In this document: positions 1 to 64,000 of the stretch, in pieces | Layout: each line of letters starts with the position of its first letter | How positions within the stretch are numbered: the first letter of the stretch is position 1 | Source: Candidatus Peregrinibacteria bacterium GW2011_GWA2_33_10 | GTDB taxonomy: Bacteria; Patescibacteriota; Gracilibacteria; UBA1369; GWC2-33-13 | NCBI GenBank assembly: GCA_000989565.1 | Contig: LBOO01000010.1 | Coordinates: 24,819 to 88,818 of the forward strand | DNA length: 64,000 nucleotides | Reading direction: 5' to 3' | Notes under the pieces: model-generated | What the model was told of the DNA's origin: nothing | Database searches by the model: none | What the model saw: only the letters and a program-made list of their open reading frames with translations | Made by a program: the position numbers and the translations under genes

Positions 1-602
1 AAGAAAAATATATGGATAATTATAACAAGCACATCAATGATCTGGATGCTCTTTCTCCTTTGTTAATGAAATATGAAAATAATAATTTTCTTTTCCCCAA
101 GATTGAAATTTATGAAGGAGTTAAAGGTGTTGCCAAGTCTTTTGTGAACTTTTATGAAGGTATTCCCGAGAGAGAAATTGTATATGATTTTGTTTCTCCG
201 GCTCCTTTGGAATCAGAAATGTTACGTCGAGAGCTTGGAGATACTATCACTGCCCGAATAAGCAAAAAAATTTTTTCTTATACTTTGGTTAATCCTTGCG
301 AAGATGCTGTCAGATTAAAAATTTTGGATGACAAGCAGTATAGAATAACTAAAATGAGCTTTGAAAAAGTATTGGATTCGATTACTTCGGAAATTTTAAT
401 TTATAAAAATAAGTTTCTTTGTATGTCCGGTTCAAAAGATGGGATTATTTCAACCATTATTATTAATAAAGACATAGCCCTTATGCATCGAGCGATTTTT
501 GAAATGGCTTGGCAGCAGGCAATCAAGGATGATGAGAAGATTTGCAAAAGGAAATCCATTCAGGATCTGTTTAAAAAATTAAAGGGAATTAGAAATTATT
601 AA
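1..602 (+). CDS. TrmB-like/HTH transcriptional regulator, C-terminal part (5' end cut by window edge)
   Basis: Frame is open to base 1 upstream of the ATG at 12. 'FPKIEIYEGVKGVAKSFVNFYEG' resembles the effector-domain start of TrmB-type regulators. Similar architecture to 10300..11070 and 56325..57074. Confidence 0.55.
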   Translation, partial: EKYMDNYNKHINDLDALSPLLMKYENNNFLFPKIEIYEGVKGVAKSFVNFYEGIPEREIVYDFVSPAPLESEMLRRELGDTITARISKKIFSYTLVNPCEDAVRLKILDDKQYRITKMSFEKVLDSITSEILIYKNKFLCMSGSKDGIISTIIINKDIALMHRAIFEMAWQQAIKDDEKICKRKSIQDLFKKLKGIRNY

Positions 603-616
603 TATAATTCTTTTAA

Positions 617-3418
617 TTAGTTTTGACTGTAAATTTCCAATTTTCGCTGTTCTGATAAAGCATATAAGGAGAAATTGGGATATTCCTGAAGTAACCAATC
701 TGAATTTTGGGCTTTATAGTCGCGTAATATTTTTTCTAAATCCACTAAATTTTGATTATTAGCGCTTTGTTGGTTTTTTCTAGTTAATCTTAAATTTAGA
801 ATTAAATATCTGGTATCTTGAGCTAAATCCTGATGTGTAAAAATCTTTTGTTCTGCTTCAAGTTTTTTAAGATACTCTCTAACAGGTTTTAAGTTGTCGT
901 AATTGTAGGCAATGGTTTCGAGGGCAAATACTTTTTCAATTTTGTAGCCATGATGATCAATTATCTTGAGAAGTTCAGGAATATTACTTATGCTGGAAAT
1001 ATTCAGATTAATGCTTTTTAGATTTTGGATACGGCTGGCTTGACTTAAAATTGGATTAATGAAATCGAGGCCGTTTTCTCCTCCACAGATAAGAGGGAAT
1101 TTTTTAATTTCTGATTGTGGAATTTTATTTTGCTCGCAATAATTGATGAATGATTCAACTTCCTGATCGTCTAGCTGATTATCCGCAGTATCCTTAGATA
1201 ATTGCGTTATATATTCTATAATTTTTGGATTTTTCAAGTAAGCATTCAGTTCCGGAGGCACGGGTTCCCACGGAGGATTGGCGGTTAGAATGCTGTGGGT
1301 GGTTCCTAAAGCCCATTCTAGAAGTTCCTCTGGGAATGCATCTTCAAGTGCGTCATGCTTCTGGATCAAGAAATTTGTTGAAAATTTCTCGCTATGATTT
1401 TCAGGTAACGTGGCTATAAGTTCTTGTTTTTTTGTTAGTGCATTATCAGGATATTTATCAAGTGCGATAATTCTGTCGCAATTTCCATTTAGAAACTGTG
1501 TTGCCGGAATGAGTGCTGATCCGGTACATATATCAATTTGAGTGATACTTGAATATGGTTCCAGATCTTTCAAATTTCTTAAATTTGAATTAACAGCTCT
1601 TAAAAAAAGCGCTGAGTCTTCGGAGGCGAAAAAATGGTTTTCTGATTCTTTTGCTGAATTTTGAGATCCTAGTTCTGATTTTTTGTAAATTGTTTTGATG
1701 AGATATTCTAAGGGGATATTGTCTATTTCTTTAGGTGTTTCTTCTTTAAGTACTTTTTTAAATAATGCACATAGATTATCTTCTTCCGTTCCTTTGAGCA
1801 CTGATGACATATCTGCCATGAGCAGCAATTCGGCGGTGCTTGATAATTGAGGATAAGGCAAGGAATTATGTTTTAAAACGATTTCTTTAGAGAAAAACTC
1901 ATTTTCTTCCTCATAAGGACAAAAATTAGTTGACCAATTTGTAAATATTTCTAGTTGTTCGATTATCTCTTGCTTATCAGGTGTTAAATTTAAAGTAGAA
2001 TTTTTTCTGATTCCTCCCAGTTCTCGAATAAGATTTGAGTATATTTTGTCATTTATTACTCCGTCATTTGAAATCCCACAGTCCTGTCGATTACCAAAAC
2101 ACAAAAGTTTATGCGCAAGCGAATGGAAATTAACTTGAAATAATTTTAATTCTAAAGGTGTTGGGTTGTCCAATTTCATAATGATTTCAATAGGTGCAGT
2201 TATTAACAAACCATTCACACTTTTATTTAATTGTGAAAAATATTCGATGCGTTTTTCCGCTGGCAGGATAAAAGCAATATGTTCTAGTGTTTTGATAATG
2301 ATTGGATTATCTGTATCCGATTCAATGATTGCATTTATATTATCTTCGAACTTCTCTCGGTTTATCTTTGATATTAGGGCTTTCGCCAATATATATTCCT
2401 GAATTGTTTGATGTACAAATGAATATTGATTGTCCACATTTTTGTCAATTAATCCTTCAGAGACAAGGTTCTCTAAAAGTTGTCTTTCAAATAGTATCTC
2501 TGAACTTGAACCTTCTTCTATAGTTAAGTTGAGATTTTTAATATCGATAGAGTTGTTTCCTCTGCTTAAAAGTTTAATTGCAATTTTATGAAGTAAGTTT
2601 TCTCGCAAATCAATTAATTCTTGCTCTGAAACCTCTCCAGTTTTGATAATATGACCAAAAAATGGATTACTTTTTAATTTTTCAAAATCGCATTCCAAAA
2701 CTTTTTTTTGATAATAAATCTCAAGTATTTTTGCTTCTGTAAGTTGATTTAAATCTGTAGTTTCATCAATTGTCTCAGACAGTAATCTTATGTTAATCGG
2801 AATTTTAAGTAGTTCCAGTAAAGATCCTTCCGGATCAAGATTTTCAATTCTATTCAGCAATAATTCTGTCTTTTCCGAAGTTAACTTTCTTTTTTCAAGA
2901 TTTTTAGAGAATAATTCTATTGATTGCTGTTTTGTTAGTGGCTCAATTTTGTAATGCTGGATTTCGTTGTCTAAAAGTAATTTAGATTGTTCTGTTCTAG
3001 AAGCTAGAATAATAATGTATCCCTTATTTCTGAGCCGTTTAAGCTGTGTAAGAACGAATTGATAATTTGTTCTGGTTATATATGGATCAATCCTATCAAT
3101 GAATATTATCGTATTTGGGTAAGGTGAAGGTCTCTCGAAAAGTGTTGAATTTTTGAAAAGTTCATCGAGGTTTAAAGTGATAATTGGTTGGTTTCCGAGT
3201 AAAAATTGATTTTGAATGTGCTGAAGTTCGATTGTTTTACCTATTCCTGCCAAACCTGAAAGGAGAGTTATTCTGTTATTATTTATTTCACCCAACACTT
3301 GCTCATCCGAACATAGCTTGGAAGAATCCGTTTTCAAGAATCTTCTATGTAAATGAATTTGGGATGATTCATTAATAGCTTCTTGTGGCTCTGTAAATTT
3401 TCTTTCTTGTATAAACAT
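617..3418 (-). CDS. NACHT/STAND-like P-loop NTPase fused to C-terminal PrmC/HemK-like SAM-dependent methyltransferase domain
   Basis: Walker A GLAGIGKT; Walker B TIIFIDRID; 'SFVHQTIQEYILAKAL' typical of the NACHT winged-helix segment; C-terminal motif I-like 'QIDICTGSALIPATQF', 'ILTANPPWEPVP' (NPPW/Y motif IV) and 'GGENGLDFINPILSQA' (PrmC/HemK post-motif IV). Confidence 0.75.
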   Translation of the reverse strand: MFIQERKFTEPQEAINESSQIHLHRRFLKTDSSKLCSDEQVLGEINNNRITLLSGLAGIGKTIELQHIQNQFLLGNQPIITLNLDELFKNSTLFERPSPYPNTIIFIDRIDPYITRTNYQFVLTQLKRLRNKGYIIILASRTEQSKLLLDNEIQHYKIEPLTKQQSIELFSKNLEKRKLTSEKTELLLNRIENLDPEGSLLELLKIPINIRLLSETIDETTDLNQLTEAKILEIYYQKKVLECDFEKLKSNPFFGHIIKTGEVSEQELIDLRENLLHKIAIKLLSRGNNSIDIKNLNLTIEEGSSSEILFERQLLENLVSEGLIDKNVDNQYSFVHQTIQEYILAKALISKINREKFEDNINAIIESDTDNPIIIKTLEHIAFILPAEKRIEYFSQLNKSVNGLLITAPIEIIMKLDNPTPLELKLFQVNFHSLAHKLLCFGNRQDCGISNDGVINDKIYSNLIRELGGIRKNSTLNLTPDKQEIIEQLEIFTNWSTNFCPYEEENEFFSKEIVLKHNSLPYPQLSSTAELLLMADMSSVLKGTEEDNLCALFKKVLKEETPKEIDNIPLEYLIKTIYKKSELGSQNSAKESENHFFASEDSALFLRAVNSNLRNLKDLEPYSSITQIDICTGSALIPATQFLNGNCDRIIALDKYPDNALTKKQELIATLPENHSEKFSTNFLIQKHDALEDAFPEELLEWALGTTHSILTANPPWEPVPPELNAYLKNPKIIEYITQLSKDTADNQLDDQEVESFINYCEQNKIPQSEIKKFPLICGGENGLDFINPILSQASRIQNLKSINLNISSISNIPELLKIIDHHGYKIEKVFALETIAYNYDNLKPVREYLKKLEAEQKIFTHQDLAQDTRYLILNLRLTRKNQQSANNQNLVDLEKILRDYKAQNSDWLLQEYPNFSLYALSEQRKLEIYSQN

Positions 3419-3734
3419 ATTAGATATTTTTTGAGTCCATACTATGTTGCTATTTGCTCAAAATGTCAATATATTGTAATATTGATTTATTAAATCATTG
3501 AAAATTTTAAAACATAAGCTTTAATCTTATGATTTAAAATTGCTACTTCATTATGATTTTGAGAATATAGGTGTTTTTTGGCATTTGGATTTGAGAAAAT
3601 TCAACTCAGTCCCCCACACCGGGTTTGATTTGGGATTGGAACGGGTCGTTGAGTTTTGTTTGCGGGACGCCGCATGTGAAAGAGACTATTCCGTTTCCGA
3701 GGGTGCTTAATCGGGTGATGCCTTAATAAAGTGT

Positions 3735-4823
3735 TCAAAAAGACATTTGATAAATATTTTTTTGATCTTTATTTACTTTATCACCTATCAATTGTTTTCT
3801 TCTTTCTTCTATTTTTCTTCTTTCTTCATGAAATCCTAATTTTAAATAAGTGTCACTGAGAACTTTTAAAGATTTAAGGTTACAGGGATCCATTTCTAAA
3901 ATTTGCAGTTCTATTTTAACTGCTTCAGGGTAATTTCTCAATGTTCTATAAATATTAGATATTTCTATTAAGGCTCCTATGCCGTTAGGTTCCAATTCTC
4001 TGATTCTTAGCTGTATTCTAATTACTTCTCGATAATTTCCCAGTTTTTTTTCCAAATTGCTAAATTGCACCAACATACGAATATTATTTGGCTCCAGTTT
4101 TAAAATTTTTTTAACCAATTTTAAAGCTTTTTCTACATCTCCCAATCCTTTGTAACACATAAAGACTTTTCCTAATATACTTAAATTCTCCTGATATCGC
4201 GGATTTGGCATTGTTAGAAAAGGTTCTAAGAGAGCTAAAGCTTCAGTGTAATTTCCTAATTTTATTAAGTTATATGCCTTGGTTAAATAAACGGATTCTT
4301 CAAATCTTAGAGGTGGGGTTGAATCAAACTTAACTTTCTTTGTTGTTTTTTTGGTTTCAGGATGTAAATTTTGCAGTAAATAATGGATGTTTGTGTTTAC
4401 GGCTTTGATTGTTTCAATTGTTGCTTCCTCAGGTATAAGAGGTGAATGGTTTAATTCGCATATATATGATAATATCTGGTTTAAAAAGCTTTCATTTAGA
4501 TTATCTTCGATTAATTTATCATAAAGTTTTTCTATTAATTCCATTGGAAGCAATTCCAAAATAGAAAATATGGCTTTTTTTGTTATTTTCTCATCAGTTA
4601 TTAATTGGGCAAGTTCATCAACCAATTCTTGCTTTTTTGTATTCCAATCTGTTTGAGAAATTTTTTTATCAATGCAAGAAAAATATTTAATAATAGAAAG
4701 AAATTCTTTCTGAAATGTGGAAACTGCTTCTTCAGAATTTGCTTTAGAAAATTTCTTAAACTCAGAAGCTAATAAGGTTACTTCCGGGAAAATTTTCTCT
4801 TTTGTTTCTGAGTTTTTTTTCAT
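3735..4823 (-). CDS. Tetratricopeptide repeat protein
   Basis: Several 34-aa TPR-like units, e.g. 'GDVEKALKLVKKILKLEPNNIRMLVQFSNLEKKLGNYREVIRIQLRIRELEPNG'. Confidence 0.8.
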   Translation of the reverse strand: MKKNSETKEKIFPEVTLLASEFKKFSKANSEEAVSTFQKEFLSIIKYFSCIDKKISQTDWNTKKQELVDELAQLITDEKITKKAIFSILELLPMELIEKLYDKLIEDNLNESFLNQILSYICELNHSPLIPEEATIETIKAVNTNIHYLLQNLHPETKKTTKKVKFDSTPPLRFEESVYLTKAYNLIKLGNYTEALALLEPFLTMPNPRYQENLSILGKVFMCYKGLGDVEKALKLVKKILKLEPNNIRMLVQFSNLEKKLGNYREVIRIQLRIRELEPNGIGALIEISNIYRTLRNYPEAVKIELQILEMDPCNLKSLKVLSDTYLKLGFHEERRKIEERRKQLIGDKVNKDQKNIYQMSF

Positions 4824-4849
4824 TTGTTAAAATTATCTCGTAGTGGAGA

Positions 4850-4877
4850 ATTTTAATAGATTTTTCCGATATGTCAA
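4850..4877 (-). promoter_or_regulatory. Putative sigma70-type promoter of the TPR gene
   Basis: Minus strand TTGACA-16 bp-TAAAAT about 26 bp upstream of the ATG. Confidence 0.5.
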
Positions 4878-4984
4878 ATTTACTTTTTTTGCGATTGCAA
4901 GAAAAGGATGTAAAGATTAATTATAATTATAGTAGAGGCTAAATTCTCAACAAACTCAAAACTTTAGGATTCAATGTGAAAAGT

Positions 4985-6640
4985 TTATAAATTTTCTAAT
5001 TTATGTATAAAAGTTAACAATTTATCAGTCGAAATTTTTTCATCAATAATTTCATCTCTTTCTGATAAATAATTTTGAGGATTAAAAGTAATTTTTCGTA
5101 TCCTTTTTAAACCATCATAAATAAAAAATGAATCTGGTATACCTACAGGAAGGGACTGCCTAATAACGATTGTTTTATCAAGAATATTATCTATTGGTTC
5201 TTTCCTTTTAAGCAACTGGTTATCTTCTTTTTTTCGACTTAATCCATGATAAGTTGCTATTATGCGTCCTTGAGGATATTCATGTGTAACACCTCCTTTT
5301 GCCATATTGTAAAGTCCAAACGGTCGTAACTGTATGCCGTTTATACAAGCAATTGAATCCCCCCCATATACATTTCCTGTCTTGTAAAACCTTTTTCCAA
5401 CTATTTTATAATGATCTTGCCAATGTGTTACATAGTTATGCTTTCGACTATTTCCCACGGTCTTATCAAATATGTCTAACATTGATCGGCCAATTTCATT
5501 ATTATATCGATCTGCTAGGATTTTCTTTAAGTAAAAACACAAATGACCTCTTCTTAAATAGTTGTCCTCTTGTGATCTATTTAAATCATCATAATTATTG
5601 TTAATTATATTAAAATAGCAGAAATTTGTATCTTGCACGCATACAATAATAACTTTTAATCTTTCTAATTCACGTATGTCATCTTTATTCAGACCTAATC
5701 TTATTAAGCTCTCTTTTTGAAATTTGCTTTTCTCCAGATTTTTTATAAAAGAAGAATTGGACTTAGTTATACCGGCATTGATTTCAACTTGAGTCGCATT
5801 TTTCTTAAAATAATCGGTTTCTTTATCTAAAAAATCCTCTAATTTCTTAAACGCAGACTCATCAAGTTTTAAAAATTTATCAAGTTTACCAAAATTCATC
5901 TCAAACAAATATTCATCATATATGAATTCGAACTCCTCTTTTAAAATTTCTTCTTTTTTAAAAAATTTAATTAATAAATTTCCTAAAATTTGAGATCTTT
6001 CAAATCGCCATTTTAAACTAATTAAATATTCAAATAATTCTTTTTTATACTGTGGTATGGTTGTAGAAAGCATTGGTGCTGTTCCGGCATGTCTTTTTAC
6101 AAAATTCAAAATTTCAGGGAGACCTTCTACTTCTAATGAATCGCAGTCGCCAAACAATGGACTTCTCAAATGAACTATTCGGCTTTTTTCCAAAAAAACT
6201 AATTGAGTAATATCTTCAGTTCCATTTGATTCATATAATTTCATAGTTTCCGCAAAAAGATGTAGCATTTGTGCAACAGGGATTTTTTCAAAATCTTGAG
6301 TTGGATATGCATCTGCTCCGCAAGTTGCCACGCAAGAACCATTACAGCCATGTACAGGTGACCAGCTATAAATATTCATAAGGACTAATTCTCTTTCTTC
6401 TTCATCCGTTATATTTCTTAGAGCAAATGGTGTTTTTGAGTCCGGTTCGGCAAGATCATAACTCCGCTTTAAAGTTCTTAGTTGTCCTCTTAAAGCTTCG
6501 GCTAGTCGGCGCTTAAAATATTTTAAATAAGGTATGGATCTTTGTAAATCCTCAATCGGTATTTCTTCACCAGACGTTTGCTTTTTAATTACTTCATTAA
6601 TAATAGTCTCCGCTGAATATTTTTTCGTTAACTCTGTCAT
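4985..6640 (-). CDS. Uncharacterised 551-aa protein, possible divergent radical-SAM-like enzyme
   Basis: 'SWSPVHGCNGSCVATCGADAYP' (CX3CX3C), followed by 'SPLFGDCDSLEVEGLPEILNFVKRHAGTAPMLSTTIP', reminiscent of radical SAM strand/helix spacing. Directly downstream of a bona fide radical SAM gene. Confidence 0.45.
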   Translation of the reverse strand: MTELTKKYSAETIINEVIKKQTSGEEIPIEDLQRSIPYLKYFKRRLAEALRGQLRTLKRSYDLAEPDSKTPFALRNITDEEERELVLMNIYSWSPVHGCNGSCVATCGADAYPTQDFEKIPVAQMLHLFAETMKLYESNGTEDITQLVFLEKSRIVHLRSPLFGDCDSLEVEGLPEILNFVKRHAGTAPMLSTTIPQYKKELFEYLISLKWRFERSQILGNLLIKFFKKEEILKEEFEFIYDEYLFEMNFGKLDKFLKLDESAFKKLEDFLDKETDYFKKNATQVEINAGITKSNSSFIKNLEKSKFQKESLIRLGLNKDDIRELERLKVIIVCVQDTNFCYFNIINNNYDDLNRSQEDNYLRRGHLCFYLKKILADRYNNEIGRSMLDIFDKTVGNSRKHNYVTHWQDHYKIVGKRFYKTGNVYGGDSIACINGIQLRPFGLYNMAKGGVTHEYPQGRIIATYHGLSRKKEDNQLLKRKEPIDNILDKTIVIRQSLPVGIPDSFFIYDGLKRIRKITFNPQNYLSERDEIIDEKISTDKLLTFIHKLENL

Positions 6641-6724
6641 AAAATTAAAATTTATTTATCTTCAATACTTTCTAATTCAGCGCGCAAATAATCATAAACT
6701 TGTCCTCTGATCATAGCACAATTA

Positions 6725-7942
6725 TCAGCGGAGTTGTATTAACCGGTTAAGCTTGTCAGTGTCAAACACAAATCCTTTATCTTTAATATAATTTCCATAG
6801 ATAAAAGTATTTCCGAGTCCTTTTTCGCTATCAATTTCCAAGCAGGAAGTGGCAAGACCTGTGGGAGTAACTATAAATGATGGCCTCACTGCCCCACACC
6901 GAAAATCTCCCTCCAATATACCTTGATTTGGAGTTGTAACTGTATGAATAATATTCTTTCCATAGTTCTTTCCAATTTCAAAAGCTTCAGTTATATATTT
7001 TAAAAATTTAGAATTATGAAGGGATTTTATTCCATTGTCTCTGGCTCGTCCCGAATTAATTACCGGTGCGAAGCTAAGTGATTTTACATTTTTGAATCTT
7101 TCAAAGTTAAATTTGGCTATTTGCGGGATTTTACAAACTGTTTGTTCAGAGACGATAGTTTCGATATTAAATGGGATACCAGATTGGTTAATAAATTCCA
7201 AATTTTTTATTACAGTTTCTTCTGAAGATTGGCCTGATTTAAAAGAGCGATGTAATGTTTGTCCGTCCGGGCCGTCGAAAGTTATGGTTAGCTCATCAAT
7301 ATTTTCGGTGAGCCATCTAATATTTTTCGGATTGTTAGCAGCATTTGTAATGAGTTTTATATCAGAAATCAAATTATGAGTTTGTGATTGTTTCCTAAAA
7401 TAATTAACCGCTGCCTTTAATAATTTCATGTTGCTCGTGGGCTCACCGCCCCCATGAAAATCCATATAAACGTTTTTGGAACCTGCTTCCATGGCATTTC
7501 CAATTACCAAATCAATCGCGGATCTGGCAATTTCCCATGGCATGTTTTTTACTTTATCTTTTTCTCCGGCATGAGAATAACAATAAACACACTTTAAATT
7601 ACAGTTGGATGTGGGAAGCAATCTCACTCCAATAGGCTTAAAATCACTTGATTTTTCAATTCCAAAATCCGGATTATTGTTTCTACTCGCAATAGTGGGT
7701 GGTAAATCGAGACCAATATTTATCATTTCAGCCCGAATTTGTAATGGATTGTCTTTGTATATTCTGATGATATTTTCAATCAAGGCGATGCCTTGCGGGT
7801 TTGCTTCAAAAACACAATTTTCCAATGGGAAATACAAGATGTAGTTATCTCCATTAGTGATGCGGTAAACGCCTTCGTATAGTTTTTCTCCCGCTTGATA
7901 TTCAATCATTGAGTATTCTTCATGGTTTTTCGATTGTTCCAT
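6725..7942 (-). CDS. Radical SAM peptide maturase (anSME/SPASM-like); likely true start 7942 (MEQSKNHEEY...)
   Basis: CX3CX2C 'CNLKCVYC', 'MDFHGGGEPT', 'LTITFDGP', SPASM-like 'CGAVRPSFIVTPTGLATSCLE'. The track's extension to 8161 overlaps the candidate precursor ORF. Confidence 0.85.
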   Translation of the reverse strand: MEQSKNHEEYSMIEYQAGEKLYEGVYRITNGDNYILYFPLENCVFEANPQGIALIENIIRIYKDNPLQIRAEMINIGLDLPPTIASRNNNPDFGIEKSSDFKPIGVRLLPTSNCNLKCVYCYSHAGEKDKVKNMPWEIARSAIDLVIGNAMEAGSKNVYMDFHGGGEPTSNMKLLKAAVNYFRKQSQTHNLISDIKLITNAANNPKNIRWLTENIDELTITFDGPDGQTLHRSFKSGQSSEETVIKNLEFINQSGIPFNIETIVSEQTVCKIPQIAKFNFERFKNVKSLSFAPVINSGRARDNGIKSLHNSKFLKYITEAFEIGKNYGKNIIHTVTTPNQGILEGDFRCGAVRPSFIVTPTGLATSCLEIDSEKGLGNTFIYGNYIKDKGFVFDTDKLNRLIQLR

Positions 7943-7982
7943 AAATTTAAAGTTAAAAATTAAGCTTATTAATTTTAAGTTT

Positions 7983-8019
7983 AGGGAGAGGAAGATACTT
8001 TGTAGATCTTCCTCTCCCT
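7983..8019. promoter_or_regulatory. Perfect 14-bp inverted repeat between candidate precursor and maturase
   Basis: agggagaggaagat (7983-7996), 9-nt loop, atcttcctctccct (8006-8019). No clear U-tract on either strand. Confidence 0.8.
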
Positions 8020-8024
8020 TTGGA

Positions 8025-8123
8025 TCACCCCCCATGCACGGGGCAATCACACCCATAACCATAACAACGTCCATGCCTTTTTTCTCTAACTTTAAGTAAC
8101 TTTTTTCCTTTGAATTTGAACAT
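8025..8123 (-). CDS. Candidate RiPP precursor peptide, 32 aa: MFKFKGKKLLKVREKRHGRCYGYGCDCPVHGG (not in the supplied ORF track)
   Basis: Codon-by-codon reading on minus strand from ATG 8123-8121 to TGA 8027-8025. AGGAG at 8130-8134 with 6-nt spacing. Lysine-rich leader-like half, Cys/Gly/Tyr-rich C-terminal half. Directly upstream of the radical SAM maturase. Confidence 0.75.
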   Translation of the reverse strand: MFKFKGKKLLKVREKRHGRCYGYGCDCPVHGG

Positions 8124-8400
8124 TTCTTTCTCCTTTTTGGGTGTTTTTTTTTGCCCATCACCTCTCCGCTTTTTGCGGGGGCAATGGGTCAAAAGTACGC
8201 ACAAATTTATAAATGAAATTTTTATTTAAAACAAAAAAATTAAAATATTTTACAGAAATTTTTATAAATTATTTTAATTTATTAATTTTTATTTTATTTT
8301 TAAAAATGGTTTATTTAAACCAATAATCAAATATTAATTTAGTCATTTTCTTACTTTTTAAATATTTGAATGCAAATATTTTTTATGGTGACAGCTTTTG

Positions 8401-8428
8401 TTGACATCTGAAATAAAATCATTATAAT
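8401..8428 (+). promoter_or_regulatory. Consensus sigma70 promoter upstream of the 8452 gene
   Basis: TTGACA (8401-8406), 16 bp, TATAAT (8423-8428); ATG at 8452. Confidence 0.75.
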
Positions 8429-8451
8429 TTTTCCTTAATTTAATTTGTTCA

Positions 8452-10290
8452 ATGCAGAGACTTGATAATCATTTAAGGTTAGATGAGGCAAATGGTTTGA
8501 TTGCAAAAGAACAGCTGTATTTTATTGTTGGTTTATCAAATGGGATAAATGAAAATCCTGAGCAGAATCTTTATTTGCCTTTTGATATGGTTAGGTATTT
8601 GGATTATTTGGCCAGAAATGATGGTTTGATTATGCTTTTTGATGCTCCGAATATTGGAGGTGGATTGCCTGATTCTGTATGGGAAAAAGCGTGCGGAGAC
8701 ATGCGAAATAGAATTCAGTGTTTGATAGATGCTTTTGAATTTAAGGAATTAAAAGTCTTGAAAGCTTCCGAAGCTATTGATAAAGACAGATTTATTGAAA
8801 CTTTTGAGTCGGTAAGAAAAATTGTAATTCAGAATAGTGATATCGCTGAAAAAATGTGGCAAATAGTTCCTCCCAGCGCGAGATTAAGCGAGAATTTGGA
8901 TGCAAAATGTAAAATCAGTAATTTGACTAGTGAGGAAAAAGAAAGAGCGTTTAAGCTAATGGAATATGAAATGCAACATGTGGCGGCAATTTTAGCTAAT
9001 GATGGGACAAAAATCTTGCATGGCAGATCTGAAGAAAGAAGCGCGCAAATAGTTAAAATTTTGGCTGAAAATTTTTCAGATGAAACTTCATGCTTAAAAT
9101 GGCAAGGTAATATCATGAATCCTTCAGAATTAAAAGATAGGAGACTGGACCCTGAAAAATATCCTTTACCATATCGTCTCGCAGATATTAAGTCAGTGGA
9201 AGAAATCAATTATTTTATTTTGAGTTTTGGTCAAATACCTTTAATTCCTTCAATTCATCTTGGCGACTCTATTTTTGAATTATCTCGTTTAGGTAAAAAA
9301 GATTTGATTAGAAAATATTTATTAAATAATTTCAGATCTGAAAATGATAAAATTTTAATTGATCAACTGGATTTTGAGATAATGAAAGATTGTTATATTT
9401 TGGCGAGTTTTCTGGTTAATAAAATAATCTGGCCTGTTGAGAGAAAAAAACTGGAAAAAATAAAAGAAAACTCTGATCCTGTTTTGGAATCCAAAGCTAT
9501 GTTACAGGTTTTGAATATTCAGAGTGATATTTGTTTATCACCTTTTTTTAAAACAATAATTGAAAAAGTCATGCCGACCTATTATGGAAAATGCGATATG
9601 TCGGATCTCAAAGTTTATTTAAAATGGTTAATAGAGGGTATTGTCGGTCCGTTTTCAATTTGTCCCGATTCTTTTGAAAGAGATATGTTGCAACATTGTA
9701 TTTATCAATTATCGGATATTTATAATATCTTGGGAGGGGACGAACTTGAACTTAGCAAAAATCCCAACTGGATAAATATTTTTTTTGAGATTGATGCTGA
9801 CTTAAATCATGGAAAATTAACCTCCGTTTTAATGAATAACGCGGTTTCAATGAAAAATGTGCCGGAAATACGCACTCAAGAATCAGAAAATTTAAAATAC
9901 ATAGCGGGCGTTAATTATTTTGACATGCAATTTGATAATATTTCTTTTCTTAGCCCTCTTGACATGAAACTTCCTGAGAATAGAGAGTTGAGAAAAACTT
10001 TCCTGTTGCATATTTTGATGCCTTATTTTAATAAAACCAATCCCGGGGTTATTTCTTTATTGAATAGATCTTTGGGTACTTCTACGGAACAGATGACTAT
10101 TTCTTTATTTTTTGAAAACTTTCTAAGCAATTTTTGTAAAAATATTGCCGCTAAAAATGGTATGAGCTTGAATGTATTAAAAATTATTTGCAACTGCGCC
10201 TTAAGAGATCATACTTTAAATTCCGGATATTGGGATTATCTATGTTTTTTGTCAGGTATTGATTCTTTATCTCAAGATGAAATTGTATGA
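8452..10290 (+). CDS. Hypothetical 612-aa protein
   Basis: Long ORF with consensus promoter, divergent from the radical SAM cassette. No confident family assignment. Confidence 0.7.
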   Translation: MQRLDNHLRLDEANGLIAKEQLYFIVGLSNGINENPEQNLYLPFDMVRYLDYLARNDGLIMLFDAPNIGGGLPDSVWEKACGDMRNRIQCLIDAFEFKELKVLKASEAIDKDRFIETFESVRKIVIQNSDIAEKMWQIVPPSARLSENLDAKCKISNLTSEEKERAFKLMEYEMQHVAAILANDGTKILHGRSEERSAQIVKILAENFSDETSCLKWQGNIMNPSELKDRRLDPEKYPLPYRLADIKSVEEINYFILSFGQIPLIPSIHLGDSIFELSRLGKKDLIRKYLLNNFRSENDKILIDQLDFEIMKDCYILASFLVNKIIWPVERKKLEKIKENSDPVLESKAMLQVLNIQSDICLSPFFKTIIEKVMPTYYGKCDMSDLKVYLKWLIEGIVGPFSICPDSFERDMLQHCIYQLSDIYNILGGDELELSKNPNWINIFFEIDADLNHGKLTSVLMNNAVSMKNVPEIRTQESENLKYIAGVNYFDMQFDNISFLSPLDMKLPENRELRKTFLLHILMPYFNKTNPGVISLLNRSLGTSTEQMTISLFFENFLSNFCKNIAAKNGMSLNVLKIICNCALRDHTLNSGYWDYLCFLSGIDSLSQDEIV

Positions 10291-10299
10291 AAAAAAAAT

Positions 10300-11070
10300 T
10301 CAGTTATTGGTTTTATTCGTAAATTCTCTGATTATCTGAAAAACAGTTCTCATGTTATCGGCAATTAATCGGTTTTCAATGATTACGCCACTCATGTCTT
10401 TTGGATCGTATGACCAGAAAGCCGTTTTGTCGCCATAAATCGCAGTGGTTAGAGTAAAGGGGAATTTTTGAAAATCGACAAATATGAATTCGTCGTAGCT
10501 TTCAGAGGCGATTTTTTTATATTCTCGAGCTTTTTCACCGTCATTTAAAATTATTTTATTTTTATTTTTATGCTTGTTACATGTAGGTATGTAAACATTG
10601 TAGGTGTATTCTCGAATTTTCGGGTGCATCATGTTGTGTCCGGAAATGTATAAAACTGTTTGATCTTTAGTCGCAAAGTCGTCAAGCATACGGCAAAGTC
10701 CTTCGATGCCTTCGAAATAAAGCACATTCGATTTATTGATTTTTGACTGTTTAATTGTATTTAAGATAGGAATGAATGTTTGGGAATCATTAATTAATTT
10801 TTGGACTTTTGCTTTTTTCTCCAACAGTTTATATTCGAGTAATTCGGGATTGATACAGTTAAAATATATAACTTTTTTGCGTTGAATTTTGCCGGCAAAT
10901 CCTTTTTTTATCAGTTCTTCAAATATAAATCTTGTTGTGGTTCTCGGAAGATTTAATTTTTTGGCAATTATACTCGCGGGCTGGGAACCGTATTTTAAAG
11001 AAGCAAGATATATTTCAATTTCTTTATTATTTAAGTCAAAATTTTTGAGAAATGATCTTAAGTTGAGCAT
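10300..11070 (-). CDS. TrmB-family-like transcriptional regulator
   Basis: N-terminal HTH 'FDLNNKEIEIYLASLKYGSQPASIIAKKLNLPRTTTRFIFEELIKKGF', coiled linker, 'VLYFEGIEGLCRMLDDF'. Confidence 0.75.
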   Translation of the reverse strand: MLNLRSFLKNFDLNNKEIEIYLASLKYGSQPASIIAKKLNLPRTTTRFIFEELIKKGFAGKIQRKKVIYFNCINPELLEYKLLEKKAKVQKLINDSQTFIPILNTIKQSKINKSNVLYFEGIEGLCRMLDDFATKDQTVLYISGHNMMHPKIREYTYNVYIPTCNKHKNKNKIILNDGEKAREYKKIASESYDEFIFVDFQKFPFTLTTAIYGDKTAFWSYDPKDMSGVIIENRLIADNMRTVFQIIREFTNKTNN

Positions 11071-11198
11071 GTATAAATTTTACCAAAGCAGTATATAATA
11101 ATTACCAATTATGTCAATACTTTTGTCTTGGTTCTAATCATATAATTATAGTATGATTATCTATTAAAAAATTCGTTGTTTATTTTAACTTTTTATTT

Positions 11199-13418
11199 AT
11201 GAGAAATATTCAGGGAGAATTGGATAATAACATTATTCCATTTCCGATTCCGAAAACCAAGGCATTAAATCCCGACGCTTATTATAAAAAGGAGGAACCG
11301 AAAGATGAGTTAGGCGACGAGATGATTGACTTTATTGAAGATGCGGATTCATATAGAATCTCTTCTATCAATTCAGAAAATTTTAAAGATTTTTATCACT
11401 TCTTGATAAAGGGAAGTTTACAAAAAAATGATCATCCGATGTTAATTCAAACTTTAGATAGATTAGAGAAAATAATGGATGTGATCGAATATGCAAACCA
11501 AGGAAGAGATGAGGATAAAAAGATTTATTTATTTAATTTACTTTTTGAAGCCAATAATCTGAAAGCAGAATCGGATATTGATCACTCCCTTATTTTCGGT
11601 AGAGAAAAACTGCGGAACATTACCAAGCTGGAACAATATTTACTGGCATATAGAGATTTAATCCATGCATACTTAAAAGAAGATGAGAGTTCTATGCAAT
11701 TAATCAATAACTCTTTAAAAAAATGCCGAAAATTACAATTCAGAATTGAACTTTCCATGATTTTTACAAAAATCAGATATTATTTACAAACAAGCGGCGC
11801 GTTCGCATCCCTTTTGTTTGTTGATGATATAGATAGAATTATAAAACCGGCTCCTCAATCATTCAATTTTGAAGAATTGAGTGGCAATATCGAAATTCCT
11901 CAATTGAACGAAATTGATCTGCAAGAATCAGATTGGAACGCTCTTCATGCGGAACATAAAGAACTATTTTCGACTTTTTTGCAATTGGAAGACATGCCTA
12001 AAGAGAGTTTAGTGAAACCTTTCTCGGTTGTATCATTGAGCATTAAACAAGGGAACGGGATAACTCAAGCCATTTATTCATATTTAATCAAGCATTTTGA
12101 TGAGAATTCGGTGTTAAAATTTTTTAATCAAAAAAGTATTTTAGATATTTTAAATCCTTTAATTATTGAAAGACCTGACACGTGGCAAGATGGAAAATTA
12201 CCAAAAATCGTAAGAGCCGGTGATAACTTTAAAATTAATCAAGACGCTCTTTTTGATGCAGTGAAAATATTGGAGAAAAATCCAAACAAGGCTTTTGTCC
12301 GGAAAGAAGTTGATAAGAAACCTGAGTCGAAGATGAGCGATGATTTTGAAAAGTTTAAGGGTGTATTTTTCGAAGACACAAATGATGGCATAAATGTCGG
12401 CAATAAGGATTCAATAGATAAAGCTTTTTTTCTTGATGAAAATAATAACCCCATACCAACAAAAGAAGTGAGGAGGCCTGAATTCTCGAAAACCGAGAAA
12501 CTTAATGATCAAATGTCAGATGATAATCCGACAACACATGTGTCTGCTCGGCACATAATCGGAGATTCTCAGCATTCCTTATTTGGATCCAATAAAGTGG
12601 ATTTAAAAAAACCTTCCCCCTTAAGAATTGACATGGATAATTATAATCAAACACTGGCTATGTTATACGCGAATTCAGATGGTCCCGAAAACTTGAAAAA
12701 ATTTCCTTCTGTGAGGCAATACTTTGTGGATCAACTTTCAACTTGCCCATCTTATATATCTTTATCCAAGAATATTGATGCCAATTTGATGTCCGGAATT
12801 TTTATCGATTATTTCATTGAGCTTTTAAGTAAAAATTACGGAACAAATCATGCAAATTATGATATAGATTCTTTGAGAAATTTTTTTGACACTGATAAAA
12901 ATTCCCAAAAATGGCTATGGAATAATTTAAATAAATATCTGGAAAAAAACTCTGTAATTGGCATGAATGGAGATAGAGTTATTAATTTTCCCGGATTTCA
13001 GCAAGATATTTTAGGGAATGTGATGAAGGAATCAAAAAGTTATTATGAGAAGAAAATGGAATCGCAAAGTCCCAAAGGCGGAGTACGTAACTTTTTCGGA
13101 AAAATTTTTAAGCGTAAAGAGGCTGAACCTGTGGCAATGACAAATGCTGATCCATTGGAGATTATTATTCCTGAAGGAGAAAGAGATACTATGGAATATT
13201 TATCACGAATTTATGATTTCGGTATTTTATACAATGCCAGAGCTTTAAGTAACTTGAAAAATAATGATCCGAAAACTCACAGTCAATTAATGGAAATTAA
13301 ATTTATTATAGAAAAAAGTCGGCAAAATCATGATTCCGGTAAACCTGTTGTACACATACCTTATCATTTAAAGCAGATATTTTATGATGTAATTAAGAAA
13401 AAAAATATTCGCGCTTGA
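11199..13418 (+). CDS. Hypothetical protein, paralog of 13480..15285
   Basis: Shares 'KGNGITQAIYSYLIKHFDENSVLKFFNQKSILDILNPLI..PDTW' and the 'WLWNNLNKYLEKNSVIGMNGDRVINFPGFQQDIL' block with the next gene. Confidence 0.75.
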   Translation: MRNIQGELDNNIIPFPIPKTKALNPDAYYKKEEPKDELGDEMIDFIEDADSYRISSINSENFKDFYHFLIKGSLQKNDHPMLIQTLDRLEKIMDVIEYANQGRDEDKKIYLFNLLFEANNLKAESDIDHSLIFGREKLRNITKLEQYLLAYRDLIHAYLKEDESSMQLINNSLKKCRKLQFRIELSMIFTKIRYYLQTSGAFASLLFVDDIDRIIKPAPQSFNFEELSGNIEIPQLNEIDLQESDWNALHAEHKELFSTFLQLEDMPKESLVKPFSVVSLSIKQGNGITQAIYSYLIKHFDENSVLKFFNQKSILDILNPLIIERPDTWQDGKLPKIVRAGDNFKINQDALFDAVKILEKNPNKAFVRKEVDKKPESKMSDDFEKFKGVFFEDTNDGINVGNKDSIDKAFFLDENNNPIPTKEVRRPEFSKTEKLNDQMSDDNPTTHVSARHIIGDSQHSLFGSNKVDLKKPSPLRIDMDNYNQTLAMLYANSDGPENLKKFPSVRQYFVDQLSTCPSYISLSKNIDANLMSGIFIDYFIELLSKNYGTNHANYDIDSLRNFFDTDKNSQKWLWNNLNKYLEKNSVIGMNGDRVINFPGFQQDILGNVMKESKSYYEKKMESQSPKGGVRNFFGKIFKRKEAEPVAMTNADPLEIIIPEGERDTMEYLSRIYDFGILYNARALSNLKNNDPKTHSQLMEIKFIIEKSRQNHDSGKPVVHIPYHLKQIFYDVIKKKNIRA

Positions 13419-13479
13419 TTTTTATACAGATAATTTCGGATTATATTGCAAGTTTTTAAACAATCAATTACTTTAATAT

Positions 13480-15285
13480 ATGTCAGATAATAATATTTAT
13501 TTAGATGAAAATTATAAAAACTCGGTACACGCTTCTTCTCCTGATGATGATGATAAATTCGGTTTTTTTATAAATGAAAAAAAAGATCCAGAGAATGGCG
13601 ATACTAAAAACGCTATTTTGGATGATGATACAGGCTTTTTCGAAGATTCCAATAAATTCGATGCTTATGTTGAATTTAATAATACTGTTCAGAATCTTAA
13701 ATTGGAAAAAATTGAAAATACTGATTTAATAAATGATTTAATCAGAAAAGGCACTGAATTGGGTGATAGTGAAATCCTCAAAGCCAGCTTGGATAAGTTG
13801 AATAATTTTAAAAGATTTTTCGATATCGTTCGGCAAAAAGGTTTAGGTTATCTAAAGCCATATTTGGATACACCTCCAGACCTCGAGATTGATGAAGAAA
13901 ACGATTATTTGATAATTCCGGGCCGGAAAAAAATTTTAGAAATCAGAGAATTTCAAAGGAGATTAAATAATTATAAAAATCTTATTAGTGTATATGCTTA
14001 TGAACAAATAAGCGCCATTAAATTAATTGAAGAACAAATAAAAAAATGTGAAAAAGTTATAAGTAAAATCGAAATCAGAAGAAAAATCACCAAGTATAGA
14101 TACGCGATTCAAACGAGCATCGCCGTAGGAATAGCTTTGGCAGTTCCGGCGGATAATAAAACTGTCTTTGAAAGACCGGCTTCCGCTTATGTAGAACGCG
14201 TTGACATGGATTTCGGGCCTCAAACCTTGCCGGAAGATTTAGAGCCGGAAAATGAATATGCCGCCGAAAAAACATTTTTAAAAATTGCTCAAGGAAAAGG
14301 TATAACGCAAACCATTGAAGATCATTTAAAAAAGAAATACGATCCTAATCTTTTGAATGATTTTTTCAATCAAAAAAGAATTTTAGCCATTTTAGATCCT
14401 TTAATCGGAGACAAGCCCGATGCGTGGAATGAAAAATTGCCGAATAATGTCAAACCAACGGATAAATTTTCATTTGATGACAAAGGTGCGGATGATGCTT
14501 TAAATAAATTTATCAAATCTCAAGAGCAGAAAAAGCATTTCGTGGTTCAAAGAGAAAGGCCTAGTTTTAAAGCAAAAGCAAGTGATTTGAAGGAAAAAAA
14601 ATCATTACCCCAAAAATTTTCCGATGATACAATTAAAAGTGAAAAAACTGATCAGGAGCAAGAAAGTACGCAAAAAAATGCCGGCAAATTCCAAGCATCT
14701 GAGCCATCTATTGCGAGGCCGAAAATTGATGACAATGAATATTTTCGATCTAATGGGACGGTAAGAATTGATCGTGCAGTCTATTATAAAAATTTGGCAA
14801 TGGCGAAACACGCAGGTTATGAAGGTAATTTTCCGAATTCCGTTGAATATTTTTCTAATCAATTATTAACGAGAAACCCAAAATTCGTGGTTCTTCCTCA
14901 TTATACAACTCAAACTTTTGTTTCAGGCGTGCTAATGGACTTTACAAAAAATTTATATGATGGAAATTCAGGAATTGATCTTTCAAAAATTGACCGTGGG
15001 AGAACGCTTCAGCAGTTACGAAGTTTTCAAAGTTTATTGGCCAATAATAAAGAAGCGCAGAATTGGCTTTGGAAGCAGCTGGAATTTTATTTGGAAAAAA
15101 ATCAATCTATTGGCAAAGACGGAGATATTGTCATAAATTGGACAAGCTTCCAAACTGATATTTTGGAAGAATTGATTAGTAAATCATGCGATTATTTGGA
15201 AAAATTTCAGAAAAACGCAGATCAAAAATACAATTCAGGTCTTTTTGGTCGTGTAAAAAGTTTCTTTGAAAAAAGATTTGTTTAA
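13480..15285 (+). CDS. Hypothetical protein, paralog of 11199..13418
   Basis: 'QGKGITQTIEDHLKKKYDPNLLNDFFNQKRILAILDPLIGDKPDAW' and 'WLWKQLEFYLEKNQSIGKDGDIVINWTSFQTDIL' match the upstream gene. Confidence 0.75.
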   Translation: MSDNNIYLDENYKNSVHASSPDDDDKFGFFINEKKDPENGDTKNAILDDDTGFFEDSNKFDAYVEFNNTVQNLKLEKIENTDLINDLIRKGTELGDSEILKASLDKLNNFKRFFDIVRQKGLGYLKPYLDTPPDLEIDEENDYLIIPGRKKILEIREFQRRLNNYKNLISVYAYEQISAIKLIEEQIKKCEKVISKIEIRRKITKYRYAIQTSIAVGIALAVPADNKTVFERPASAYVERVDMDFGPQTLPEDLEPENEYAAEKTFLKIAQGKGITQTIEDHLKKKYDPNLLNDFFNQKRILAILDPLIGDKPDAWNEKLPNNVKPTDKFSFDDKGADDALNKFIKSQEQKKHFVVQRERPSFKAKASDLKEKKSLPQKFSDDTIKSEKTDQEQESTQKNAGKFQASEPSIARPKIDDNEYFRSNGTVRIDRAVYYKNLAMAKHAGYEGNFPNSVEYFSNQLLTRNPKFVVLPHYTTQTFVSGVLMDFTKNLYDGNSGIDLSKIDRGRTLQQLRSFQSLLANNKEAQNWLWKQLEFYLEKNQSIGKDGDIVINWTSFQTDILEELISKSCDYLEKFQKNADQKYNSGLFGRVKSFFEKRFV

Positions 15286-15971
15286 ATATGCCAGCCTTTC
15301 TTTTCTAATGCTCTATCTGCCGCTTGCACTTCGGCTTTTTGCTTGCTCGGACCTTCACCCGTGGAGATTAATTCATCGCCCAAATACGCGCCCATCGTAA
15401 AAATTTTACTGTGATCCGGACCTTCTTCACTTTCCAGCCGGTATTCAGGGGTAATCGCGAGTTTTTCTTGGGCCATTTCTTGAAACAATGATTTGGCGTC
15501 TATATGTTTTTTTTGTTCAATGATTTCCTCCAAATATTTGATAATGAATTGATTTATAAATTCCTTGGCAACTTCATACTTTTTATCCAAATAAATCGCG
15601 CCAATGAATGCTTCCAAAGTATTCGCAAGCAAATAATTCTTTTTTCTTCCTCCTGAATTTTCTTCGCCACGGCTTAAAAATAAATATTTGCCCAACTGCA
15701 ATTCATTTGCCACTTTTGCCAGATGTTCGCCTTTAACCAAAGCGCTTCGCCAATTTGTCAATTCTCCTTCAGCATTTTTGTAATTTAAATATAAAAATTC
15801 CGTGACCACCAGTTCCAATACGGCATCGCCCAAAAATTCCAATCTTTCATTGTCTTCCAAATCATTATTTGAGATTTCATTCAAATATGATTTATGAATA
15901 AATACATTTTCCAATAATTTTCGATTGGTGAATTTGATATTAATTTTTTGTTCTAATTCTTGATATTTCAC
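15282..15971 (-). CDS. rnc: Ribonuclease III
   Basis: 'NERLEFLGDAVLELVVTEFLY' signature and C-terminal dsRBD. Confidence 0.95.
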   Translation of the reverse strand: MKYQELEQKINIKFTNRKLLENVFIHKSYLNEISNNDLEDNERLEFLGDAVLELVVTEFLYLNYKNAEGELTNWRSALVKGEHLAKVANELQLGKYLFLSRGEENSGGRKKNYLLANTLEAFIGAIYLDKKYEVAKEFINQFIIKYLEEIIEQKKHIDAKSLFQEMAQEKLAITPEYRLESEEGPDHSKIFTMGAYLGDELISTGEGPSKQKAEVQAADRALEKKGWHI

Positions 15972-15988
15972 AAATTTATGGATGATTA

Positions 15989-16333
15989 TTATATCTTCTT
16001 TTTATTTATTTTTGTTTTATAATCTTCATAAATGGAACTAAGTACTCCGTTGATAAATTTCGGTGAATTGTCTCCTCCATATTGCTTGGCGATTTCTATA
16101 GCTTCATTTATAGCAACCAGAGGCGGTATATCATCTGAATACAGAATCTCATAAATTCCCATTTTGAGAATATTTCTATCTATAATGGCAATTTTTTCAA
16201 GAGGCCATTGCGGCGCGTGAGCTATAATTTCTTTTACCAAACTTTCGTTCATTCGTAAAATTCCATCAAGTAGAGTTTTTGAAAAGGTTTTATCGAGATT
16301 TTGAAAAATTGAATCTTCTAAAATGTAATCCAA
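15989..16333 (-). CDS. nusB: Transcription antitermination factor NusB
   Basis: '[33 protein letters not shown]'. Confidence 0.9.
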
Positions 16334-16340
16334 TAATTGT

Positions 16341-16580
16341 TCAGGGTTTACTTTGTTGTCCCTTTTCGATTTCTTTGGATTTGTTTATTATTTGCTTTCC
16401 TTTGTATGTTCCACATGAAGCGCATACTTTGTGCAATAATTTAGGTGTTGCGCATGTTGGGCAATTCTCCAACCTTACGGTATTATTAAGCCTCTTAATA
16501 ACACTATTTTTAAACTCAGCATATCTGCGGGATGTACGTCCTTTTGAAGTTTTTTTCTTTGGTACTGGATGTTTAGCCAT
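16341..16580 (-). CDS. rpmF: 50S ribosomal protein L32
   Basis: '[24 protein letters not shown]' plus CPTC...CASC zinc knuckle. Confidence 0.95.
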
Positions 16581-16665
16581 TTTTTAAAAGTTAAATTCTG
16601 AATTTAAGTTAATTCTTATCGGCAAAATTTTACTGAACTTTGAGATAAAATGCAAATATTATTTT

Positions 16666-16827
16666 TTAAACATTATTATTTGCGCAATTTTCCAAATTTA
16701 TTGAACCTTTTTTTTGAATTAACCGAGCTTTCAAATTTTGCGTTTGGATAGCCGCAATTAAGATTAAACCGGTTACTAAGATTGATATGATAATTAATCC
16801 GAATTTTTGTTTTAATGCTTTTTTCAT
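16666..16827 (-). CDS. Small single-TM protein, N-terminally similar to the leader of 16953..20045
   Basis: 'LIIISILVTGLILIAAIQTQNLKARL' vs 'AVLTFSLVLATAIQTENLKTQV' in the adjacent gene. Likely start 16827. Confidence 0.5.
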   Translation of the reverse strand: MKKALKQKFGLIIISILVTGLILIAAIQTQNLKARLIQKKGSINLENCANNNV

Positions 16828-16894
16828 ATATTTTGTTTTTATTTTTCTTAAAAAAGATTTAATATAATACATCTTCTTTAAATTTAAGTCAATT

Positions 16895-16925
16895 AAAAAG
16901 GCCCCGTTTTTATCGGGGCCTTTTT
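16895..16925. terminator. Bidirectional intrinsic terminator
   Basis: aaaaaggccccg-tttttat-cggggccttttt, downstream of the minus-strand S-layer-like gene. Confidence 0.9.
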
Positions 16926-16952
16926 GTTACTCTTTAATATCAGAAGTTAATT

Positions 16953-19900
16953 TCAGGGAGTAGGAAGAGGGTTAACTCCACGTTCTTCCAACAAATTAGC
17001 AGCTTCCATTCTATCCAATACAGCAGCTAATTGAGCTCTGTTTACGATTCCGTAAATGTCAGCTTTTACACCATTATCCGTGTCTTGACCGGTGATGATA
17101 CCATAGAAATTAAGTGCTCCGATTGCTTGACAGTAAGGCAAGTCAGCCTCGTTCGCACAATCCGAGAAAATTTCTTTTACGTCATCAACACTTAAGTCAC
17201 CTGCTACATCTTGCATGCCATAAGCACTTACAAGTAATTGAGCTAATTGACCTCTTGTGGCGGCGTTGAAGTAATTTGTTTGAGAATTACAATTTGTCCA
17301 ACCATTGTCTTCACAAGTTCGGATATTACCTTTTGCCCAAGCCGGAGCATTTTCAGGATTTGTCGGCTCGCCAGTTTGGTCTTTTCCGTATTTATCACGA
17401 ACGATAGTTGTAATTACTTCAGCTAAAGCTGCAGGATCGCCCGGAGCAAAGCTTTTATCGGTATAATCATTTTCAATTTCTTTACCTTTGATCATACCCA
17501 ATTGGCTCATAGCATTTGCTGACTTGTAATACCAGTCATCAATTTTTACATCGCCAAAATCAGTTAATCCTTCTTCAACAGCATATTTTTGTTCTTCGTT
17601 CTTTAATTTTATAATTGCTGATTTTGCTGTTGTTAAACAATTGATATCTTCTTTAGCGACACAAGCTTCGATTTCAACACGTTTGGCTTCGATTTTAGAA
17701 GCCATTTCGTCGTTAATCGGATTTAATTTAGCCAATTCCGTAGTAGCTCCATCAAATTGTGTTTTTAATTTTTTGTTCTCTGAAGCCAATTCTTCGTTGG
17801 CTGATTCCAATTCGGCAATTTTTTGAGCCATTTCGCTCATTCTTTTACCGATTTCATCTACTTTTCCGGTATCACCGACAGCTAGAACATTTTCCATTAA
17901 ATTAGTATGTTTCTGTTCCAATGCTGATTTAACCTGTTGATTTGTGATTGTCGCTACAGTTTCAACCAAGCTGGAAACAACACTTTGGGTCATTTGTTCA
18001 ACTTGTTGCAACATTTGAGCCATTTTGGCTTCAAACATCGCATTCAATTGTTGTTCAAATTGTTCAAAACTGACTGCTCTTGATGATTCTCCTGAATCAC
18101 CTTCTTCAAACATGTATCCAAATTTATCTTGAATTTGTTCATTATACATGCCTTCTTGATTTTTCATAGGGTAGCCCATTCCGGCTCCGCCTGAGATCTG
18201 CATCAAAGCGCGTTCGAAGTTTTCTTTGATAAATCCGGCTGAACGCATTGCTTCTTCAGCGCAGCCAAAATCTTCTACTGCTATACATTTTTCAGCTTCA
18301 TTGGATAATCTTTTTGCTTTATCCAAAATTTTAATTAATGCATCTGTATTTTTGCCTTTTGCTTGTAAATCAGAGATAATTCCTTCTCCTTCAGCTATTC
18401 CGCTCTTTAAATCTTTTACCCATCTAGAAATATCTTTGCCCATTCTGACATCTTTTACAGATTCATGAAGGTTTTTCACTTGTTCCCACATATCTCCCAT
18501 TTCCCAACGAGCATCATCAAATGCTGTTCTTACTGTATCGCCGTCTCCGCTATTGAATGCTTCTTCAATTGAAGTTACAAAAGCAGTACAAGTTTCCACT
18601 ATTTTTTTAGCGGCTTCAGCATCTGCGCCTTCTTTTACAGCTCTACCTGTTTCTTTTTCAATATTTTTACATTCTCGTACAAAGTTTTCTTTTTCACGAG
18701 ACATGTTTGCCAGCATCTCGAAACTTTGGAAAGACTGCCACATATCTTGGCGGCTCCAATTAAGTTCGTCTCTGCCTCCTTGGCATTCCTGCATTTGAGA
18801 CATATATTCCATCTGATCATAACAAGATTTTACAGTGTTAACTACGGCCTCAAAGTCAGTTAATTTAGTTTGAAAAGCGGCAATGGCTGAATTATCTGAG
18901 CCAAGTTGTTTTGCCATTTTTTCAAGCATTCTTTTCCATGTTTTCAAATCGTTTGCATTCTCGCGTTCAACTTCTTTTTTCATTCTTTCAATATCTTTTT
19001 GAGCTCTTGGATCTTCAGAAATTTTTGGTCCGTTTTGGTCAAAATTTCCTTGCTCAAAATTTGGACCTTGCCATTGCTGTCCTTCTTTTCCATTGTTAAA
19101 ATTGTAATTTCCCCATGGATCATTTGTCATTGGAGGATTCATTCCAGGCTGCCCCGGCATTCCAGGTTGAGTTGGAGCTCCATATTGAGGATTCATAGTA
19201 TTATTCATGGCTTGTTCACAACTCATGTTTGGAGGAAAACATGGAGCATCTGTTACGTTTCCACACCATGTACCGCCATTAGCAGAACATTCTTCCTGAT
19301 CCATATACATCCAATCAGTACCGGCATCCGGATATTTTTGATCGGGATATTGCTGTCCAGGTTGTGTACCGTTTGGATATTGTTGTCCAGGGTATGGTTG
19401 TGGTTGTGTACCGTTCGGATATTGTTGTCCAGGGTATGGTTGTGGTTGTGTACCGTTCGGATATTGTTGTCCAGGGTATGGTTGATAAGGTTGTGTACCA
19501 TTTGGATAAGGTTGACCATTTGGTTGTGTGCCGTTTGGATATTGTTGTCCAGGCTGTGTGCCGCTTTGTTGATCACAGTGTACCTGACCATCAGGTGTTT
19601 TATAACAACCTGGAGGAACTCCTTGTTGATCCATTGGATATTGTTGTCCAGGATATGGTTGATAAGGCTGTTGGCCGTTTGGATATGGCTGTCCGTTTGG
19701 TTGTGTACCATTTGGATAAGGTTGTCCATTTGGAGGTGGCATTTGTCCGTCCGGTGGTGGTGGCATGTTGCCATTCGGTGGTGGTGGCATATTGCCATCC
19801 GGTGGTGGTGGCATATTGCCGTCCGGTGGTGGTGGCATATTGCCGTCCGGTGGTGGTGGCATATTGCCGTCCGGTGGTGGTGGCATTTGTCCCTCAGGTG

Positions 19901-20045
19901 GTGGTGGAGGATTATCTACCTGAGTCTTCAGGTTTTCTGTTTGGATGGCTGTTGCCAATACCAAACTGAAAGTCAAAACAGCAAGCACTGACGCGCTTAC
20001 TAATTTCGCTTTTTTACTTAAACTAATGTTTCCTCTTTTTTTCAT
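16953..20045 (-). CDS. Secreted surface protein: proline-rich repeats, coiled coil, C-terminal SLH-like domains
   Basis: Signal/anchor 'LVSASVLAVLTFSLVLATAIQ', (MPPPPDGN)n and (GQQYPNGTQPQPYP)n repeats, SLH-like 'FGDVKIDDWYYKSANAMSQLGMIKG'. Likely start MKKRGN at 20045. Confidence 0.8.
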   Translation of the reverse strand: MKKRGNISLSKKAKLVSASVLAVLTFSLVLATAIQTENLKTQVDNPPPPPEGQMPPPPDGNMPPPPDGNMPPPPDGNMPPPPDGNMPPPPNGNMPPPPDGQMPPPNGQPYPNGTQPNGQPYPNGQQPYQPYPGQQYPMDQQGVPPGCYKTPDGQVHCDQQSGTQPGQQYPNGTQPNGQPYPNGTQPYQPYPGQQYPNGTQPQPYPGQQYPNGTQPQPYPGQQYPNGTQPGQQYPDQKYPDAGTDWMYMDQEECSANGGTWCGNVTDAPCFPPNMSCEQAMNNTMNPQYGAPTQPGMPGQPGMNPPMTNDPWGNYNFNNGKEGQQWQGPNFEQGNFDQNGPKISEDPRAQKDIERMKKEVERENANDLKTWKRMLEKMAKQLGSDNSAIAAFQTKLTDFEAVVNTVKSCYDQMEYMSQMQECQGGRDELNWSRQDMWQSFQSFEMLANMSREKENFVRECKNIEKETGRAVKEGADAEAAKKIVETCTAFVTSIEEAFNSGDGDTVRTAFDDARWEMGDMWEQVKNLHESVKDVRMGKDISRWVKDLKSGIAEGEGIISDLQAKGKNTDALIKILDKAKRLSNEAEKCIAVEDFGCAEEAMRSAGFIKENFERALMQISGGAGMGYPMKNQEGMYNEQIQDKFGYMFEEGDSGESSRAVSFEQFEQQLNAMFEAKMAQMLQQVEQMTQSVVSSLVETVATITNQQVKSALEQKHTNLMENVLAVGDTGKVDEIGKRMSEMAQKIAELESANEELASENKKLKTQFDGATTELAKLNPINDEMASKIEAKRVEIEACVAKEDINCLTTAKSAIIKLKNEEQKYAVEEGLTDFGDVKIDDWYYKSANAMSQLGMIKGKEIENDYTDKSFAPGDPAALAEVITTIVRDKYGKDQTGEPTNPENAPAWAKGNIRTCEDNGWTNCNSQTNYFNAATRGQLAQLLVSAYGMQDVAGDLSVDDVKEIFSDCANEADLPYCQAIGALNFYGIITGQDTDNGVKADIYGIVNRAQLAAVLDRMEAANLLEERGVNPLPTP
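19363..19492. repeat. 42-bp coding tandem repeat (GQQYPNGTQPQPYP)
   Basis: 'gtaccgttcggatattgttgtccagggtatggttgtggttgt' reiterated. Confidence 0.8.
19740..19911. repeat. 24-bp coding tandem repeat (MPPPPDGN)
   Basis: 'ccgtccggtggtggtggcatattg' reiterated about 7 times. Confidence 0.9.
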
Positions 20046-20268
20046 TTGTTTTTGTTTTAAAAAATAAAAAGAGTTCTTTAAAAAATATATTAAAGTTTTG
20101 TTGTATTTAATGTGATTTTTAGTTTTTTGTCGCATTAACAATAAAATGGATAAAATCAGGTAATTATGACATGCTTTTAGAGATATGTCAAGAATGACAA
20201 ATAAGATTATCCTTTTAAATTAGGAACTTTATTACTTTTTAATCCGATAAATCATTGTTTATTCAATT

Positions 20269-21285
20269 TTAATATCCTCTTCTTATTTTTCGAATTTTTT
20301 CAATTATCCAATTTAAATAATACTTAATAGTAATAGGATAATCTTGGACATGGAGATATTTTTCTTTCTGACCGCCAAATTTCATTTTAAATTGACTTAA
20401 CCCAAACCATGGATGATTATCATTATCATCCACAATTCCCCAAAAGTTATAACGCAGGCAGCCTTTTTCTTTGGCTTTTTTTATAACTTCCCATTGGATT
20501 AAATATGAAGCGGGAATTTTATTATATTCACTTAAAGAAGCGGCATGATGGTATGATGCTTCCTGCCCGTAAAATACAATTATCGCAGATGCTATGATTT
20601 TATTCTCAAAAATTGCGTTGAATATTTCTATTTGGTGATCTTTCGAAAGTACCTGTAATTGTTTTTGGAGAAAATTTAAGGGAAAAGGAATAAATTTATG
20701 CCTTTTTACGGTATCCATATGAATTTTATAAAATTCATTCAATGCTTTTTCATCGCACGAAGATTCTATTTTTACTCCCATTTTTACAGCTCTATTTATT
20801 TCGTAGCGAGTATTTTTTTTAAAATCCGTCATTATCTCATTTTCAGTCGCGCCAATATCTTTTATCCAACTCGTTTCAGGATTTATCAAATGAATTGGCG
20901 CATTTTTGAATCCATGACTTTTAAATAACAGGTCATTTTGTTCATTATCTTCAATTAATGGATTGATTCTGACAAAGGAGGCTTTCTCTTGTTTGGCAAG
21001 CTTTTTCAAGTAATTCAATATTATTTCGAATTGTTGTTTATCATTGAAATCAATTACCGGACCATACGGAATATGCAGAAAAGTGCCGCGTTTGGCTATA
21101 ATTTTTAAAACTTGGCAAATTCCCACCAAATTAAGTTGTTTATCGTATAATCCCAAGCGAAATATTTTTTTCCCCAATTCTTTATTTACTTCACCCCAAT
21201 TCCAAGACTGCAGGAATGATTGTTTTTTTTGATTCAGGAGAAATTCTTCCCATACTTTTTTATCTGTAATTTCCTGTATTTTCAT
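20269..21285 (-). CDS. FemAB/FemX-family peptidyltransferase (GNAT fold)
   Basis: 'SFLQSWNWGEVNKELGKKIFRLGL', 'FLHIPYGPVID', 'ASYHHAASLSEYNKIPASYLIQWEVIKKAKEKGCLRYNFWGI'. Confidence 0.9.
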   Translation of the reverse strand: MKIQEITDKKVWEEFLLNQKKQSFLQSWNWGEVNKELGKKIFRLGLYDKQLNLVGICQVLKIIAKRGTFLHIPYGPVIDFNDKQQFEIILNYLKKLAKQEKASFVRINPLIEDNEQNDLLFKSHGFKNAPIHLINPETSWIKDIGATENEIMTDFKKNTRYEINRAVKMGVKIESSCDEKALNEFYKIHMDTVKRHKFIPFPLNFLQKQLQVLSKDHQIEIFNAIFENKIIASAIIVFYGQEASYHHAASLSEYNKIPASYLIQWEVIKKAKEKGCLRYNFWGIVDDNDNHPWFGLSQFKMKFGGQKEKYLHVQDYPITIKYYLNWIIEKIRKIRRGY

Positions 21286-21295
21286 AATTTTAATT

Positions 21296-22534
21296 TTAAT
21301 TATTTTTTAAAAAATCAATAATTTTTTCCGCCTTTTTTAAAGTGATGTGTATGTGGGTTGGCAGATTTATGCTTTCCAAAGCTCTTTTTTCAGCATTCTT
21401 GCAAGATCCTTTTTGATAAAATACGGATTCAAAATCCACATTTTTCGGTGCTATAACATTATCATACCAGTCTCCCAAATAAATATGTTGTTTCGCGGCG
21501 AGGCGCATTAATTCATCTCTTTGTGAAATAAAAATCGTAAATCGAAGATAAATGTTTTTAGAACTTTTATTTACCTTAGGTGTTCGCAGAATTGATTCAG
21601 ATAATTCTTGTTGATAAAAATCGGCAATATTTTTTCGATGTTTATTGAATTTATCTAAATTTTTCATTTGATTACAAGCAATTTCAGCTAGGGCATTAGG
21701 AAAACAAGAGGGTTGCGATTTCGGGAATTTACCTTTTTTTTCTTCTTGAATCAAAGCTTTCGATAAGAGATTAATTTTTTGAAAAAATAAAATCATTATT
21801 TTTCCCAGATGTAAAAAATTATATAAAGGTAAGGAAATCGCAAATATTATAGGATGAAGCAAATGGCTATAAATTTTTTTATAACTTTGATATGAAAGAT
21901 CTTGTTGAAATTTTTTCAAATTTTTGCCGATTTCCGGATTATTTGTCACGGCCATTCCGCCATAAACCGCGGAAATCACTTTGTCGCGACCAAAACTAAA
22001 CATGGCGGCATCTCCGATTGTGCCGATTTTTTTATTTTTAAATTCTGCGCCAAGCGAATGAGCGCAATCTTCAATGATTTTAAGTTTATGTTTATTGGCG
22101 ATTGTTTGTATTTTTTCATAATCAGCGATAGCACCGAATGTGTTTTGGATGATTATGGCTTTGGTTTTAGGTGTTATTTTCTTTTCCAGATCGTTTTGAT
22201 CAATATTCAGAGAATCCTTTTCAATATCCGCGTAAATCGGTACGGCGCCGGCGTGAATTATGGCGTTTGGCACTACAACGCAAGTGTAAGCTTGCAAAAT
22301 AATTTCATCTCCTTTTTGGACATTCATTGCTTTTAATATGGCGTAAAGAGCTGAACGGCCACTATCAAAACTGACCGCATGTTTGATCGGCAAGTATTTT
22401 TTAAATTTTTCCTCAATCTGATGAACGTATTTGCCATGGCGTATTGATAACCATTTCCATGGGAAAAAAATATAGGATTTGGCTATGAAAATATCCTTAA
22501 GAGTGGTGTTTGGAGATAAAGAAGTGTGAATCAT
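21296..22534 (-). CDS. DegT/DnrJ/EryC1/StrS-family aminotransferase
   Basis: 'FDSGRSALYAILKAMNVQKGDEIILQAYTC', 'IIEDCAHSLGAEFKNKKIGTIGDAAMFSFGRDKVISA'. Confidence 0.9.
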   Translation of the reverse strand: MIHTSLSPNTTLKDIFIAKSYIFFPWKWLSIRHGKYVHQIEEKFKKYLPIKHAVSFDSGRSALYAILKAMNVQKGDEIILQAYTCVVVPNAIIHAGAVPIYADIEKDSLNIDQNDLEKKITPKTKAIIIQNTFGAIADYEKIQTIANKHKLKIIEDCAHSLGAEFKNKKIGTIGDAAMFSFGRDKVISAVYGGMAVTNNPEIGKNLKKFQQDLSYQSYKKIYSHLLHPIIFAISLPLYNFLHLGKIMILFFQKINLLSKALIQEEKKGKFPKSQPSCFPNALAEIACNQMKNLDKFNKHRKNIADFYQQELSESILRTPKVNKSSKNIYLRFTIFISQRDELMRLAAKQHIYLGDWYDNVIAPKNVDFESVFYQKGSCKNAEKRALESINLPTHIHITLKKAEKIIDFLKNN

Positions 22535-22554
22535 GTGTTTTAATTATAAATTTT

Positions 22555-24234
22555 TTATTCTTCTCGATTTAACAATATTTTCATTACACTTTCAGTGCCA
22601 CGGCTTTCAAATAGTATAACCGAATTATAGCCGATTTCTTTTTCAATTATATCGAGTATTTTTGATTTTTCGTTTTCATAATAAATTTTAAGATTACTTT
22701 TTATTGTTTTTATTCCAATTTCCAAGTTTGATTTCTGATCTTTATCCAAAAAAATGGCATGTGTACAGATTTCACTGATTTTTTCCCCTATTTCTTGATG
22801 TGAATCCCGGCTTTTTTCTCCCAATTCCAACAAACTTGGCATAACAATAACTCTCTTTTGATTTTGATATAATTTCAAATGTTCCAAAGCGCTTTTAATT
22901 CCGTCCGGATTGGCATTGTAAGTGTCATCAATAATCATTAAATCATTTTTACCTGTTTTTCTGTTCATGGTTTTATCTATTGGTTTTAAATCTTTAATTT
23001 TTTGCGGCAATTTTCTAAGATCCATACCTAAATAATCAGCTATTAATATTGATGGCAAGATATTGGCAATATTGTGTTTAGGAATGATATTTGTTTCTAG
23101 TTTTATATTTTGATTGTTAAAATTAATGGAGAATTTTAAATTATTTTCTGTTTCTTCAATATTTTCAGCGTATACATAAGCCTTTTTATTATCTAAAGAA
23201 TAGGTTTTATAAGGAGAAGTTACTTCTTTTAAAGATTCGCGAATTGAATTATTGTCAAAATTCATTATTGCCAAGCCATCTTCAGGTAGTGAGTCTATTA
23301 ATTCCATTTTAGTTTGGCGTATTTTTTCCTGTGATCCGAAGAGTGCTAAATGTTGGTTTGATATGGCTGTCAGGATTCCGATTTTTGGTTTTACCATTTG
23401 GCAGGTTGTTTTAATTTCTCCTTTTTTATAAGCCCCCATTTCAACTATAAATATTTGATGATCTTTGTTTAATTTGGATAATACTGTTTGTGCGACTCCT
23501 ATTTCGGAATTTATGTTTTTTTCCGTTTTTAAACAATTATAATCGTTTGAAAGTATTTGATACATAAATTCTTTTGTACTGGTTTTTCCATAGCTGCCGG
23601 TTATGCCGATTACCAGTAAATCCTGAAATTTTTGGATTTTTAATTTTGCTTTGTAGTAAATGTATTTTTTGATCAGTTGCGTGATTATATTAAATATCAA
23701 TACTATCGCGAAAACTAAAATGGGTAGAATGAAGGTAATAAATATTGTTCCGGCGGTACCTCCCATCAAAAAAAGCAAACCAAATTTCCGCTCAGTAAAT
23801 TCCGAGTATAAAAATATAGCATCGTATAAGAATATTCCCGGGAAATAACAAACTGTTCCAAAGGAAATAAGAGAAATCAGAATAGCTTTTTTTGTTAATA
23901 TCGGTTTTTTTAATGTTTTATTTTTAATTTTAATTAAGGAGTTTACGGTTTCCAGTAAATAGATCAATAAAATCAATGATAAAATATTGTTTTCTATAAA
24001 TCGCACACCGAAAAAAAATATCAGGATTATAAATAAGCGGACATAAAAAAATATATTAAATATTGATTTTCTGTTTTTTTTACTTTTTAAATGGTCGATT
24101 AGGCGATCAATTCGATATTCCTTTAATTGCCATAGATAAACCTGAAAGAGGGTCGCAAAAAACGTTCTTCCAAAAAAGGCCAAAAGAGTTAAAACTATTA
24201 ATATTCTGTAGGTATTATCTGTAAAGTTAAACAT
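22555..24234 (-). CDS. MurF-like Mur ligase with N-terminal multi-TM domain
   Basis: 'GITGSYGKTSTKEF', 'EMGAYKKGEI', 'DDTYNANPDGIKSALEHL'. First ~190 aa contain several hydrophobic helices. Confidence 0.85.
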   Translation of the reverse strand: MFNFTDNTYRILIVLTLLAFFGRTFFATLFQVYLWQLKEYRIDRLIDHLKSKKNRKSIFNIFFYVRLFIILIFFFGVRFIENNILSLILLIYLLETVNSLIKIKNKTLKKPILTKKAILISLISFGTVCYFPGIFLYDAIFLYSEFTERKFGLLFLMGGTAGTIFITFILPILVFAIVLIFNIITQLIKKYIYYKAKLKIQKFQDLLVIGITGSYGKTSTKEFMYQILSNDYNCLKTEKNINSEIGVAQTVLSKLNKDHQIFIVEMGAYKKGEIKTTCQMVKPKIGILTAISNQHLALFGSQEKIRQTKMELIDSLPEDGLAIMNFDNNSIRESLKEVTSPYKTYSLDNKKAYVYAENIEETENNLKFSINFNNQNIKLETNIIPKHNIANILPSILIADYLGMDLRKLPQKIKDLKPIDKTMNRKTGKNDLMIIDDTYNANPDGIKSALEHLKLYQNQKRVIVMPSLLELGEKSRDSHQEIGEKISEICTHAIFLDKDQKSNLEIGIKTIKSNLKIYYENEKSKILDIIEKEIGYNSVILFESRGTESVMKILLNREE

Positions 24235-24242
24235 TTATATGA

Positions 24243-25019
24243 TTATTTTTTATAAAACCATTTTTCCACTTGTTCGGCAAATTCATCGGGCATCGCATAG
24301 GGCAATCTGTGGCCTATATTATCATAAATTATAATTTGCGAATTTTTAATTTTTTCATGCATTATTTTTGCGTGCGATACTGGAGTAAGTGTATCTTCTC
24401 TACCCCAAAGCAGCAAAGTCGGGATGTTTATTTTATGCAAAAGATTTGTTAAGTTTTCTTCAACAATCAGCTGAAATGTTTTTTTCATTATCGGATCTGT
24501 CAATTTCAAATAATCATAGCCTTTTGATAATCTATATAATATTTTTCGGGCAGATTTTTCCATTTTGCTGATTATAGGTAATGAAAAAAATGCGTTTCCT
24601 GTTTTTGCAAGGATTTTAAATATATTTTTTTTGAGATTATTTTTATCTTTTATTCCGGCAGCTCCGGTTAAAATTAAATGTTTTAATTTCACAGGTGATT
24701 CTGCGGCAATTTTTATGGCTATTCTTCCACCAAATGAATGAGCCAATATGTTATACTGAGGTAAATTTAATTTTCTGATAAATTCGCAAACAACATGGGC
24801 GTAATCAGAAACAGAATATGGTTTTTCAGGATTGGTGCTTTCCCCAACTCCCGGCAGATCCAGAGAAAATGTATGAAAATTTTTGGATAAGATTTTTTGT
24901 AATTCCAAAAATTTATCGGAAGTTAATCCCCATCCTGGTAAAATTATCAATGGCGTTCCTTCGCCCATTTCAAAATAGGCAATTTTTTGAGTTGTTAGTT
25001 GGAGATATTTTTTTTGCAT
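24243..25019 (-). CDS. Alpha/beta hydrolase
   Basis: 'LIILPGWGLTSDKF', 'NILAHSFGGRIAIKIA' (nucleophile elbow), 'LLLWGREDTLTP'. Confidence 0.9.
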   Translation of the reverse strand: MQKKYLQLTTQKIAYFEMGEGTPLIILPGWGLTSDKFLELQKILSKNFHTFSLDLPGVGESTNPEKPYSVSDYAHVVCEFIRKLNLPQYNILAHSFGGRIAIKIAAESPVKLKHLILTGAAGIKDKNNLKKNIFKILAKTGNAFFSLPIISKMEKSARKILYRLSKGYDYLKLTDPIMKKTFQLIVEENLTNLLHKINIPTLLLWGREDTLTPVSHAKIMHEKIKNSQIIIYDNIGHRLPYAMPDEFAEQVEKWFYKK

Positions 25020-25136
25020 GAGGTTATTATAAGTGTTTCAATTTAAAGAGGAAAGATCTTGCTAAAAAATTTGAATTTATTTATGATCTTGAATAGACTT
25101 TTATTTATCTTTTCTGAAAGTTAATGAATATTTGAT

Positions 25137-26387
25137 ATGCGCAGCTTATTCAATAAAGATCGCCGTACTAATTCCTATTTTTTAGCTTTGGATATAGGTA
25201 CTGAATATGTGAAAGCATTGGTGTGCGAAAGTCAAGAAAGCAGGGGGCTTGTTCTTGGTTGTGGCAAAAAAAAGCAAAGATTGGGTGAAATGCAAGGAGG
25301 TGTGGTTACTGATATTGCGGGTGTTATTGAAAATTGTAAGGATGCGATTAAACAAGCGGAAAAGGGGTCAGGAATCAAGGTAGATCAAATGGTTATGGGA
25401 ATAGCGGGCGAATTAGTAAAAGGTGCCACGAGTACCACGACTTATACCCGCAGTGATCCGAACAGTAAAATCAGTTTTGATGAATTGAAAAATATTATTC
25501 ATAAAATTCAATGGAAAGCATTTGATCAAGTTAGAGCGCAGCTTGCTTATGAAACAGGGCATAATGAAATAGATGTCAAGCTTGTTAACGCGGGAATCGT
25601 GGATGTGCGAATTGATGGTTATAAGGTTTCGAATCCGCTGGGTTTTCAAGGCAAGGAAGTTACTATGTCGATTTTTAACGCTTTCGCTCCTTTGGTTCAT
25701 TTCGGAGCTTTACAGACGATCGCGGCTGAATTGGATATGGATTTGCTGGCAATAGTTGCTGAGCCTTATGCTGTCGCGCGATGTTTGGGGCAAGAGGATC
25801 GAAGTAATTTTAGCGCGATTTTCATTGATATAGGTGGAGGAACCACTGATATCGCTTTGGTTAGAGACGGAAGTGTTGAGGGTACTAAAATGTTTACACT
25901 CGGAGGACGGACTTTCACAAAAAGACTTTCTCAGAGTTTAAACATTTCTTTTGATGAAGCTGAAGAAATAAAATTGGCCTACGCCGAGGATAAATTGGAA
26001 AAACAATCTTATAATATTGTTAGAGAAGCCATGAAAAGTGATTGTGAAGTTTGGCTTACAGGCGTTTCTTTGACTTTATCCGAATTTGAAAACATTGACA
26101 GTCTTCCTTCAAGAATTTTATTATGCGGGGGGGGGTCTCATCTCCCTGAGATCAAAGAAGTTTTGGATACAAGAAATTGGATAAAATCATTACCTTTTTC
26201 CAGAAAACCGCAAATAAATTTTTTGCAACCTAAGCATATTTCCAATATTATTGACATGACGAACAAGTTAAAAGATCAGCAGGATGTCACTCCTATGGCG
26301 CTTGCCAATGTTGCTTTGGATTTAGCCGGAGAGGAAAAAATATTATCCAGAATTTTACGCAAAGTTGTCCGCCTTTTACAAGTTTAA
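25137..26387 (+). CDS. FtsA-like actin-fold ATPase
   Basis: 'FLALDIGTEYVKALV', 'IFIDIGGGTTDIALVRDG', 'RILLCGGGSHLPEI'. Confidence 0.85.
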   Translation: MRSLFNKDRRTNSYFLALDIGTEYVKALVCESQESRGLVLGCGKKKQRLGEMQGGVVTDIAGVIENCKDAIKQAEKGSGIKVDQMVMGIAGELVKGATSTTTYTRSDPNSKISFDELKNIIHKIQWKAFDQVRAQLAYETGHNEIDVKLVNAGIVDVRIDGYKVSNPLGFQGKEVTMSIFNAFAPLVHFGALQTIAAELDMDLLAIVAEPYAVARCLGQEDRSNFSAIFIDIGGGTTDIALVRDGSVEGTKMFTLGGRTFTKRLSQSLNISFDEAEEIKLAYAEDKLEKQSYNIVREAMKSDCEVWLTGVSLTLSEFENIDSLPSRILLCGGGSHLPEIKEVLDTRNWIKSLPFSRKPQINFLQPKHISNIIDMTNKLKDQQDVTPMALANVALDLAGEEKILSRILRKVVRLLQV

Positions 26388-26399
26388 TCTTAAATTTTT

Positions 26400-28301
26400 A
26401 TGATCGATGATACCCAAAATGACAATCAGGAAAATTTAGAGGAAGAAATTCCTGTAAATAAAAATTTAAGCAAAAAAAAATCAGAAAATGCTGAAGAGAC
26501 TTTGGAATCAAAGGAAGAAAAAGCAGCAAAAAAATATTCGGATAAAAAAATATTATTTGTGGATATTGATGATGAAATCACTGGTCTTTTCGATAGAATA
26601 AGGAATTTGAAGGTGGAAAATATTTATCTGGTAATTCCCAAAAGAGCGAATATTTTAAACAGCGTTGTAAATTTAAAAATTTTGAACAGAAAATTAAAGG
26701 ATGTGAATAAAAATCTTTTTATAATCACCAATGATGAACAGGGCGTTAATTTGGCAATGCAAGCGGATATTCCGGTTTATGAAAAATCTGAGGAAGATCT
26801 TTTTAATAAAGATGATGCGAATAAATCTCCACATTTGAAAATATCCCCTATTTCAGCGCTTAAAAACTTTTTGGAAGATGACAAACCTGTTCGCTTGGAA
26901 CAAAGGAAATATTCTATTTTTGATATTGTCAGAAAAAACAAAAATCCGGGTTTGAAAATGTCAAAAACAAGAGAAGCGCCGTTGCCGCAATCCGGAAGAA
27001 GAAAATCAAAAAAAACAAGAAGTGTTAAAGATTTTTTTGTGATTTTCAGTTTTGTAAAGGGATATCGCGGAACTTTGGGAATTATGATTTTAGCCAGCTT
27101 GGTGCTGCTTTTCGCGGTAAGCTATATCGCGCTTCCCGGAGCAACTATTTATTTGAAACCAAAATCCGATGTGATTGAGCAGTCCGTAAATATTACTTTG
27201 GCCGATAATAGGGTGAACGCGGCGGAATTGAATACGCATCCCACGAATATGATCGCTTCTTATGAAGTATATCCGGGAGGTCCGATTAAAAAAACATATA
27301 CTTATAATTCAACAGGCAGAAAATTTTATGGGCAAAATGCAAACGGAGAAATAACGATTATTAATCAAGATAAAAAAGAATGGCCTTTAATTCCAAAAAC
27401 TCGTTTTCAATCTCCTGACGGAATAATTTATCGTCTGCAAAATCGGATAGTTGTTCCGGCTGCCACGGACCAGGGATTTGGCACAATTAAAGCATTTGTA
27501 AGCGCGGACGAAACTGATATTCATGGAGCGATTGTAGGAGAAAGAGGTAATATCGCACCGACAACTTTTTTTCTTCCCAGTTTAAAACCGGCAAGTCAAA
27601 AATTATTATATGCAAAGAGTGAAACCGTGATGACAGGCGGAAAAACCGATGTAAAAAAATTTGTGACAAAGGAAGATTTGGAGGCTGCGAAAAAATTCGC
27701 GCATGAGAAGATTATTGAAGAAATCATTCCGACATTGGATGCCTACATTAAAGATTTGAATGATGTAAAAAAATCGAATTTGCGGCTTTTAGTGGAGCAA
27801 AATATCGCATGGAAAAGGGCGATTCGATATGATGATCCAAAATCATTCGTTGATATGAAATTGGTGAATAAAGAGCTGGATTCATTTGAAGTTAACGCCG
27901 AAGTTAATGCGACAGGGATTTCATTCAATTATGATGAATTTAAAAATATTTTAAAAAGAGAATTGAAAAGCCGAAAATTGCCGCAAAAAAAATTAACGAA
28001 AATTGATGAAGAATCCATTACTTATCGTTTGTTCAATAACGACGCCGGCACCAAAAAATATGTTGTAACAGCATCAATTAAAGGAATAGAAGAATTTGAA
28101 CTCGATCCTGATAAAGAAAACGGAAAAAGGTTGATTGAAAAAATTAAGGAACATATTCTTGGTTGGAATAAAAAAGAAGCGATAAAGTTTATTCAAAATC
28201 TTGATGAAGTTGAGAGAGTTGAGATCAAGACCTGGCCGGTTTGGGCTCCAAATATTCCAAATTTGGAAAATAATGTTAAAGTGAATTTGCTCGAAAATTG
28301 A
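26400..28301 (+). CDS. Single-pass membrane protein with large extracytoplasmic domain (baseplate J-like fold possible)
   Basis: TM 'LGIMILASLVLLFAVSYIALPGATIYL'; downstream 'PLIPKTRFQSPDGIIYRLQNRIVVPAATDQGFG..ERGNIAP'. Confidence 0.6.
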   Translation: MIDDTQNDNQENLEEEIPVNKNLSKKKSENAEETLESKEEKAAKKYSDKKILFVDIDDEITGLFDRIRNLKVENIYLVIPKRANILNSVVNLKILNRKLKDVNKNLFIITNDEQGVNLAMQADIPVYEKSEEDLFNKDDANKSPHLKISPISALKNFLEDDKPVRLEQRKYSIFDIVRKNKNPGLKMSKTREAPLPQSGRRKSKKTRSVKDFFVIFSFVKGYRGTLGIMILASLVLLFAVSYIALPGATIYLKPKSDVIEQSVNITLADNRVNAAELNTHPTNMIASYEVYPGGPIKKTYTYNSTGRKFYGQNANGEITIINQDKKEWPLIPKTRFQSPDGIIYRLQNRIVVPAATDQGFGTIKAFVSADETDIHGAIVGERGNIAPTTFFLPSLKPASQKLLYAKSETVMTGGKTDVKKFVTKEDLEAAKKFAHEKIIEEIIPTLDAYIKDLNDVKKSNLRLLVEQNIAWKRAIRYDDPKSFVDMKLVNKELDSFEVNAEVNATGISFNYDEFKNILKRELKSRKLPQKKLTKIDEESITYRLFNNDAGTKKYVVTASIKGIEEFELDPDKENGKRLIEKIKEHILGWNKKEAIKFIQNLDEVERVEIKTWPVWAPNIPNLENNVKVNLLEN

Positions 28302-28337
28302 GGTATTTCAGTATTAAATTAACTTTATTAAATTTTT

Positions 28338-29768
28338 ATGGCAAAAAATAAAATTACAACTCAATCTCAAGATTTTTCTCAGTGGTATCTGGATGTGATC
28401 AAAGAAGCTGATTTGGCGGAATATTCGAAAGTCAAAGGGTGCATGATTATTAAACCTTATGGTTATAGAATTTGGGAATTGATTCAAAGAGAGATGGATG
28501 ATCGAATTAAAGCGGCGGGCGTACAGAATTGTTATTTTCCTTTATTTATTCCTGAGAGTTTTATTAATCGTGAGAAAGAACATGTGAAGGGTTTCGCGCC
28601 GGAATGTGCTATTGTTACGCATGGTGGCGGGAAAAAATTAGCGGAAAATTTATATGTTAGACCTACTTCGGAAACAATAATGTATGATACTTTTTCAGAA
28701 TGGGGGCAAAGTTATCGGGATTTGCCGCTTTTAATAAATCAATGGGCAAATATTGTGCGTTGGGAAATGCGCACCAGACCTTTTTTGCGAACTACGGAAT
28801 TTCTTTGGCAGGAAGGGCATACAGCTCACGCAACTCTGGAGGAAGCCGATATTGAAGCTGCTCGCGCATTGAAGATGTACAATGATTTTGACAAGAATTT
28901 TTTGGCTTTGCCTGTTCTTACGGGAAAAAAATCACGCAAGGAAACTTTTGCCGGAGCTTTGTATACTTTGGCAACAGAGGCTTTGGCTAAAGACGGGAAA
29001 GCGATTCAGGCAGGAACTTCTCATAATCTTGGGCAAGGATTCGCCAAATCATTTAATATTCAGTATCAAGATGAAAAAGGAGAATTGCAGTATGTCTGGC
29101 AAACTTCATGGGGTGTTTCCACGCGTTTGATCGGCACGATAATCGTGGTTCACGGAGATGATCATGGCCTTGTTTTGCCTCCAAAAGTCGCACCTTATCA
29201 AATTGTGATTATTCCAATTTATAAAACGGATCAAGAAAAAGATAAGGTTTTGGAATTTGTGGAAAATATGAAGGATTCTTTTGATAAAAATCTGCGAGTA
29301 CATGTAGATAATCGGGAAAATTTAAGTCCGGGATTTAAATTTAATGAATGGGAAGTTAAGGGCGCGCCAATCAGGATTGAAGTCGGGCCAAAAGATCTTG
29401 AGAAAGATCAGGTTGTATTATTTAGAAGAGATACTTTAGAGAAAATGTCCATAGAAAGCGGTAATATGAAAAAGGAAGTGGATAAATTATTAAGTGAAAT
29501 TCAGGAAAATATTTATAAAAAAGCTTTGGAATTTCAAAAAGAAAACACATTTTCAGTAAATGATTATAATGAGTTTAAAAATTTGATTTCAGAAAAAAGC
29601 GGGTTTTATAAAGCTTATTTTTGTTGTGATGCCAAAGTTGAAGAAAAAATTCAGGATGAAACAAAGGCGACAATCAGGGTAATTTTGGATGAAGACGTGA
29701 AGGGGAAGAGATGTTTTTATTGTGGAGGGGAAGCGACGCAGGAGGTGGTGTTTGCGAAGGCGTATTGA
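28338..29768 (+). CDS. proS: Prolyl-tRNA synthetase (archaeal/eukaryotic-like type)
   Basis: 'VRPTSETIMYDTFSEW', 'INQWANIVRWEMRTRPFLRTTEFLWQEGHTAH'. Confidence 0.95.
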   Translation: MAKNKITTQSQDFSQWYLDVIKEADLAEYSKVKGCMIIKPYGYRIWELIQREMDDRIKAAGVQNCYFPLFIPESFINREKEHVKGFAPECAIVTHGGGKKLAENLYVRPTSETIMYDTFSEWGQSYRDLPLLINQWANIVRWEMRTRPFLRTTEFLWQEGHTAHATLEEADIEAARALKMYNDFDKNFLALPVLTGKKSRKETFAGALYTLATEALAKDGKAIQAGTSHNLGQGFAKSFNIQYQDEKGELQYVWQTSWGVSTRLIGTIIVVHGDDHGLVLPPKVAPYQIVIIPIYKTDQEKDKVLEFVENMKDSFDKNLRVHVDNRENLSPGFKFNEWEVKGAPIRIEVGPKDLEKDQVVLFRRDTLEKMSIESGNMKKEVDKLLSEIQENIYKKALEFQKENTFSVNDYNEFKNLISEKSGFYKAYFCCDAKVEEKIQDETKATIRVILDEDVKGKRCFYCGGEATQEVVFAKAY

Positions 29769-29949
29769 TGAGGCGTAATTCCGTAGATTCGTAAGAATAC
29801 CATTTTTCGAAAATTTTGGAGGAATTGATTGAAAGAATTATTTAAATTTTACTCAGATACAATATGATCATTTGTCTATGTTTAATTTTTACTTGACTTT
29901 TCTATAGAAGATTATACAATAATGTTCTTTTGTATTAAAAGAATATTTC

Positions 29950-32010
29950 ATGAAAATGTTTTTTGGAAGAAAAGAATTAGTTGTTTTAGGCTTATTGTTG
30001 AGCTTTGTCACATCTTTTAATTTTCCTGTATTGGCGCAGAATAATTCGTTGAAGGATGATTTTAGAGTTATTTTTGGGGCTTATCCTGATAAAGGAAGTA
30101 TTGAGACGCAGTTTAAATTTCAAGTTGATATTGAGCCTTCAAAAAATTATAACAAAAATGATTATTTGATGAGGGTGGATTTTGACGGGGACTTAAAATT
30201 TGACACTAATTATTCTACTCAGAGAGTCTTTTATTATTCTTATAATGAGGTTGGATATTATCTTCCGAGATTGCTTGTGAAATCTCCTACTTCTGAGGAA
30301 AAATTGATTATTGGTTTGAATGCGACTAATCAGAAAGAGATTTATGTGCAGCAATCAAACAAACCTGAGGCTAAAATCGTAGCTAATCCTACTTCAGGAG
30401 AAGTTGATGATAGGTTTTATTTTGACGCGATTGATTCTTTTGATTTTGAGGAACAATATCGTCTTCAGTATAGATTTGATTTTAATAATGATGGAATTTT
30501 TGAAACTGAATTTTCCGATAATTCCGAAGGTTCGTTTAAATATACGACTCCGGGGCTTAAAGAGGCTTTAGTTGAGGTAAAAGACAGGGATGGCAATACG
30601 GATACCGAAAAAATCAATGTTATTGTGAGGGAAAGGGATTTTCCTCCAAGGGTTACAATTGTGATCAGATCCGGCACTAATTATGGAAATAATGATAAAT
30701 TTTTGGCCGGCGTGGAAATGTTGTTTACGGCGAACGCCAAAGATACGGAAAGAAAAGGTTATTTGCTTTACAGATGGGATTTTGATGGGGATGGGAAGTT
30801 TGATTCTCCTTTTTTGAGGGTGAATTCAGTAAGGCATACTTATCGGGAATCGGGTTATAATAAGGTGATTGTTGAGGTTCAGGATGCGGCGAATAACACT
30901 GATACGGCGGAAAGAGAAATATTTATTGCCGAAAATACCGCTCCAAAAGCGGTTTTGAGAGTTAATGTTTTGAACGGAACTACCGCCACTCGTTTTACTT
31001 TTGACGCTAGAGGCTCAACCGATAATCAATTCAATAATAATTCTTTAAATTATAGATGGGATTTTGACGGAGATTTGATTTATGATACTCAATTTCTTAG
31101 AAATGCCACTGAAAATTATTTTTATGAAACTTCCGGGAAGAAAAAAGTGACTGTGCAGGTTAGAGATCCTTTGGGAATGACTGACGAGGCAAGCGTTGAG
31201 GTGGAGGTTTTGGTTAATTCTGCGCCAAAAGCATTTTTTATTGTGTCTCCTTATGAAGGGACTTTCAATACTCTTTTTCAATTTGACGCTTCATCTTCCG
31301 GCGACAGGCAAGATAGACGTTTGCGATACAGATGGGATTTTGATTATCAAGGTGAAGATGATATCAAATCTGATACAATAAGTTTCAATAGCAAGATTTC
31401 GCATAGATTTCAAAGAATCGGATTTCATGTAATTAAACTTGATGTTATTGATGAGGTTGGCGCCATGTCCAGTTATTATCAAAATGTTCAGATTCATTGG
31501 GCGTCTCCGTATTTGCAATTTTTGCAGAGGCAAGGTGTGATGCGTGGATATACTGGTGGAGACATGAAGCCTGAACAATATATTACTAGAGCGGAATTTA
31601 TCACATTGATCATTAGGGCAAAAAAAATCAACACTTATCAAAGAAATGCCGCAAATCCTTTCGCTGACATTAATCGTCGCGATTGGTATTACAATACAAT
31701 TTTGATTGCCAATCAGTCGGGTTATGTTCAAGGTTATGCCGATAATACTTTCAGACCGAATAATTTAATTAATAGGGCTGAAGCTACAGCGATTTTAATG
31801 CGAGCTTTTGAGATGAAGGGTGGCCATAGTCAAAATTATAAATCTTTTTCAGATGTCAATTATAATTCATGGTATGGGGACGCGCTTAAAAAAGGCAATA
31901 TTATGGGAATAATTGACGGATACGCGGATAATACTTTTAGGCCGTATCAACCTTTGAAAAGGGGTGAGGCCGCGAAGTTGATTACGAACGCGTTGAAAGC
32001 GGGGTGGTAG
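29950..32010 (+). CDS. Secreted PKD-repeat protein with C-terminal SLH domains
   Basis: Repeated 'YRWDFDGDGKFD' PKD motifs; SLH 'FADINRRDWYYNTILIANQSGYVQGYADNTFRPNNLINRAEATAIL'. Confidence 0.9.
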   Translation: MKMFFGRKELVVLGLLLSFVTSFNFPVLAQNNSLKDDFRVIFGAYPDKGSIETQFKFQVDIEPSKNYNKNDYLMRVDFDGDLKFDTNYSTQRVFYYSYNEVGYYLPRLLVKSPTSEEKLIIGLNATNQKEIYVQQSNKPEAKIVANPTSGEVDDRFYFDAIDSFDFEEQYRLQYRFDFNNDGIFETEFSDNSEGSFKYTTPGLKEALVEVKDRDGNTDTEKINVIVRERDFPPRVTIVIRSGTNYGNNDKFLAGVEMLFTANAKDTERKGYLLYRWDFDGDGKFDSPFLRVNSVRHTYRESGYNKVIVEVQDAANNTDTAEREIFIAENTAPKAVLRVNVLNGTTATRFTFDARGSTDNQFNNNSLNYRWDFDGDLIYDTQFLRNATENYFYETSGKKKVTVQVRDPLGMTDEASVEVEVLVNSAPKAFFIVSPYEGTFNTLFQFDASSSGDRQDRRLRYRWDFDYQGEDDIKSDTISFNSKISHRFQRIGFHVIKLDVIDEVGAMSSYYQNVQIHWASPYLQFLQRQGVMRGYTGGDMKPEQYITRAEFITLIIRAKKINTYQRNAANPFADINRRDWYYNTILIANQSGYVQGYADNTFRPNNLINRAEATAILMRAFEMKGGHSQNYKSFSDVNYNSWYGDALKKGNIMGIIDGYADNTFRPYQPLKRGEAAKLITNALKAGW

Positions 32011-32311
32011 TTATCACTGATTCCCTGCAGAGCCCCTGTATTGGGGCTACAAAAATATTCGCGCAATGATTTGGATCATGTCTTTCTTTTGCTTGTTCGA
32101 AAACTACGGAGTATTGGCAATTTTTTTCCGTGTTTTTGTTTTTTATTTTTTGGCAGTATTTTTCATCTTTAGTTTTTATGGCTTGTGTGTACAGTTTATT
32201 TTGCTCTTCAATGGGCATTGTTATGCCTAACTTTTGGGAAATTTTGCTGATTAAACTGCAACCGGAAAAAGTTGTGATTATTAATGAAATTATTAAAATT
32301 TTTCGAAACAT
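31982..32311 (-). CDS. Small lipoprotein
   Basis: Lipobox FSGC; Cys motif 'DEKYCQKIKNKNTEKNCQYSV'. 3' end overlaps the convergent SLH gene. Confidence 0.7.
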   Translation of the reverse strand: MFRKILIISLIITTFSGCSLISKISQKLGITMPIEEQNKLYTQAIKTKDEKYCQKIKNKNTEKNCQYSVVFEQAKERHDPNHCANIFVAPIQGLCRESVITTTPLSTRS

Positions 32312-32445
32312 AATGGAAATTAATTTTGATTTATTTTACTTATTGGTTGGAGTTTAGCAAGGAATTTTTTGAAAAATATTTTATTGTTTTTGAGGGCAAA
32401 ATATGTTAATATAATAAGAATTTTTAAATAAATAACAAAAACAAA

Positions 32446-34494
32446 ATGCGAAAATTGTTCAAAACTTCTTTAACTGCAGTAATTTGTTTCGTTTTTGGTG
32501 TTACTTCCGCTGCTTCATTAAATTATGTTTTTGCAGCGACGGATACTGCGCCGAAAGAACCGCCTCCGAATGCGAAGGTTGTACCGACGTTTGATGGTGT
32601 TGTGATTAAAGATGTTAAATTGCCTATTGGGGCAGACATTAATATTGAAGATGAAAAAATAAAAATACATAGAACACCTGTTGGAACTACGGCAGCCTTT
32701 TCATCATCAGAAGTTATTGATAATGATAATTATTCCAATGCTTATGGTCATCAAGGTTTTTATTCTTTTTTAAATTTAAAAACTACAAATAGACCACTTA
32801 TTCCAGACGCTCCTTATATGGGCAAGTTTGCTTTTTCTAATATCAATCTTCATACACAAGCGGAAAATAATAGTAAGTATTTAGTGGGTGATCAGGGGAC
32901 ATCCATTAGTAGTCAAATATCGAATCTGATGAAGTCATCTGATGGGGCTATAACTTTACAGGCTGATATGAATGATTTTTATCTATCTGACGAGGGTAAA
33001 GAATCATTTAGAGGACTGGGAGCTTATACTACCGGGACTTATTCAAATATTTGGAATACTGACTGGCGATCAAAATCAACAGATAATAAAATTGATAAAT
33101 TTAAGATTAGTGCTTCAGGTTATTTGAGTTTATCTGGCAATGTATCCGCTATTGATAAATTCTCACATGGTATAGGTGTATATGGTTCAGGTCTAGACTA
33201 TGGTGTTTTAGGAACGACCTATACGGATGGATCTATTGGTGTGGCAGGTATCATTGGATATAACGAATATAGCAAGAAAGTTGAAAGCGGCGCCGGTATT
33301 ATGGGAGCTATAATAAATAATAAAAAAGAATACTTGAAGACAGCCTACTTAGGGGCAATTAGACAAGATAGTAGTTCAAACAGTTCTATTCATTATGGTA
33401 TTTATACAGATGATAATGCTTATATTAAAGAATTAAAATCTTTGGATATACAAAGTTCGGCGAACACAGATTTAAGTGTATTTGGTCTTAACAATTTAAA
33501 TTTAAAATCCGGTAATGATGTAATTATTGCCGCAGGGAAAAATAATATTTTAAAAGGCGCGAAAACAGTTATTGATTCTAAATCAGGGTTGCAAATCATT
33601 CAAGGCGACGTAGAAATCAATAATGTGAGCAATATTAGCGCCAATGCTAAAAAGATTGCTTTAAACGCTTCCGAAAGCGGTATTACCATTAATAGCGACA
33701 AAGGTCCCATAAGTATTAAATCTTCTGACGACAAGACAATTTTAGAAATTGTGAATGGTCAAATTCATATAAAAGATATTTATGTGTATGATAGACTATA
33801 TTGCGTGAAGGGAGCGACAAGTTGTCTACCAAAAGATACTGACCCTATTGTTAATGAAGAAAAACCAAGAAAATTTTTACTTTGGATAAAAGAAAAATTA
33901 TCAGCACCGGCCAAAATTGCGAGATCTTCCGATCCTAAAGTTATAAATGGAGAGAGATCCGTATTAAGCAATTTGGAAAATATTTCGATTACTTTCCAAA
34001 AACCAGCAAAAGTCGGAATCTATGATTATACTGAATTTAAATTAAGAGGCGCAAATCCGTGTACGGGAAATGGATTGGATAGATTTAACGCTGATAGAGT
34101 ATTTGATGTATTGAAGAAAAAAGATGATAAAACATGTGAAGCAAGAAATAGAGGTAATTTCCAATTTCAAGCTCACGGCGAATCAACCAGAGCAGGAGCC
34201 AGAGCAATTTATGGAAATGTATTTGAATTAAAAGATGGAACCAGAACTCCAATTAGAGATGTTTCAGTTGATTGTATTGATAAATATGGAAATAGCACAA
34301 ATGGGAAAAGCGATGTAGTCGGCTTCTTTAGAAATACCTTAGGAGATAATTATACTGGTATATTAACTTGTACAATTAAAAAACCAAGTGATCTAAAATT
34401 TGAACCGTCAGATCCTATTGAAATTAATATTGATAATGTGGATGATGTTGTTCATATGGATTACTATGTAAATCCAAAAGAAATATATTATTAG
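32446..34494 (+). CDS. Secreted hypothetical protein with a Gly/Ala/Tyr-rich repetitive middle
   Basis: Signal peptide 'TSLTAVICFVFGVTSAASLNYVFA'; 'GIGVYGSGLDYGVLGTTYTDGSIGVAGIIGYN'; C-terminal 'YGNVFELKDGTRTPIRDVSVDC'. Confidence 0.7.
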   Translation: MRKLFKTSLTAVICFVFGVTSAASLNYVFAATDTAPKEPPPNAKVVPTFDGVVIKDVKLPIGADINIEDEKIKIHRTPVGTTAAFSSSEVIDNDNYSNAYGHQGFYSFLNLKTTNRPLIPDAPYMGKFAFSNINLHTQAENNSKYLVGDQGTSISSQISNLMKSSDGAITLQADMNDFYLSDEGKESFRGLGAYTTGTYSNIWNTDWRSKSTDNKIDKFKISASGYLSLSGNVSAIDKFSHGIGVYGSGLDYGVLGTTYTDGSIGVAGIIGYNEYSKKVESGAGIMGAIINNKKEYLKTAYLGAIRQDSSSNSSIHYGIYTDDNAYIKELKSLDIQSSANTDLSVFGLNNLNLKSGNDVIIAAGKNNILKGAKTVIDSKSGLQIIQGDVEINNVSNISANAKKIALNASESGITINSDKGPISIKSSDDKTILEIVNGQIHIKDIYVYDRLYCVKGATSCLPKDTDPIVNEEKPRKFLLWIKEKLSAPAKIARSSDPKVINGERSVLSNLENISITFQKPAKVGIYDYTEFKLRGANPCTGNGLDRFNADRVFDVLKKKDDKTCEARNRGNFQFQAHGESTRAGARAIYGNVFELKDGTRTPIRDVSVDCIDKYGNSTNGKSDVVGFFRNTLGDNYTGILTCTIKKPSDLKFEPSDPIEINIDNVDDVVHMDYYVNPKEIYY

Positions 34495-34510
34495 GATAAT
34501 TAATTAGTCA

Positions 34511-34542
34511 AAAAAAAGAGGCTTAGATAAGCCTCTTTTTTT
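34511..34542. terminator. Bidirectional intrinsic terminator between convergent genes
   Basis: aaaaaaagaggctt-agat-aagcctcttttttt. Confidence 0.95.
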
Positions 34543-34550
34543 AAATCATA

Positions 34551-34865
34551 TTAGTCTTGAAGTTCAAGATAACATCTTTCCTTATAGTCCGGATCATTGA
34601 TTTTATCACAATCCCCTTTGGTTTTCGCGGATTTGGCTGAATCCAAATCTGAAACAACCGCTTCAGGCGATGGAGCTAAAACCACATCCACTTCTTTTTT
34701 ATCACTATCATTATTTTTAACATTTGTATTCTTGGTTGAGGTATTTTTATCCGTGGCTGCGTTCTTAGTCTCTTCTTCCGCCGCCTTTCCGCAACCTGTC
34801 AATAAAAGTGCAAAAATAACTAGTGCAGATGTTATAAATTTGCAGGCAAATAAATTTGGCTTCAT
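34551..34865 (-). CDS. Small lipoprotein
   Basis: Lipobox LLTGC; C-terminal 'GDCDKINDPDYKERCYLEL'. Likely start 34865. Confidence 0.75.
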   Translation of the reverse strand: MKPNLFACKFITSALVIFALLLTGCGKAAEEETKNAATDKNTSTKNTNVKNNDSDKKEVDVVLAPSPEAVVSDLDSAKSAKTKGDCDKINDPDYKERCYLELQD

Positions 34866-34899
34866 TTTATATTTTTTAATAATATTCAAGCTAAATTTA

Positions 34900-35085
34900 T
34901 TATTCTGCTATTTCTTCCTCAGTATCGTCTGTTGTTGTGTCGTCAGTAGTAGTATCAGTATTTGTATCGTCAGTAGTAGTATCAGTAGAGTCGGTTGTAT
35001 CAGTTGTGTCATTGTTCAACGCTGAACATCCTGCTGTTAAAACCAATGCCATTACAAGGAACATTCCTGTCAGAAACTTTTTCAT
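34900..35085 (-). CDS. Small Thr/Asp-rich lipoprotein
   Basis: 'LVMALVLTAGCSALNNDTTDTTDSTDTTTDD...' signal peptide plus lipobox. Confidence 0.75.
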   Translation of the reverse strand: MKKFLTGMFLVMALVLTAGCSALNNDTTDTTDSTDTTTDDTNTDTTTDDTTTDDTEEEIAE

Positions 35086-35361
35086 ACTTTTTAGGTTAGA
35101 AAATTAATAAATATTTCAAAGAGATTGTATAGATGTGTAGGTTTTATTTCAAGGATTTGAAGTGTAGGTTATGAGATTTTGTTTATATCAAATGAAAACT
35201 TGGGGTTGATATTTTTTTGGGTTATTTTGTAATGATAGTAATGTGTAGAGGTCAGGGATCAGGGATCATTTTACAAAAATATGGTGAAACTCTTCTGATG
35301 AATATTTGTTTAAATTGTTGTTTTGTAGTATAATTTTAAGAATTCTTTTGATTTATTTTTT

Positions 35362-35715
35362 ATGTCAGTTGAAGGTGATTCAAATAAGGAAGAAGATTTA
35401 AATGTTAAAAATTTCGGTGAGAAAACCGGCAGTGATAATATTTTACAAAAGACTTTTTCGGAGGTTTTGGATGAGTTTGCGGATGTTTCTTTGGTTTTGG
35501 CCAGAGAAAGATTTGAAGCGGAATATTTTACTGAAATGAAAAAAAATTCTTTTTTAATGTTTGCGAAGGATTTTAGTTTGAATTTTCAAGTAGTTGAAAG
35601 TGAAGAGATTCCAACTGCCTGTATTAATTTGGAAACAGGGGAAGTGAAGTTTGGCAAAGGGTTGGTTTTAGCTTGTTTGGAGGGAAAAAGGAGAATGATG
35701 AACTTTATCAAATAA
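35362..35715 (+). CDS. Hypothetical protein (possibly the 5' half of a frameshifted gene with 35673..36431)
   Basis: ORF overlapping the next ORF in the -1 frame at ggaaaaagg. Confidence 0.55.
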   Translation: MSVEGDSNKEEDLNVKNFGEKTGSDNILQKTFSEVLDEFADVSLVLARERFEAEYFTEMKKNSFLMFAKDFSLNFQVVESEEIPTACINLETGEVKFGKGLVLACLEGKRRMMNFIK

Positions 35716-36431
35716 TAGCTATTTTGGGATTGCCAAAAAGTTATGTGGCAAATCTTCCGGAAGATTATTTTGATAAGGTTTATCAATTGGCAAGAATTTT
35801 CAGAATTATTCAAAACGCTTATAGCGGAAAGAAAATAAATCAAAAATATTTATGTGGTATGTCGCAAAAACCTCATACATTTTTAAAGCTGGCGGTGCCT
35901 TCGATGAGAGCGTTAAGAACAATTATGGAAGATTGGAGAGATGATGGATATGAAAGGGATTTGGATTTTTATCTTTGGAAGCATTTTATTCAGCGTTTTG
36001 AAGCTGAGGAACAGGAATGGGTGTATTTATTGTTTAATACTTTTGGTGGATTTTTTTTAGATAAAACCATGAAAACAATAAAGAAAGATGGTGAAGAAAA
36101 AGATATTTTGGAAGATAATGGTGTTTTCAAAATTGGAGAATTAAATCTGACGGGAAGCATTCCCAAAAATCCGGCAGTGCCTAGAAAAAAAACAAACAGA
36201 AAAACTTTTTCTCAACAGGAATTACTTGAAAATTTGTTTGGTGTCCTCCCGAAAGTTACAGAAAAAGATTTAAAACGAATGGAAAATATAAAGCCTGAAA
36301 TTGATTTGGAACAAGAAAAGGGCAAATTAATTGATACATTAAATTCTACTCTTTTAGTGAAAGAAGAGAATTATACGAACTTTCTAAATGAAACTATGAA
36401 AAAGTATTGTAAGGAGAAGTGTGGATTATAA
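35673..36431 (+). CDS. Hypothetical protein (possible -1 frame continuation of 35362..35715)
   Basis: ORF; readthrough would give '...ACLEGKKENDELYQIIAILGLPKSYV'. Confidence 0.55.
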   Translation: MFGGKKENDELYQIIAILGLPKSYVANLPEDYFDKVYQLARIFRIIQNAYSGKKINQKYLCGMSQKPHTFLKLAVPSMRALRTIMEDWRDDGYERDLDFYLWKHFIQRFEAEEQEWVYLLFNTFGGFFLDKTMKTIKKDGEEKDILEDNGVFKIGELNLTGSIPKNPAVPRKKTNRKTFSQQELLENLFGVLPKVTEKDLKRMENIKPEIDLEQEKGKLIDTLNSTLLVKEENYTNFLNETMKKYCKEKCGL

Positions 36432-36449
36432 TTTTATTATTTAGTATTT

Positions 36450-37328
36450 ATGCATATTTGTCATGTTTTACAACAAGGTTTGGAGGAGCAGAAGAAGCTT
36501 TTGGATGAGATTAAAGAGCTTCGCGGGCAAATAGAGGATATTGAGACTGTTTCAGAGTTTATGAATAAAAAAATCGAAGCAGAGAGAAGATTGGTTGAAA
36601 TTGTTGATGGTTTAACGGTTTTACAAAAAGAGTGCGAGGGAAGGAAATTGAATTTTAAGGAGGAATTGTTGCAGTATTTGGGAGGGAAGGAAAAAGATTG
36701 GGAGTTTGGGTTTGATGAGGATGGGTATGTGGTTAAGATAAGAAGAGCTGATGCGCATTATGAAGTTCCTTTAAAAAATATTAATTTGAATTTTTTATTT
36801 TTAGATCATTTGGAATCCTTGGATTTGAGTAATACAAATTTAAATAGTGTAAATTTTAATAAAAATAATGTTAGTAATTTGAATTTAGATAATACTAATG
36901 TATTTTTCCCTTTTTTTGATTTAGGACAATTTAGAAATATGGAATTTTTAAATCTTAGTTATGCAAAAGTGGATAAATTAATTTTAAATAATAATAATAA
37001 TAAATTAAAGAGTTTAGTTTTATATGGATGTAAATTGAAAGAGGAGGTTTTAGATGTTTCAGAAATTTTGAATTTAGAGATCTTAGATATTTCAGAAACT
37101 TATGTTAAAGATGTAAAATTTGAAAATCCCAATCTTAAAGAATTGTATATGGAGAATACGAAACTTAGCAGGAAAAAACTTGATATTAGTGAATTATATA
37201 ATTTAGTTAGAATAAATATAGAAGGTTCTGATATTAGTGAATTATATATTTCGAAAGATCAGGAAAAGAAAATAAAAGATAAAAAATTGCAAATCAGTGT
37301 CAGTGAATCTCAATCATTGATCTCTTGA
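36450..37328 (+). CDS. Leucine-rich-repeat-like protein
   Basis: 'LESLDLSNTNLNSVNF..NVSNLNLDNTNV..MEFLNLSYAKVDKLIL..LKSLVLYGCKL..LEILDISETYVKDV'. Confidence 0.7.
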   Translation: MHICHVLQQGLEEQKKLLDEIKELRGQIEDIETVSEFMNKKIEAERRLVEIVDGLTVLQKECEGRKLNFKEELLQYLGGKEKDWEFGFDEDGYVVKIRRADAHYEVPLKNINLNFLFLDHLESLDLSNTNLNSVNFNKNNVSNLNLDNTNVFFPFFDLGQFRNMEFLNLSYAKVDKLILNNNNNKLKSLVLYGCKLKEEVLDVSEILNLEILDISETYVKDVKFENPNLKELYMENTKLSRKKLDISELYNLVRINIEGSDISELYISKDQEKKIKDKKLQISVSESQSLIS

Positions 37329-37379
37329 GAAATATTAAAACTTTCGTTATTTTTGTTACGTTCATAAAACAAATTTACC

Positions 37380-38567
37380 ATGAAAATCGGTTTTAAGACT
37401 TTGGGTTGTAAGGTCAATAAATATGAATCCGATAAAATTGCGGCAATTTTATCAAAAAAACATGAGATTAAATCAAAAACTGAAAATTTGGATATTTGTA
37501 TCATCAATACTTGTACGGTTACGCATATCGCTGATAGAAAGTCGCGTCAGGCCATAAGGCAGATCAAACAAAACAATCCGATGGCTAAGATTATTGTTTT
37601 TGGTTGCGGGGCGCGTAAAAAAGATAATATTTATATTGAAATGCCAGAAATTGATCATGTTTTCGCGACTTATGATGAAGTAATCAATTTTTTATCTTCG
37701 GATAAAGATATTGATGATTTTGAAAATTTTAATGGTTCTCGAACACGTGTTCTTCTAAAAATCCAGGATGGCTGCGATAATTATTGCAGTTATTGTATTA
37801 TTCCTTTTGTCAGAGGAAAAGCTACAAGCTATCCTGAAAGGAGGGTTATTTCCGAATGTTTGGCACGGGAGAAACAGGGATTTAAAGAATTGGTGATTAC
37901 CGGAGTTAATATTGGAGAATGGAAAAATCAGGAAAAAAATCTTTCTTATTTATTAAAAAAGATTTTGGATAATACAAAAGAGATGAGAATCAGAATTTCG
38001 TCAATCGAGCCCGTGCATTTTGATGATGAGTTTTATTCGTTATTTAATAATCCCCGACTCTGTGGCCACGTGCATTTATCTTTGCAGTCAGGAAGTAATA
38101 AAATTTTAGAAAAAATGCGGCGCAGATATACTACGGATCAATATGAATCCATTTGTAATAATTTGCGTAAAATTCGGCCTGATATCGCGATCACAACTGA
38201 TTTAATTATTGGCTATCCGGGAGAAGATGAATCTTTTTTTAATGAGAGTAAATTATTTTGTGAAAAAATGAAATTTTCCAAGATTCATGTGTTTAAATTT
38301 TCAAGCAGAATAGGCACTATCGCGGAAAAATTAAAAGATATTGTTTCTGATGATGAAAAAAACAAACGAGCAAAAATAATGAGAGATTTATCTGTAAAAT
38401 TGGAAAAAGAATTTAGGAAAAATAATGCGGGAAAAGAAAAAGTTGTGCTGGTTGAAAGCAAAATCGGGAAAAAAAGGTATATTGGGTATACAGATAATTA
38501 TATTCGGGTGGAGGTTTTTAGTGAGAGGGATGTGAGGGGGGAATTTGTGGTTGGGAGGATAGAGTAA
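37380..38567 (+). CDS. mtaB: MiaB-like tRNA methylthiotransferase, MtaB type
   Basis: 'MKIGFKTLGCKVNKYESD', 'CIINTCTVTHIADRKSRQ', 'QDGCDNYCSYCIIPFVRG'. Confidence 0.9.
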   Translation: MKIGFKTLGCKVNKYESDKIAAILSKKHEIKSKTENLDICIINTCTVTHIADRKSRQAIRQIKQNNPMAKIIVFGCGARKKDNIYIEMPEIDHVFATYDEVINFLSSDKDIDDFENFNGSRTRVLLKIQDGCDNYCSYCIIPFVRGKATSYPERRVISECLAREKQGFKELVITGVNIGEWKNQEKNLSYLLKKILDNTKEMRIRISSIEPVHFDDEFYSLFNNPRLCGHVHLSLQSGSNKILEKMRRRYTTDQYESICNNLRKIRPDIAITTDLIIGYPGEDESFFNESKLFCEKMKFSKIHVFKFSSRIGTIAEKLKDIVSDDEKNKRAKIMRDLSVKLEKEFRKNNAGKEKVVLVESKIGKKRYIGYTDNYIRVEVFSERDVRGEFVVGRIE

Positions 38568-38627
38568 TCCGTAAATAGAATAATTTATATAATAAAAAAA
38601 TTCCTTTTGCGGATTTATTTGATCTAC

Positions 38628-39272
38628 TTACAATCCCAATTTTTTTCTAATTTCATCAGCTTCAGATTGATCTTGTTTGGCTTTTTCTTCGGCAACGACC
38701 GCTGCTTCTATGTCGTGCCAGTCTTCAACGTGTTTGCGCTCCAATTTTTCCAGTTGTTCACCGTGTTTTTCCGATAATTCAGTGAATTTTTCCTGTTCTT
38801 CCTCCAAAATTTTCATTAATTCATCAATTTGAAACTGGCTTAATTTTGGGAGAGATTTGATTATTTTTACTTTTTCATCTTTGGTAAGTGAAATTGATCC
38901 TGCAAGAAGTCTCAAAAAGCGTACTTCATCAAATTTTAAATTATGAGAGGGCAGTTTTATATTGGTTTTAAAATCATTCAACATTTTTCCAAATGTATAT
39001 TTTGGCTTATTATCATCTGTCGGAGGTTGTGTGACAGGTGGTTGAGGTATCATACCGCCGGGATTGAATCCTGCTCCCGCAGGTGGATTAAATGCTCCCT
39101 GAGGCGGGAATCCGGAAAAATTTTGAGGGTTGAAATTTTGTCCAAAATTTTGTTGCATTTGATTAGAATTCATAGTGTCATCGAAATTATCCGCCTTTAT
39201 ATTTTGAAATGGATTTGCGTTATTTTGATTATTTTGCTGGTTTCCCTGTTGTGAGCCTTGAGTATTGTCCAT
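38628..39272 (-). CDS. Hypothetical Asn/Gln/Pro-rich protein with conserved C-terminal helical domain
   Basis: C-terminal region aligns by eye to 49647..50120. Confidence 0.65.
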   Translation of the reverse strand: MDNTQGSQQGNQQNNQNNANPFQNIKADNFDDTMNSNQMQQNFGQNFNPQNFSGFPPQGAFNPPAGAGFNPGGMIPQPPVTQPPTDDNKPKYTFGKMLNDFKTNIKLPSHNLKFDEVRFLRLLAGSISLTKDEKVKIIKSLPKLSQFQIDELMKILEEEQEKFTELSEKHGEQLEKLERKHVEDWHDIEAAVVAEEKAKQDQSEADEIRKKLGL

Positions 39273-39347
39273 GTAAAATTATGTATTATGAATTATTAGA
39301 GATATTATTATAGTGTATTTATGTGAAAAATCAAGCAAATGCGTAAC

Positions 39348-39908
39348 TTAATTGGCGCGTTCGGAGTAGAGTCCGGTTTCGGTGTTGATACGGATTACAT
39401 CACCTTCTTTAATAAATAAAGGAACTCTTAATGTATACCCTGTTTCAGTAACCGCTTCTTTTTGAGCATTACCGGCTGTATCACCTTTCGCGCCGGGTTC
39501 GGCCTGCGCTACTTTCAAATCTACTTTTGGTGGCAGAATAACGCCTTTAGCTGTGCCATCCAAATACATAATATAATATTCCAAACCTTCAATTAAAAAA
39601 TATTTTTGATCTCCAATTACATTTTCACTGAATTCAAATTGGCTAAAGTCATCGATATCCATAAAAATATAACCGGATCCATCATTATATAAATATTGAG
39701 CTTTTTTCTTTTCAATACTCACTTCTTCCAAATTTTCCCCTGATTTGATTGTAAACTCAGAAATACCATTCGTTAAAAGATTACGGCATTTTAAAATATA
39801 AATTCCGGCACCTCTGGCTTGTTTTACAAAACCTTGTTTTAAAACAATCCACTTTTGTCCCTGATAAACAAATGCTGCGTCTTTTTTGGCTTCAGAAACA
39901 TTGATCAT
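39348..39908 (-). CDS. efp: Elongation factor P
   Basis: KOW-like N-terminus 'FVYQGQKWIVLKQGFVKQARGAGIYILKCRNLLTNG', C-terminal 'GYTLRVPLFIKEGDVIRINTETGLYSERA'. Confidence 0.9.
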   Translation of the reverse strand: MINVSEAKKDAAFVYQGQKWIVLKQGFVKQARGAGIYILKCRNLLTNGISEFTIKSGENLEEVSIEKKKAQYLYNDGSGYIFMDIDDFSQFEFSENVIGDQKYFLIEGLEYYIMYLDGTAKGVILPPKVDLKVAQAEPGAKGDTAGNAQKEAVTETGYTLRVPLFIKEGDVIRINTETGLYSERAN

Positions 39909-40047
39909 ATAGAAGGGTTAAAACTTTTTAAATTTTTAATAATTAAATCTACTTTACTGTATTTCTTTGGCTGTGCCATTCGTAGTGCGGCCGTTAGTAT
40001 ACGTATAAATACTCACCTTTATTGCCCTTCTTCTCCTGCGCGAAGAA

Positions 40048-40123
40048 TGGTGGAGCCTACTGGATTCGAACCAGTGGCCTTTCGCACGTCAAGCGAACGC
40101 TCTACCAACTGAGCTAAGACTCC
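40048..40123 (-). tRNA. tRNA-Val(GAC) with encoded CCA
   Basis: GGAGTCT TA GCTCAGTTGGTAGAGC G TTCGC TTGACGT GCGAA AGGCC ACTGG TTCGAAT CCAGT AGGCTCC A CCA; all stems pair (one G-T). Confidence 0.95.
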
Positions 40124-40269
40124 GATATTCGGAATTATTCTATTTATTTTAAATTAAAAAGGCAAGTAACTAAATAATTCGTAAGTTGTTTAATAATTTT
40201 TTAATAATTTTTTAATGTTTATTTGATAAGACTAAAGCATTATCAATATCTAAATTATTAATTTCGTAT

Positions 40270-40947
40270 ATGATTAAATATTTTTTAAATTTTATTTTTC
40301 CGGAGAGATGTATTTTTTGTCGCAAACTTGGAGGATATATATGCAGTGAATGTGATAAAAATTTTATTGAGGTCAAACCACAAATTTGTTATTTTTGCGA
40401 GGAAGTTTCCGTGTTTGGAAAAATTTGTCCAAGATGCAAAAATTTTTTTTCTTTTGATAATTTATTTATTTGTTATCGATATAAATTTTTTTTAAAAAAA
40501 TTGCTTTTAAATTTTAAATATAATTTTCGCAGTATTCTGGCTAAAAAATGCGCTTTGCTTATTTATAAACGGATAAAAGAGATTAATTTCAAAAATTGTT
40601 TGATTTGCTATGTTCCGAGTGATAAAAAAAGATTCAGATGGCGGGGATTTTGTCATACTCAACTAATCGCGCGATATTTAAGCGATTATTTGGATTTAGA
40701 ATGTAAAGATATTTTAGAAAAAAAAGTTAATTCTGATTTTCAGTCGCGTTTAGATCGTGGCGCAAGAATGAGTAATATTAAAGGTAAATTTTCAGTCAGA
40801 TTCAATTGCAATATTGTAAATAAAAATATCATTCTAATTGACGATGTTGTGAGTACCGGCTCTACATTGAATGAATGCGCGAAAGCGCTGAGAAACGCAG
40901 GCGCGAGGAGGGTTTTCGCTGTGGTGATGGGGAGTAATAAAGGTTAG
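40270..40947 (+). CDS. comF: ComF-family phosphoribosyltransferase
   Basis: N-terminal CXXC zinc motifs; 'CYVPSDKKRFRWRGFCHTQLIARYLSDYL'; PRPP motif 'IILIDDVVSTGSTLNECAKAL'. Confidence 0.9.
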   Translation: MIKYFLNFIFPERCIFCRKLGGYICSECDKNFIEVKPQICYFCEEVSVFGKICPRCKNFFSFDNLFICYRYKFFLKKLLLNFKYNFRSILAKKCALLIYKRIKEINFKNCLICYVPSDKKRFRWRGFCHTQLIARYLSDYLDLECKDILEKKVNSDFQSRLDRGARMSNIKGKFSVRFNCNIVNKNIILIDDVVSTGSTLNECAKALRNAGARRVFAVVMGSNKG

Positions 40948-41083
40948 TAACCCTTATTGGGATAATGTGATAAAAAATACAGATTTTTAATTGTATTTCC
41001 ACTTACGGGTTACAAGGCTATTTGTCTCGTTGCTTTATAATTACTTCTACCTTATAATTGCTTTACTTTAATCAATTTTTCCT

Positions 41084-42235
41084 ATGATTATAGGAATTGA
41101 CGCATCAAGATATGATGCTAAAGAAAAAACCGGAGTGGAATTTTATTCTAAATATATTATTGATGAATTGATAAAGTCCGCTCAAAAACAGAAGACTCAT
41201 CAGTTGCGATTTTATAGTCCGTACAGGCTTCCGCGCAGATGCGGACAGGAATTGAACGGAAGCCGTATTTTAGATGAAAATATTCTCATCGGCCAAAGAA
41301 TAATTCCTTTTAAAAGATTGTGGACGCAATTTCGGCTTTCTTGGGAAATGAGAAATAAAGCTCCTGATTTGTTGTTTGTGCCTTCTCATACTTTACCGAT
41401 TTTTCATCCTAAAAAAACAGTTATTACAATTCATGATGTGGCTTTTATATTCTTTAAAAAAGCATATAGCTTTTTTCAATATCATTATTTGATGTGGTCG
41501 ACAAAATACGCGTGTAAAAGAGCAACAAAGATTATTGTCCCGAGTCAAGCGACGAAAGATGATTTAGTTGGTTTTTTCAGATGCCGCGAAGATAAAATCG
41601 CTGTTATTCATCATGGAGTGGATTTTGATTTCAAGAGTGAAATCACTAAAAATAAAGAAAAACAAATTTTAAAACAATTTAAATTATATAAGAAAAAGTT
41701 TATATTTTTTGTGGGCAGGATTGAAACAAAGAAAAATTTGGAAAATATTATTGAAGCTTTTTCAGAATACAAAGAAAGGTATGATCATGATATTTTACTG
41801 GTGCTCGCCGGCAAAAGAGGAATAGGGTTTAAGAGCATTTGGCAGAAAATTGTGGAAAAAAATTTGATTACGGATATTTTTCTGCCCGGTTATGTTACTG
41901 AAGAGGAAAAAGATGTTTTAATAAAAAATGCTCAGTTTTTTATTTTTATTTCTCTTTATGAAGGCTTTGGATTTCCGATTTTGGAAGCTTTTAGAGCAAA
42001 AACTCCGGTTTTAACGGCAAATACTTCCGCGATGAAAGAAATCGCCGAAGACGCAGCAATGAGAGTAAATCCAACGAGTATAAATGAAATTGCGCAGGGA
42101 ATAAATAAAATTTTAAATGATGAAGTTTTTAGAAGATTTTTAATCACTAAAGGAGAAGAAAGATTGAAGAGTTTTGATTGGGGAGATGCGGGGAGGATGA
42201 CGTGGAGAGTTGTAACGGAGGTGAGTGATTCGTAA
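41084..42235 (+). CDS. Glycosyltransferase family 4-like
   Basis: 'HDVAFIFF', 'FVGRIETKKNLENIIEAF', 'FISLYEGFGFPILEAFRAKTPVLTAN'. Confidence 0.9.
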   Translation: MIIGIDASRYDAKEKTGVEFYSKYIIDELIKSAQKQKTHQLRFYSPYRLPRRCGQELNGSRILDENILIGQRIIPFKRLWTQFRLSWEMRNKAPDLLFVPSHTLPIFHPKKTVITIHDVAFIFFKKAYSFFQYHYLMWSTKYACKRATKIIVPSQATKDDLVGFFRCREDKIAVIHHGVDFDFKSEITKNKEKQILKQFKLYKKKFIFFVGRIETKKNLENIIEAFSEYKERYDHDILLVLAGKRGIGFKSIWQKIVEKNLITDIFLPGYVTEEEKDVLIKNAQFFIFISLYEGFGFPILEAFRAKTPVLTANTSAMKEIAEDAAMRVNPTSINEIAQGINKILNDEVFRRFLITKGEERLKSFDWGDAGRMTWRVVTEVSDS

Positions 42236-42264
42236 TCCGTGATTCGTAATCCGTAATTCGTAAA
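42226..42264. repeat. Short intergenic repeat (gattcgtaatccgt)n-aattcgtaaatt
   Basis: gattcgtaatccgtgattcgtaatccgtaattcgtaaattg at the 3' end of the glycosyltransferase gene; related copies at 43411-43450 and 38564-38582. Confidence 0.7.
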
Positions 42265-42312
42265 TTGATTATTTATTATTAAATTATTCCTTTTACTAAT
42301 TACGCTCTATAT

Positions 42313-43431
42313 ATGAAAAATAATCCTAGATTAAAAATAGCGCTTGTGCATGAATATCTTGTGAAGCTTGGGGGGGCGGAGAAGGTTTTGGCTGTTTTTG
42401 CCGAGATGTTTCCGGATGCTCCCATTTTTACGATGTTGTATGACGAAAAAATATGCGGGAAAGTTTTTCCGAAAGAAAGAATCAAAGTAAGCGGTTTAAA
42501 TAAATTGCCTGAATTTATCAAGAATAAACGCAGGTATTTATTTCCTTTGATGCCAAAAACAATCGAAAATTTTGATTTCAGCGATTATGATATTGTTATA
42601 AGTTCAAACAGCGCTTACTGCCATGGGATTATCACTAATTCCAATACTTTTCATATATGTTATTGCCACTCTCCAATGCGTTATGCTTGGGATTGGTATC
42701 ACGAATATAAAGATGAGCAAAGAGTAGGTTTTTTTAAAAAAATGATTATTTCTTATTTAATGAAAAAAATCAGGATTTGGGATAAAGCCGCTTCTGACCG
42801 GCCTGATGTTTACATCGCAAATTCAAAAAATGTGCAAAACAGATTGAAAAAATATTATCGCACCAATTCTTTAATTATTTATCCGCCTGTTGATATCAAT
42901 AGATTTAAAGTACAAAAAACGCATGAGGACTATTTTCTGATTGTTTCCACTCTAACACCTTATAAAAAGATAGATTTAGCAATTAAATTATTTAATAAAA
43001 TAGGTAAAAAACTGATTATTATCGGTAGTGGCAATGAGATGCAATATTTAAAAAATATCTCTGAAAATAATATTGAATTTTTAGGTTATAAAAATGATCA
43101 GGAAGTTTCAGAATATATGCAGAATTGCAGAGCATTGATTTTCCCGGGGGAGGAAGATTTTGGAATCGCGCCAATTGAAGCACAAGCTTGCGGAAAACCG
43201 GTTTTGGGTTTGGAAAAAGGAGGTTTAAAAGAAACTATAATTTCGGGAAAAACAGGAGAGTTGTTTTCCGAACCAACAATTGAATCAATGGAAAACGCTT
43301 TGGCGAAATTGATTGATAATGAAAAATTTTATGATACAGAATTAATGAGAAAGAACGCGGAGAGGTTTGGGAAGGAAGTGTTTGTGGAGAGGATTAGGGA
43401 CATTATTAAAAGCGTAATTCGTAAACCGTAA
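42313..43431 (+). CDS. Glycosyltransferase family 4-like
   Basis: 'HEYLVKLGGAEKVLAVFAEMFPDAPIFTMLYD', 'FPGEEDFGIAPIEAQACGKPVLGLEKGG'. Confidence 0.9.
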   Translation: MKNNPRLKIALVHEYLVKLGGAEKVLAVFAEMFPDAPIFTMLYDEKICGKVFPKERIKVSGLNKLPEFIKNKRRYLFPLMPKTIENFDFSDYDIVISSNSAYCHGIITNSNTFHICYCHSPMRYAWDWYHEYKDEQRVGFFKKMIISYLMKKIRIWDKAASDRPDVYIANSKNVQNRLKKYYRTNSLIIYPPVDINRFKVQKTHEDYFLIVSTLTPYKKIDLAIKLFNKIGKKLIIIGSGNEMQYLKNISENNIEFLGYKNDQEVSEYMQNCRALIFPGEEDFGIAPIEAQACGKPVLGLEKGGLKETIISGKTGELFSEPTIESMENALAKLIDNEKFYDTELMRKNAERFGKEVFVERIRDIIKSVIRKP

Positions 43432-43450
43432 TCCGTAATTCGTAAATGGA
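43411..43450. repeat. Related copy of the short intergenic repeat
   Basis: cgtaattcgtaaaccgtaatccgtaattcgtaaatgga. Confidence 0.7.
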
Positions 43451-43569
43451 ATTAGTTTTAATTTAGGGAATTGTAGGCTTCGAGGTTTAAGGTAGTAAGG
43501 ACTTTTAAGATTTTTATCGAGTTGTATTTTTTGATTTGCATTGTTATATTTTGATTACTTTATTTTTAA

Positions 43570-45132
43570 ATGAATGATATGAGTGAAATTTCTTTATATC
43601 GCAAGTATCGGCCGCAACGATTTTTCGATCTGGTTGGACAGGAGCATATTGTAAAAGTTTTAACTAACGGTGTAAAAACCAATAATGTTTCGCATGCTTA
43701 TTTATTTTGCGGACCTAGAGGAACGGGAAAAACTTCATGCGCAAGAATTGTGGCCAAGGTCTTAAATTGTACTGATGTAAAAGAGGGAGAGCCTTGCTTG
43801 GAATGTAATTTTTGTTTGGATACTCAAGAAGGCAAGCTTATTGATCTTCTGGAAATTGATGCTGCTTCGAATCGCGGAATTGATGAAATAAGAGAGATTA
43901 GGGAAAAAATCAAATTTCTTCCAACTCATGGCGGGAAAAAAATTTATATTATTGATGAGGTGCATATGTTGACGAAGGAAGCATTTAATGCGCTTTTAAA
44001 AACTCTGGAGGAACCGCCGACGCATGCTCATTTTATTTTAGCCACGACTGAATCACATAAAGTACCTGAGACAATTATTTCACGATGTCAGAGATTTGAT
44101 TTCCGCAGAATCAATGACACTGATATTATTAAACGCTTACAATTCATTGCTCATGAAGAAAATATCGAGGCTGAAGAAGATGCGTTAAAACTGATTGCCA
44201 AAAATGCGCAAGGGGGTTTGCGAGACGCGATTTCATTTTTAGAACAGATGGTTGATGGCGGGAAAATCACTCTGGACGGAGTAAAAGATAGTTTGGGATA
44301 TATTGGATTTAAGACCGTTGAACTGTTTTGTGAATATTTGTTTAAGAATGAAACTCATAAGCTTTTGGAAATTATTGATAATGCTTTTAAAGATGGCCAA
44401 GATTTAGTGTTTTTCGCTAAAGAAGCTATTGAAATTTTGAGAAAAAAAATGCTGCAGAAAATAAAAAATAATGAATTGACGGATATTTCGGATATTATTG
44501 AAAAAATAAACAATCTTCAGGAAGCTGTTTGGGGCTTGAAAGAAAGCCTTATTCCTCAACTGCCTTTAGAAATAGCGGTTATTAAATCGTGTTATAAAAA
44601 AGATCAAAAAAAAATCATAGAAAATAAGGAAAAAATCGGAAGTGATGAACTTATCACTAAAAAGTCTGAAATAAACGAAGGGAATAACTTAAAATTATCG
44701 GATTCAATCAGTATGGAAAGGGTACATAAGGGAATTGAAAGCAGTGAAAATCAGGAGAACGTAATATCTTTGAATGAGGAGCAGATTAAAAATAATTTCA
44801 CGCGAATTTTAGAACACATTAAAACTCCTTCAATTCGGCGTTCTTTCAATGAATCAAAATTGGATAAAATTAATGGAAGGGATTTAATTTTTGTATTCGG
44901 TTCAAATTTTCATTTGGAAAAAGTCAATAACGCAAAAGGAAAAGAAGAAATCAGTAATGCTTTTGAAGAAATTTTTGGCAAAGGAATTTTTATTCATTTG
45001 GAATATAGAGAATTATCGTTTGAAGCGAAAAACCATTGGAGAGAGGATGAAAAAATACAGGAAAATATGGAGAATAAGAATAAAGATTTGGCTAATTCGG
45101 TGCTGGATATTTTTGGCGGGGAAGTGATTTGA
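43570..45132 (+). CDS. dnaX: DNA polymerase III subunit gamma/tau
   Basis: 'LYRKYRPQRFFDLVGQEHIV', 'AYLFCGPRGTGKTSCARI', 'IYIIDEVHMLTKEAFNALLKTLEEPP'. Confidence 0.95.
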   Translation: MNDMSEISLYRKYRPQRFFDLVGQEHIVKVLTNGVKTNNVSHAYLFCGPRGTGKTSCARIVAKVLNCTDVKEGEPCLECNFCLDTQEGKLIDLLEIDAASNRGIDEIREIREKIKFLPTHGGKKIYIIDEVHMLTKEAFNALLKTLEEPPTHAHFILATTESHKVPETIISRCQRFDFRRINDTDIIKRLQFIAHEENIEAEEDALKLIAKNAQGGLRDAISFLEQMVDGGKITLDGVKDSLGYIGFKTVELFCEYLFKNETHKLLEIIDNAFKDGQDLVFFAKEAIEILRKKMLQKIKNNELTDISDIIEKINNLQEAVWGLKESLIPQLPLEIAVIKSCYKKDQKKIIENKEKIGSDELITKKSEINEGNNLKLSDSISMERVHKGIESSENQENVISLNEEQIKNNFTRILEHIKTPSIRRSFNESKLDKINGRDLIFVFGSNFHLEKVNNAKGKEEISNAFEEIFGKGIFIHLEYRELSFEAKNHWREDEKIQENMENKNKDLANSVLDIFGGEVI

Positions 45133-45223
45133 GTAAGAATGTCCTTTTTGTTTATAAATCGCTTTCATGCGCTATTGTACCAGTTCAGGATTTCCGATTT
45201 TATTAATCCACTTTTTTTTCTTC

Positions 45224-47380
<2,157 letters not shown>

Positions 47381-47493
47381 TTAGTATAGCAAATTATGGA
47401 TTGGTTGGTAATTTATTTATGACCCGTCACAAATATTGTTTTTTACCCTTTATTATGATAAAATATTAAGATTTTAATAAAACGCACTTTAAT

Positions 47494-47901
47494 ATGTCTG
47501 ACCAGAAATACAATCCATTATTTGATCCTAAAAATCAGGAAGTATTCAATGATTATGTTGTGCCTAAAGATTTGGTTAATAATCCGCCTATTGATCCTGA
47601 TGAATTTAATGATGAGGATCAGAAATTTTTGAAACATATTTTAAAATTAATTGAGGATAAAACTATTGATTTAATGACTCCTTCGACTCTTTACAATGAT
47701 AAAGTTTATGATGAATTATCTCCTGAAGGTAAAACTAAAGTCGAATTTGAAGCCGCTAATTTGCTAGCGAAAATAAGGCAGATTAAAAGTTTGTATGACG
47801 GAGGTTTTGAAAGGAGTTATCAACTGGAAAATCTGATTCGTAGCGTGAGGCTTTCCAAAGAGAGAATTGAGGAAATCAGAGGGGATGTGTTTATAATTTA
47901 A
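47494..47901 (+). CDS. Hypothetical protein
   Basis: ORF with acidic, helical composition. Confidence 0.6.
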   Translation: MSDQKYNPLFDPKNQEVFNDYVVPKDLVNNPPIDPDEFNDEDQKFLKHILKLIEDKTIDLMTPSTLYNDKVYDELSPEGKTKVEFEAANLLAKIRQIKSLYDGGFERSYQLENLIRSVRLSKERIEEIRGDVFII

Positions 47902-47931
47902 TTTTTTATTTTAATTTACTAAAATTGATAT

Positions 47932-49611
47932 ATGACAGTTTCACAATCACCGGAAAGACAAAAGTTAGAAGTTGAGAACGCAAATTTAAAACAATCTTTA
48001 CCTGAGGTTTCAACAATGCCTCCTTTAGAATCAAAACAAGCACTGGATGCAGCAAAAATAGCTGAAGAAGAAAGTAGAATAAAAGAAGGTGATCCGGATA
48101 AAATTTTAATTGACGAACCTAGCTCGAAAAATTCTTCAAATAAAAGCATAACTGAGAGCGCAGAACCGAAACCTAATGTAAACGTAGAATCAGGAAATAA
48201 TTCTACTTTAAAGCCTAGACAATTTAAGGATGAAGGCGCGCAAAAAATATATGATAATATTTTAAGAGCTGAAGCATTGCACGGAAAAGCCAAAAGCAGG
48301 ATTGAGAAAGAGTTGCAGTTAAAAGTTGATGCAGCGAAAGATGAGGCAAGTAAAAAAAAGGAATTGGGAACCATTAATAATCATGTAGATAATTTTTTTG
48401 GTTTAATTGATAGTTATTCAAGGCTGGATATTTATATCGGTTTTATTTCCGATGAAAATAAGAAAAATTTTGTTATGTCCGGTATCAAAAGTTATTTTGA
48501 ATTTAATGATAAGGGAATAAGTGAATTTGCAGTGGGTGATACTATGGATTTAAAAACTTATTTGGATAAAAGCTCAAAAGCACTTGATGAGGCATATGAA
48601 AAAGCAAAATCAAATCTCAGCGGATTGAATCAATATTTGGCTACTGCATCAGTTTTTTTAAAACCACACGCGCCGATCGTAAGTATGATTTTAACATGGT
48701 TAGGCAGCGGGGCAAGAGATTGGTTTAATTCATTACTTCCTTCGTTTTTTAAGGAAGACTCAAAAGAAGCAAAAAGCACTGAAGAAAAAATTAAATCAGT
48801 TGAAGCTGAAATCGCTAAAGTAAAAGATCAAAGCAAAAAGCAAACATTTGAAGGAACAATTAAAACTCTTAAAGAGACACTTAAGACCGATGCTAAAAAA
48901 GCAGGTGAGGCTTTGACTACTTTGGAAACCGATGTTAAAACGCAATTAGAGAAAGAAGGTAAGGAAGCTGAGTATAAAACTAAGTTTGAGAGTGTGAAAA
49001 AATTAAATGAGGATGAAAGCATGAAAGATCTTAAAGGAAAAATTGAAAAGAAGTTGGGAGAGAATAAAATTCAAGAAAAATTAAATGAATCGGAAGCTCT
49101 TAAAGGCCAAAATATTGATGAGGCTATTAAAGTATTAAATTCCGTACTAGTCATTAAGTCTCAAATTGAAGCTGAACAAAAGGGAAAAGCAGGTGTGACT
49201 GAAAATCAGGTTCTGCTTAAAGAGGCAAATGTTTTTATGGAGAAAGTTTTAAGTTCCTGCACGCAAGAGCAACATAAAAAAATACTAAATTTAAATAGCA
49301 CTGTTTTTCTTAATATGTCAGAAAAAGATATGAGAGAAAAAATTGGCGATAGAATTATTGTTTCAGATAAAGAACAGATACTTGCATTACAAAAATACAT
49401 GAAAAATTTTCTGCAAATTCCTAAATTTAAAAAATATAATATAGATCGAAGTTTAGAAGAAGTTATTGCAACTATGATAGAAAATACTAATGATTTCACA
49501 GAGTTTGTGGCATATTTAGATAAGAACGCAAAATCTGAGGATAAATTAAATTTTGCTGAATGGAATTTGTACCAAAAGTCTAAGGAAAAAACTGAAACTC
49601 CTAAAAAATAA
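47932..49611 (+). CDS. Hypothetical coiled-coil protein
   Basis: Long Lys/Glu-rich heptad-like ORF with one short hydrophobic segment (IVSMILTWLG). Confidence 0.65.
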   Translation: MTVSQSPERQKLEVENANLKQSLPEVSTMPPLESKQALDAAKIAEEESRIKEGDPDKILIDEPSSKNSSNKSITESAEPKPNVNVESGNNSTLKPRQFKDEGAQKIYDNILRAEALHGKAKSRIEKELQLKVDAAKDEASKKKELGTINNHVDNFFGLIDSYSRLDIYIGFISDENKKNFVMSGIKSYFEFNDKGISEFAVGDTMDLKTYLDKSSKALDEAYEKAKSNLSGLNQYLATASVFLKPHAPIVSMILTWLGSGARDWFNSLLPSFFKEDSKEAKSTEEKIKSVEAEIAKVKDQSKKQTFEGTIKTLKETLKTDAKKAGEALTTLETDVKTQLEKEGKEAEYKTKFESVKKLNEDESMKDLKGKIEKKLGENKIQEKLNESEALKGQNIDEAIKVLNSVLVIKSQIEAEQKGKAGVTENQVLLKEANVFMEKVLSSCTQEQHKKILNLNSTVFLNMSEKDMREKIGDRIIVSDKEQILALQKYMKNFLQIPKFKKYNIDRSLEEVIATMIENTNDFTEFVAYLDKNAKSEDKLNFAEWNLYQKSKEKTETPKK

Positions 49612-49646
49612 ATTTTGATTTTTTTAATTTTTTATACTATACTTAT

Positions 49647-50120
49647 TTGATCCTGATAATAAAAAAAATGACTAATACAAATCCACAAACAGTAAATACA
49701 GGCACGGCGCAAACTGCCGCCGTCAATCAAAATTCTCCGACAACCGATGATCCAAGATTATCCAAATTTAAAATTACGGCTGATGTTAAAGCAAAATTCG
49801 GGGATTTAATTGAGTTGATTTTGGGCACTGAATCTATGAATGATGATGAAAGGCAATATTGGTTTAATATTTTGCCCATCATGACTCCTGATCAGATTGA
49901 GAAATTAAAGAAAATTTTGATTCATGAGAAAGAGCAATTATCCGAGCTTGATAAAAAATATGCTGAAGAATTGAGTTCTATAAACTCAAATCATGCTTCG
50001 GAATGGGATGCTTTTAAAGCCAAAGAAAAACGCGATCAGATAAAAAAAATGGAACACGCCGATGAGGAGGATGAAAAAAACGCGCAAGAACAACTATTAA
50101 ACAGGCTGGACGAGATTTAG
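49647..50120 (+). CDS. Hypothetical protein, paralog of the C-terminal region of 38628..39272
   Basis: 'LPIMTPDQIEKLKKILIHEKEQLSELDKKYAEELSSINSNHASEWDAFKAKEK' vs 'LPKLSQFQIDELMKILEEEQEKFTELSEKHGEQLEKLERKHVEDWHDIEAAV'. Confidence 0.65.
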   Translation: MILIIKKMTNTNPQTVNTGTAQTAAVNQNSPTTDDPRLSKFKITADVKAKFGDLIELILGTESMNDDERQYWFNILPIMTPDQIEKLKKILIHEKEQLSELDKKYAEELSSINSNHASEWDAFKAKEKRDQIKKMEHADEEDEKNAQEQLLNRLDEI

Positions 50121-50134
50121 GAGAGCAGCATACT

Positions 50135-50434
50135 TTAATTCACTAATTTTGCTGTGATTACCAATCGGCGTAGATTTGTTCCTACGGGAGTGCAGGTTAT
50201 TACCGTTAGGATGTTTTCGCCGGCTTTTGGGTGCATTACTTGGATATCTTCGGGGTTTACGACTTTTATGTCCTCTACTTCATAAAAGTATTTTTTTTGT
50301 TGGTAATAAATATAAATCTCATCTCCTAAAATTATTTCGTGAAGGCGGGCAAAAACATCTTTATATTTGCCATCGTCCCATGCGTAATATGAACTATGGC
50401 CTGTTACAACCGTATTTCCTTTTTTCCCGGGCAT
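50135..50434 (-). pseudogene. Sortase, catalytic C-terminal part (second half of a split gene)
   Basis: 'GNTVVTGHSSYY' (His), 'LTVITCTPVGTNLRRLVITAKLV' (Cys, Arg). The N-terminal part lies in another frame at 50404..50775. Confidence 0.7.
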
Positions 50435-50775
50435 GGCCGAACTTGGGGTATTATTATGCGGTTATCAGGAGGGATGACTTCCAATGAATCCATTTCAGGA
50501 TAATCAGTTTTCAACTTGCCGGAATCTTTAACCACATCAAGCGGGAGGGGTTCATCTTTAACTTTAACTTTTTCTTTTGTGAATACTTGTTCGTCTTTTG
50601 TTCCCAATATTGTTTTTATTTTTGATTTTCCAATTTCAGAAAAAGCCTGAATATTGGCAATAATAAATAATATCGCAAAAATTATGATGCTTAGAATCGC
50701 AGTTTTAAAAAAATATTTAAGTTTTTTTCTAGCTTTCTCAGCTTTAGAATGAATGAGTTCTGAAAATTTTATCAT
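50404..50775 (-). pseudogene. Sortase N-terminal membrane anchor part (first half of a split gene)
   Basis: TM 'TAILSIIIFAILFIIANIQAF'; ends '..DNRIIIPQVRPCPGKKEIRL*', overlapping the catalytic ORF. Confidence 0.65.
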
Positions 50776-50970
50776 AATTTTTTTATTCGCTTTATTATAG
50801 ATTTTAATTTTTTTTAAATCAATAACCGACATCAAAACATAAAGTAGCCTTTCTTGTTAACCTGAAATGATTTACGTCTTATGTCAACCTTTTTTTCCAA
50901 ATTAGATTAAAGATTTTTGGATTTTAGATGTTTTTTCTGTATCATTTTTATATGAATTTATTTCTCAAAT

Positions 50971-53328
50971 ATGATTGATTTACAATTATTGGAAAATAAA
51001 GTTCAAGAGTACCTTTCTCACTTTAACAAAAAAAGATTAACTAAAGCTTTTGAATTCGCCAAGCAGGCGCATTCGGGCCAGAAAAGAAAAACCGGTGAGG
51101 ATTATTTCAATCATCCTTTTAATACCGCGTTAATTTTAACGGAAATCCATGCTGACGAAGACACTTTAATCGCGGCTTTATTGCATGATGTTCCTGAAGA
51201 TACCACATACAGTTTAAATGATATTGAGAAGCTTTTCAGTAAAGATATCGCTTATTTGGTCAGAGGTATCACAAAACTTTCCAAAGTTTATTACCGTCAT
51301 GATATGCATGAACGGCAAATTGAATCTTTAAAAAAATTATTGATTCACAGCGCCAAAGATGTACGCGTAATATTAATAAAATTAGCTGATAGACTGGATA
51401 ATATGCGAACTTTGTATGCGCACGAAAATGTTAACAAACGGATAAGAATAGCCAGAGAAACACTGGAAATCTACGCGCCGATCGCGAATTTGTTTGGTTT
51501 ATATGAGTTTAAAAGGGAGATGGAGGATTTGTGTTTTGAATATTTATTTAATTCCAAATATTTGAGCTTGAAAAGCGCGCTTGAAGATAAGCAGGAGTTC
51601 TTTCACCAAATATTGAATAGCAGCATTCAAAAGTTAGAAAAATTTTTAAATGGCAGAAATATAAAATTTTCTATTGAAGGTCGTATAAAAAATTTATACA
51701 GCATATTCAAAAAAATGGAGGAGAAAAATAAATCTTTGATGGATATCGAAGATTTAGTCGCTTTAAGAATAATAGTGGAAACGCCGGAAGATTGTTATCG
51801 AACTTTAGGTCTTATACATGAAATTTTCAAACCTAAAACCACAAGATTTAAAGACTATATCGCGGTACCAAAACCAAACGGGTATCAGAGTTTGCATACT
51901 GTTGTTTTCAGCGCAAACGGTATTCCCATAGAACTGCAAATCAGAACACAAAAGATGAATATTGAAGCAACCTATGGTTTTGCTTCTCATTATTTTTATG
52001 AAGAAAAAGTTCTTCAAGATAAAAGTCCGATGAGCCGGAGTAAATTTCAGGAAAAAAATTGGGCTAAAAAGATATTGCTTTTACAAAGAGAAATGAAGGA
52101 CAATCGCGATTTTATGAAAAATCTACAGAGTGATATTTTTCAGGATAGAATTTTTGTATTTACACCAAAAGGCGATGTGATTGACTTGCCTTTAGGCGCT
52201 TGCTGTATTGATTTTGCTTATGCGATTCATACGGATATTGGAAACAGCTCTGAAGAAGCATTAATAAATAATAAAAAAGTAGCTTTAAATCAAATTCTGG
52301 AAAATGGGGATGTAATCAGAATAATTACAAATAAAGAAAATGCCGGTCCTCAAAGAGAATGGCTTACTTTCGCAAAAACTCAACTCGCGCGAAATAAGAT
52401 CAAAGATAAATTAAGACAAGAATCTACGGAAAAAAAGAAAAAATTGGGAATAAAATTTTTGGAGAAAGAATTGAAAAAAACAGGTAAGAATCTTTATGAA
52501 ATCTTAAATAACCGCCATATTAAAATTTTGCTGGCGGAGTTAAATTTTGAAACTTTCGATGATTTATTGGCCGCTGTCGGCGAAGGAAACTTAGAGCCTC
52601 AAGTTATTTTGGATAAAATATATTCTCAAAAATTTCATTCCTATGAAGAAATTCTAGGTTCAGCTTTAAAGAAAGACACACGGGGCCGATATAAGGTGGA
52701 ATTAAAGATTTTTTGCAAGGATCGAATCGGTCTTTTAAAATCTTTATTGGTTCCAATCGAAGACATGGGGATAAACATACTTAATTTAAATCTAAAACTT
52801 AATTTAAGTAGCCATAGTGTAATCTGCAATGTGTCAATTATGATCAAAGATTTTGATCAATTAAGCAAGGTTTACGAATCAATCGAACAAATTCCGGAGG
52901 TTATGAGTATTGAAAGACTAGTGCCTAAAAGAATTTTCTGGGTGATGGGAATCGGAACTTTATTTGTGATATTCTGGTCGATTCTTCCTTATGGAATCGC
53001 TAAAATATTTTCTCAACAGCAAAGATTTGATCTTATTTTTTGGTTTTTTTCAATTTTCGGTATTTTAATGATTTTTTTATCAATATTTTATTTATATCAA
53101 TTGTGCCGTATTTATTTCGCAGATCTCGTATACACAAAATTTCGAAAATATTTTATTCCTTTACTCACGCTCATCGCATCAATTATTTTAGTCGTAGAAT
53201 TAAAATTTCTTAACTTGCCTGATTTTTTTGCTTCATTGTATGGATTGATCAATTTTCTTTTTACAATGGCCGGTATTCATTTTTTAGGCAGAAGAATCGA
53301 AATTTTTGATAAATTGATTGAAAAATAG
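50971..53328 (+). CDS. RelA/SpoT (p)ppGpp synthetase/hydrolase with additional C-terminal TM domain
   Basis: HD 'ALLHDVPEDT'; synthetase 'RFKDYIAVPKPNGYQSLHTVV...IELQIRT'; TGS 'FVFTPKGDVIDLPLGACCIDFAYAIHTDIG'; ACT-like region; then several hydrophobic helices. Confidence 0.92.
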   Translation: MIDLQLLENKVQEYLSHFNKKRLTKAFEFAKQAHSGQKRKTGEDYFNHPFNTALILTEIHADEDTLIAALLHDVPEDTTYSLNDIEKLFSKDIAYLVRGITKLSKVYYRHDMHERQIESLKKLLIHSAKDVRVILIKLADRLDNMRTLYAHENVNKRIRIARETLEIYAPIANLFGLYEFKREMEDLCFEYLFNSKYLSLKSALEDKQEFFHQILNSSIQKLEKFLNGRNIKFSIEGRIKNLYSIFKKMEEKNKSLMDIEDLVALRIIVETPEDCYRTLGLIHEIFKPKTTRFKDYIAVPKPNGYQSLHTVVFSANGIPIELQIRTQKMNIEATYGFASHYFYEEKVLQDKSPMSRSKFQEKNWAKKILLLQREMKDNRDFMKNLQSDIFQDRIFVFTPKGDVIDLPLGACCIDFAYAIHTDIGNSSEEALINNKKVALNQILENGDVIRIITNKENAGPQREWLTFAKTQLARNKIKDKLRQESTEKKKKLGIKFLEKELKKTGKNLYEILNNRHIKILLAELNFETFDDLLAAVGEGNLEPQVILDKIYSQKFHSYEEILGSALKKDTRGRYKVELKIFCKDRIGLLKSLLVPIEDMGINILNLNLKLNLSSHSVICNVSIMIKDFDQLSKVYESIEQIPEVMSIERLVPKRIFWVMGIGTLFVIFWSILPYGIAKIFSQQQRFDLIFWFFSIFGILMIFLSIFYLYQLCRIYFADLVYTKFRKYFIPLLTLIASIILVVELKFLNLPDFFASLYGLINFLFTMAGIHFLGRRIEIFDKLIEK

Positions 53329-53329
53329 T

Positions 53330-55456
53330 CTATATATATTTCAGAGCGTCATTTATATCCAATTTATTGAGCATTAATGCTTTATTGATGAGGGCACCTT
53401 TGCATCCGATCTTTTTTAAAGTTTGTAAATGTTTAATTTCTGAAATGCCACCGGCGTGGAATACATTTATATTTTTGAAAAAACTGATTACTCTGTCTGT
53501 TTCGTCAAAATGAGGCAGTAAGGTGCCTTCCGTATCCAGATCTTTAATAATAATATTTTTTATACCAAAAGATACTATTTTTTCAGCGTAACGCAGAACC
53601 TCTATTTCTTGCGTTTTATCATTCTCCTGTAGTTTTACATATCTACCGCGGCTTAATAAACCGAAAATTATTTTTTCATATCCAAAAACATTAATTGCCT
53701 GTTTTATGATTAATTCCGCTCTTTTACCTAAAATAACTTTATCAATTCCAATATTTATTAAATTTTCGATTTGATCGAAAGAATTGATCCCTCCGCCATA
53801 AATTATAGGGACATTGGTATTTAGAACTATTGATTTAACTATTGATAAATTCTCCCCTTCTCCATTATGAGCATCCAGATCAATTATTTCCAAAATATTG
53901 GCGCCTCTTTGAACCAAATTAATGGCTTTTTTAACGGGTTTTTGATAAAAAACCTCTTTTTGCTCATTCTCGTAACCTTTGTATAGGGAGACGATTTTGC
54001 CTTTCTGAAGCTGCAGGGAAGGAATAAGGAGCATGAGGAAGGAGTAAGTTACCGCATTGTCGTTTTCACTTTCAAAATCGTAAGTTACACAATATGGTGT
54101 GCCTATTTCATCTTGGCGGCGGTATCTTTTGCCTATTGAACCGCTTAAGTCGTATTCGGCTGTAAAATATTCTTTTAATTGTTTGTAAACTGAATATGAT
54201 TTTTCCTGCAACTTATTTGATAATGGCAAAATCGCCACTTTTATCGGAGCAATGCTTTTATTAAAACGCATTACAACCCTTTCCTCACTTTCAACTTTTT
54301 CTTCGTGATAAGCATTTATTAAAAACGTTAACACCGTGCGATCCAAACCAAAAGACGGTTCTATGACATGTGGCAGGAATTTTTTATTGGTTTGCGGATC
54401 CAAATACTGTAAATCTTCACCGGAGAATTTTTGATGCTGTGAGAGGTCAAAATCTCCGCGATACGCAATTCCCTGTAATTCACCCCATCCAAAAGGAAAT
54501 TTATATTCAATATCTTTGGTCATTGATGAATAATGTGATAATTCTTCTTTGGTATGTTCTCTGAAATGGAGATTTTCTTTTTTTATACCTAAATCTGTGA
54601 ACCAATTCATGGATATTTGACACCATGTTTCAAAAATTTCTTTTTCTGAACCGGGTTCAATAAAATATTCTATTTCCATTTGTTCAAATTCGCGGGTTCT
54701 AAACGTAAAATTGCCGGGAGTGATTTCGTTGCGGAAAGATTTTCCGATTTGAGCGATTCCGAATGGTAATTTTTTGCGGCTTGTAGTCTGGACATTTTTA
54801 AAATTTACAAAAATTCCCTGAGCAGTTTCAGGTCTGAGAAATATGGCTGCTGCTTGCTCTTCAATCACGCCCTGAAATGTTTTGAACATCAAATTAAATG
54901 AACGCGGTTTCGTGAATTCATGAGAACCGCATGATGGACATGTTATATCAAGAAATTGTAAAAGCGGAGTTAATGCTTCCATTAAAAATTTTCCCTGGTC
55001 TTTTTCCAGTAATGGCATTAATTCCAAGGCTTGTTCACGGCTAAAAGCATTATTATCTTTGGAAATATCTTTTTCTTCGGAATCAATCCATTCTTCAATG
55101 TGTTTTTTGGCCAATTCCGGATAAACTTCATTTGATTTTTCTTCAATTAATTTATCGCCTCGAAAACGTGTTTTACATTTTTTACAATCAACCAATGGAT
55201 CGCTAAATGATGTTACGTGGCCGGAAGCTTCCCAAACTTTGGGATTCATTAAAATCGCGCTATCCAATCCCACCATATCTTCTCTTTGCATTACAAATGT
55301 TTTCCACCAATTATCTTTAATATTTTTCTTCAATTCGCAGCCATAAGGGCCGTAATCCCAAGTATTCGCCAATCCGCCATAAATTTCAGAACCGGGAAAT
55401 ATAAATCCCCTTCTTTTACATAAAGAAACTATTTTATCCATTGTTACTTCTGCCAT
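53330..55456 (-). CDS. Glycyl-tRNA synthetase (alpha2 type) fused to C-terminal HisA-like TIM barrel
   Basis: GlyRS '[25 protein letters not shown]', '[15 protein letters not shown]', '[20 protein letters not shown]'. From 54034 down: HisA-like '[25 protein letters not shown]...IIDLDAHNG...IIYGGGINS...VILGKRA...[21 protein letters not shown]...HAGGISE'. Confidence 0.88.
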
Positions 55457-55530
55457 AAGAAACGGGTAAATGTATGCTTAAATTCGTTTTTTAAGATATA
55501 GGTTTGCGGGGGCAAATGCAAGGGTCGGGA

Positions 55531-55962
55531 CTATACTATTATAGTTACCGGACCGTCATTAACAAGACTTACCTCCATCATGGCTTGGAATTGTCCTTCT
55601 TCTATTTTCAGGTTTGAAGTTTTGAATTTTTCGACAAATTTTTTATAGATTTCTTCAGCAATGGATGGAGGTGCGGCATCCGTGAAACTTGGGCGGCGGC
55701 CGCGTCCACAATCAGCGTATAATGTGAATTGAGACACTATTAATATTTCTCCTTTTATATCCAAAATCGATTTGTCAAATTTGCCTGTTTCATCCGGAAA
55801 AATACGGAGATTTAAGATTTTGTCGTAAAAACAATTAATTTCTTTTTCGGAATCATTATTGGATATTCCAACAAATATCAAAAGACCTGTATTTATGGAA
55901 CCAATAATTTTATTTTCGACAGTTACGGATGCTTTTTTTACACGCTGCAATACTGTTTTCAT
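55531..55962 (-). CDS. dtd: D-aminoacyl-tRNA deacylase
   Basis: 'MKTVLQRVKKASVTVENKIIGSINTGLLIFVGI', 'GEILIVSQFTLYADCGRGRRPSF', 'LVNDGPVTI'. Confidence 0.95.
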   Translation of the reverse strand: MKTVLQRVKKASVTVENKIIGSINTGLLIFVGISNNDSEKEINCFYDKILNLRIFPDETGKFDKSILDIKGEILIVSQFTLYADCGRGRRPSFTDAAPPSIAEEIYKKFVEKFKTSNLKIEEGQFQAMMEVSLVNDGPVTIIV

Positions 55963-56261
55963 GCTTGTTTTTTTTCTCTTAATTGTGCTTGTTTGTTGCG
56001 GAAATCCAACAACGCGTTTTGAAGAATCCTCATAAAAGATTCAGCTGTGCGATGGTTCATATTAATTCTGCTTACAACTTCTATGGTTGTTGGAGAAATA
56101 TTTGGCAAAATATAACCCATATCTATAATTACTTCATTTTGATTCACGTTAACGGAAACAGCATTGGAATAAACTCCGGATCGTAGATTCTCGGGTACTT
56201 TTATTTGAACCTGCTGTTGCTGTTGTTTTTGAGTTTGATTATTCTGATTTTCTTCAGTCAT
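55959..56261 (-). CDS. DUF3467-like protein
   Basis: 'LRSGVYSNAVSVNVNQNEVIIDMGYILPN....VVSRINMNHRTAESFMRILQNAL'. Confidence 0.7.
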   Translation of the reverse strand: MTEENQNNQTQKQQQQQVQIKVPENLRSGVYSNAVSVNVNQNEVIIDMGYILPNISPTTIEVVSRINMNHRTAESFMRILQNALLDFRNKQAQLREKKQA

Positions 56262-56324
56262 ATCAGTTAGTTAATGATTTTTTTAAGATTATTACTTTTT
56301 CGCTTTAAGAGCAAGGAAAAAACC

Positions 56325-57074
56325 TTATAAATCTCCGGCTATGGACCAAAAATGGTCGAAAATTTTTTGAAATATTTGGTTTATATTTTCATTTATTATT
56401 GATATGCCATTTGGACGGTGCTCATTCGTAATAAAGAGAAGATGATCGGAATTACAGTGCATGGAAGCGGAGAAACAGTATTTATGCTCTTCAAGTAATC
56501 TGATTTGGGTAAATTTATTGGAAATTTTAGATCCTAAACCGGCTTCAGAATCCGGAATAATTATTTTATGGCTTATTTCTTTATCTGATGCTTCTTTTAA
56601 AAAATCGAGATATTTGCGGGTTAAATCCTGAGTTTTAGAAATACTCAGCAAGCTATAACATATTTCTTTTGTATTGTTGATGAAATCTTCATAAATATGT
56701 TTGATTTTCTCCTCGCCGCAACAATGAAAAACTTTAGTTCCGCTCATGTGCTTGCCGGAAAAAAGCAGATTCAATTCCGGCATTACTATTTTTAAACGAT
56801 CGATTTTCTTTTTGTGGTCGCTGATTATATCTTCGCGGCAATTTATAAGTAATTCGGGATTTTTAGCAAAAAAACAATGTTTGCCATTAATAAGGGAAAC
56901 AGTCAGTATATTTTTGCTTTCCAATATTTTAGCTGTTTGATAGATGGAAGTTCTGTTTATTCTCGTGTATTCGGACATTTTAGTCGCGCAAATTCCGGGA
57001 TTCACTAAAGCTGTGAGGTAAATTTTTGCTTCATTTTCACTTAAACCGAAATTTTTTAATTCTTGAACAAGCAT
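56325..57074 (-). CDS. TrmB-family-like transcriptional regulator
   Basis: 'LKNFGLSENEAKIYLTALVNPGICATKMSEYTRINRTSIYQTAKILESKNIL'. Confidence 0.8.
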   Translation of the reverse strand: MLVQELKNFGLSENEAKIYLTALVNPGICATKMSEYTRINRTSIYQTAKILESKNILTVSLINGKHCFFAKNPELLINCREDIISDHKKKIDRLKIVMPELNLLFSGKHMSGTKVFHCCGEEKIKHIYEDFINNTKEICYSLLSISKTQDLTRKYLDFLKEASDKEISHKIIIPDSEAGLGSKISNKFTQIRLLEEHKYCFSASMHCNSDHLLFITNEHRPNGISIINENINQIFQKIFDHFWSIAGDL

Positions 57075-57078
57075 TTTG

Positions 57079-57099
57079 TTGTTGTCAATTAAACAACAA
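57079..57099. promoter_or_regulatory. Inverted repeat, putative operator upstream of the TrmB-like regulator
   Basis: ttgttgt-caattaa-acaacaa, directly upstream of the start codon of 56325..57074. Confidence 0.5.
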
Positions 57100-57227
57100 G
57101 ACTTCTATTTATCATGTTTGCTATCTGTAGGCAATATTTCAGGGTCTAATTTTTTTTATTGTCAATATTTTTTTTAAAAATCATTTTTTTTTGTATTTTC
57201 TTATTACTAATTTTTAATTTTATTTTT

Positions 57228-57914
57228 ATGAACGCGCTTTTAATTCACAGTGGTCAATCATTGATCATGAAAAGGCTTTTTAGCGGATTGAAGTATCTTG
57301 ATGTGAATCTTGATTTGATCAACACGGAAAAGGAGGTCGTGCAAAAAATTTATAAACATTCTTATTTGGCCATACTTATAGATATGAGCATGTCTAAAGA
57401 AATATTCATAAATATTTTAAATAATTTAGAAAAATCCCTGATTAATACTCCGATTATCTTTTTTCACCAAAATGAAGATTTATCATTAATGGAAAAGATA
57501 AAAAATCAATTTACGAATGTTTTTTTCCAAAAATTCCCTTTTATGTATCATGATGTTAAAAACTTATTTTATAAAATAAAAAATTTAAAAAACACTTTCC
57601 ACGATGAAAATATGAATTTTCCGGAATTGCTTTTAGATTGCGAAAAAAGAAGAGTCATCAGGTCCGATAAAATTATTAGTCTAAGAAACAAGGAATTCAA
57701 TTTGCTGAAATATTTAATGACGAATTCCGGAAAAACGCTTTCCAGAACGGATATTTTGGATGAAGTTTGGGATCATAACGCAAATTTATTCACCAATACG
57801 ATTGATGTTCATATCAATTCTTTGCGGCGGAAAGTCGATAATGGTTTTGAACATGAACTAATTCGAACGGTGCATGGAGTCGGGTATATGTTTTGGGATG
57901 GGGTGTCGTCATAA
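57228..57914 (+). CDS. OmpR/PhoB-type winged-helix regulator with degenerate receiver-like N-terminus
   Basis: 'LLDCEKRRVIRSDKIISLRNKEFNLLKYLMTNSGKTLSRTDILDEVWD..NTIDVHINSLRRKVD..LIRTVHGVGYMFW'. Confidence 0.8.
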   Translation: MNALLIHSGQSLIMKRLFSGLKYLDVNLDLINTEKEVVQKIYKHSYLAILIDMSMSKEIFINILNNLEKSLINTPIIFFHQNEDLSLMEKIKNQFTNVFFQKFPFMYHDVKNLFYKIKNLKNTFHDENMNFPELLLDCEKRRVIRSDKIISLRNKEFNLLKYLMTNSGKTLSRTDILDEVWDHNANLFTNTIDVHINSLRRKVDNGFEHELIRTVHGVGYMFWDGVSS

Positions 57915-57923
57915 CTCAAGAGA

Positions 57924-57971
57924 CAAAACCTAACGGTTTTTTCTCTTGGACTCTTTTTCCCTATATTGTTA
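57924..57971. repeat. 48-bp direct repeat, copy 1
   Basis: caaaacctaacggttttttctcttggactctttttccctatattgtta, identical to 58100-58147. Confidence 0.9.
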
Positions 57972-58074
57972 TTCTTAAAAATACTTATTGCTTAGGGCAG
58001 CTTTTTCTCAACTTGGGAACCCACGAGACCCAAGTTGATAAAAAGCTTTCTTTGCAATAACTATTTTTAAGAAT
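57971..58074. repeat. Nested imperfect inverted repeats (long palindrome)
   Basis: Outer arms 57971-57991 / 58054-58074 (20/21); inner arms 57999-58017 / 58029-58047 (18/19). Confidence 0.9.
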
Positions 58075-58099
58075 CTTTATTCTATCTCTTTTAATAAAA

Positions 58100-58147
58100 C
58101 AAAACCTAACGGTTTTTTCTCTTGGACTCTTTTTCCCTATATTGTTA
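58100..58147. repeat. 48-bp direct repeat, copy 2
   Basis: Identical to 57924-57971; ends at the stop codon of the LCP gene. Confidence 0.9.
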
Positions 58148-59335
58148 CTGGTTTATCAAGGTTTCGACGTGGGTTTTGATGTCTTGATAGTTGCCGCTAA
58201 TTGGTAAAAGAATGTATTGGCCTCGGGTATTTTTGGTGGAATGCAGAAAATTTGAGGTGCTTAGGACATTTTCGCGGATAAATGTAAAATTTTTATAATT
58301 CTGATAATACGAAAACGCGCTTAGCATTTCGATATTCGTATTAATGCCGGCCATTAAATTGGTAAACAGTTTATAATATTCAGGAAGATTTTCACTTATG
58401 CTCATTGATTTTAATTTCGCATAAAAACTTTCTATTATTTGCTGCTGTCTTTTGGAGCGTTCAAAGTCGGATGATGATTTGCGGCTGCGAGCGTATTTTA
58501 AGGCTGTAGCGCCATCCAAATGCTGCTGTCCGGCTTCGATTTCGAAGACTTGATAACTGCTATCAGGTCCCGGGTAAGATTTGTCATAAATCTTTTTTGG
58601 GACATTGAGGTCTATTCCTCCAACTGAATCAATTACTTCGACAAATGAATTCAAATCAAGGACTATATATTTTTCCGGTAGAACTCCGCTTATCAGATAA
58701 ACCGCTTCAGCTATTTTTTCGATTCCGTATTTATTATAAATTTCATTAATTTTTCGTCCGTTAAAATATAAATCGCGAGGATAGCTCACTAAAATTATTT
58801 TTTGTGTTTTTTCGTTTATGGTTGCGGTGATAATTGAATCAGTAAGTCCGTCTCTTTTTCCTAAAATTAAAAAATCCAAATGATTATCGGCATAAAAGCC
58901 TTGATCGGAAGTTAGTTCATTTCCAATTGCTTTAGCTACTAAATTTTCAATCTTTTGATCTTTTATGTAATTATTTTTTTGCATTATTTGTAAGTCTATT
59001 TGCGCTTTTTGTAATTCCAATTTTGTTTGTTCCAAATCTTTTTCCGTATTTTCCAAAATACTTAATTTTTTATTTATTAAATTCAATTGTTTTTCCAATT
59101 TTTTTATTTTTAAATCCGACACTTTTGATTCAAATGTCTTTATGAGCATTTCTTTTTCCATAGCTCCAACTTCTTGAATCAGCGAATTTGAATTGAATTT
59201 CCCTTTACTAATTTCATCTCGTATACGAAAGAAATTGATAATAAACGCTGTACTGACAACAACAATCGTCAAGCAAACAGCAATTATTTGAATTTTTACA
59301 TTTTTATCTTTATTTTCAAAATTAAGTTTAAACAT
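58145..59335 (-). CDS. LytR-CpsA-Psr (LCP) family protein
   Basis: 'DSIITATINEKTQKIILVSYPRDLY', 'VGGIDLNVPKKIYD', 'LDGATALKYARSRKSSSDFERSKRQQQII'. Confidence 0.92.
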   Translation of the reverse strand: MFKLNFENKDKNVKIQIIAVCLTIVVVSTAFIINFFRIRDEISKGKFNSNSLIQEVGAMEKEMLIKTFESKVSDLKIKKLEKQLNLINKKLSILENTEKDLEQTKLELQKAQIDLQIMQKNNYIKDQKIENLVAKAIGNELTSDQGFYADNHLDFLILGKRDGLTDSIITATINEKTQKIILVSYPRDLYFNGRKINEIYNKYGIEKIAEAVYLISGVLPEKYIVLDLNSFVEVIDSVGGIDLNVPKKIYDKSYPGPDSSYQVFEIEAGQQHLDGATALKYARSRKSSSDFERSKRQQQIIESFYAKLKSMSISENLPEYYKLFTNLMAGINTNIEMLSAFSYYQNYKNFTFIRENVLSTSNFLHSTKNTRGQYILLPISGNYQDIKTHVETLINQ

Positions 59336-59349
59336 CAGTTTTTGTTTTT

Positions 59350-62073
59350 TTATTTAAATGCCTGAACAGCGGGATCATCCGCTTTCGCAGGGGGCGGGGT
59401 TTGGATATTGGTGGCGGTATTTTGCGGGATTATAGGCGGAACCTGAGTTTGAAGACCCACTGCCTCTTGAGGCGGTAACGGTTCCGGTGCTTGAGTGTCC
59501 GTATTTGCTTCCGCCGGTTCGTCAGGATGCAGGTCGATTCCTATTCTGGCGGCTATTTCTTGATCCACAAATATTTTTTTACGTCCATATTTCATACGGG
59601 AATATTCTTTTAATATTTCTCTAATCTTCGCGCTTTCGGTAGAGGTATCCCAAATTGTTTGTATGGAAAATGGGCGGGAAGTGGCGTTATCTATTAATAA
59701 TTTTATATATGCTTTGTAATTGGCTATTCCAATAATATCCTGAGGAGAAAGCACGGGTGCGTATTCTTTTTGTAAATATTCAGCGTCATCAGCGCCGACT
59801 TTGAAAGACATAATTGTACCGCAGTTACCGAATACCGCGTCGCGTATTTGGGTATTTGATGCGCCGGATTTACTGACCACCAGCTGATTTATATATTGAT
59901 GCGCCATGATTAAACAGAGATGATATTTACGTGCTTCTGAGAGGATTGAACAGAAGCTGTCAGTGGCGAAATTCTGAAACTCATCCACGTAGAGATAGAA
60001 ATCTTTTCTTTGATCTTCAGGCATATCAACTCGGCTCATGGCAGCCATTTGTACGCGAGCCACAAGAATCAATCCCAAAAGTTGCGTATTTAAATCCCCT
60101 ATTTTACCTTTGGAAAGATTTACTAATAAAATTTTCTGTTGGTCCATACATTCACGAAAATTAAACGCGGATTTGGTCTGTCCAATTGTGTTTCTCATGA
60201 TGGAATTGGTAATGAACGGACCGAATTTGGATGAGAAATAAGGTATCATTTCTTGTTTTTCACGATCTCCGGTGTGCGCGTATTCATGCTCCCAAAATGA
60301 TCTGACAACAGGATTTTTTACTTTGGTTACTTTATATTTCATGAATTCGTCATCAGTGAACATTCTAGGCACATCAATCAATGTAGCGCCTTCTTCTTGG
60401 TCTTCCATAAGCGTTAAACAGGCATTTCTAAAATAATGTTGAATACGAGGTCCGAATATTTCATCACCAAATAATTTAATAAAAATTTCAGTTGCTTGGC
60501 TTGAAGCCATGTCTTGCTGTTCAGGTGTTTTTGCCTCAAGAATATTCAATCCCATAGGCCGATCAACATCCGCGGGATCAAAAACAATAACATCTTTTGC
60601 TCTTTCCTTAGGGATAAATCCGAGAATATCCTCAATCAAATCGCCGTGAGGGTCAATAACGCATAGTCCGTCTTTTTGGGCATCCTGACGCGCCATATAA
60701 CTTAACAAAGCTGATTTACCGGAACCGGATTTACCAATGATATAATGGTGTCTGGACCTATCTTTTCTCTTGAAACGAATTTCTTTTTTTACACCTCTGT
60801 AAACATTATGACCTAATAAAATTCCTTCTTCAGGCATATTGGTTGGTGCCGGCAAAGTTTTATACAATAACCAGCGAATAACAGGCGTGTAATTGTATCT
60901 ACTGGTGGGAAAATGGTAAACGGAAGCCAATTCATCAGTAGACAACAAGGACCCTTTTTCAAACAAATTCAAAAAACGATGCCTAAAATTAAAATGCATT
61001 ATTTTGTTATTGATAAAATCAATTGGTATTATGCGTCGGTTTTGGAAATAATTTCGATTTTGCTGTTTAAATATATTAAATGAAAGAACAATATTATTTG
61101 CGATCAATTCCGCTCTGGAATCTGTTTTTGCCGATGAAACAATGCGGATTACCGTATCAAATCCGCTTCTTTGGGCTTTTTCTCCGACTGATTTAGCGTC
61201 TTCTTCCTTGGTTTGGAGCATTCTGATCATCGGGTCGCCGCCTCCGGCTTTTGAGGGATCTTTCTGTACTTTATCATAACCAAACAAAATTCCTATAAAG
61301 ATACTATTCAATATACCCAGTCCGGGTATATGAAATTTGGATACTTTTTTATTTTTAAACATTGCAGTTCCTATTTTATCGGCTTCTTTTTGCCATTTTG
61401 TACTTGTTCTTGGACGCATTACCATTTGAATCGCACCGATTTCTTCTTCTTCCAATTTTGAAAGAACGTTTGTCATATCATTTAAAGGATCATTTTCCAA
61501 ATCTTTATAAACTCTGACAGGAAAATAATACGGCCTTGTCTGATACATACAGTACATTTTTGATTTTAATCCTTTATCGATTATTTTATATGGCTTAACT
61601 ATTTCCACGTCAGCATCTTTATAAAAAGCTGTTATTTGCTTTTCAACCAATTCCGCATAGTATTTCGGGCAAATTACATAAAAGTCCAAAACTTTATTAT
61701 GTACAACCATTTCGAATGAAACCAAATCATGCTGAAGTAAAATTACTTTCAGGTGATTCCAAAGATTGAGTTCGGAAATTTCGTGCAAAGAACGATAAAG
61801 CTGTTCCATAATGGCAACTCTCTCTTTGAAATCTTTTTCCAACGCGTCTTCTTTGTCTTTTTGGCTATCGGCGCGAGGCTGAATAACCTGCATATAAACA
61901 AGATTTCTACTCTGATAATAATAATAAATCAATCTTGTCAAACCAAGTAAAATTTTGATTGTAATCTTCAAAATTATTAAAGCCCCGATAGTGTACAATA
62001 TGGCTTTTACAGGCTGTTCACTATAAAAGTCCATTATAGATTGAGGAATATACGCGGTCAGTTTTTCAATCAT
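59350..62073 (-). CDS. VirD4/TraD-like conjugation/secretion ATPase
   Basis: 'HHYIIGKSGSGKSALLSYMARQD', 'LCVIDPHGDLIEDIL', 'DFYLYVDEFQNFATDSFCSILSEARKYHLCLIMAHQY'. Confidence 0.85.
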   Translation of the reverse strand: MIEKLTAYIPQSIMDFYSEQPVKAILYTIGALIILKITIKILLGLTRLIYYYYQSRNLVYMQVIQPRADSQKDKEDALEKDFKERVAIMEQLYRSLHEISELNLWNHLKVILLQHDLVSFEMVVHNKVLDFYVICPKYYAELVEKQITAFYKDADVEIVKPYKIIDKGLKSKMYCMYQTRPYYFPVRVYKDLENDPLNDMTNVLSKLEEEEIGAIQMVMRPRTSTKWQKEADKIGTAMFKNKKVSKFHIPGLGILNSIFIGILFGYDKVQKDPSKAGGGDPMIRMLQTKEEDAKSVGEKAQRSGFDTVIRIVSSAKTDSRAELIANNIVLSFNIFKQQNRNYFQNRRIIPIDFINNKIMHFNFRHRFLNLFEKGSLLSTDELASVYHFPTSRYNYTPVIRWLLYKTLPAPTNMPEEGILLGHNVYRGVKKEIRFKRKDRSRHHYIIGKSGSGKSALLSYMARQDAQKDGLCVIDPHGDLIEDILGFIPKERAKDVIVFDPADVDRPMGLNILEAKTPEQQDMASSQATEIFIKLFGDEIFGPRIQHYFRNACLTLMEDQEEGATLIDVPRMFTDDEFMKYKVTKVKNPVVRSFWEHEYAHTGDREKQEMIPYFSSKFGPFITNSIMRNTIGQTKSAFNFRECMDQQKILLVNLSKGKIGDLNTQLLGLILVARVQMAAMSRVDMPEDQRKDFYLYVDEFQNFATDSFCSILSEARKYHLCLIMAHQYINQLVVSKSGASNTQIRDAVFGNCGTIMSFKVGADDAEYLQKEYAPVLSPQDIIGIANYKAYIKLLIDNATSRPFSIQTIWDTSTESAKIREILKEYSRMKYGRKKIFVDQEIAARIGIDLHPDEPAEANTDTQAPEPLPPQEAVGLQTQVPPIIPQNTATNIQTPPPAKADDPAVQAFK

Positions 62074-62152
62074 TTTTTTATTTTTATTTTAATCTTTATA
62101 TTTTAGCAGAAAAAAGGGAAAAAACAAAGATTATCTTTTTAAAACAGGTAAA

Positions 62153-63247
62153 TCACACATTGAATTTAAAATGCATTACATCGCCGTCTTTGACTATGTA
62201 CTCTTTGCCTTCTTGTCTTGCCAATCCTTTTTCTTTGGCTTTTAATTCGCCTCCGGCTGTAATATAATCATTAAAACCAATGACTTCGGCTTTTATGAAG
62301 CCCTTTTCAAAATCCGTATGAATAACTCCGGCTGCTTGAGGAGCTTTTGAGTTTTTTTCAATTGTCCACGCGCGAACTTCTTTTACTCCGGCTGTGAAAA
62401 ATGTTTCCAAATTCAGAAGTTTATAAGAACTTCGGATTACTTCTTCCAATCCTGTTTGTGAAAGACCTGCTTCGCTTAGAAGTTCTTTTGCTTCTTCTTC
62501 TTCAAATCCCGCCAAATCTTCTTCCAATTTCGCGCAAATCGGAATTATATCTTCGTGTTCCCTGATATTTAAATGTTTTTTAATATTTTCTTTGTTAAAT
62601 GAGGAAATTTCGTGCTCTTTTAAGTTTGCGATATAAAGAAGCGGTTTATTTGTCAGGAGATGAAGATCTTGAATCAGCTCTTTTTGTTCATCTGTTAATT
62701 TAATATTTATTGCTCTTATTCCTTTTCCCAATTCGTTTTCAATGAAAGTCAGCGCGTCCAAATCATGCGCCAATTTTTTATCACCGGATTTTGCTTGGGA
62801 TCTGACTTTATCGATTCTTTTTCCTAATGTTTGCAAGTCCGCTAAGATCAGTTCAGATTCAATTATTTCAATATCTCTTTTAGGATCAATTTCATTATGA
62901 ACGTGAATAATGTCTGAATCTTCAAAAAAGCGAATTACTTGCGCTATCGCATCACATTCACGGATATGGCTTAAAAATTGGTTTCCAAGTCCCTCTCCTT
63001 GAGAAGCGCCTTTTACCAGACCGGCAATATCTACAAATTCAATTGTATTATGGATTACTTGAACAGGTTTAATAATATCCGCCAATTGATAAAGTCTGGG
63101 ATCAGGTACGTCCACTATGCCTTTATTCGGATCAATTGTACAAAAGGGGAAATTCGCGGCTTTGGCGGCCTGGGATCTTGTCAGTGCGTTGAATATTGTG
63201 GATTTGCCGACATTTGGAAGTCCGACGATACCGATTTTTAAGCTCAT
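62153..63247 (-). CDS. ychF: Redox-regulated ATPase / OBG-like GTPase YchF
   Basis: 'MSLKIGIVGLPNVGKSTIFNALTRSQAAKAANFPFCTIDPNKGIVDVPDPRL'. Confidence 0.97.
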   Translation of the reverse strand: MSLKIGIVGLPNVGKSTIFNALTRSQAAKAANFPFCTIDPNKGIVDVPDPRLYQLADIIKPVQVIHNTIEFVDIAGLVKGASQGEGLGNQFLSHIRECDAIAQVIRFFEDSDIIHVHNEIDPKRDIEIIESELILADLQTLGKRIDKVRSQAKSGDKKLAHDLDALTFIENELGKGIRAINIKLTDEQKELIQDLHLLTNKPLLYIANLKEHEISSFNKENIKKHLNIREHEDIIPICAKLEEDLAGFEEEEAKELLSEAGLSQTGLEEVIRSSYKLLNLETFFTAGVKEVRAWTIEKNSKAPQAAGVIHTDFEKGFIKAEVIGFNDYITAGGELKAKEKGLARQEGKEYIVKDGDVMHFKFNV

Positions 63248-63338
63248 GAGTGTGGTTGGTAATTTGTAATTGAAAATTTGAAAACTGTAACCTGTAACCT
63301 GTAAATGGAATGTTTTATTCTGATATACTGCTTGAATT

Positions 63339-64000
63339 CTATTTTTTTAAAGCGGAGCAGTATATTATTTTATGGCAGATTTTATATTCTTTTAAGGTTA
63401 GTTGGCCGGGGGCTGTTAATTTATTAGGGGTGATGGGGATAAAAGTCAATAGAGATCCTAGTTTGGGAGCAATAATGCGGCTGATTTTTCCTTTTTCTCC
63501 CATGCATAGAGCGATTATTTGATTCTTTTTTTGCTTTTTTATTTTATCGATCAGTTGAAAAATTACCAAATTATCAGAATATTTATTAGCGAATGTGGCT
63601 ATTTTTATTACATCCGCGTTCATTTTAACAGCTTTTTCAAAAATTTTGGATAAAACTTTTAAAGAGGGTGTTTGTTTAAAGTTATGATAGGAAATAATTA
63701 TTTTTGAATTTCCTTTATTTTTAATGAGCTTTTGTATAAGCTCTTTTTTTAAATGAATGTCTATATCAATGTAATCAAAATTATTTTTTATAGCATTCTC
63801 TAAAATTTTAACTCTATCTGCTTCCTTTCCTTTAAAATTACCAAGCTCACTTATTCCTTTACAGACAGCAATTAATGGTTTGGGAGTTGCATTTCTTAAT
63901 TTTTTGTAATCTATTTTTTTAAATTGATCCAACCATACTTCAAAAAAGTCGGCTTTATTCTGATTTTTACGAATTAATTTTAAAGCATCTAAAAAAGAAT
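63339..64000 (-). CDS. aroD: Type I 3-dehydroquinate dehydratase, 5' end beyond window
   Basis: 'PLIAVCKG', 'DYIDIDI', 'IIISYHNFKQTPS', 'NADVIKIATFA'. Frame stays open to 64000 ('SFLDALKLIRKNQNKADFFEVWLDQ...'). Confidence 0.85.
   Translation of the reverse strand, partial: SFLDALKLIRKNQNKADFFEVWLDQFKKIDYKKLRNATPKPLIAVCKGISELGNFKGKEADRVKILENAIKNNFDYIDIDIHLKKELIQKLIKNKGNSKIIISYHNFKQTPSLKVLSKIFEKAVKMNADVIKIATFANKYSDNLVIFQLIDKIKKQKKNQIIALCMGEKGKISRIIAPKLGSLLTFIPITPNKLTAPGQLTLKEYKICHKIIYCSALKK

Follow-up and report, generated by a model that had tools for sequence, protein, structure and literature searches.

The DNA analysed here raises the question of whether a bacterial gene can join a STAND-type NTPase to a methyltransferase and, if so, what the resulting protein might do. 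The window, a stretch of 64,000 nucleotides from Candidatus Peregrinibacteria bacterium GW2011_GWA2_33_10, carries an ORF of 933 amino acids (P0001; positions 617-3418, minus strand), which a sequence-only reading had described as a STAND/NACHT-like NTPase ending in a PrmC/HemK-like methyltransferase domain. The gene is intact, all the motifs quoted in that reading are present in the order given, and the fusion is borne out by the motifs, by a homologue and by profile comparison.

The fused gene and its NTPase half

The reading frame of P0001 starts with ATG, contains no internal stops and stays open across the junction of the two halves. It is the sole copy in a genome of 1.26 Mb and is located on one contig of 88.8 kb. 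Since codon usage and GC content by codon position are alike in both halves, the sequence shows no trace of an assembly join, and on these properties an assembly artefact appears unlikely. A promoter-like site, TTGACA-17-CATAGT (3441-3469, minus strand), recognised by its match to the consensus only, lies 22 bp ahead of the ATG. Just upstream of this site, an AT-rich near-palindrome (3503-3541; 87% over 39 bp, fold z=-3.5) is a possible candidate for an operator or a hairpin.

The NTPase module occupies about aa 40-350 (2369-3301, minus strand, as are all the following features of P0001) and was delimited by weak Pfam profiles and motif order. Walker A (GLAGIGKT, aa 55-62; 3233-3256), Walker B (TIIFIDRID, aa 103-111; 3086-3112), a sensor-1-like IIILASR with the Ser/Thr-Arg typical of STAND NTPases (aa 135-141; 2996-3016) and a NACHT-type winged-helix segment of the form F-x-H...QEY, FVHQTIQEYILAKAL (aa 334-348; 2375-2419), follow one another in the order of STAND/NACHT proteins. 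The segment quoted in the sequence-only reading, FVHQTIQEYILA, begins at aa 334, and the winged-helix assignment also draws on a weak nSTAND_NTPase4 match at aa 312-342. In Pfam, nSTAND_NTPase5 matched aa 46-146 with E=9e-4 and 19.5 bits against a curated cut-off of 34, NACHT scored 11.7 bits, below its cut-off of 26.7, and AAA, AAA_14 and nSTAND3 matched more weakly than nSTAND_NTPase5. No single-sequence profile of Pfam or NCBIfam reached its curated cut-off for either domain of P0001. Shuffling the residues of the N-terminal part 50,000 times never produced the STAND-order pattern, and 200,000 shuffles of the C-terminal part never produced a relaxed motif-I/NPP[YFW]/GGxxG pattern; because both patterns were written after the sequence had been seen, these tests are merely illustrative. 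Judged by its motifs, the N-terminal part of P0001 is a divergent STAND/NACHT-like NTPase.

No close relative of the NTPase was found in the genomes searched, the 302 genomes of the class giving only a broken-frame fragment and a marginal match. Locus L102 (G238:C45:69331-69708) resembles the NACHT winged-helix region of P0001 (E=1.9e-4); its frame has stops, which rules it out as an intact relative, and it may be a relative, now decayed, from another family of the class. Another weak match in the class, L004, was spurious. Between the two modules lies an unassigned stretch of 158 aa (aa 421-578; 1685-2158), which had no match in the family libraries searched, PHROGs included, and is missing from the stand-alone homologue of the methyltransferase described below. 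Close whole-protein homologues of P0001 were found neither in plasmids, phages, viral contigs and 99 relatives nor, by pattern searches, in genome contigs. P0001 is a genuine fusion of two domains of known kinds, seen in a single instance and undescribed in the literature found. The case for its functional unity therefore depends on one ORF in one genome.

The methyltransferase domain and its stand-alone homologue

The C-terminal domain extends over about aa 579-885 (764-1684) and was delimited with the stand-alone homologue and by hhalign to PrmC. The earlier placement at about nt 760-1600 was right to within ~100 nt: homology begins with aa 579 (nt 1684), and the final conserved strand reaches to ~aa 880-885 (nt ~764). 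Motif I, IDICTGSALIPA (aa 628-639; 1502-1537), the predicted SAM-binding loop, was assigned by motif, homologue alignment and hhalign, as was GGENGL (aa 779-784; 1067-1084), the counterpart of the PrmC-type GGxDGL motif. Motif IV, NPPW (aa 714-717; 1268-1279), lies 61 aa ahead of GGENGL inside a conserved ANPPWEP and was assigned by motif and homologue alignment. TANPPW begins at aa 712 and GGENGLDF at aa 779.

Searches with P0001 as a single sequence returned only a methyltransferase fragment from NCBIfam (PRK14968, E=0.0028, aa 777-831) and nothing informative from the PDB, and its score against the PrmC HMM was near noise, 10 of 2000 shuffles being equally high. In a search of the phylum (389 genomes), a genome of another class, G376 (the MAG 'bacterium isolate USDE_metabat.163_sub'), yielded a stand-alone protein of 376 aa homologous to aa 579-903 (30% identity, E=2.9e-33). 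The alignment of the two proteins keeps D-x-C-x-G-x-x-L-x-P-A, A-x-D-x-Y-P, D-x-L, ANPPWEP, CGGxxGLxF, YKIEK and ET-x-AY-x-YD, together with a C-terminal DxRYL. With the exception of G376, the methyltransferase was absent from the other genomes of the order (90) and from the phylum sample (389), and exact motif patterns run across 85,488 species recovered the G376 contig, JAKQHK010000071.1, alone.

When P0001 and its homologue were combined in a two-row profile, hhalign against an 18-sequence PrmC alignment gave a probability of 89% (P=2.1e-6) and a score of 50.7, compared with a best score of 22.5 for 60 column-shuffled controls. The same profile matched four separately aligned PrmC sequences with P=2.4e-5 and the genome's own PrmC alone with P=1.6e-3; three other ORFs of the same genome that are picked up by the PrmC model gave no hhalign match with it. 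The methyltransferase is therefore established by a homologue that keeps the motifs at 30% identity and by profile-profile similarity to PrmC. From this comparison, the C-terminal part of P0001 is a class-I methyltransferase with its motifs in PrmC/HemK order, and its predicted motif I, NPP[YFW] and GGxDGL stand in the register of the PrmC/HemK-type superfamily.

Structure prediction, which had been put forward as a check, gave two models, both of low confidence: a single-sequence AlphaFold model of aa 400-933 had a pLDDT of 35, and a two-row model, built from an alignment that contained no PrmC, showed the class-I alternation of strands and helices with a pLDDT of 40 and a pTM of 0.39. The best PDB match of the two-row model was a SAM methyltransferase (Foldseek probability 0.96, TM 0.36). 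The model is consistent with a class-I methyltransferase fold and is not proof of it.

The sequence-only reading had regarded the existence of the two parts as separate genes elsewhere, with an assembly join here, as fatal to the fusion. The methyltransferase is indeed a separate gene in G376, and nothing points to an assembly join. Likewise, the search for the same fusion in other genomes returned the methyltransferase in stand-alone form, the fusion to the NTPase being seen only in the window genome. On its sequence distribution, the methyltransferase is an independent module which elsewhere forms a gene of its own.

Methylation of release-factor GGQ peptides, the activity suggested earlier, is unlikely. 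A TIGR03534 search of the genome found a true PrmC on contig C26 (220 bits, over the cut-off) and listed six other places, P0001 not being among them. Since only ~30 aa precede the core of the stand-alone homologue, at the place taken by the N-terminal helical domain in PrmC, the release-factor-binding domain is missing from this protein. A release-factor methyltransferase role is thus disfavoured by the genome's own full PrmC, by the lack of room for the helical domain and by the failure of the PrmC model to pick up P0001. Large PrmC-like ORFs in two further genomes (G029 and G030) were considered as relatives and proved to be either fusions of an unrelated kind or different methyltransferases.

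The TrmB-type partner and the segment at asnS

Facing the 3' end of P0001 is a TrmB-type HTH regulator of 283 aa, whose 3' part lies at positions 3-602 (plus strand) and whose start lies upstream of the window at C10:24569. It matches Pfam TrmB (PF01978) with E=1.1e-11 and 44.8 bits against a cut-off of 25.6. Regulator and methyltransferase genes are arranged tail-to-tail, with a gap of 14 bp in the window genome and of 3 bp in G376, and the regulator is the sole gene conserved alongside the methyltransferase in both genomes. The two regulators are 40% identical over their full length (E=1.8e-64); the other TrmB-type proteins of the window genome reach E=9e-20 at best, and the next best genome in a phylum-wide search only 2e-36. 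They are also sisters, with support of 95/93, in a regulator tree in which some rows are fragments or wrongly chosen frames.

Tail-to-tail packing was found at 15 of 35 TrmB-type loci, many of them with housekeeping partners, so that the packing is not special in itself and orientation alone means little. The partners of TrmB-type regulators elsewhere are mutually unrelated, and the recurrence of this regulator with this methyltransferase is therefore specific. Because both methyltransferases stand tail-to-tail with orthologous regulators, regulator and methyltransferase form a real, rare pair. A second TrmB-type regulator in the window (10300-11070, minus strand) is packed tail-to-tail, 9 bp off, with a 612-aa orphan protein (8452-10290, plus strand).

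Regulator and fusion gene lie within a segment of ~5.1 kb whose right-hand border is formed by the 3' end of asnS in a second, decayed copy (3578-3725, plus strand). This copy of 148 bp is 82% identical over 150 columns (E=4e-37) and ends at the equivalent stop codon. The intact asnS is found at C10:21980-23293 (NF003037, E=1e-160), its end ~5.1 kb upstream of the decayed copy, and between the two lie a 345-aa orphan gene, the TrmB-type regulator and the fusion gene. Borders formed by an intact asnS end on one side and its displaced copy on the other are the arrangement expected of an integrative element, and from its sequence the segment looks like an insertion at the 3' end of asnS which left the displaced end behind. 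Since no integrase gene was found within the ~5.1-kb segment, the segment may equally well have been transferred by recombination within asnS, and a partial duplication of this gene is a possible alternative to insertion. Horizontal transfer is the probable origin of the fusion gene, which would have come in as an accessory cassette with a regulatory or conflict role.

Several other genes of the window have unusual features of their own. A GlyRS ORF (53330-55456, minus strand) has its last ~20 residues replaced in frame by a HisA/HisF-like barrel (aa 477-703), which matches His_biosynth (E=1e-40) and TIGR00007 (E=1e-39). A protein of 551 aa that has a CNGSCVATC cysteine cluster and matches nothing in Pfam (4985-6640, minus strand) adjoins a radical-SAM protein (6725-8161, minus strand) that is like RiPP maturases and weakly like prokaryotic viperin. 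Two adjacent large proteins (11199-13418 and 13480-15285, plus strand), also with no Pfam match, are apparent tandem paralogues which have the blocks GNGITQAI/GKGITQTI and FFNQK.IL.IL.PLI...PD.W in common. Finally, a secreted-looking protein of 1062 aa (16953-20141, minus strand) has long PPPPDGN and QPYPNGT repeats and apparent S-layer-homology repeats at its C-terminus.

Possible function and comparison with known systems

We propose that P0001 encodes a signal-gated methyltransferase, probably as part of a horizontally gained accessory cassette, and consider the chances of this to be about even. The NTPase would rest with ADP bound until a ligand frees it; ATP binding would then lead to its oligomerisation, and oligomerisation would activate or cluster the C-terminal methyltransferase. 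The methyl acceptor may be a planar nitrogen, as NPPW points to. Given this motif and PrmC as the closest profile, the likeliest substrate would be a protein side-chain amide (glutamine or asparagine), a nucleic-acid amino group seeming less likely. The TrmB-type regulator might control the cassette or serve as a substrate of the methyltransferase. That the protein is a STAND-type sensor with regulated protein methylation as its output, in which a PrmC-like enzyme encoded on a small transferable cassette would modify a translation factor or the partner regulator, we hold to be unlikely.

Alternatively, P0001 could be an anti-phage or conflict protein in which infection would bring about oligomerisation, methylation of a host target such as a translation factor and a stop of growth, an explanation we find rather unlikely. 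Bacterial STAND NTPases are strongly linked to defence (PMC12169576, PMC10907252), the methyltransferase is patchy, occurring only in G376 besides the window genome in the order and the phylum sample, and the site at asnS is insertion-like. However, no defence genes were recognised among the surrounding ORFs, a minority of which were compared with defence models, and neither P0001 nor the neighbouring genes examined matched PADLOC convincingly. Moreover, the domain order is opposite to that of known systems, an NTPase is lacking in the stand-alone homologue, and as its conserved partner the methyltransferase has a transcription regulator.

This partner is central to another explanation, to which we would likewise give a rather low probability: the methyltransferase may modify the neighbouring TrmB-type regulator, or its operator DNA, with the NTPase setting the timing only, in a sensory-regulatory pair that would not be a defence system. 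The conservation of the orthologous regulator as the only shared neighbour, and the unrelated, often housekeeping genes beside other TrmB-type regulators, argue for a specific association, but tail-to-tail packing is common in the family.

That P0001 is a DNA or RNA N-methyltransferase, with NPPW as the mark of an amino-methyltransferase and a switch ATPase coupled to it in a restriction- or BREX-like style, appears very unlikely. NPP[YFW] is common to N6-adenine and N4-cytosine methyltransferases, and NPPW is frequent there. Against this, the best match is to the PrmC profile, GGxDGL included, in an hhalign comparison that covered PrmC only; a restriction partner is absent, and the family libraries gave no DNA methyltransferase match. 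A chimeric assembly or a decaying pseudogene could account for a methyltransferase that stands elsewhere without an NTPase and for the decayed gene fragment close by, but is highly improbable in view of an unbroken 933-aa frame with halves alike in codon usage and GC, intact catalytic motifs in both, a promoter-like site just upstream and a single 88.8-kb contig carrying everything.

If the NTPase does gate the methyltransferase, as in the signal-gated reading that we prefer, the output of a STAND protein would here be protein editing by methylation, not cutting of DNA or protein or consumption of NAD. A methyltransferase output was not mentioned in the literature found on STAND or ternary conflict systems, which is weak evidence because the coverage was incomplete. 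Bacterial NACHT proteins normally have an N-terminal effector and a C-terminal sensor (PMC12169576, PMC10907252), on either side of a central NTPase in the tripartite rule (PMC12169576). P0001 resembles bNACHT/AVAST proteins (NACHT/Avs STAND NTPases) in the order of Walker A and B, the sensor-1 Arg and a winged-helix segment of NACHT-like type. Unlike them, it has only ~40 aa before the NTPase and no N-terminal effector, and its C-terminus is an enzyme, the methyltransferase, with no recognised sensor repeat, so that the layout is reversed; it also stays below the Pfam cut-offs, in surroundings without recognised defence genes.

In P0001, motif I, the acidic residue that follows strand 2, NPP(Y/W) and GGxDGL have the same order and register as in PrmC/HemK (TIGR03534). 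P0001 differs in having NPPW where PrmC has NPPY, in a spacing from NPPW to GGxxGL that is ~40 aa longer and in a long insert before the last strand. The regulator beside it is a clear member of the TrmB-type family (PF01978), but its C-terminus is longer than that of most others found, and in both members linked to the methyltransferase the alignment extends to the profile's end. In G376 the NTPase is neither fused to the methyltransferase nor nearby, whereas the orthologous regulator stands tail-to-tail with it as in the window genome. The G376 homologue, which stands alone beside the same regulator, thus allows a natural comparison of the enzyme with and without its switch, which, together with two defined catalytic sites, makes the gating idea directly testable.
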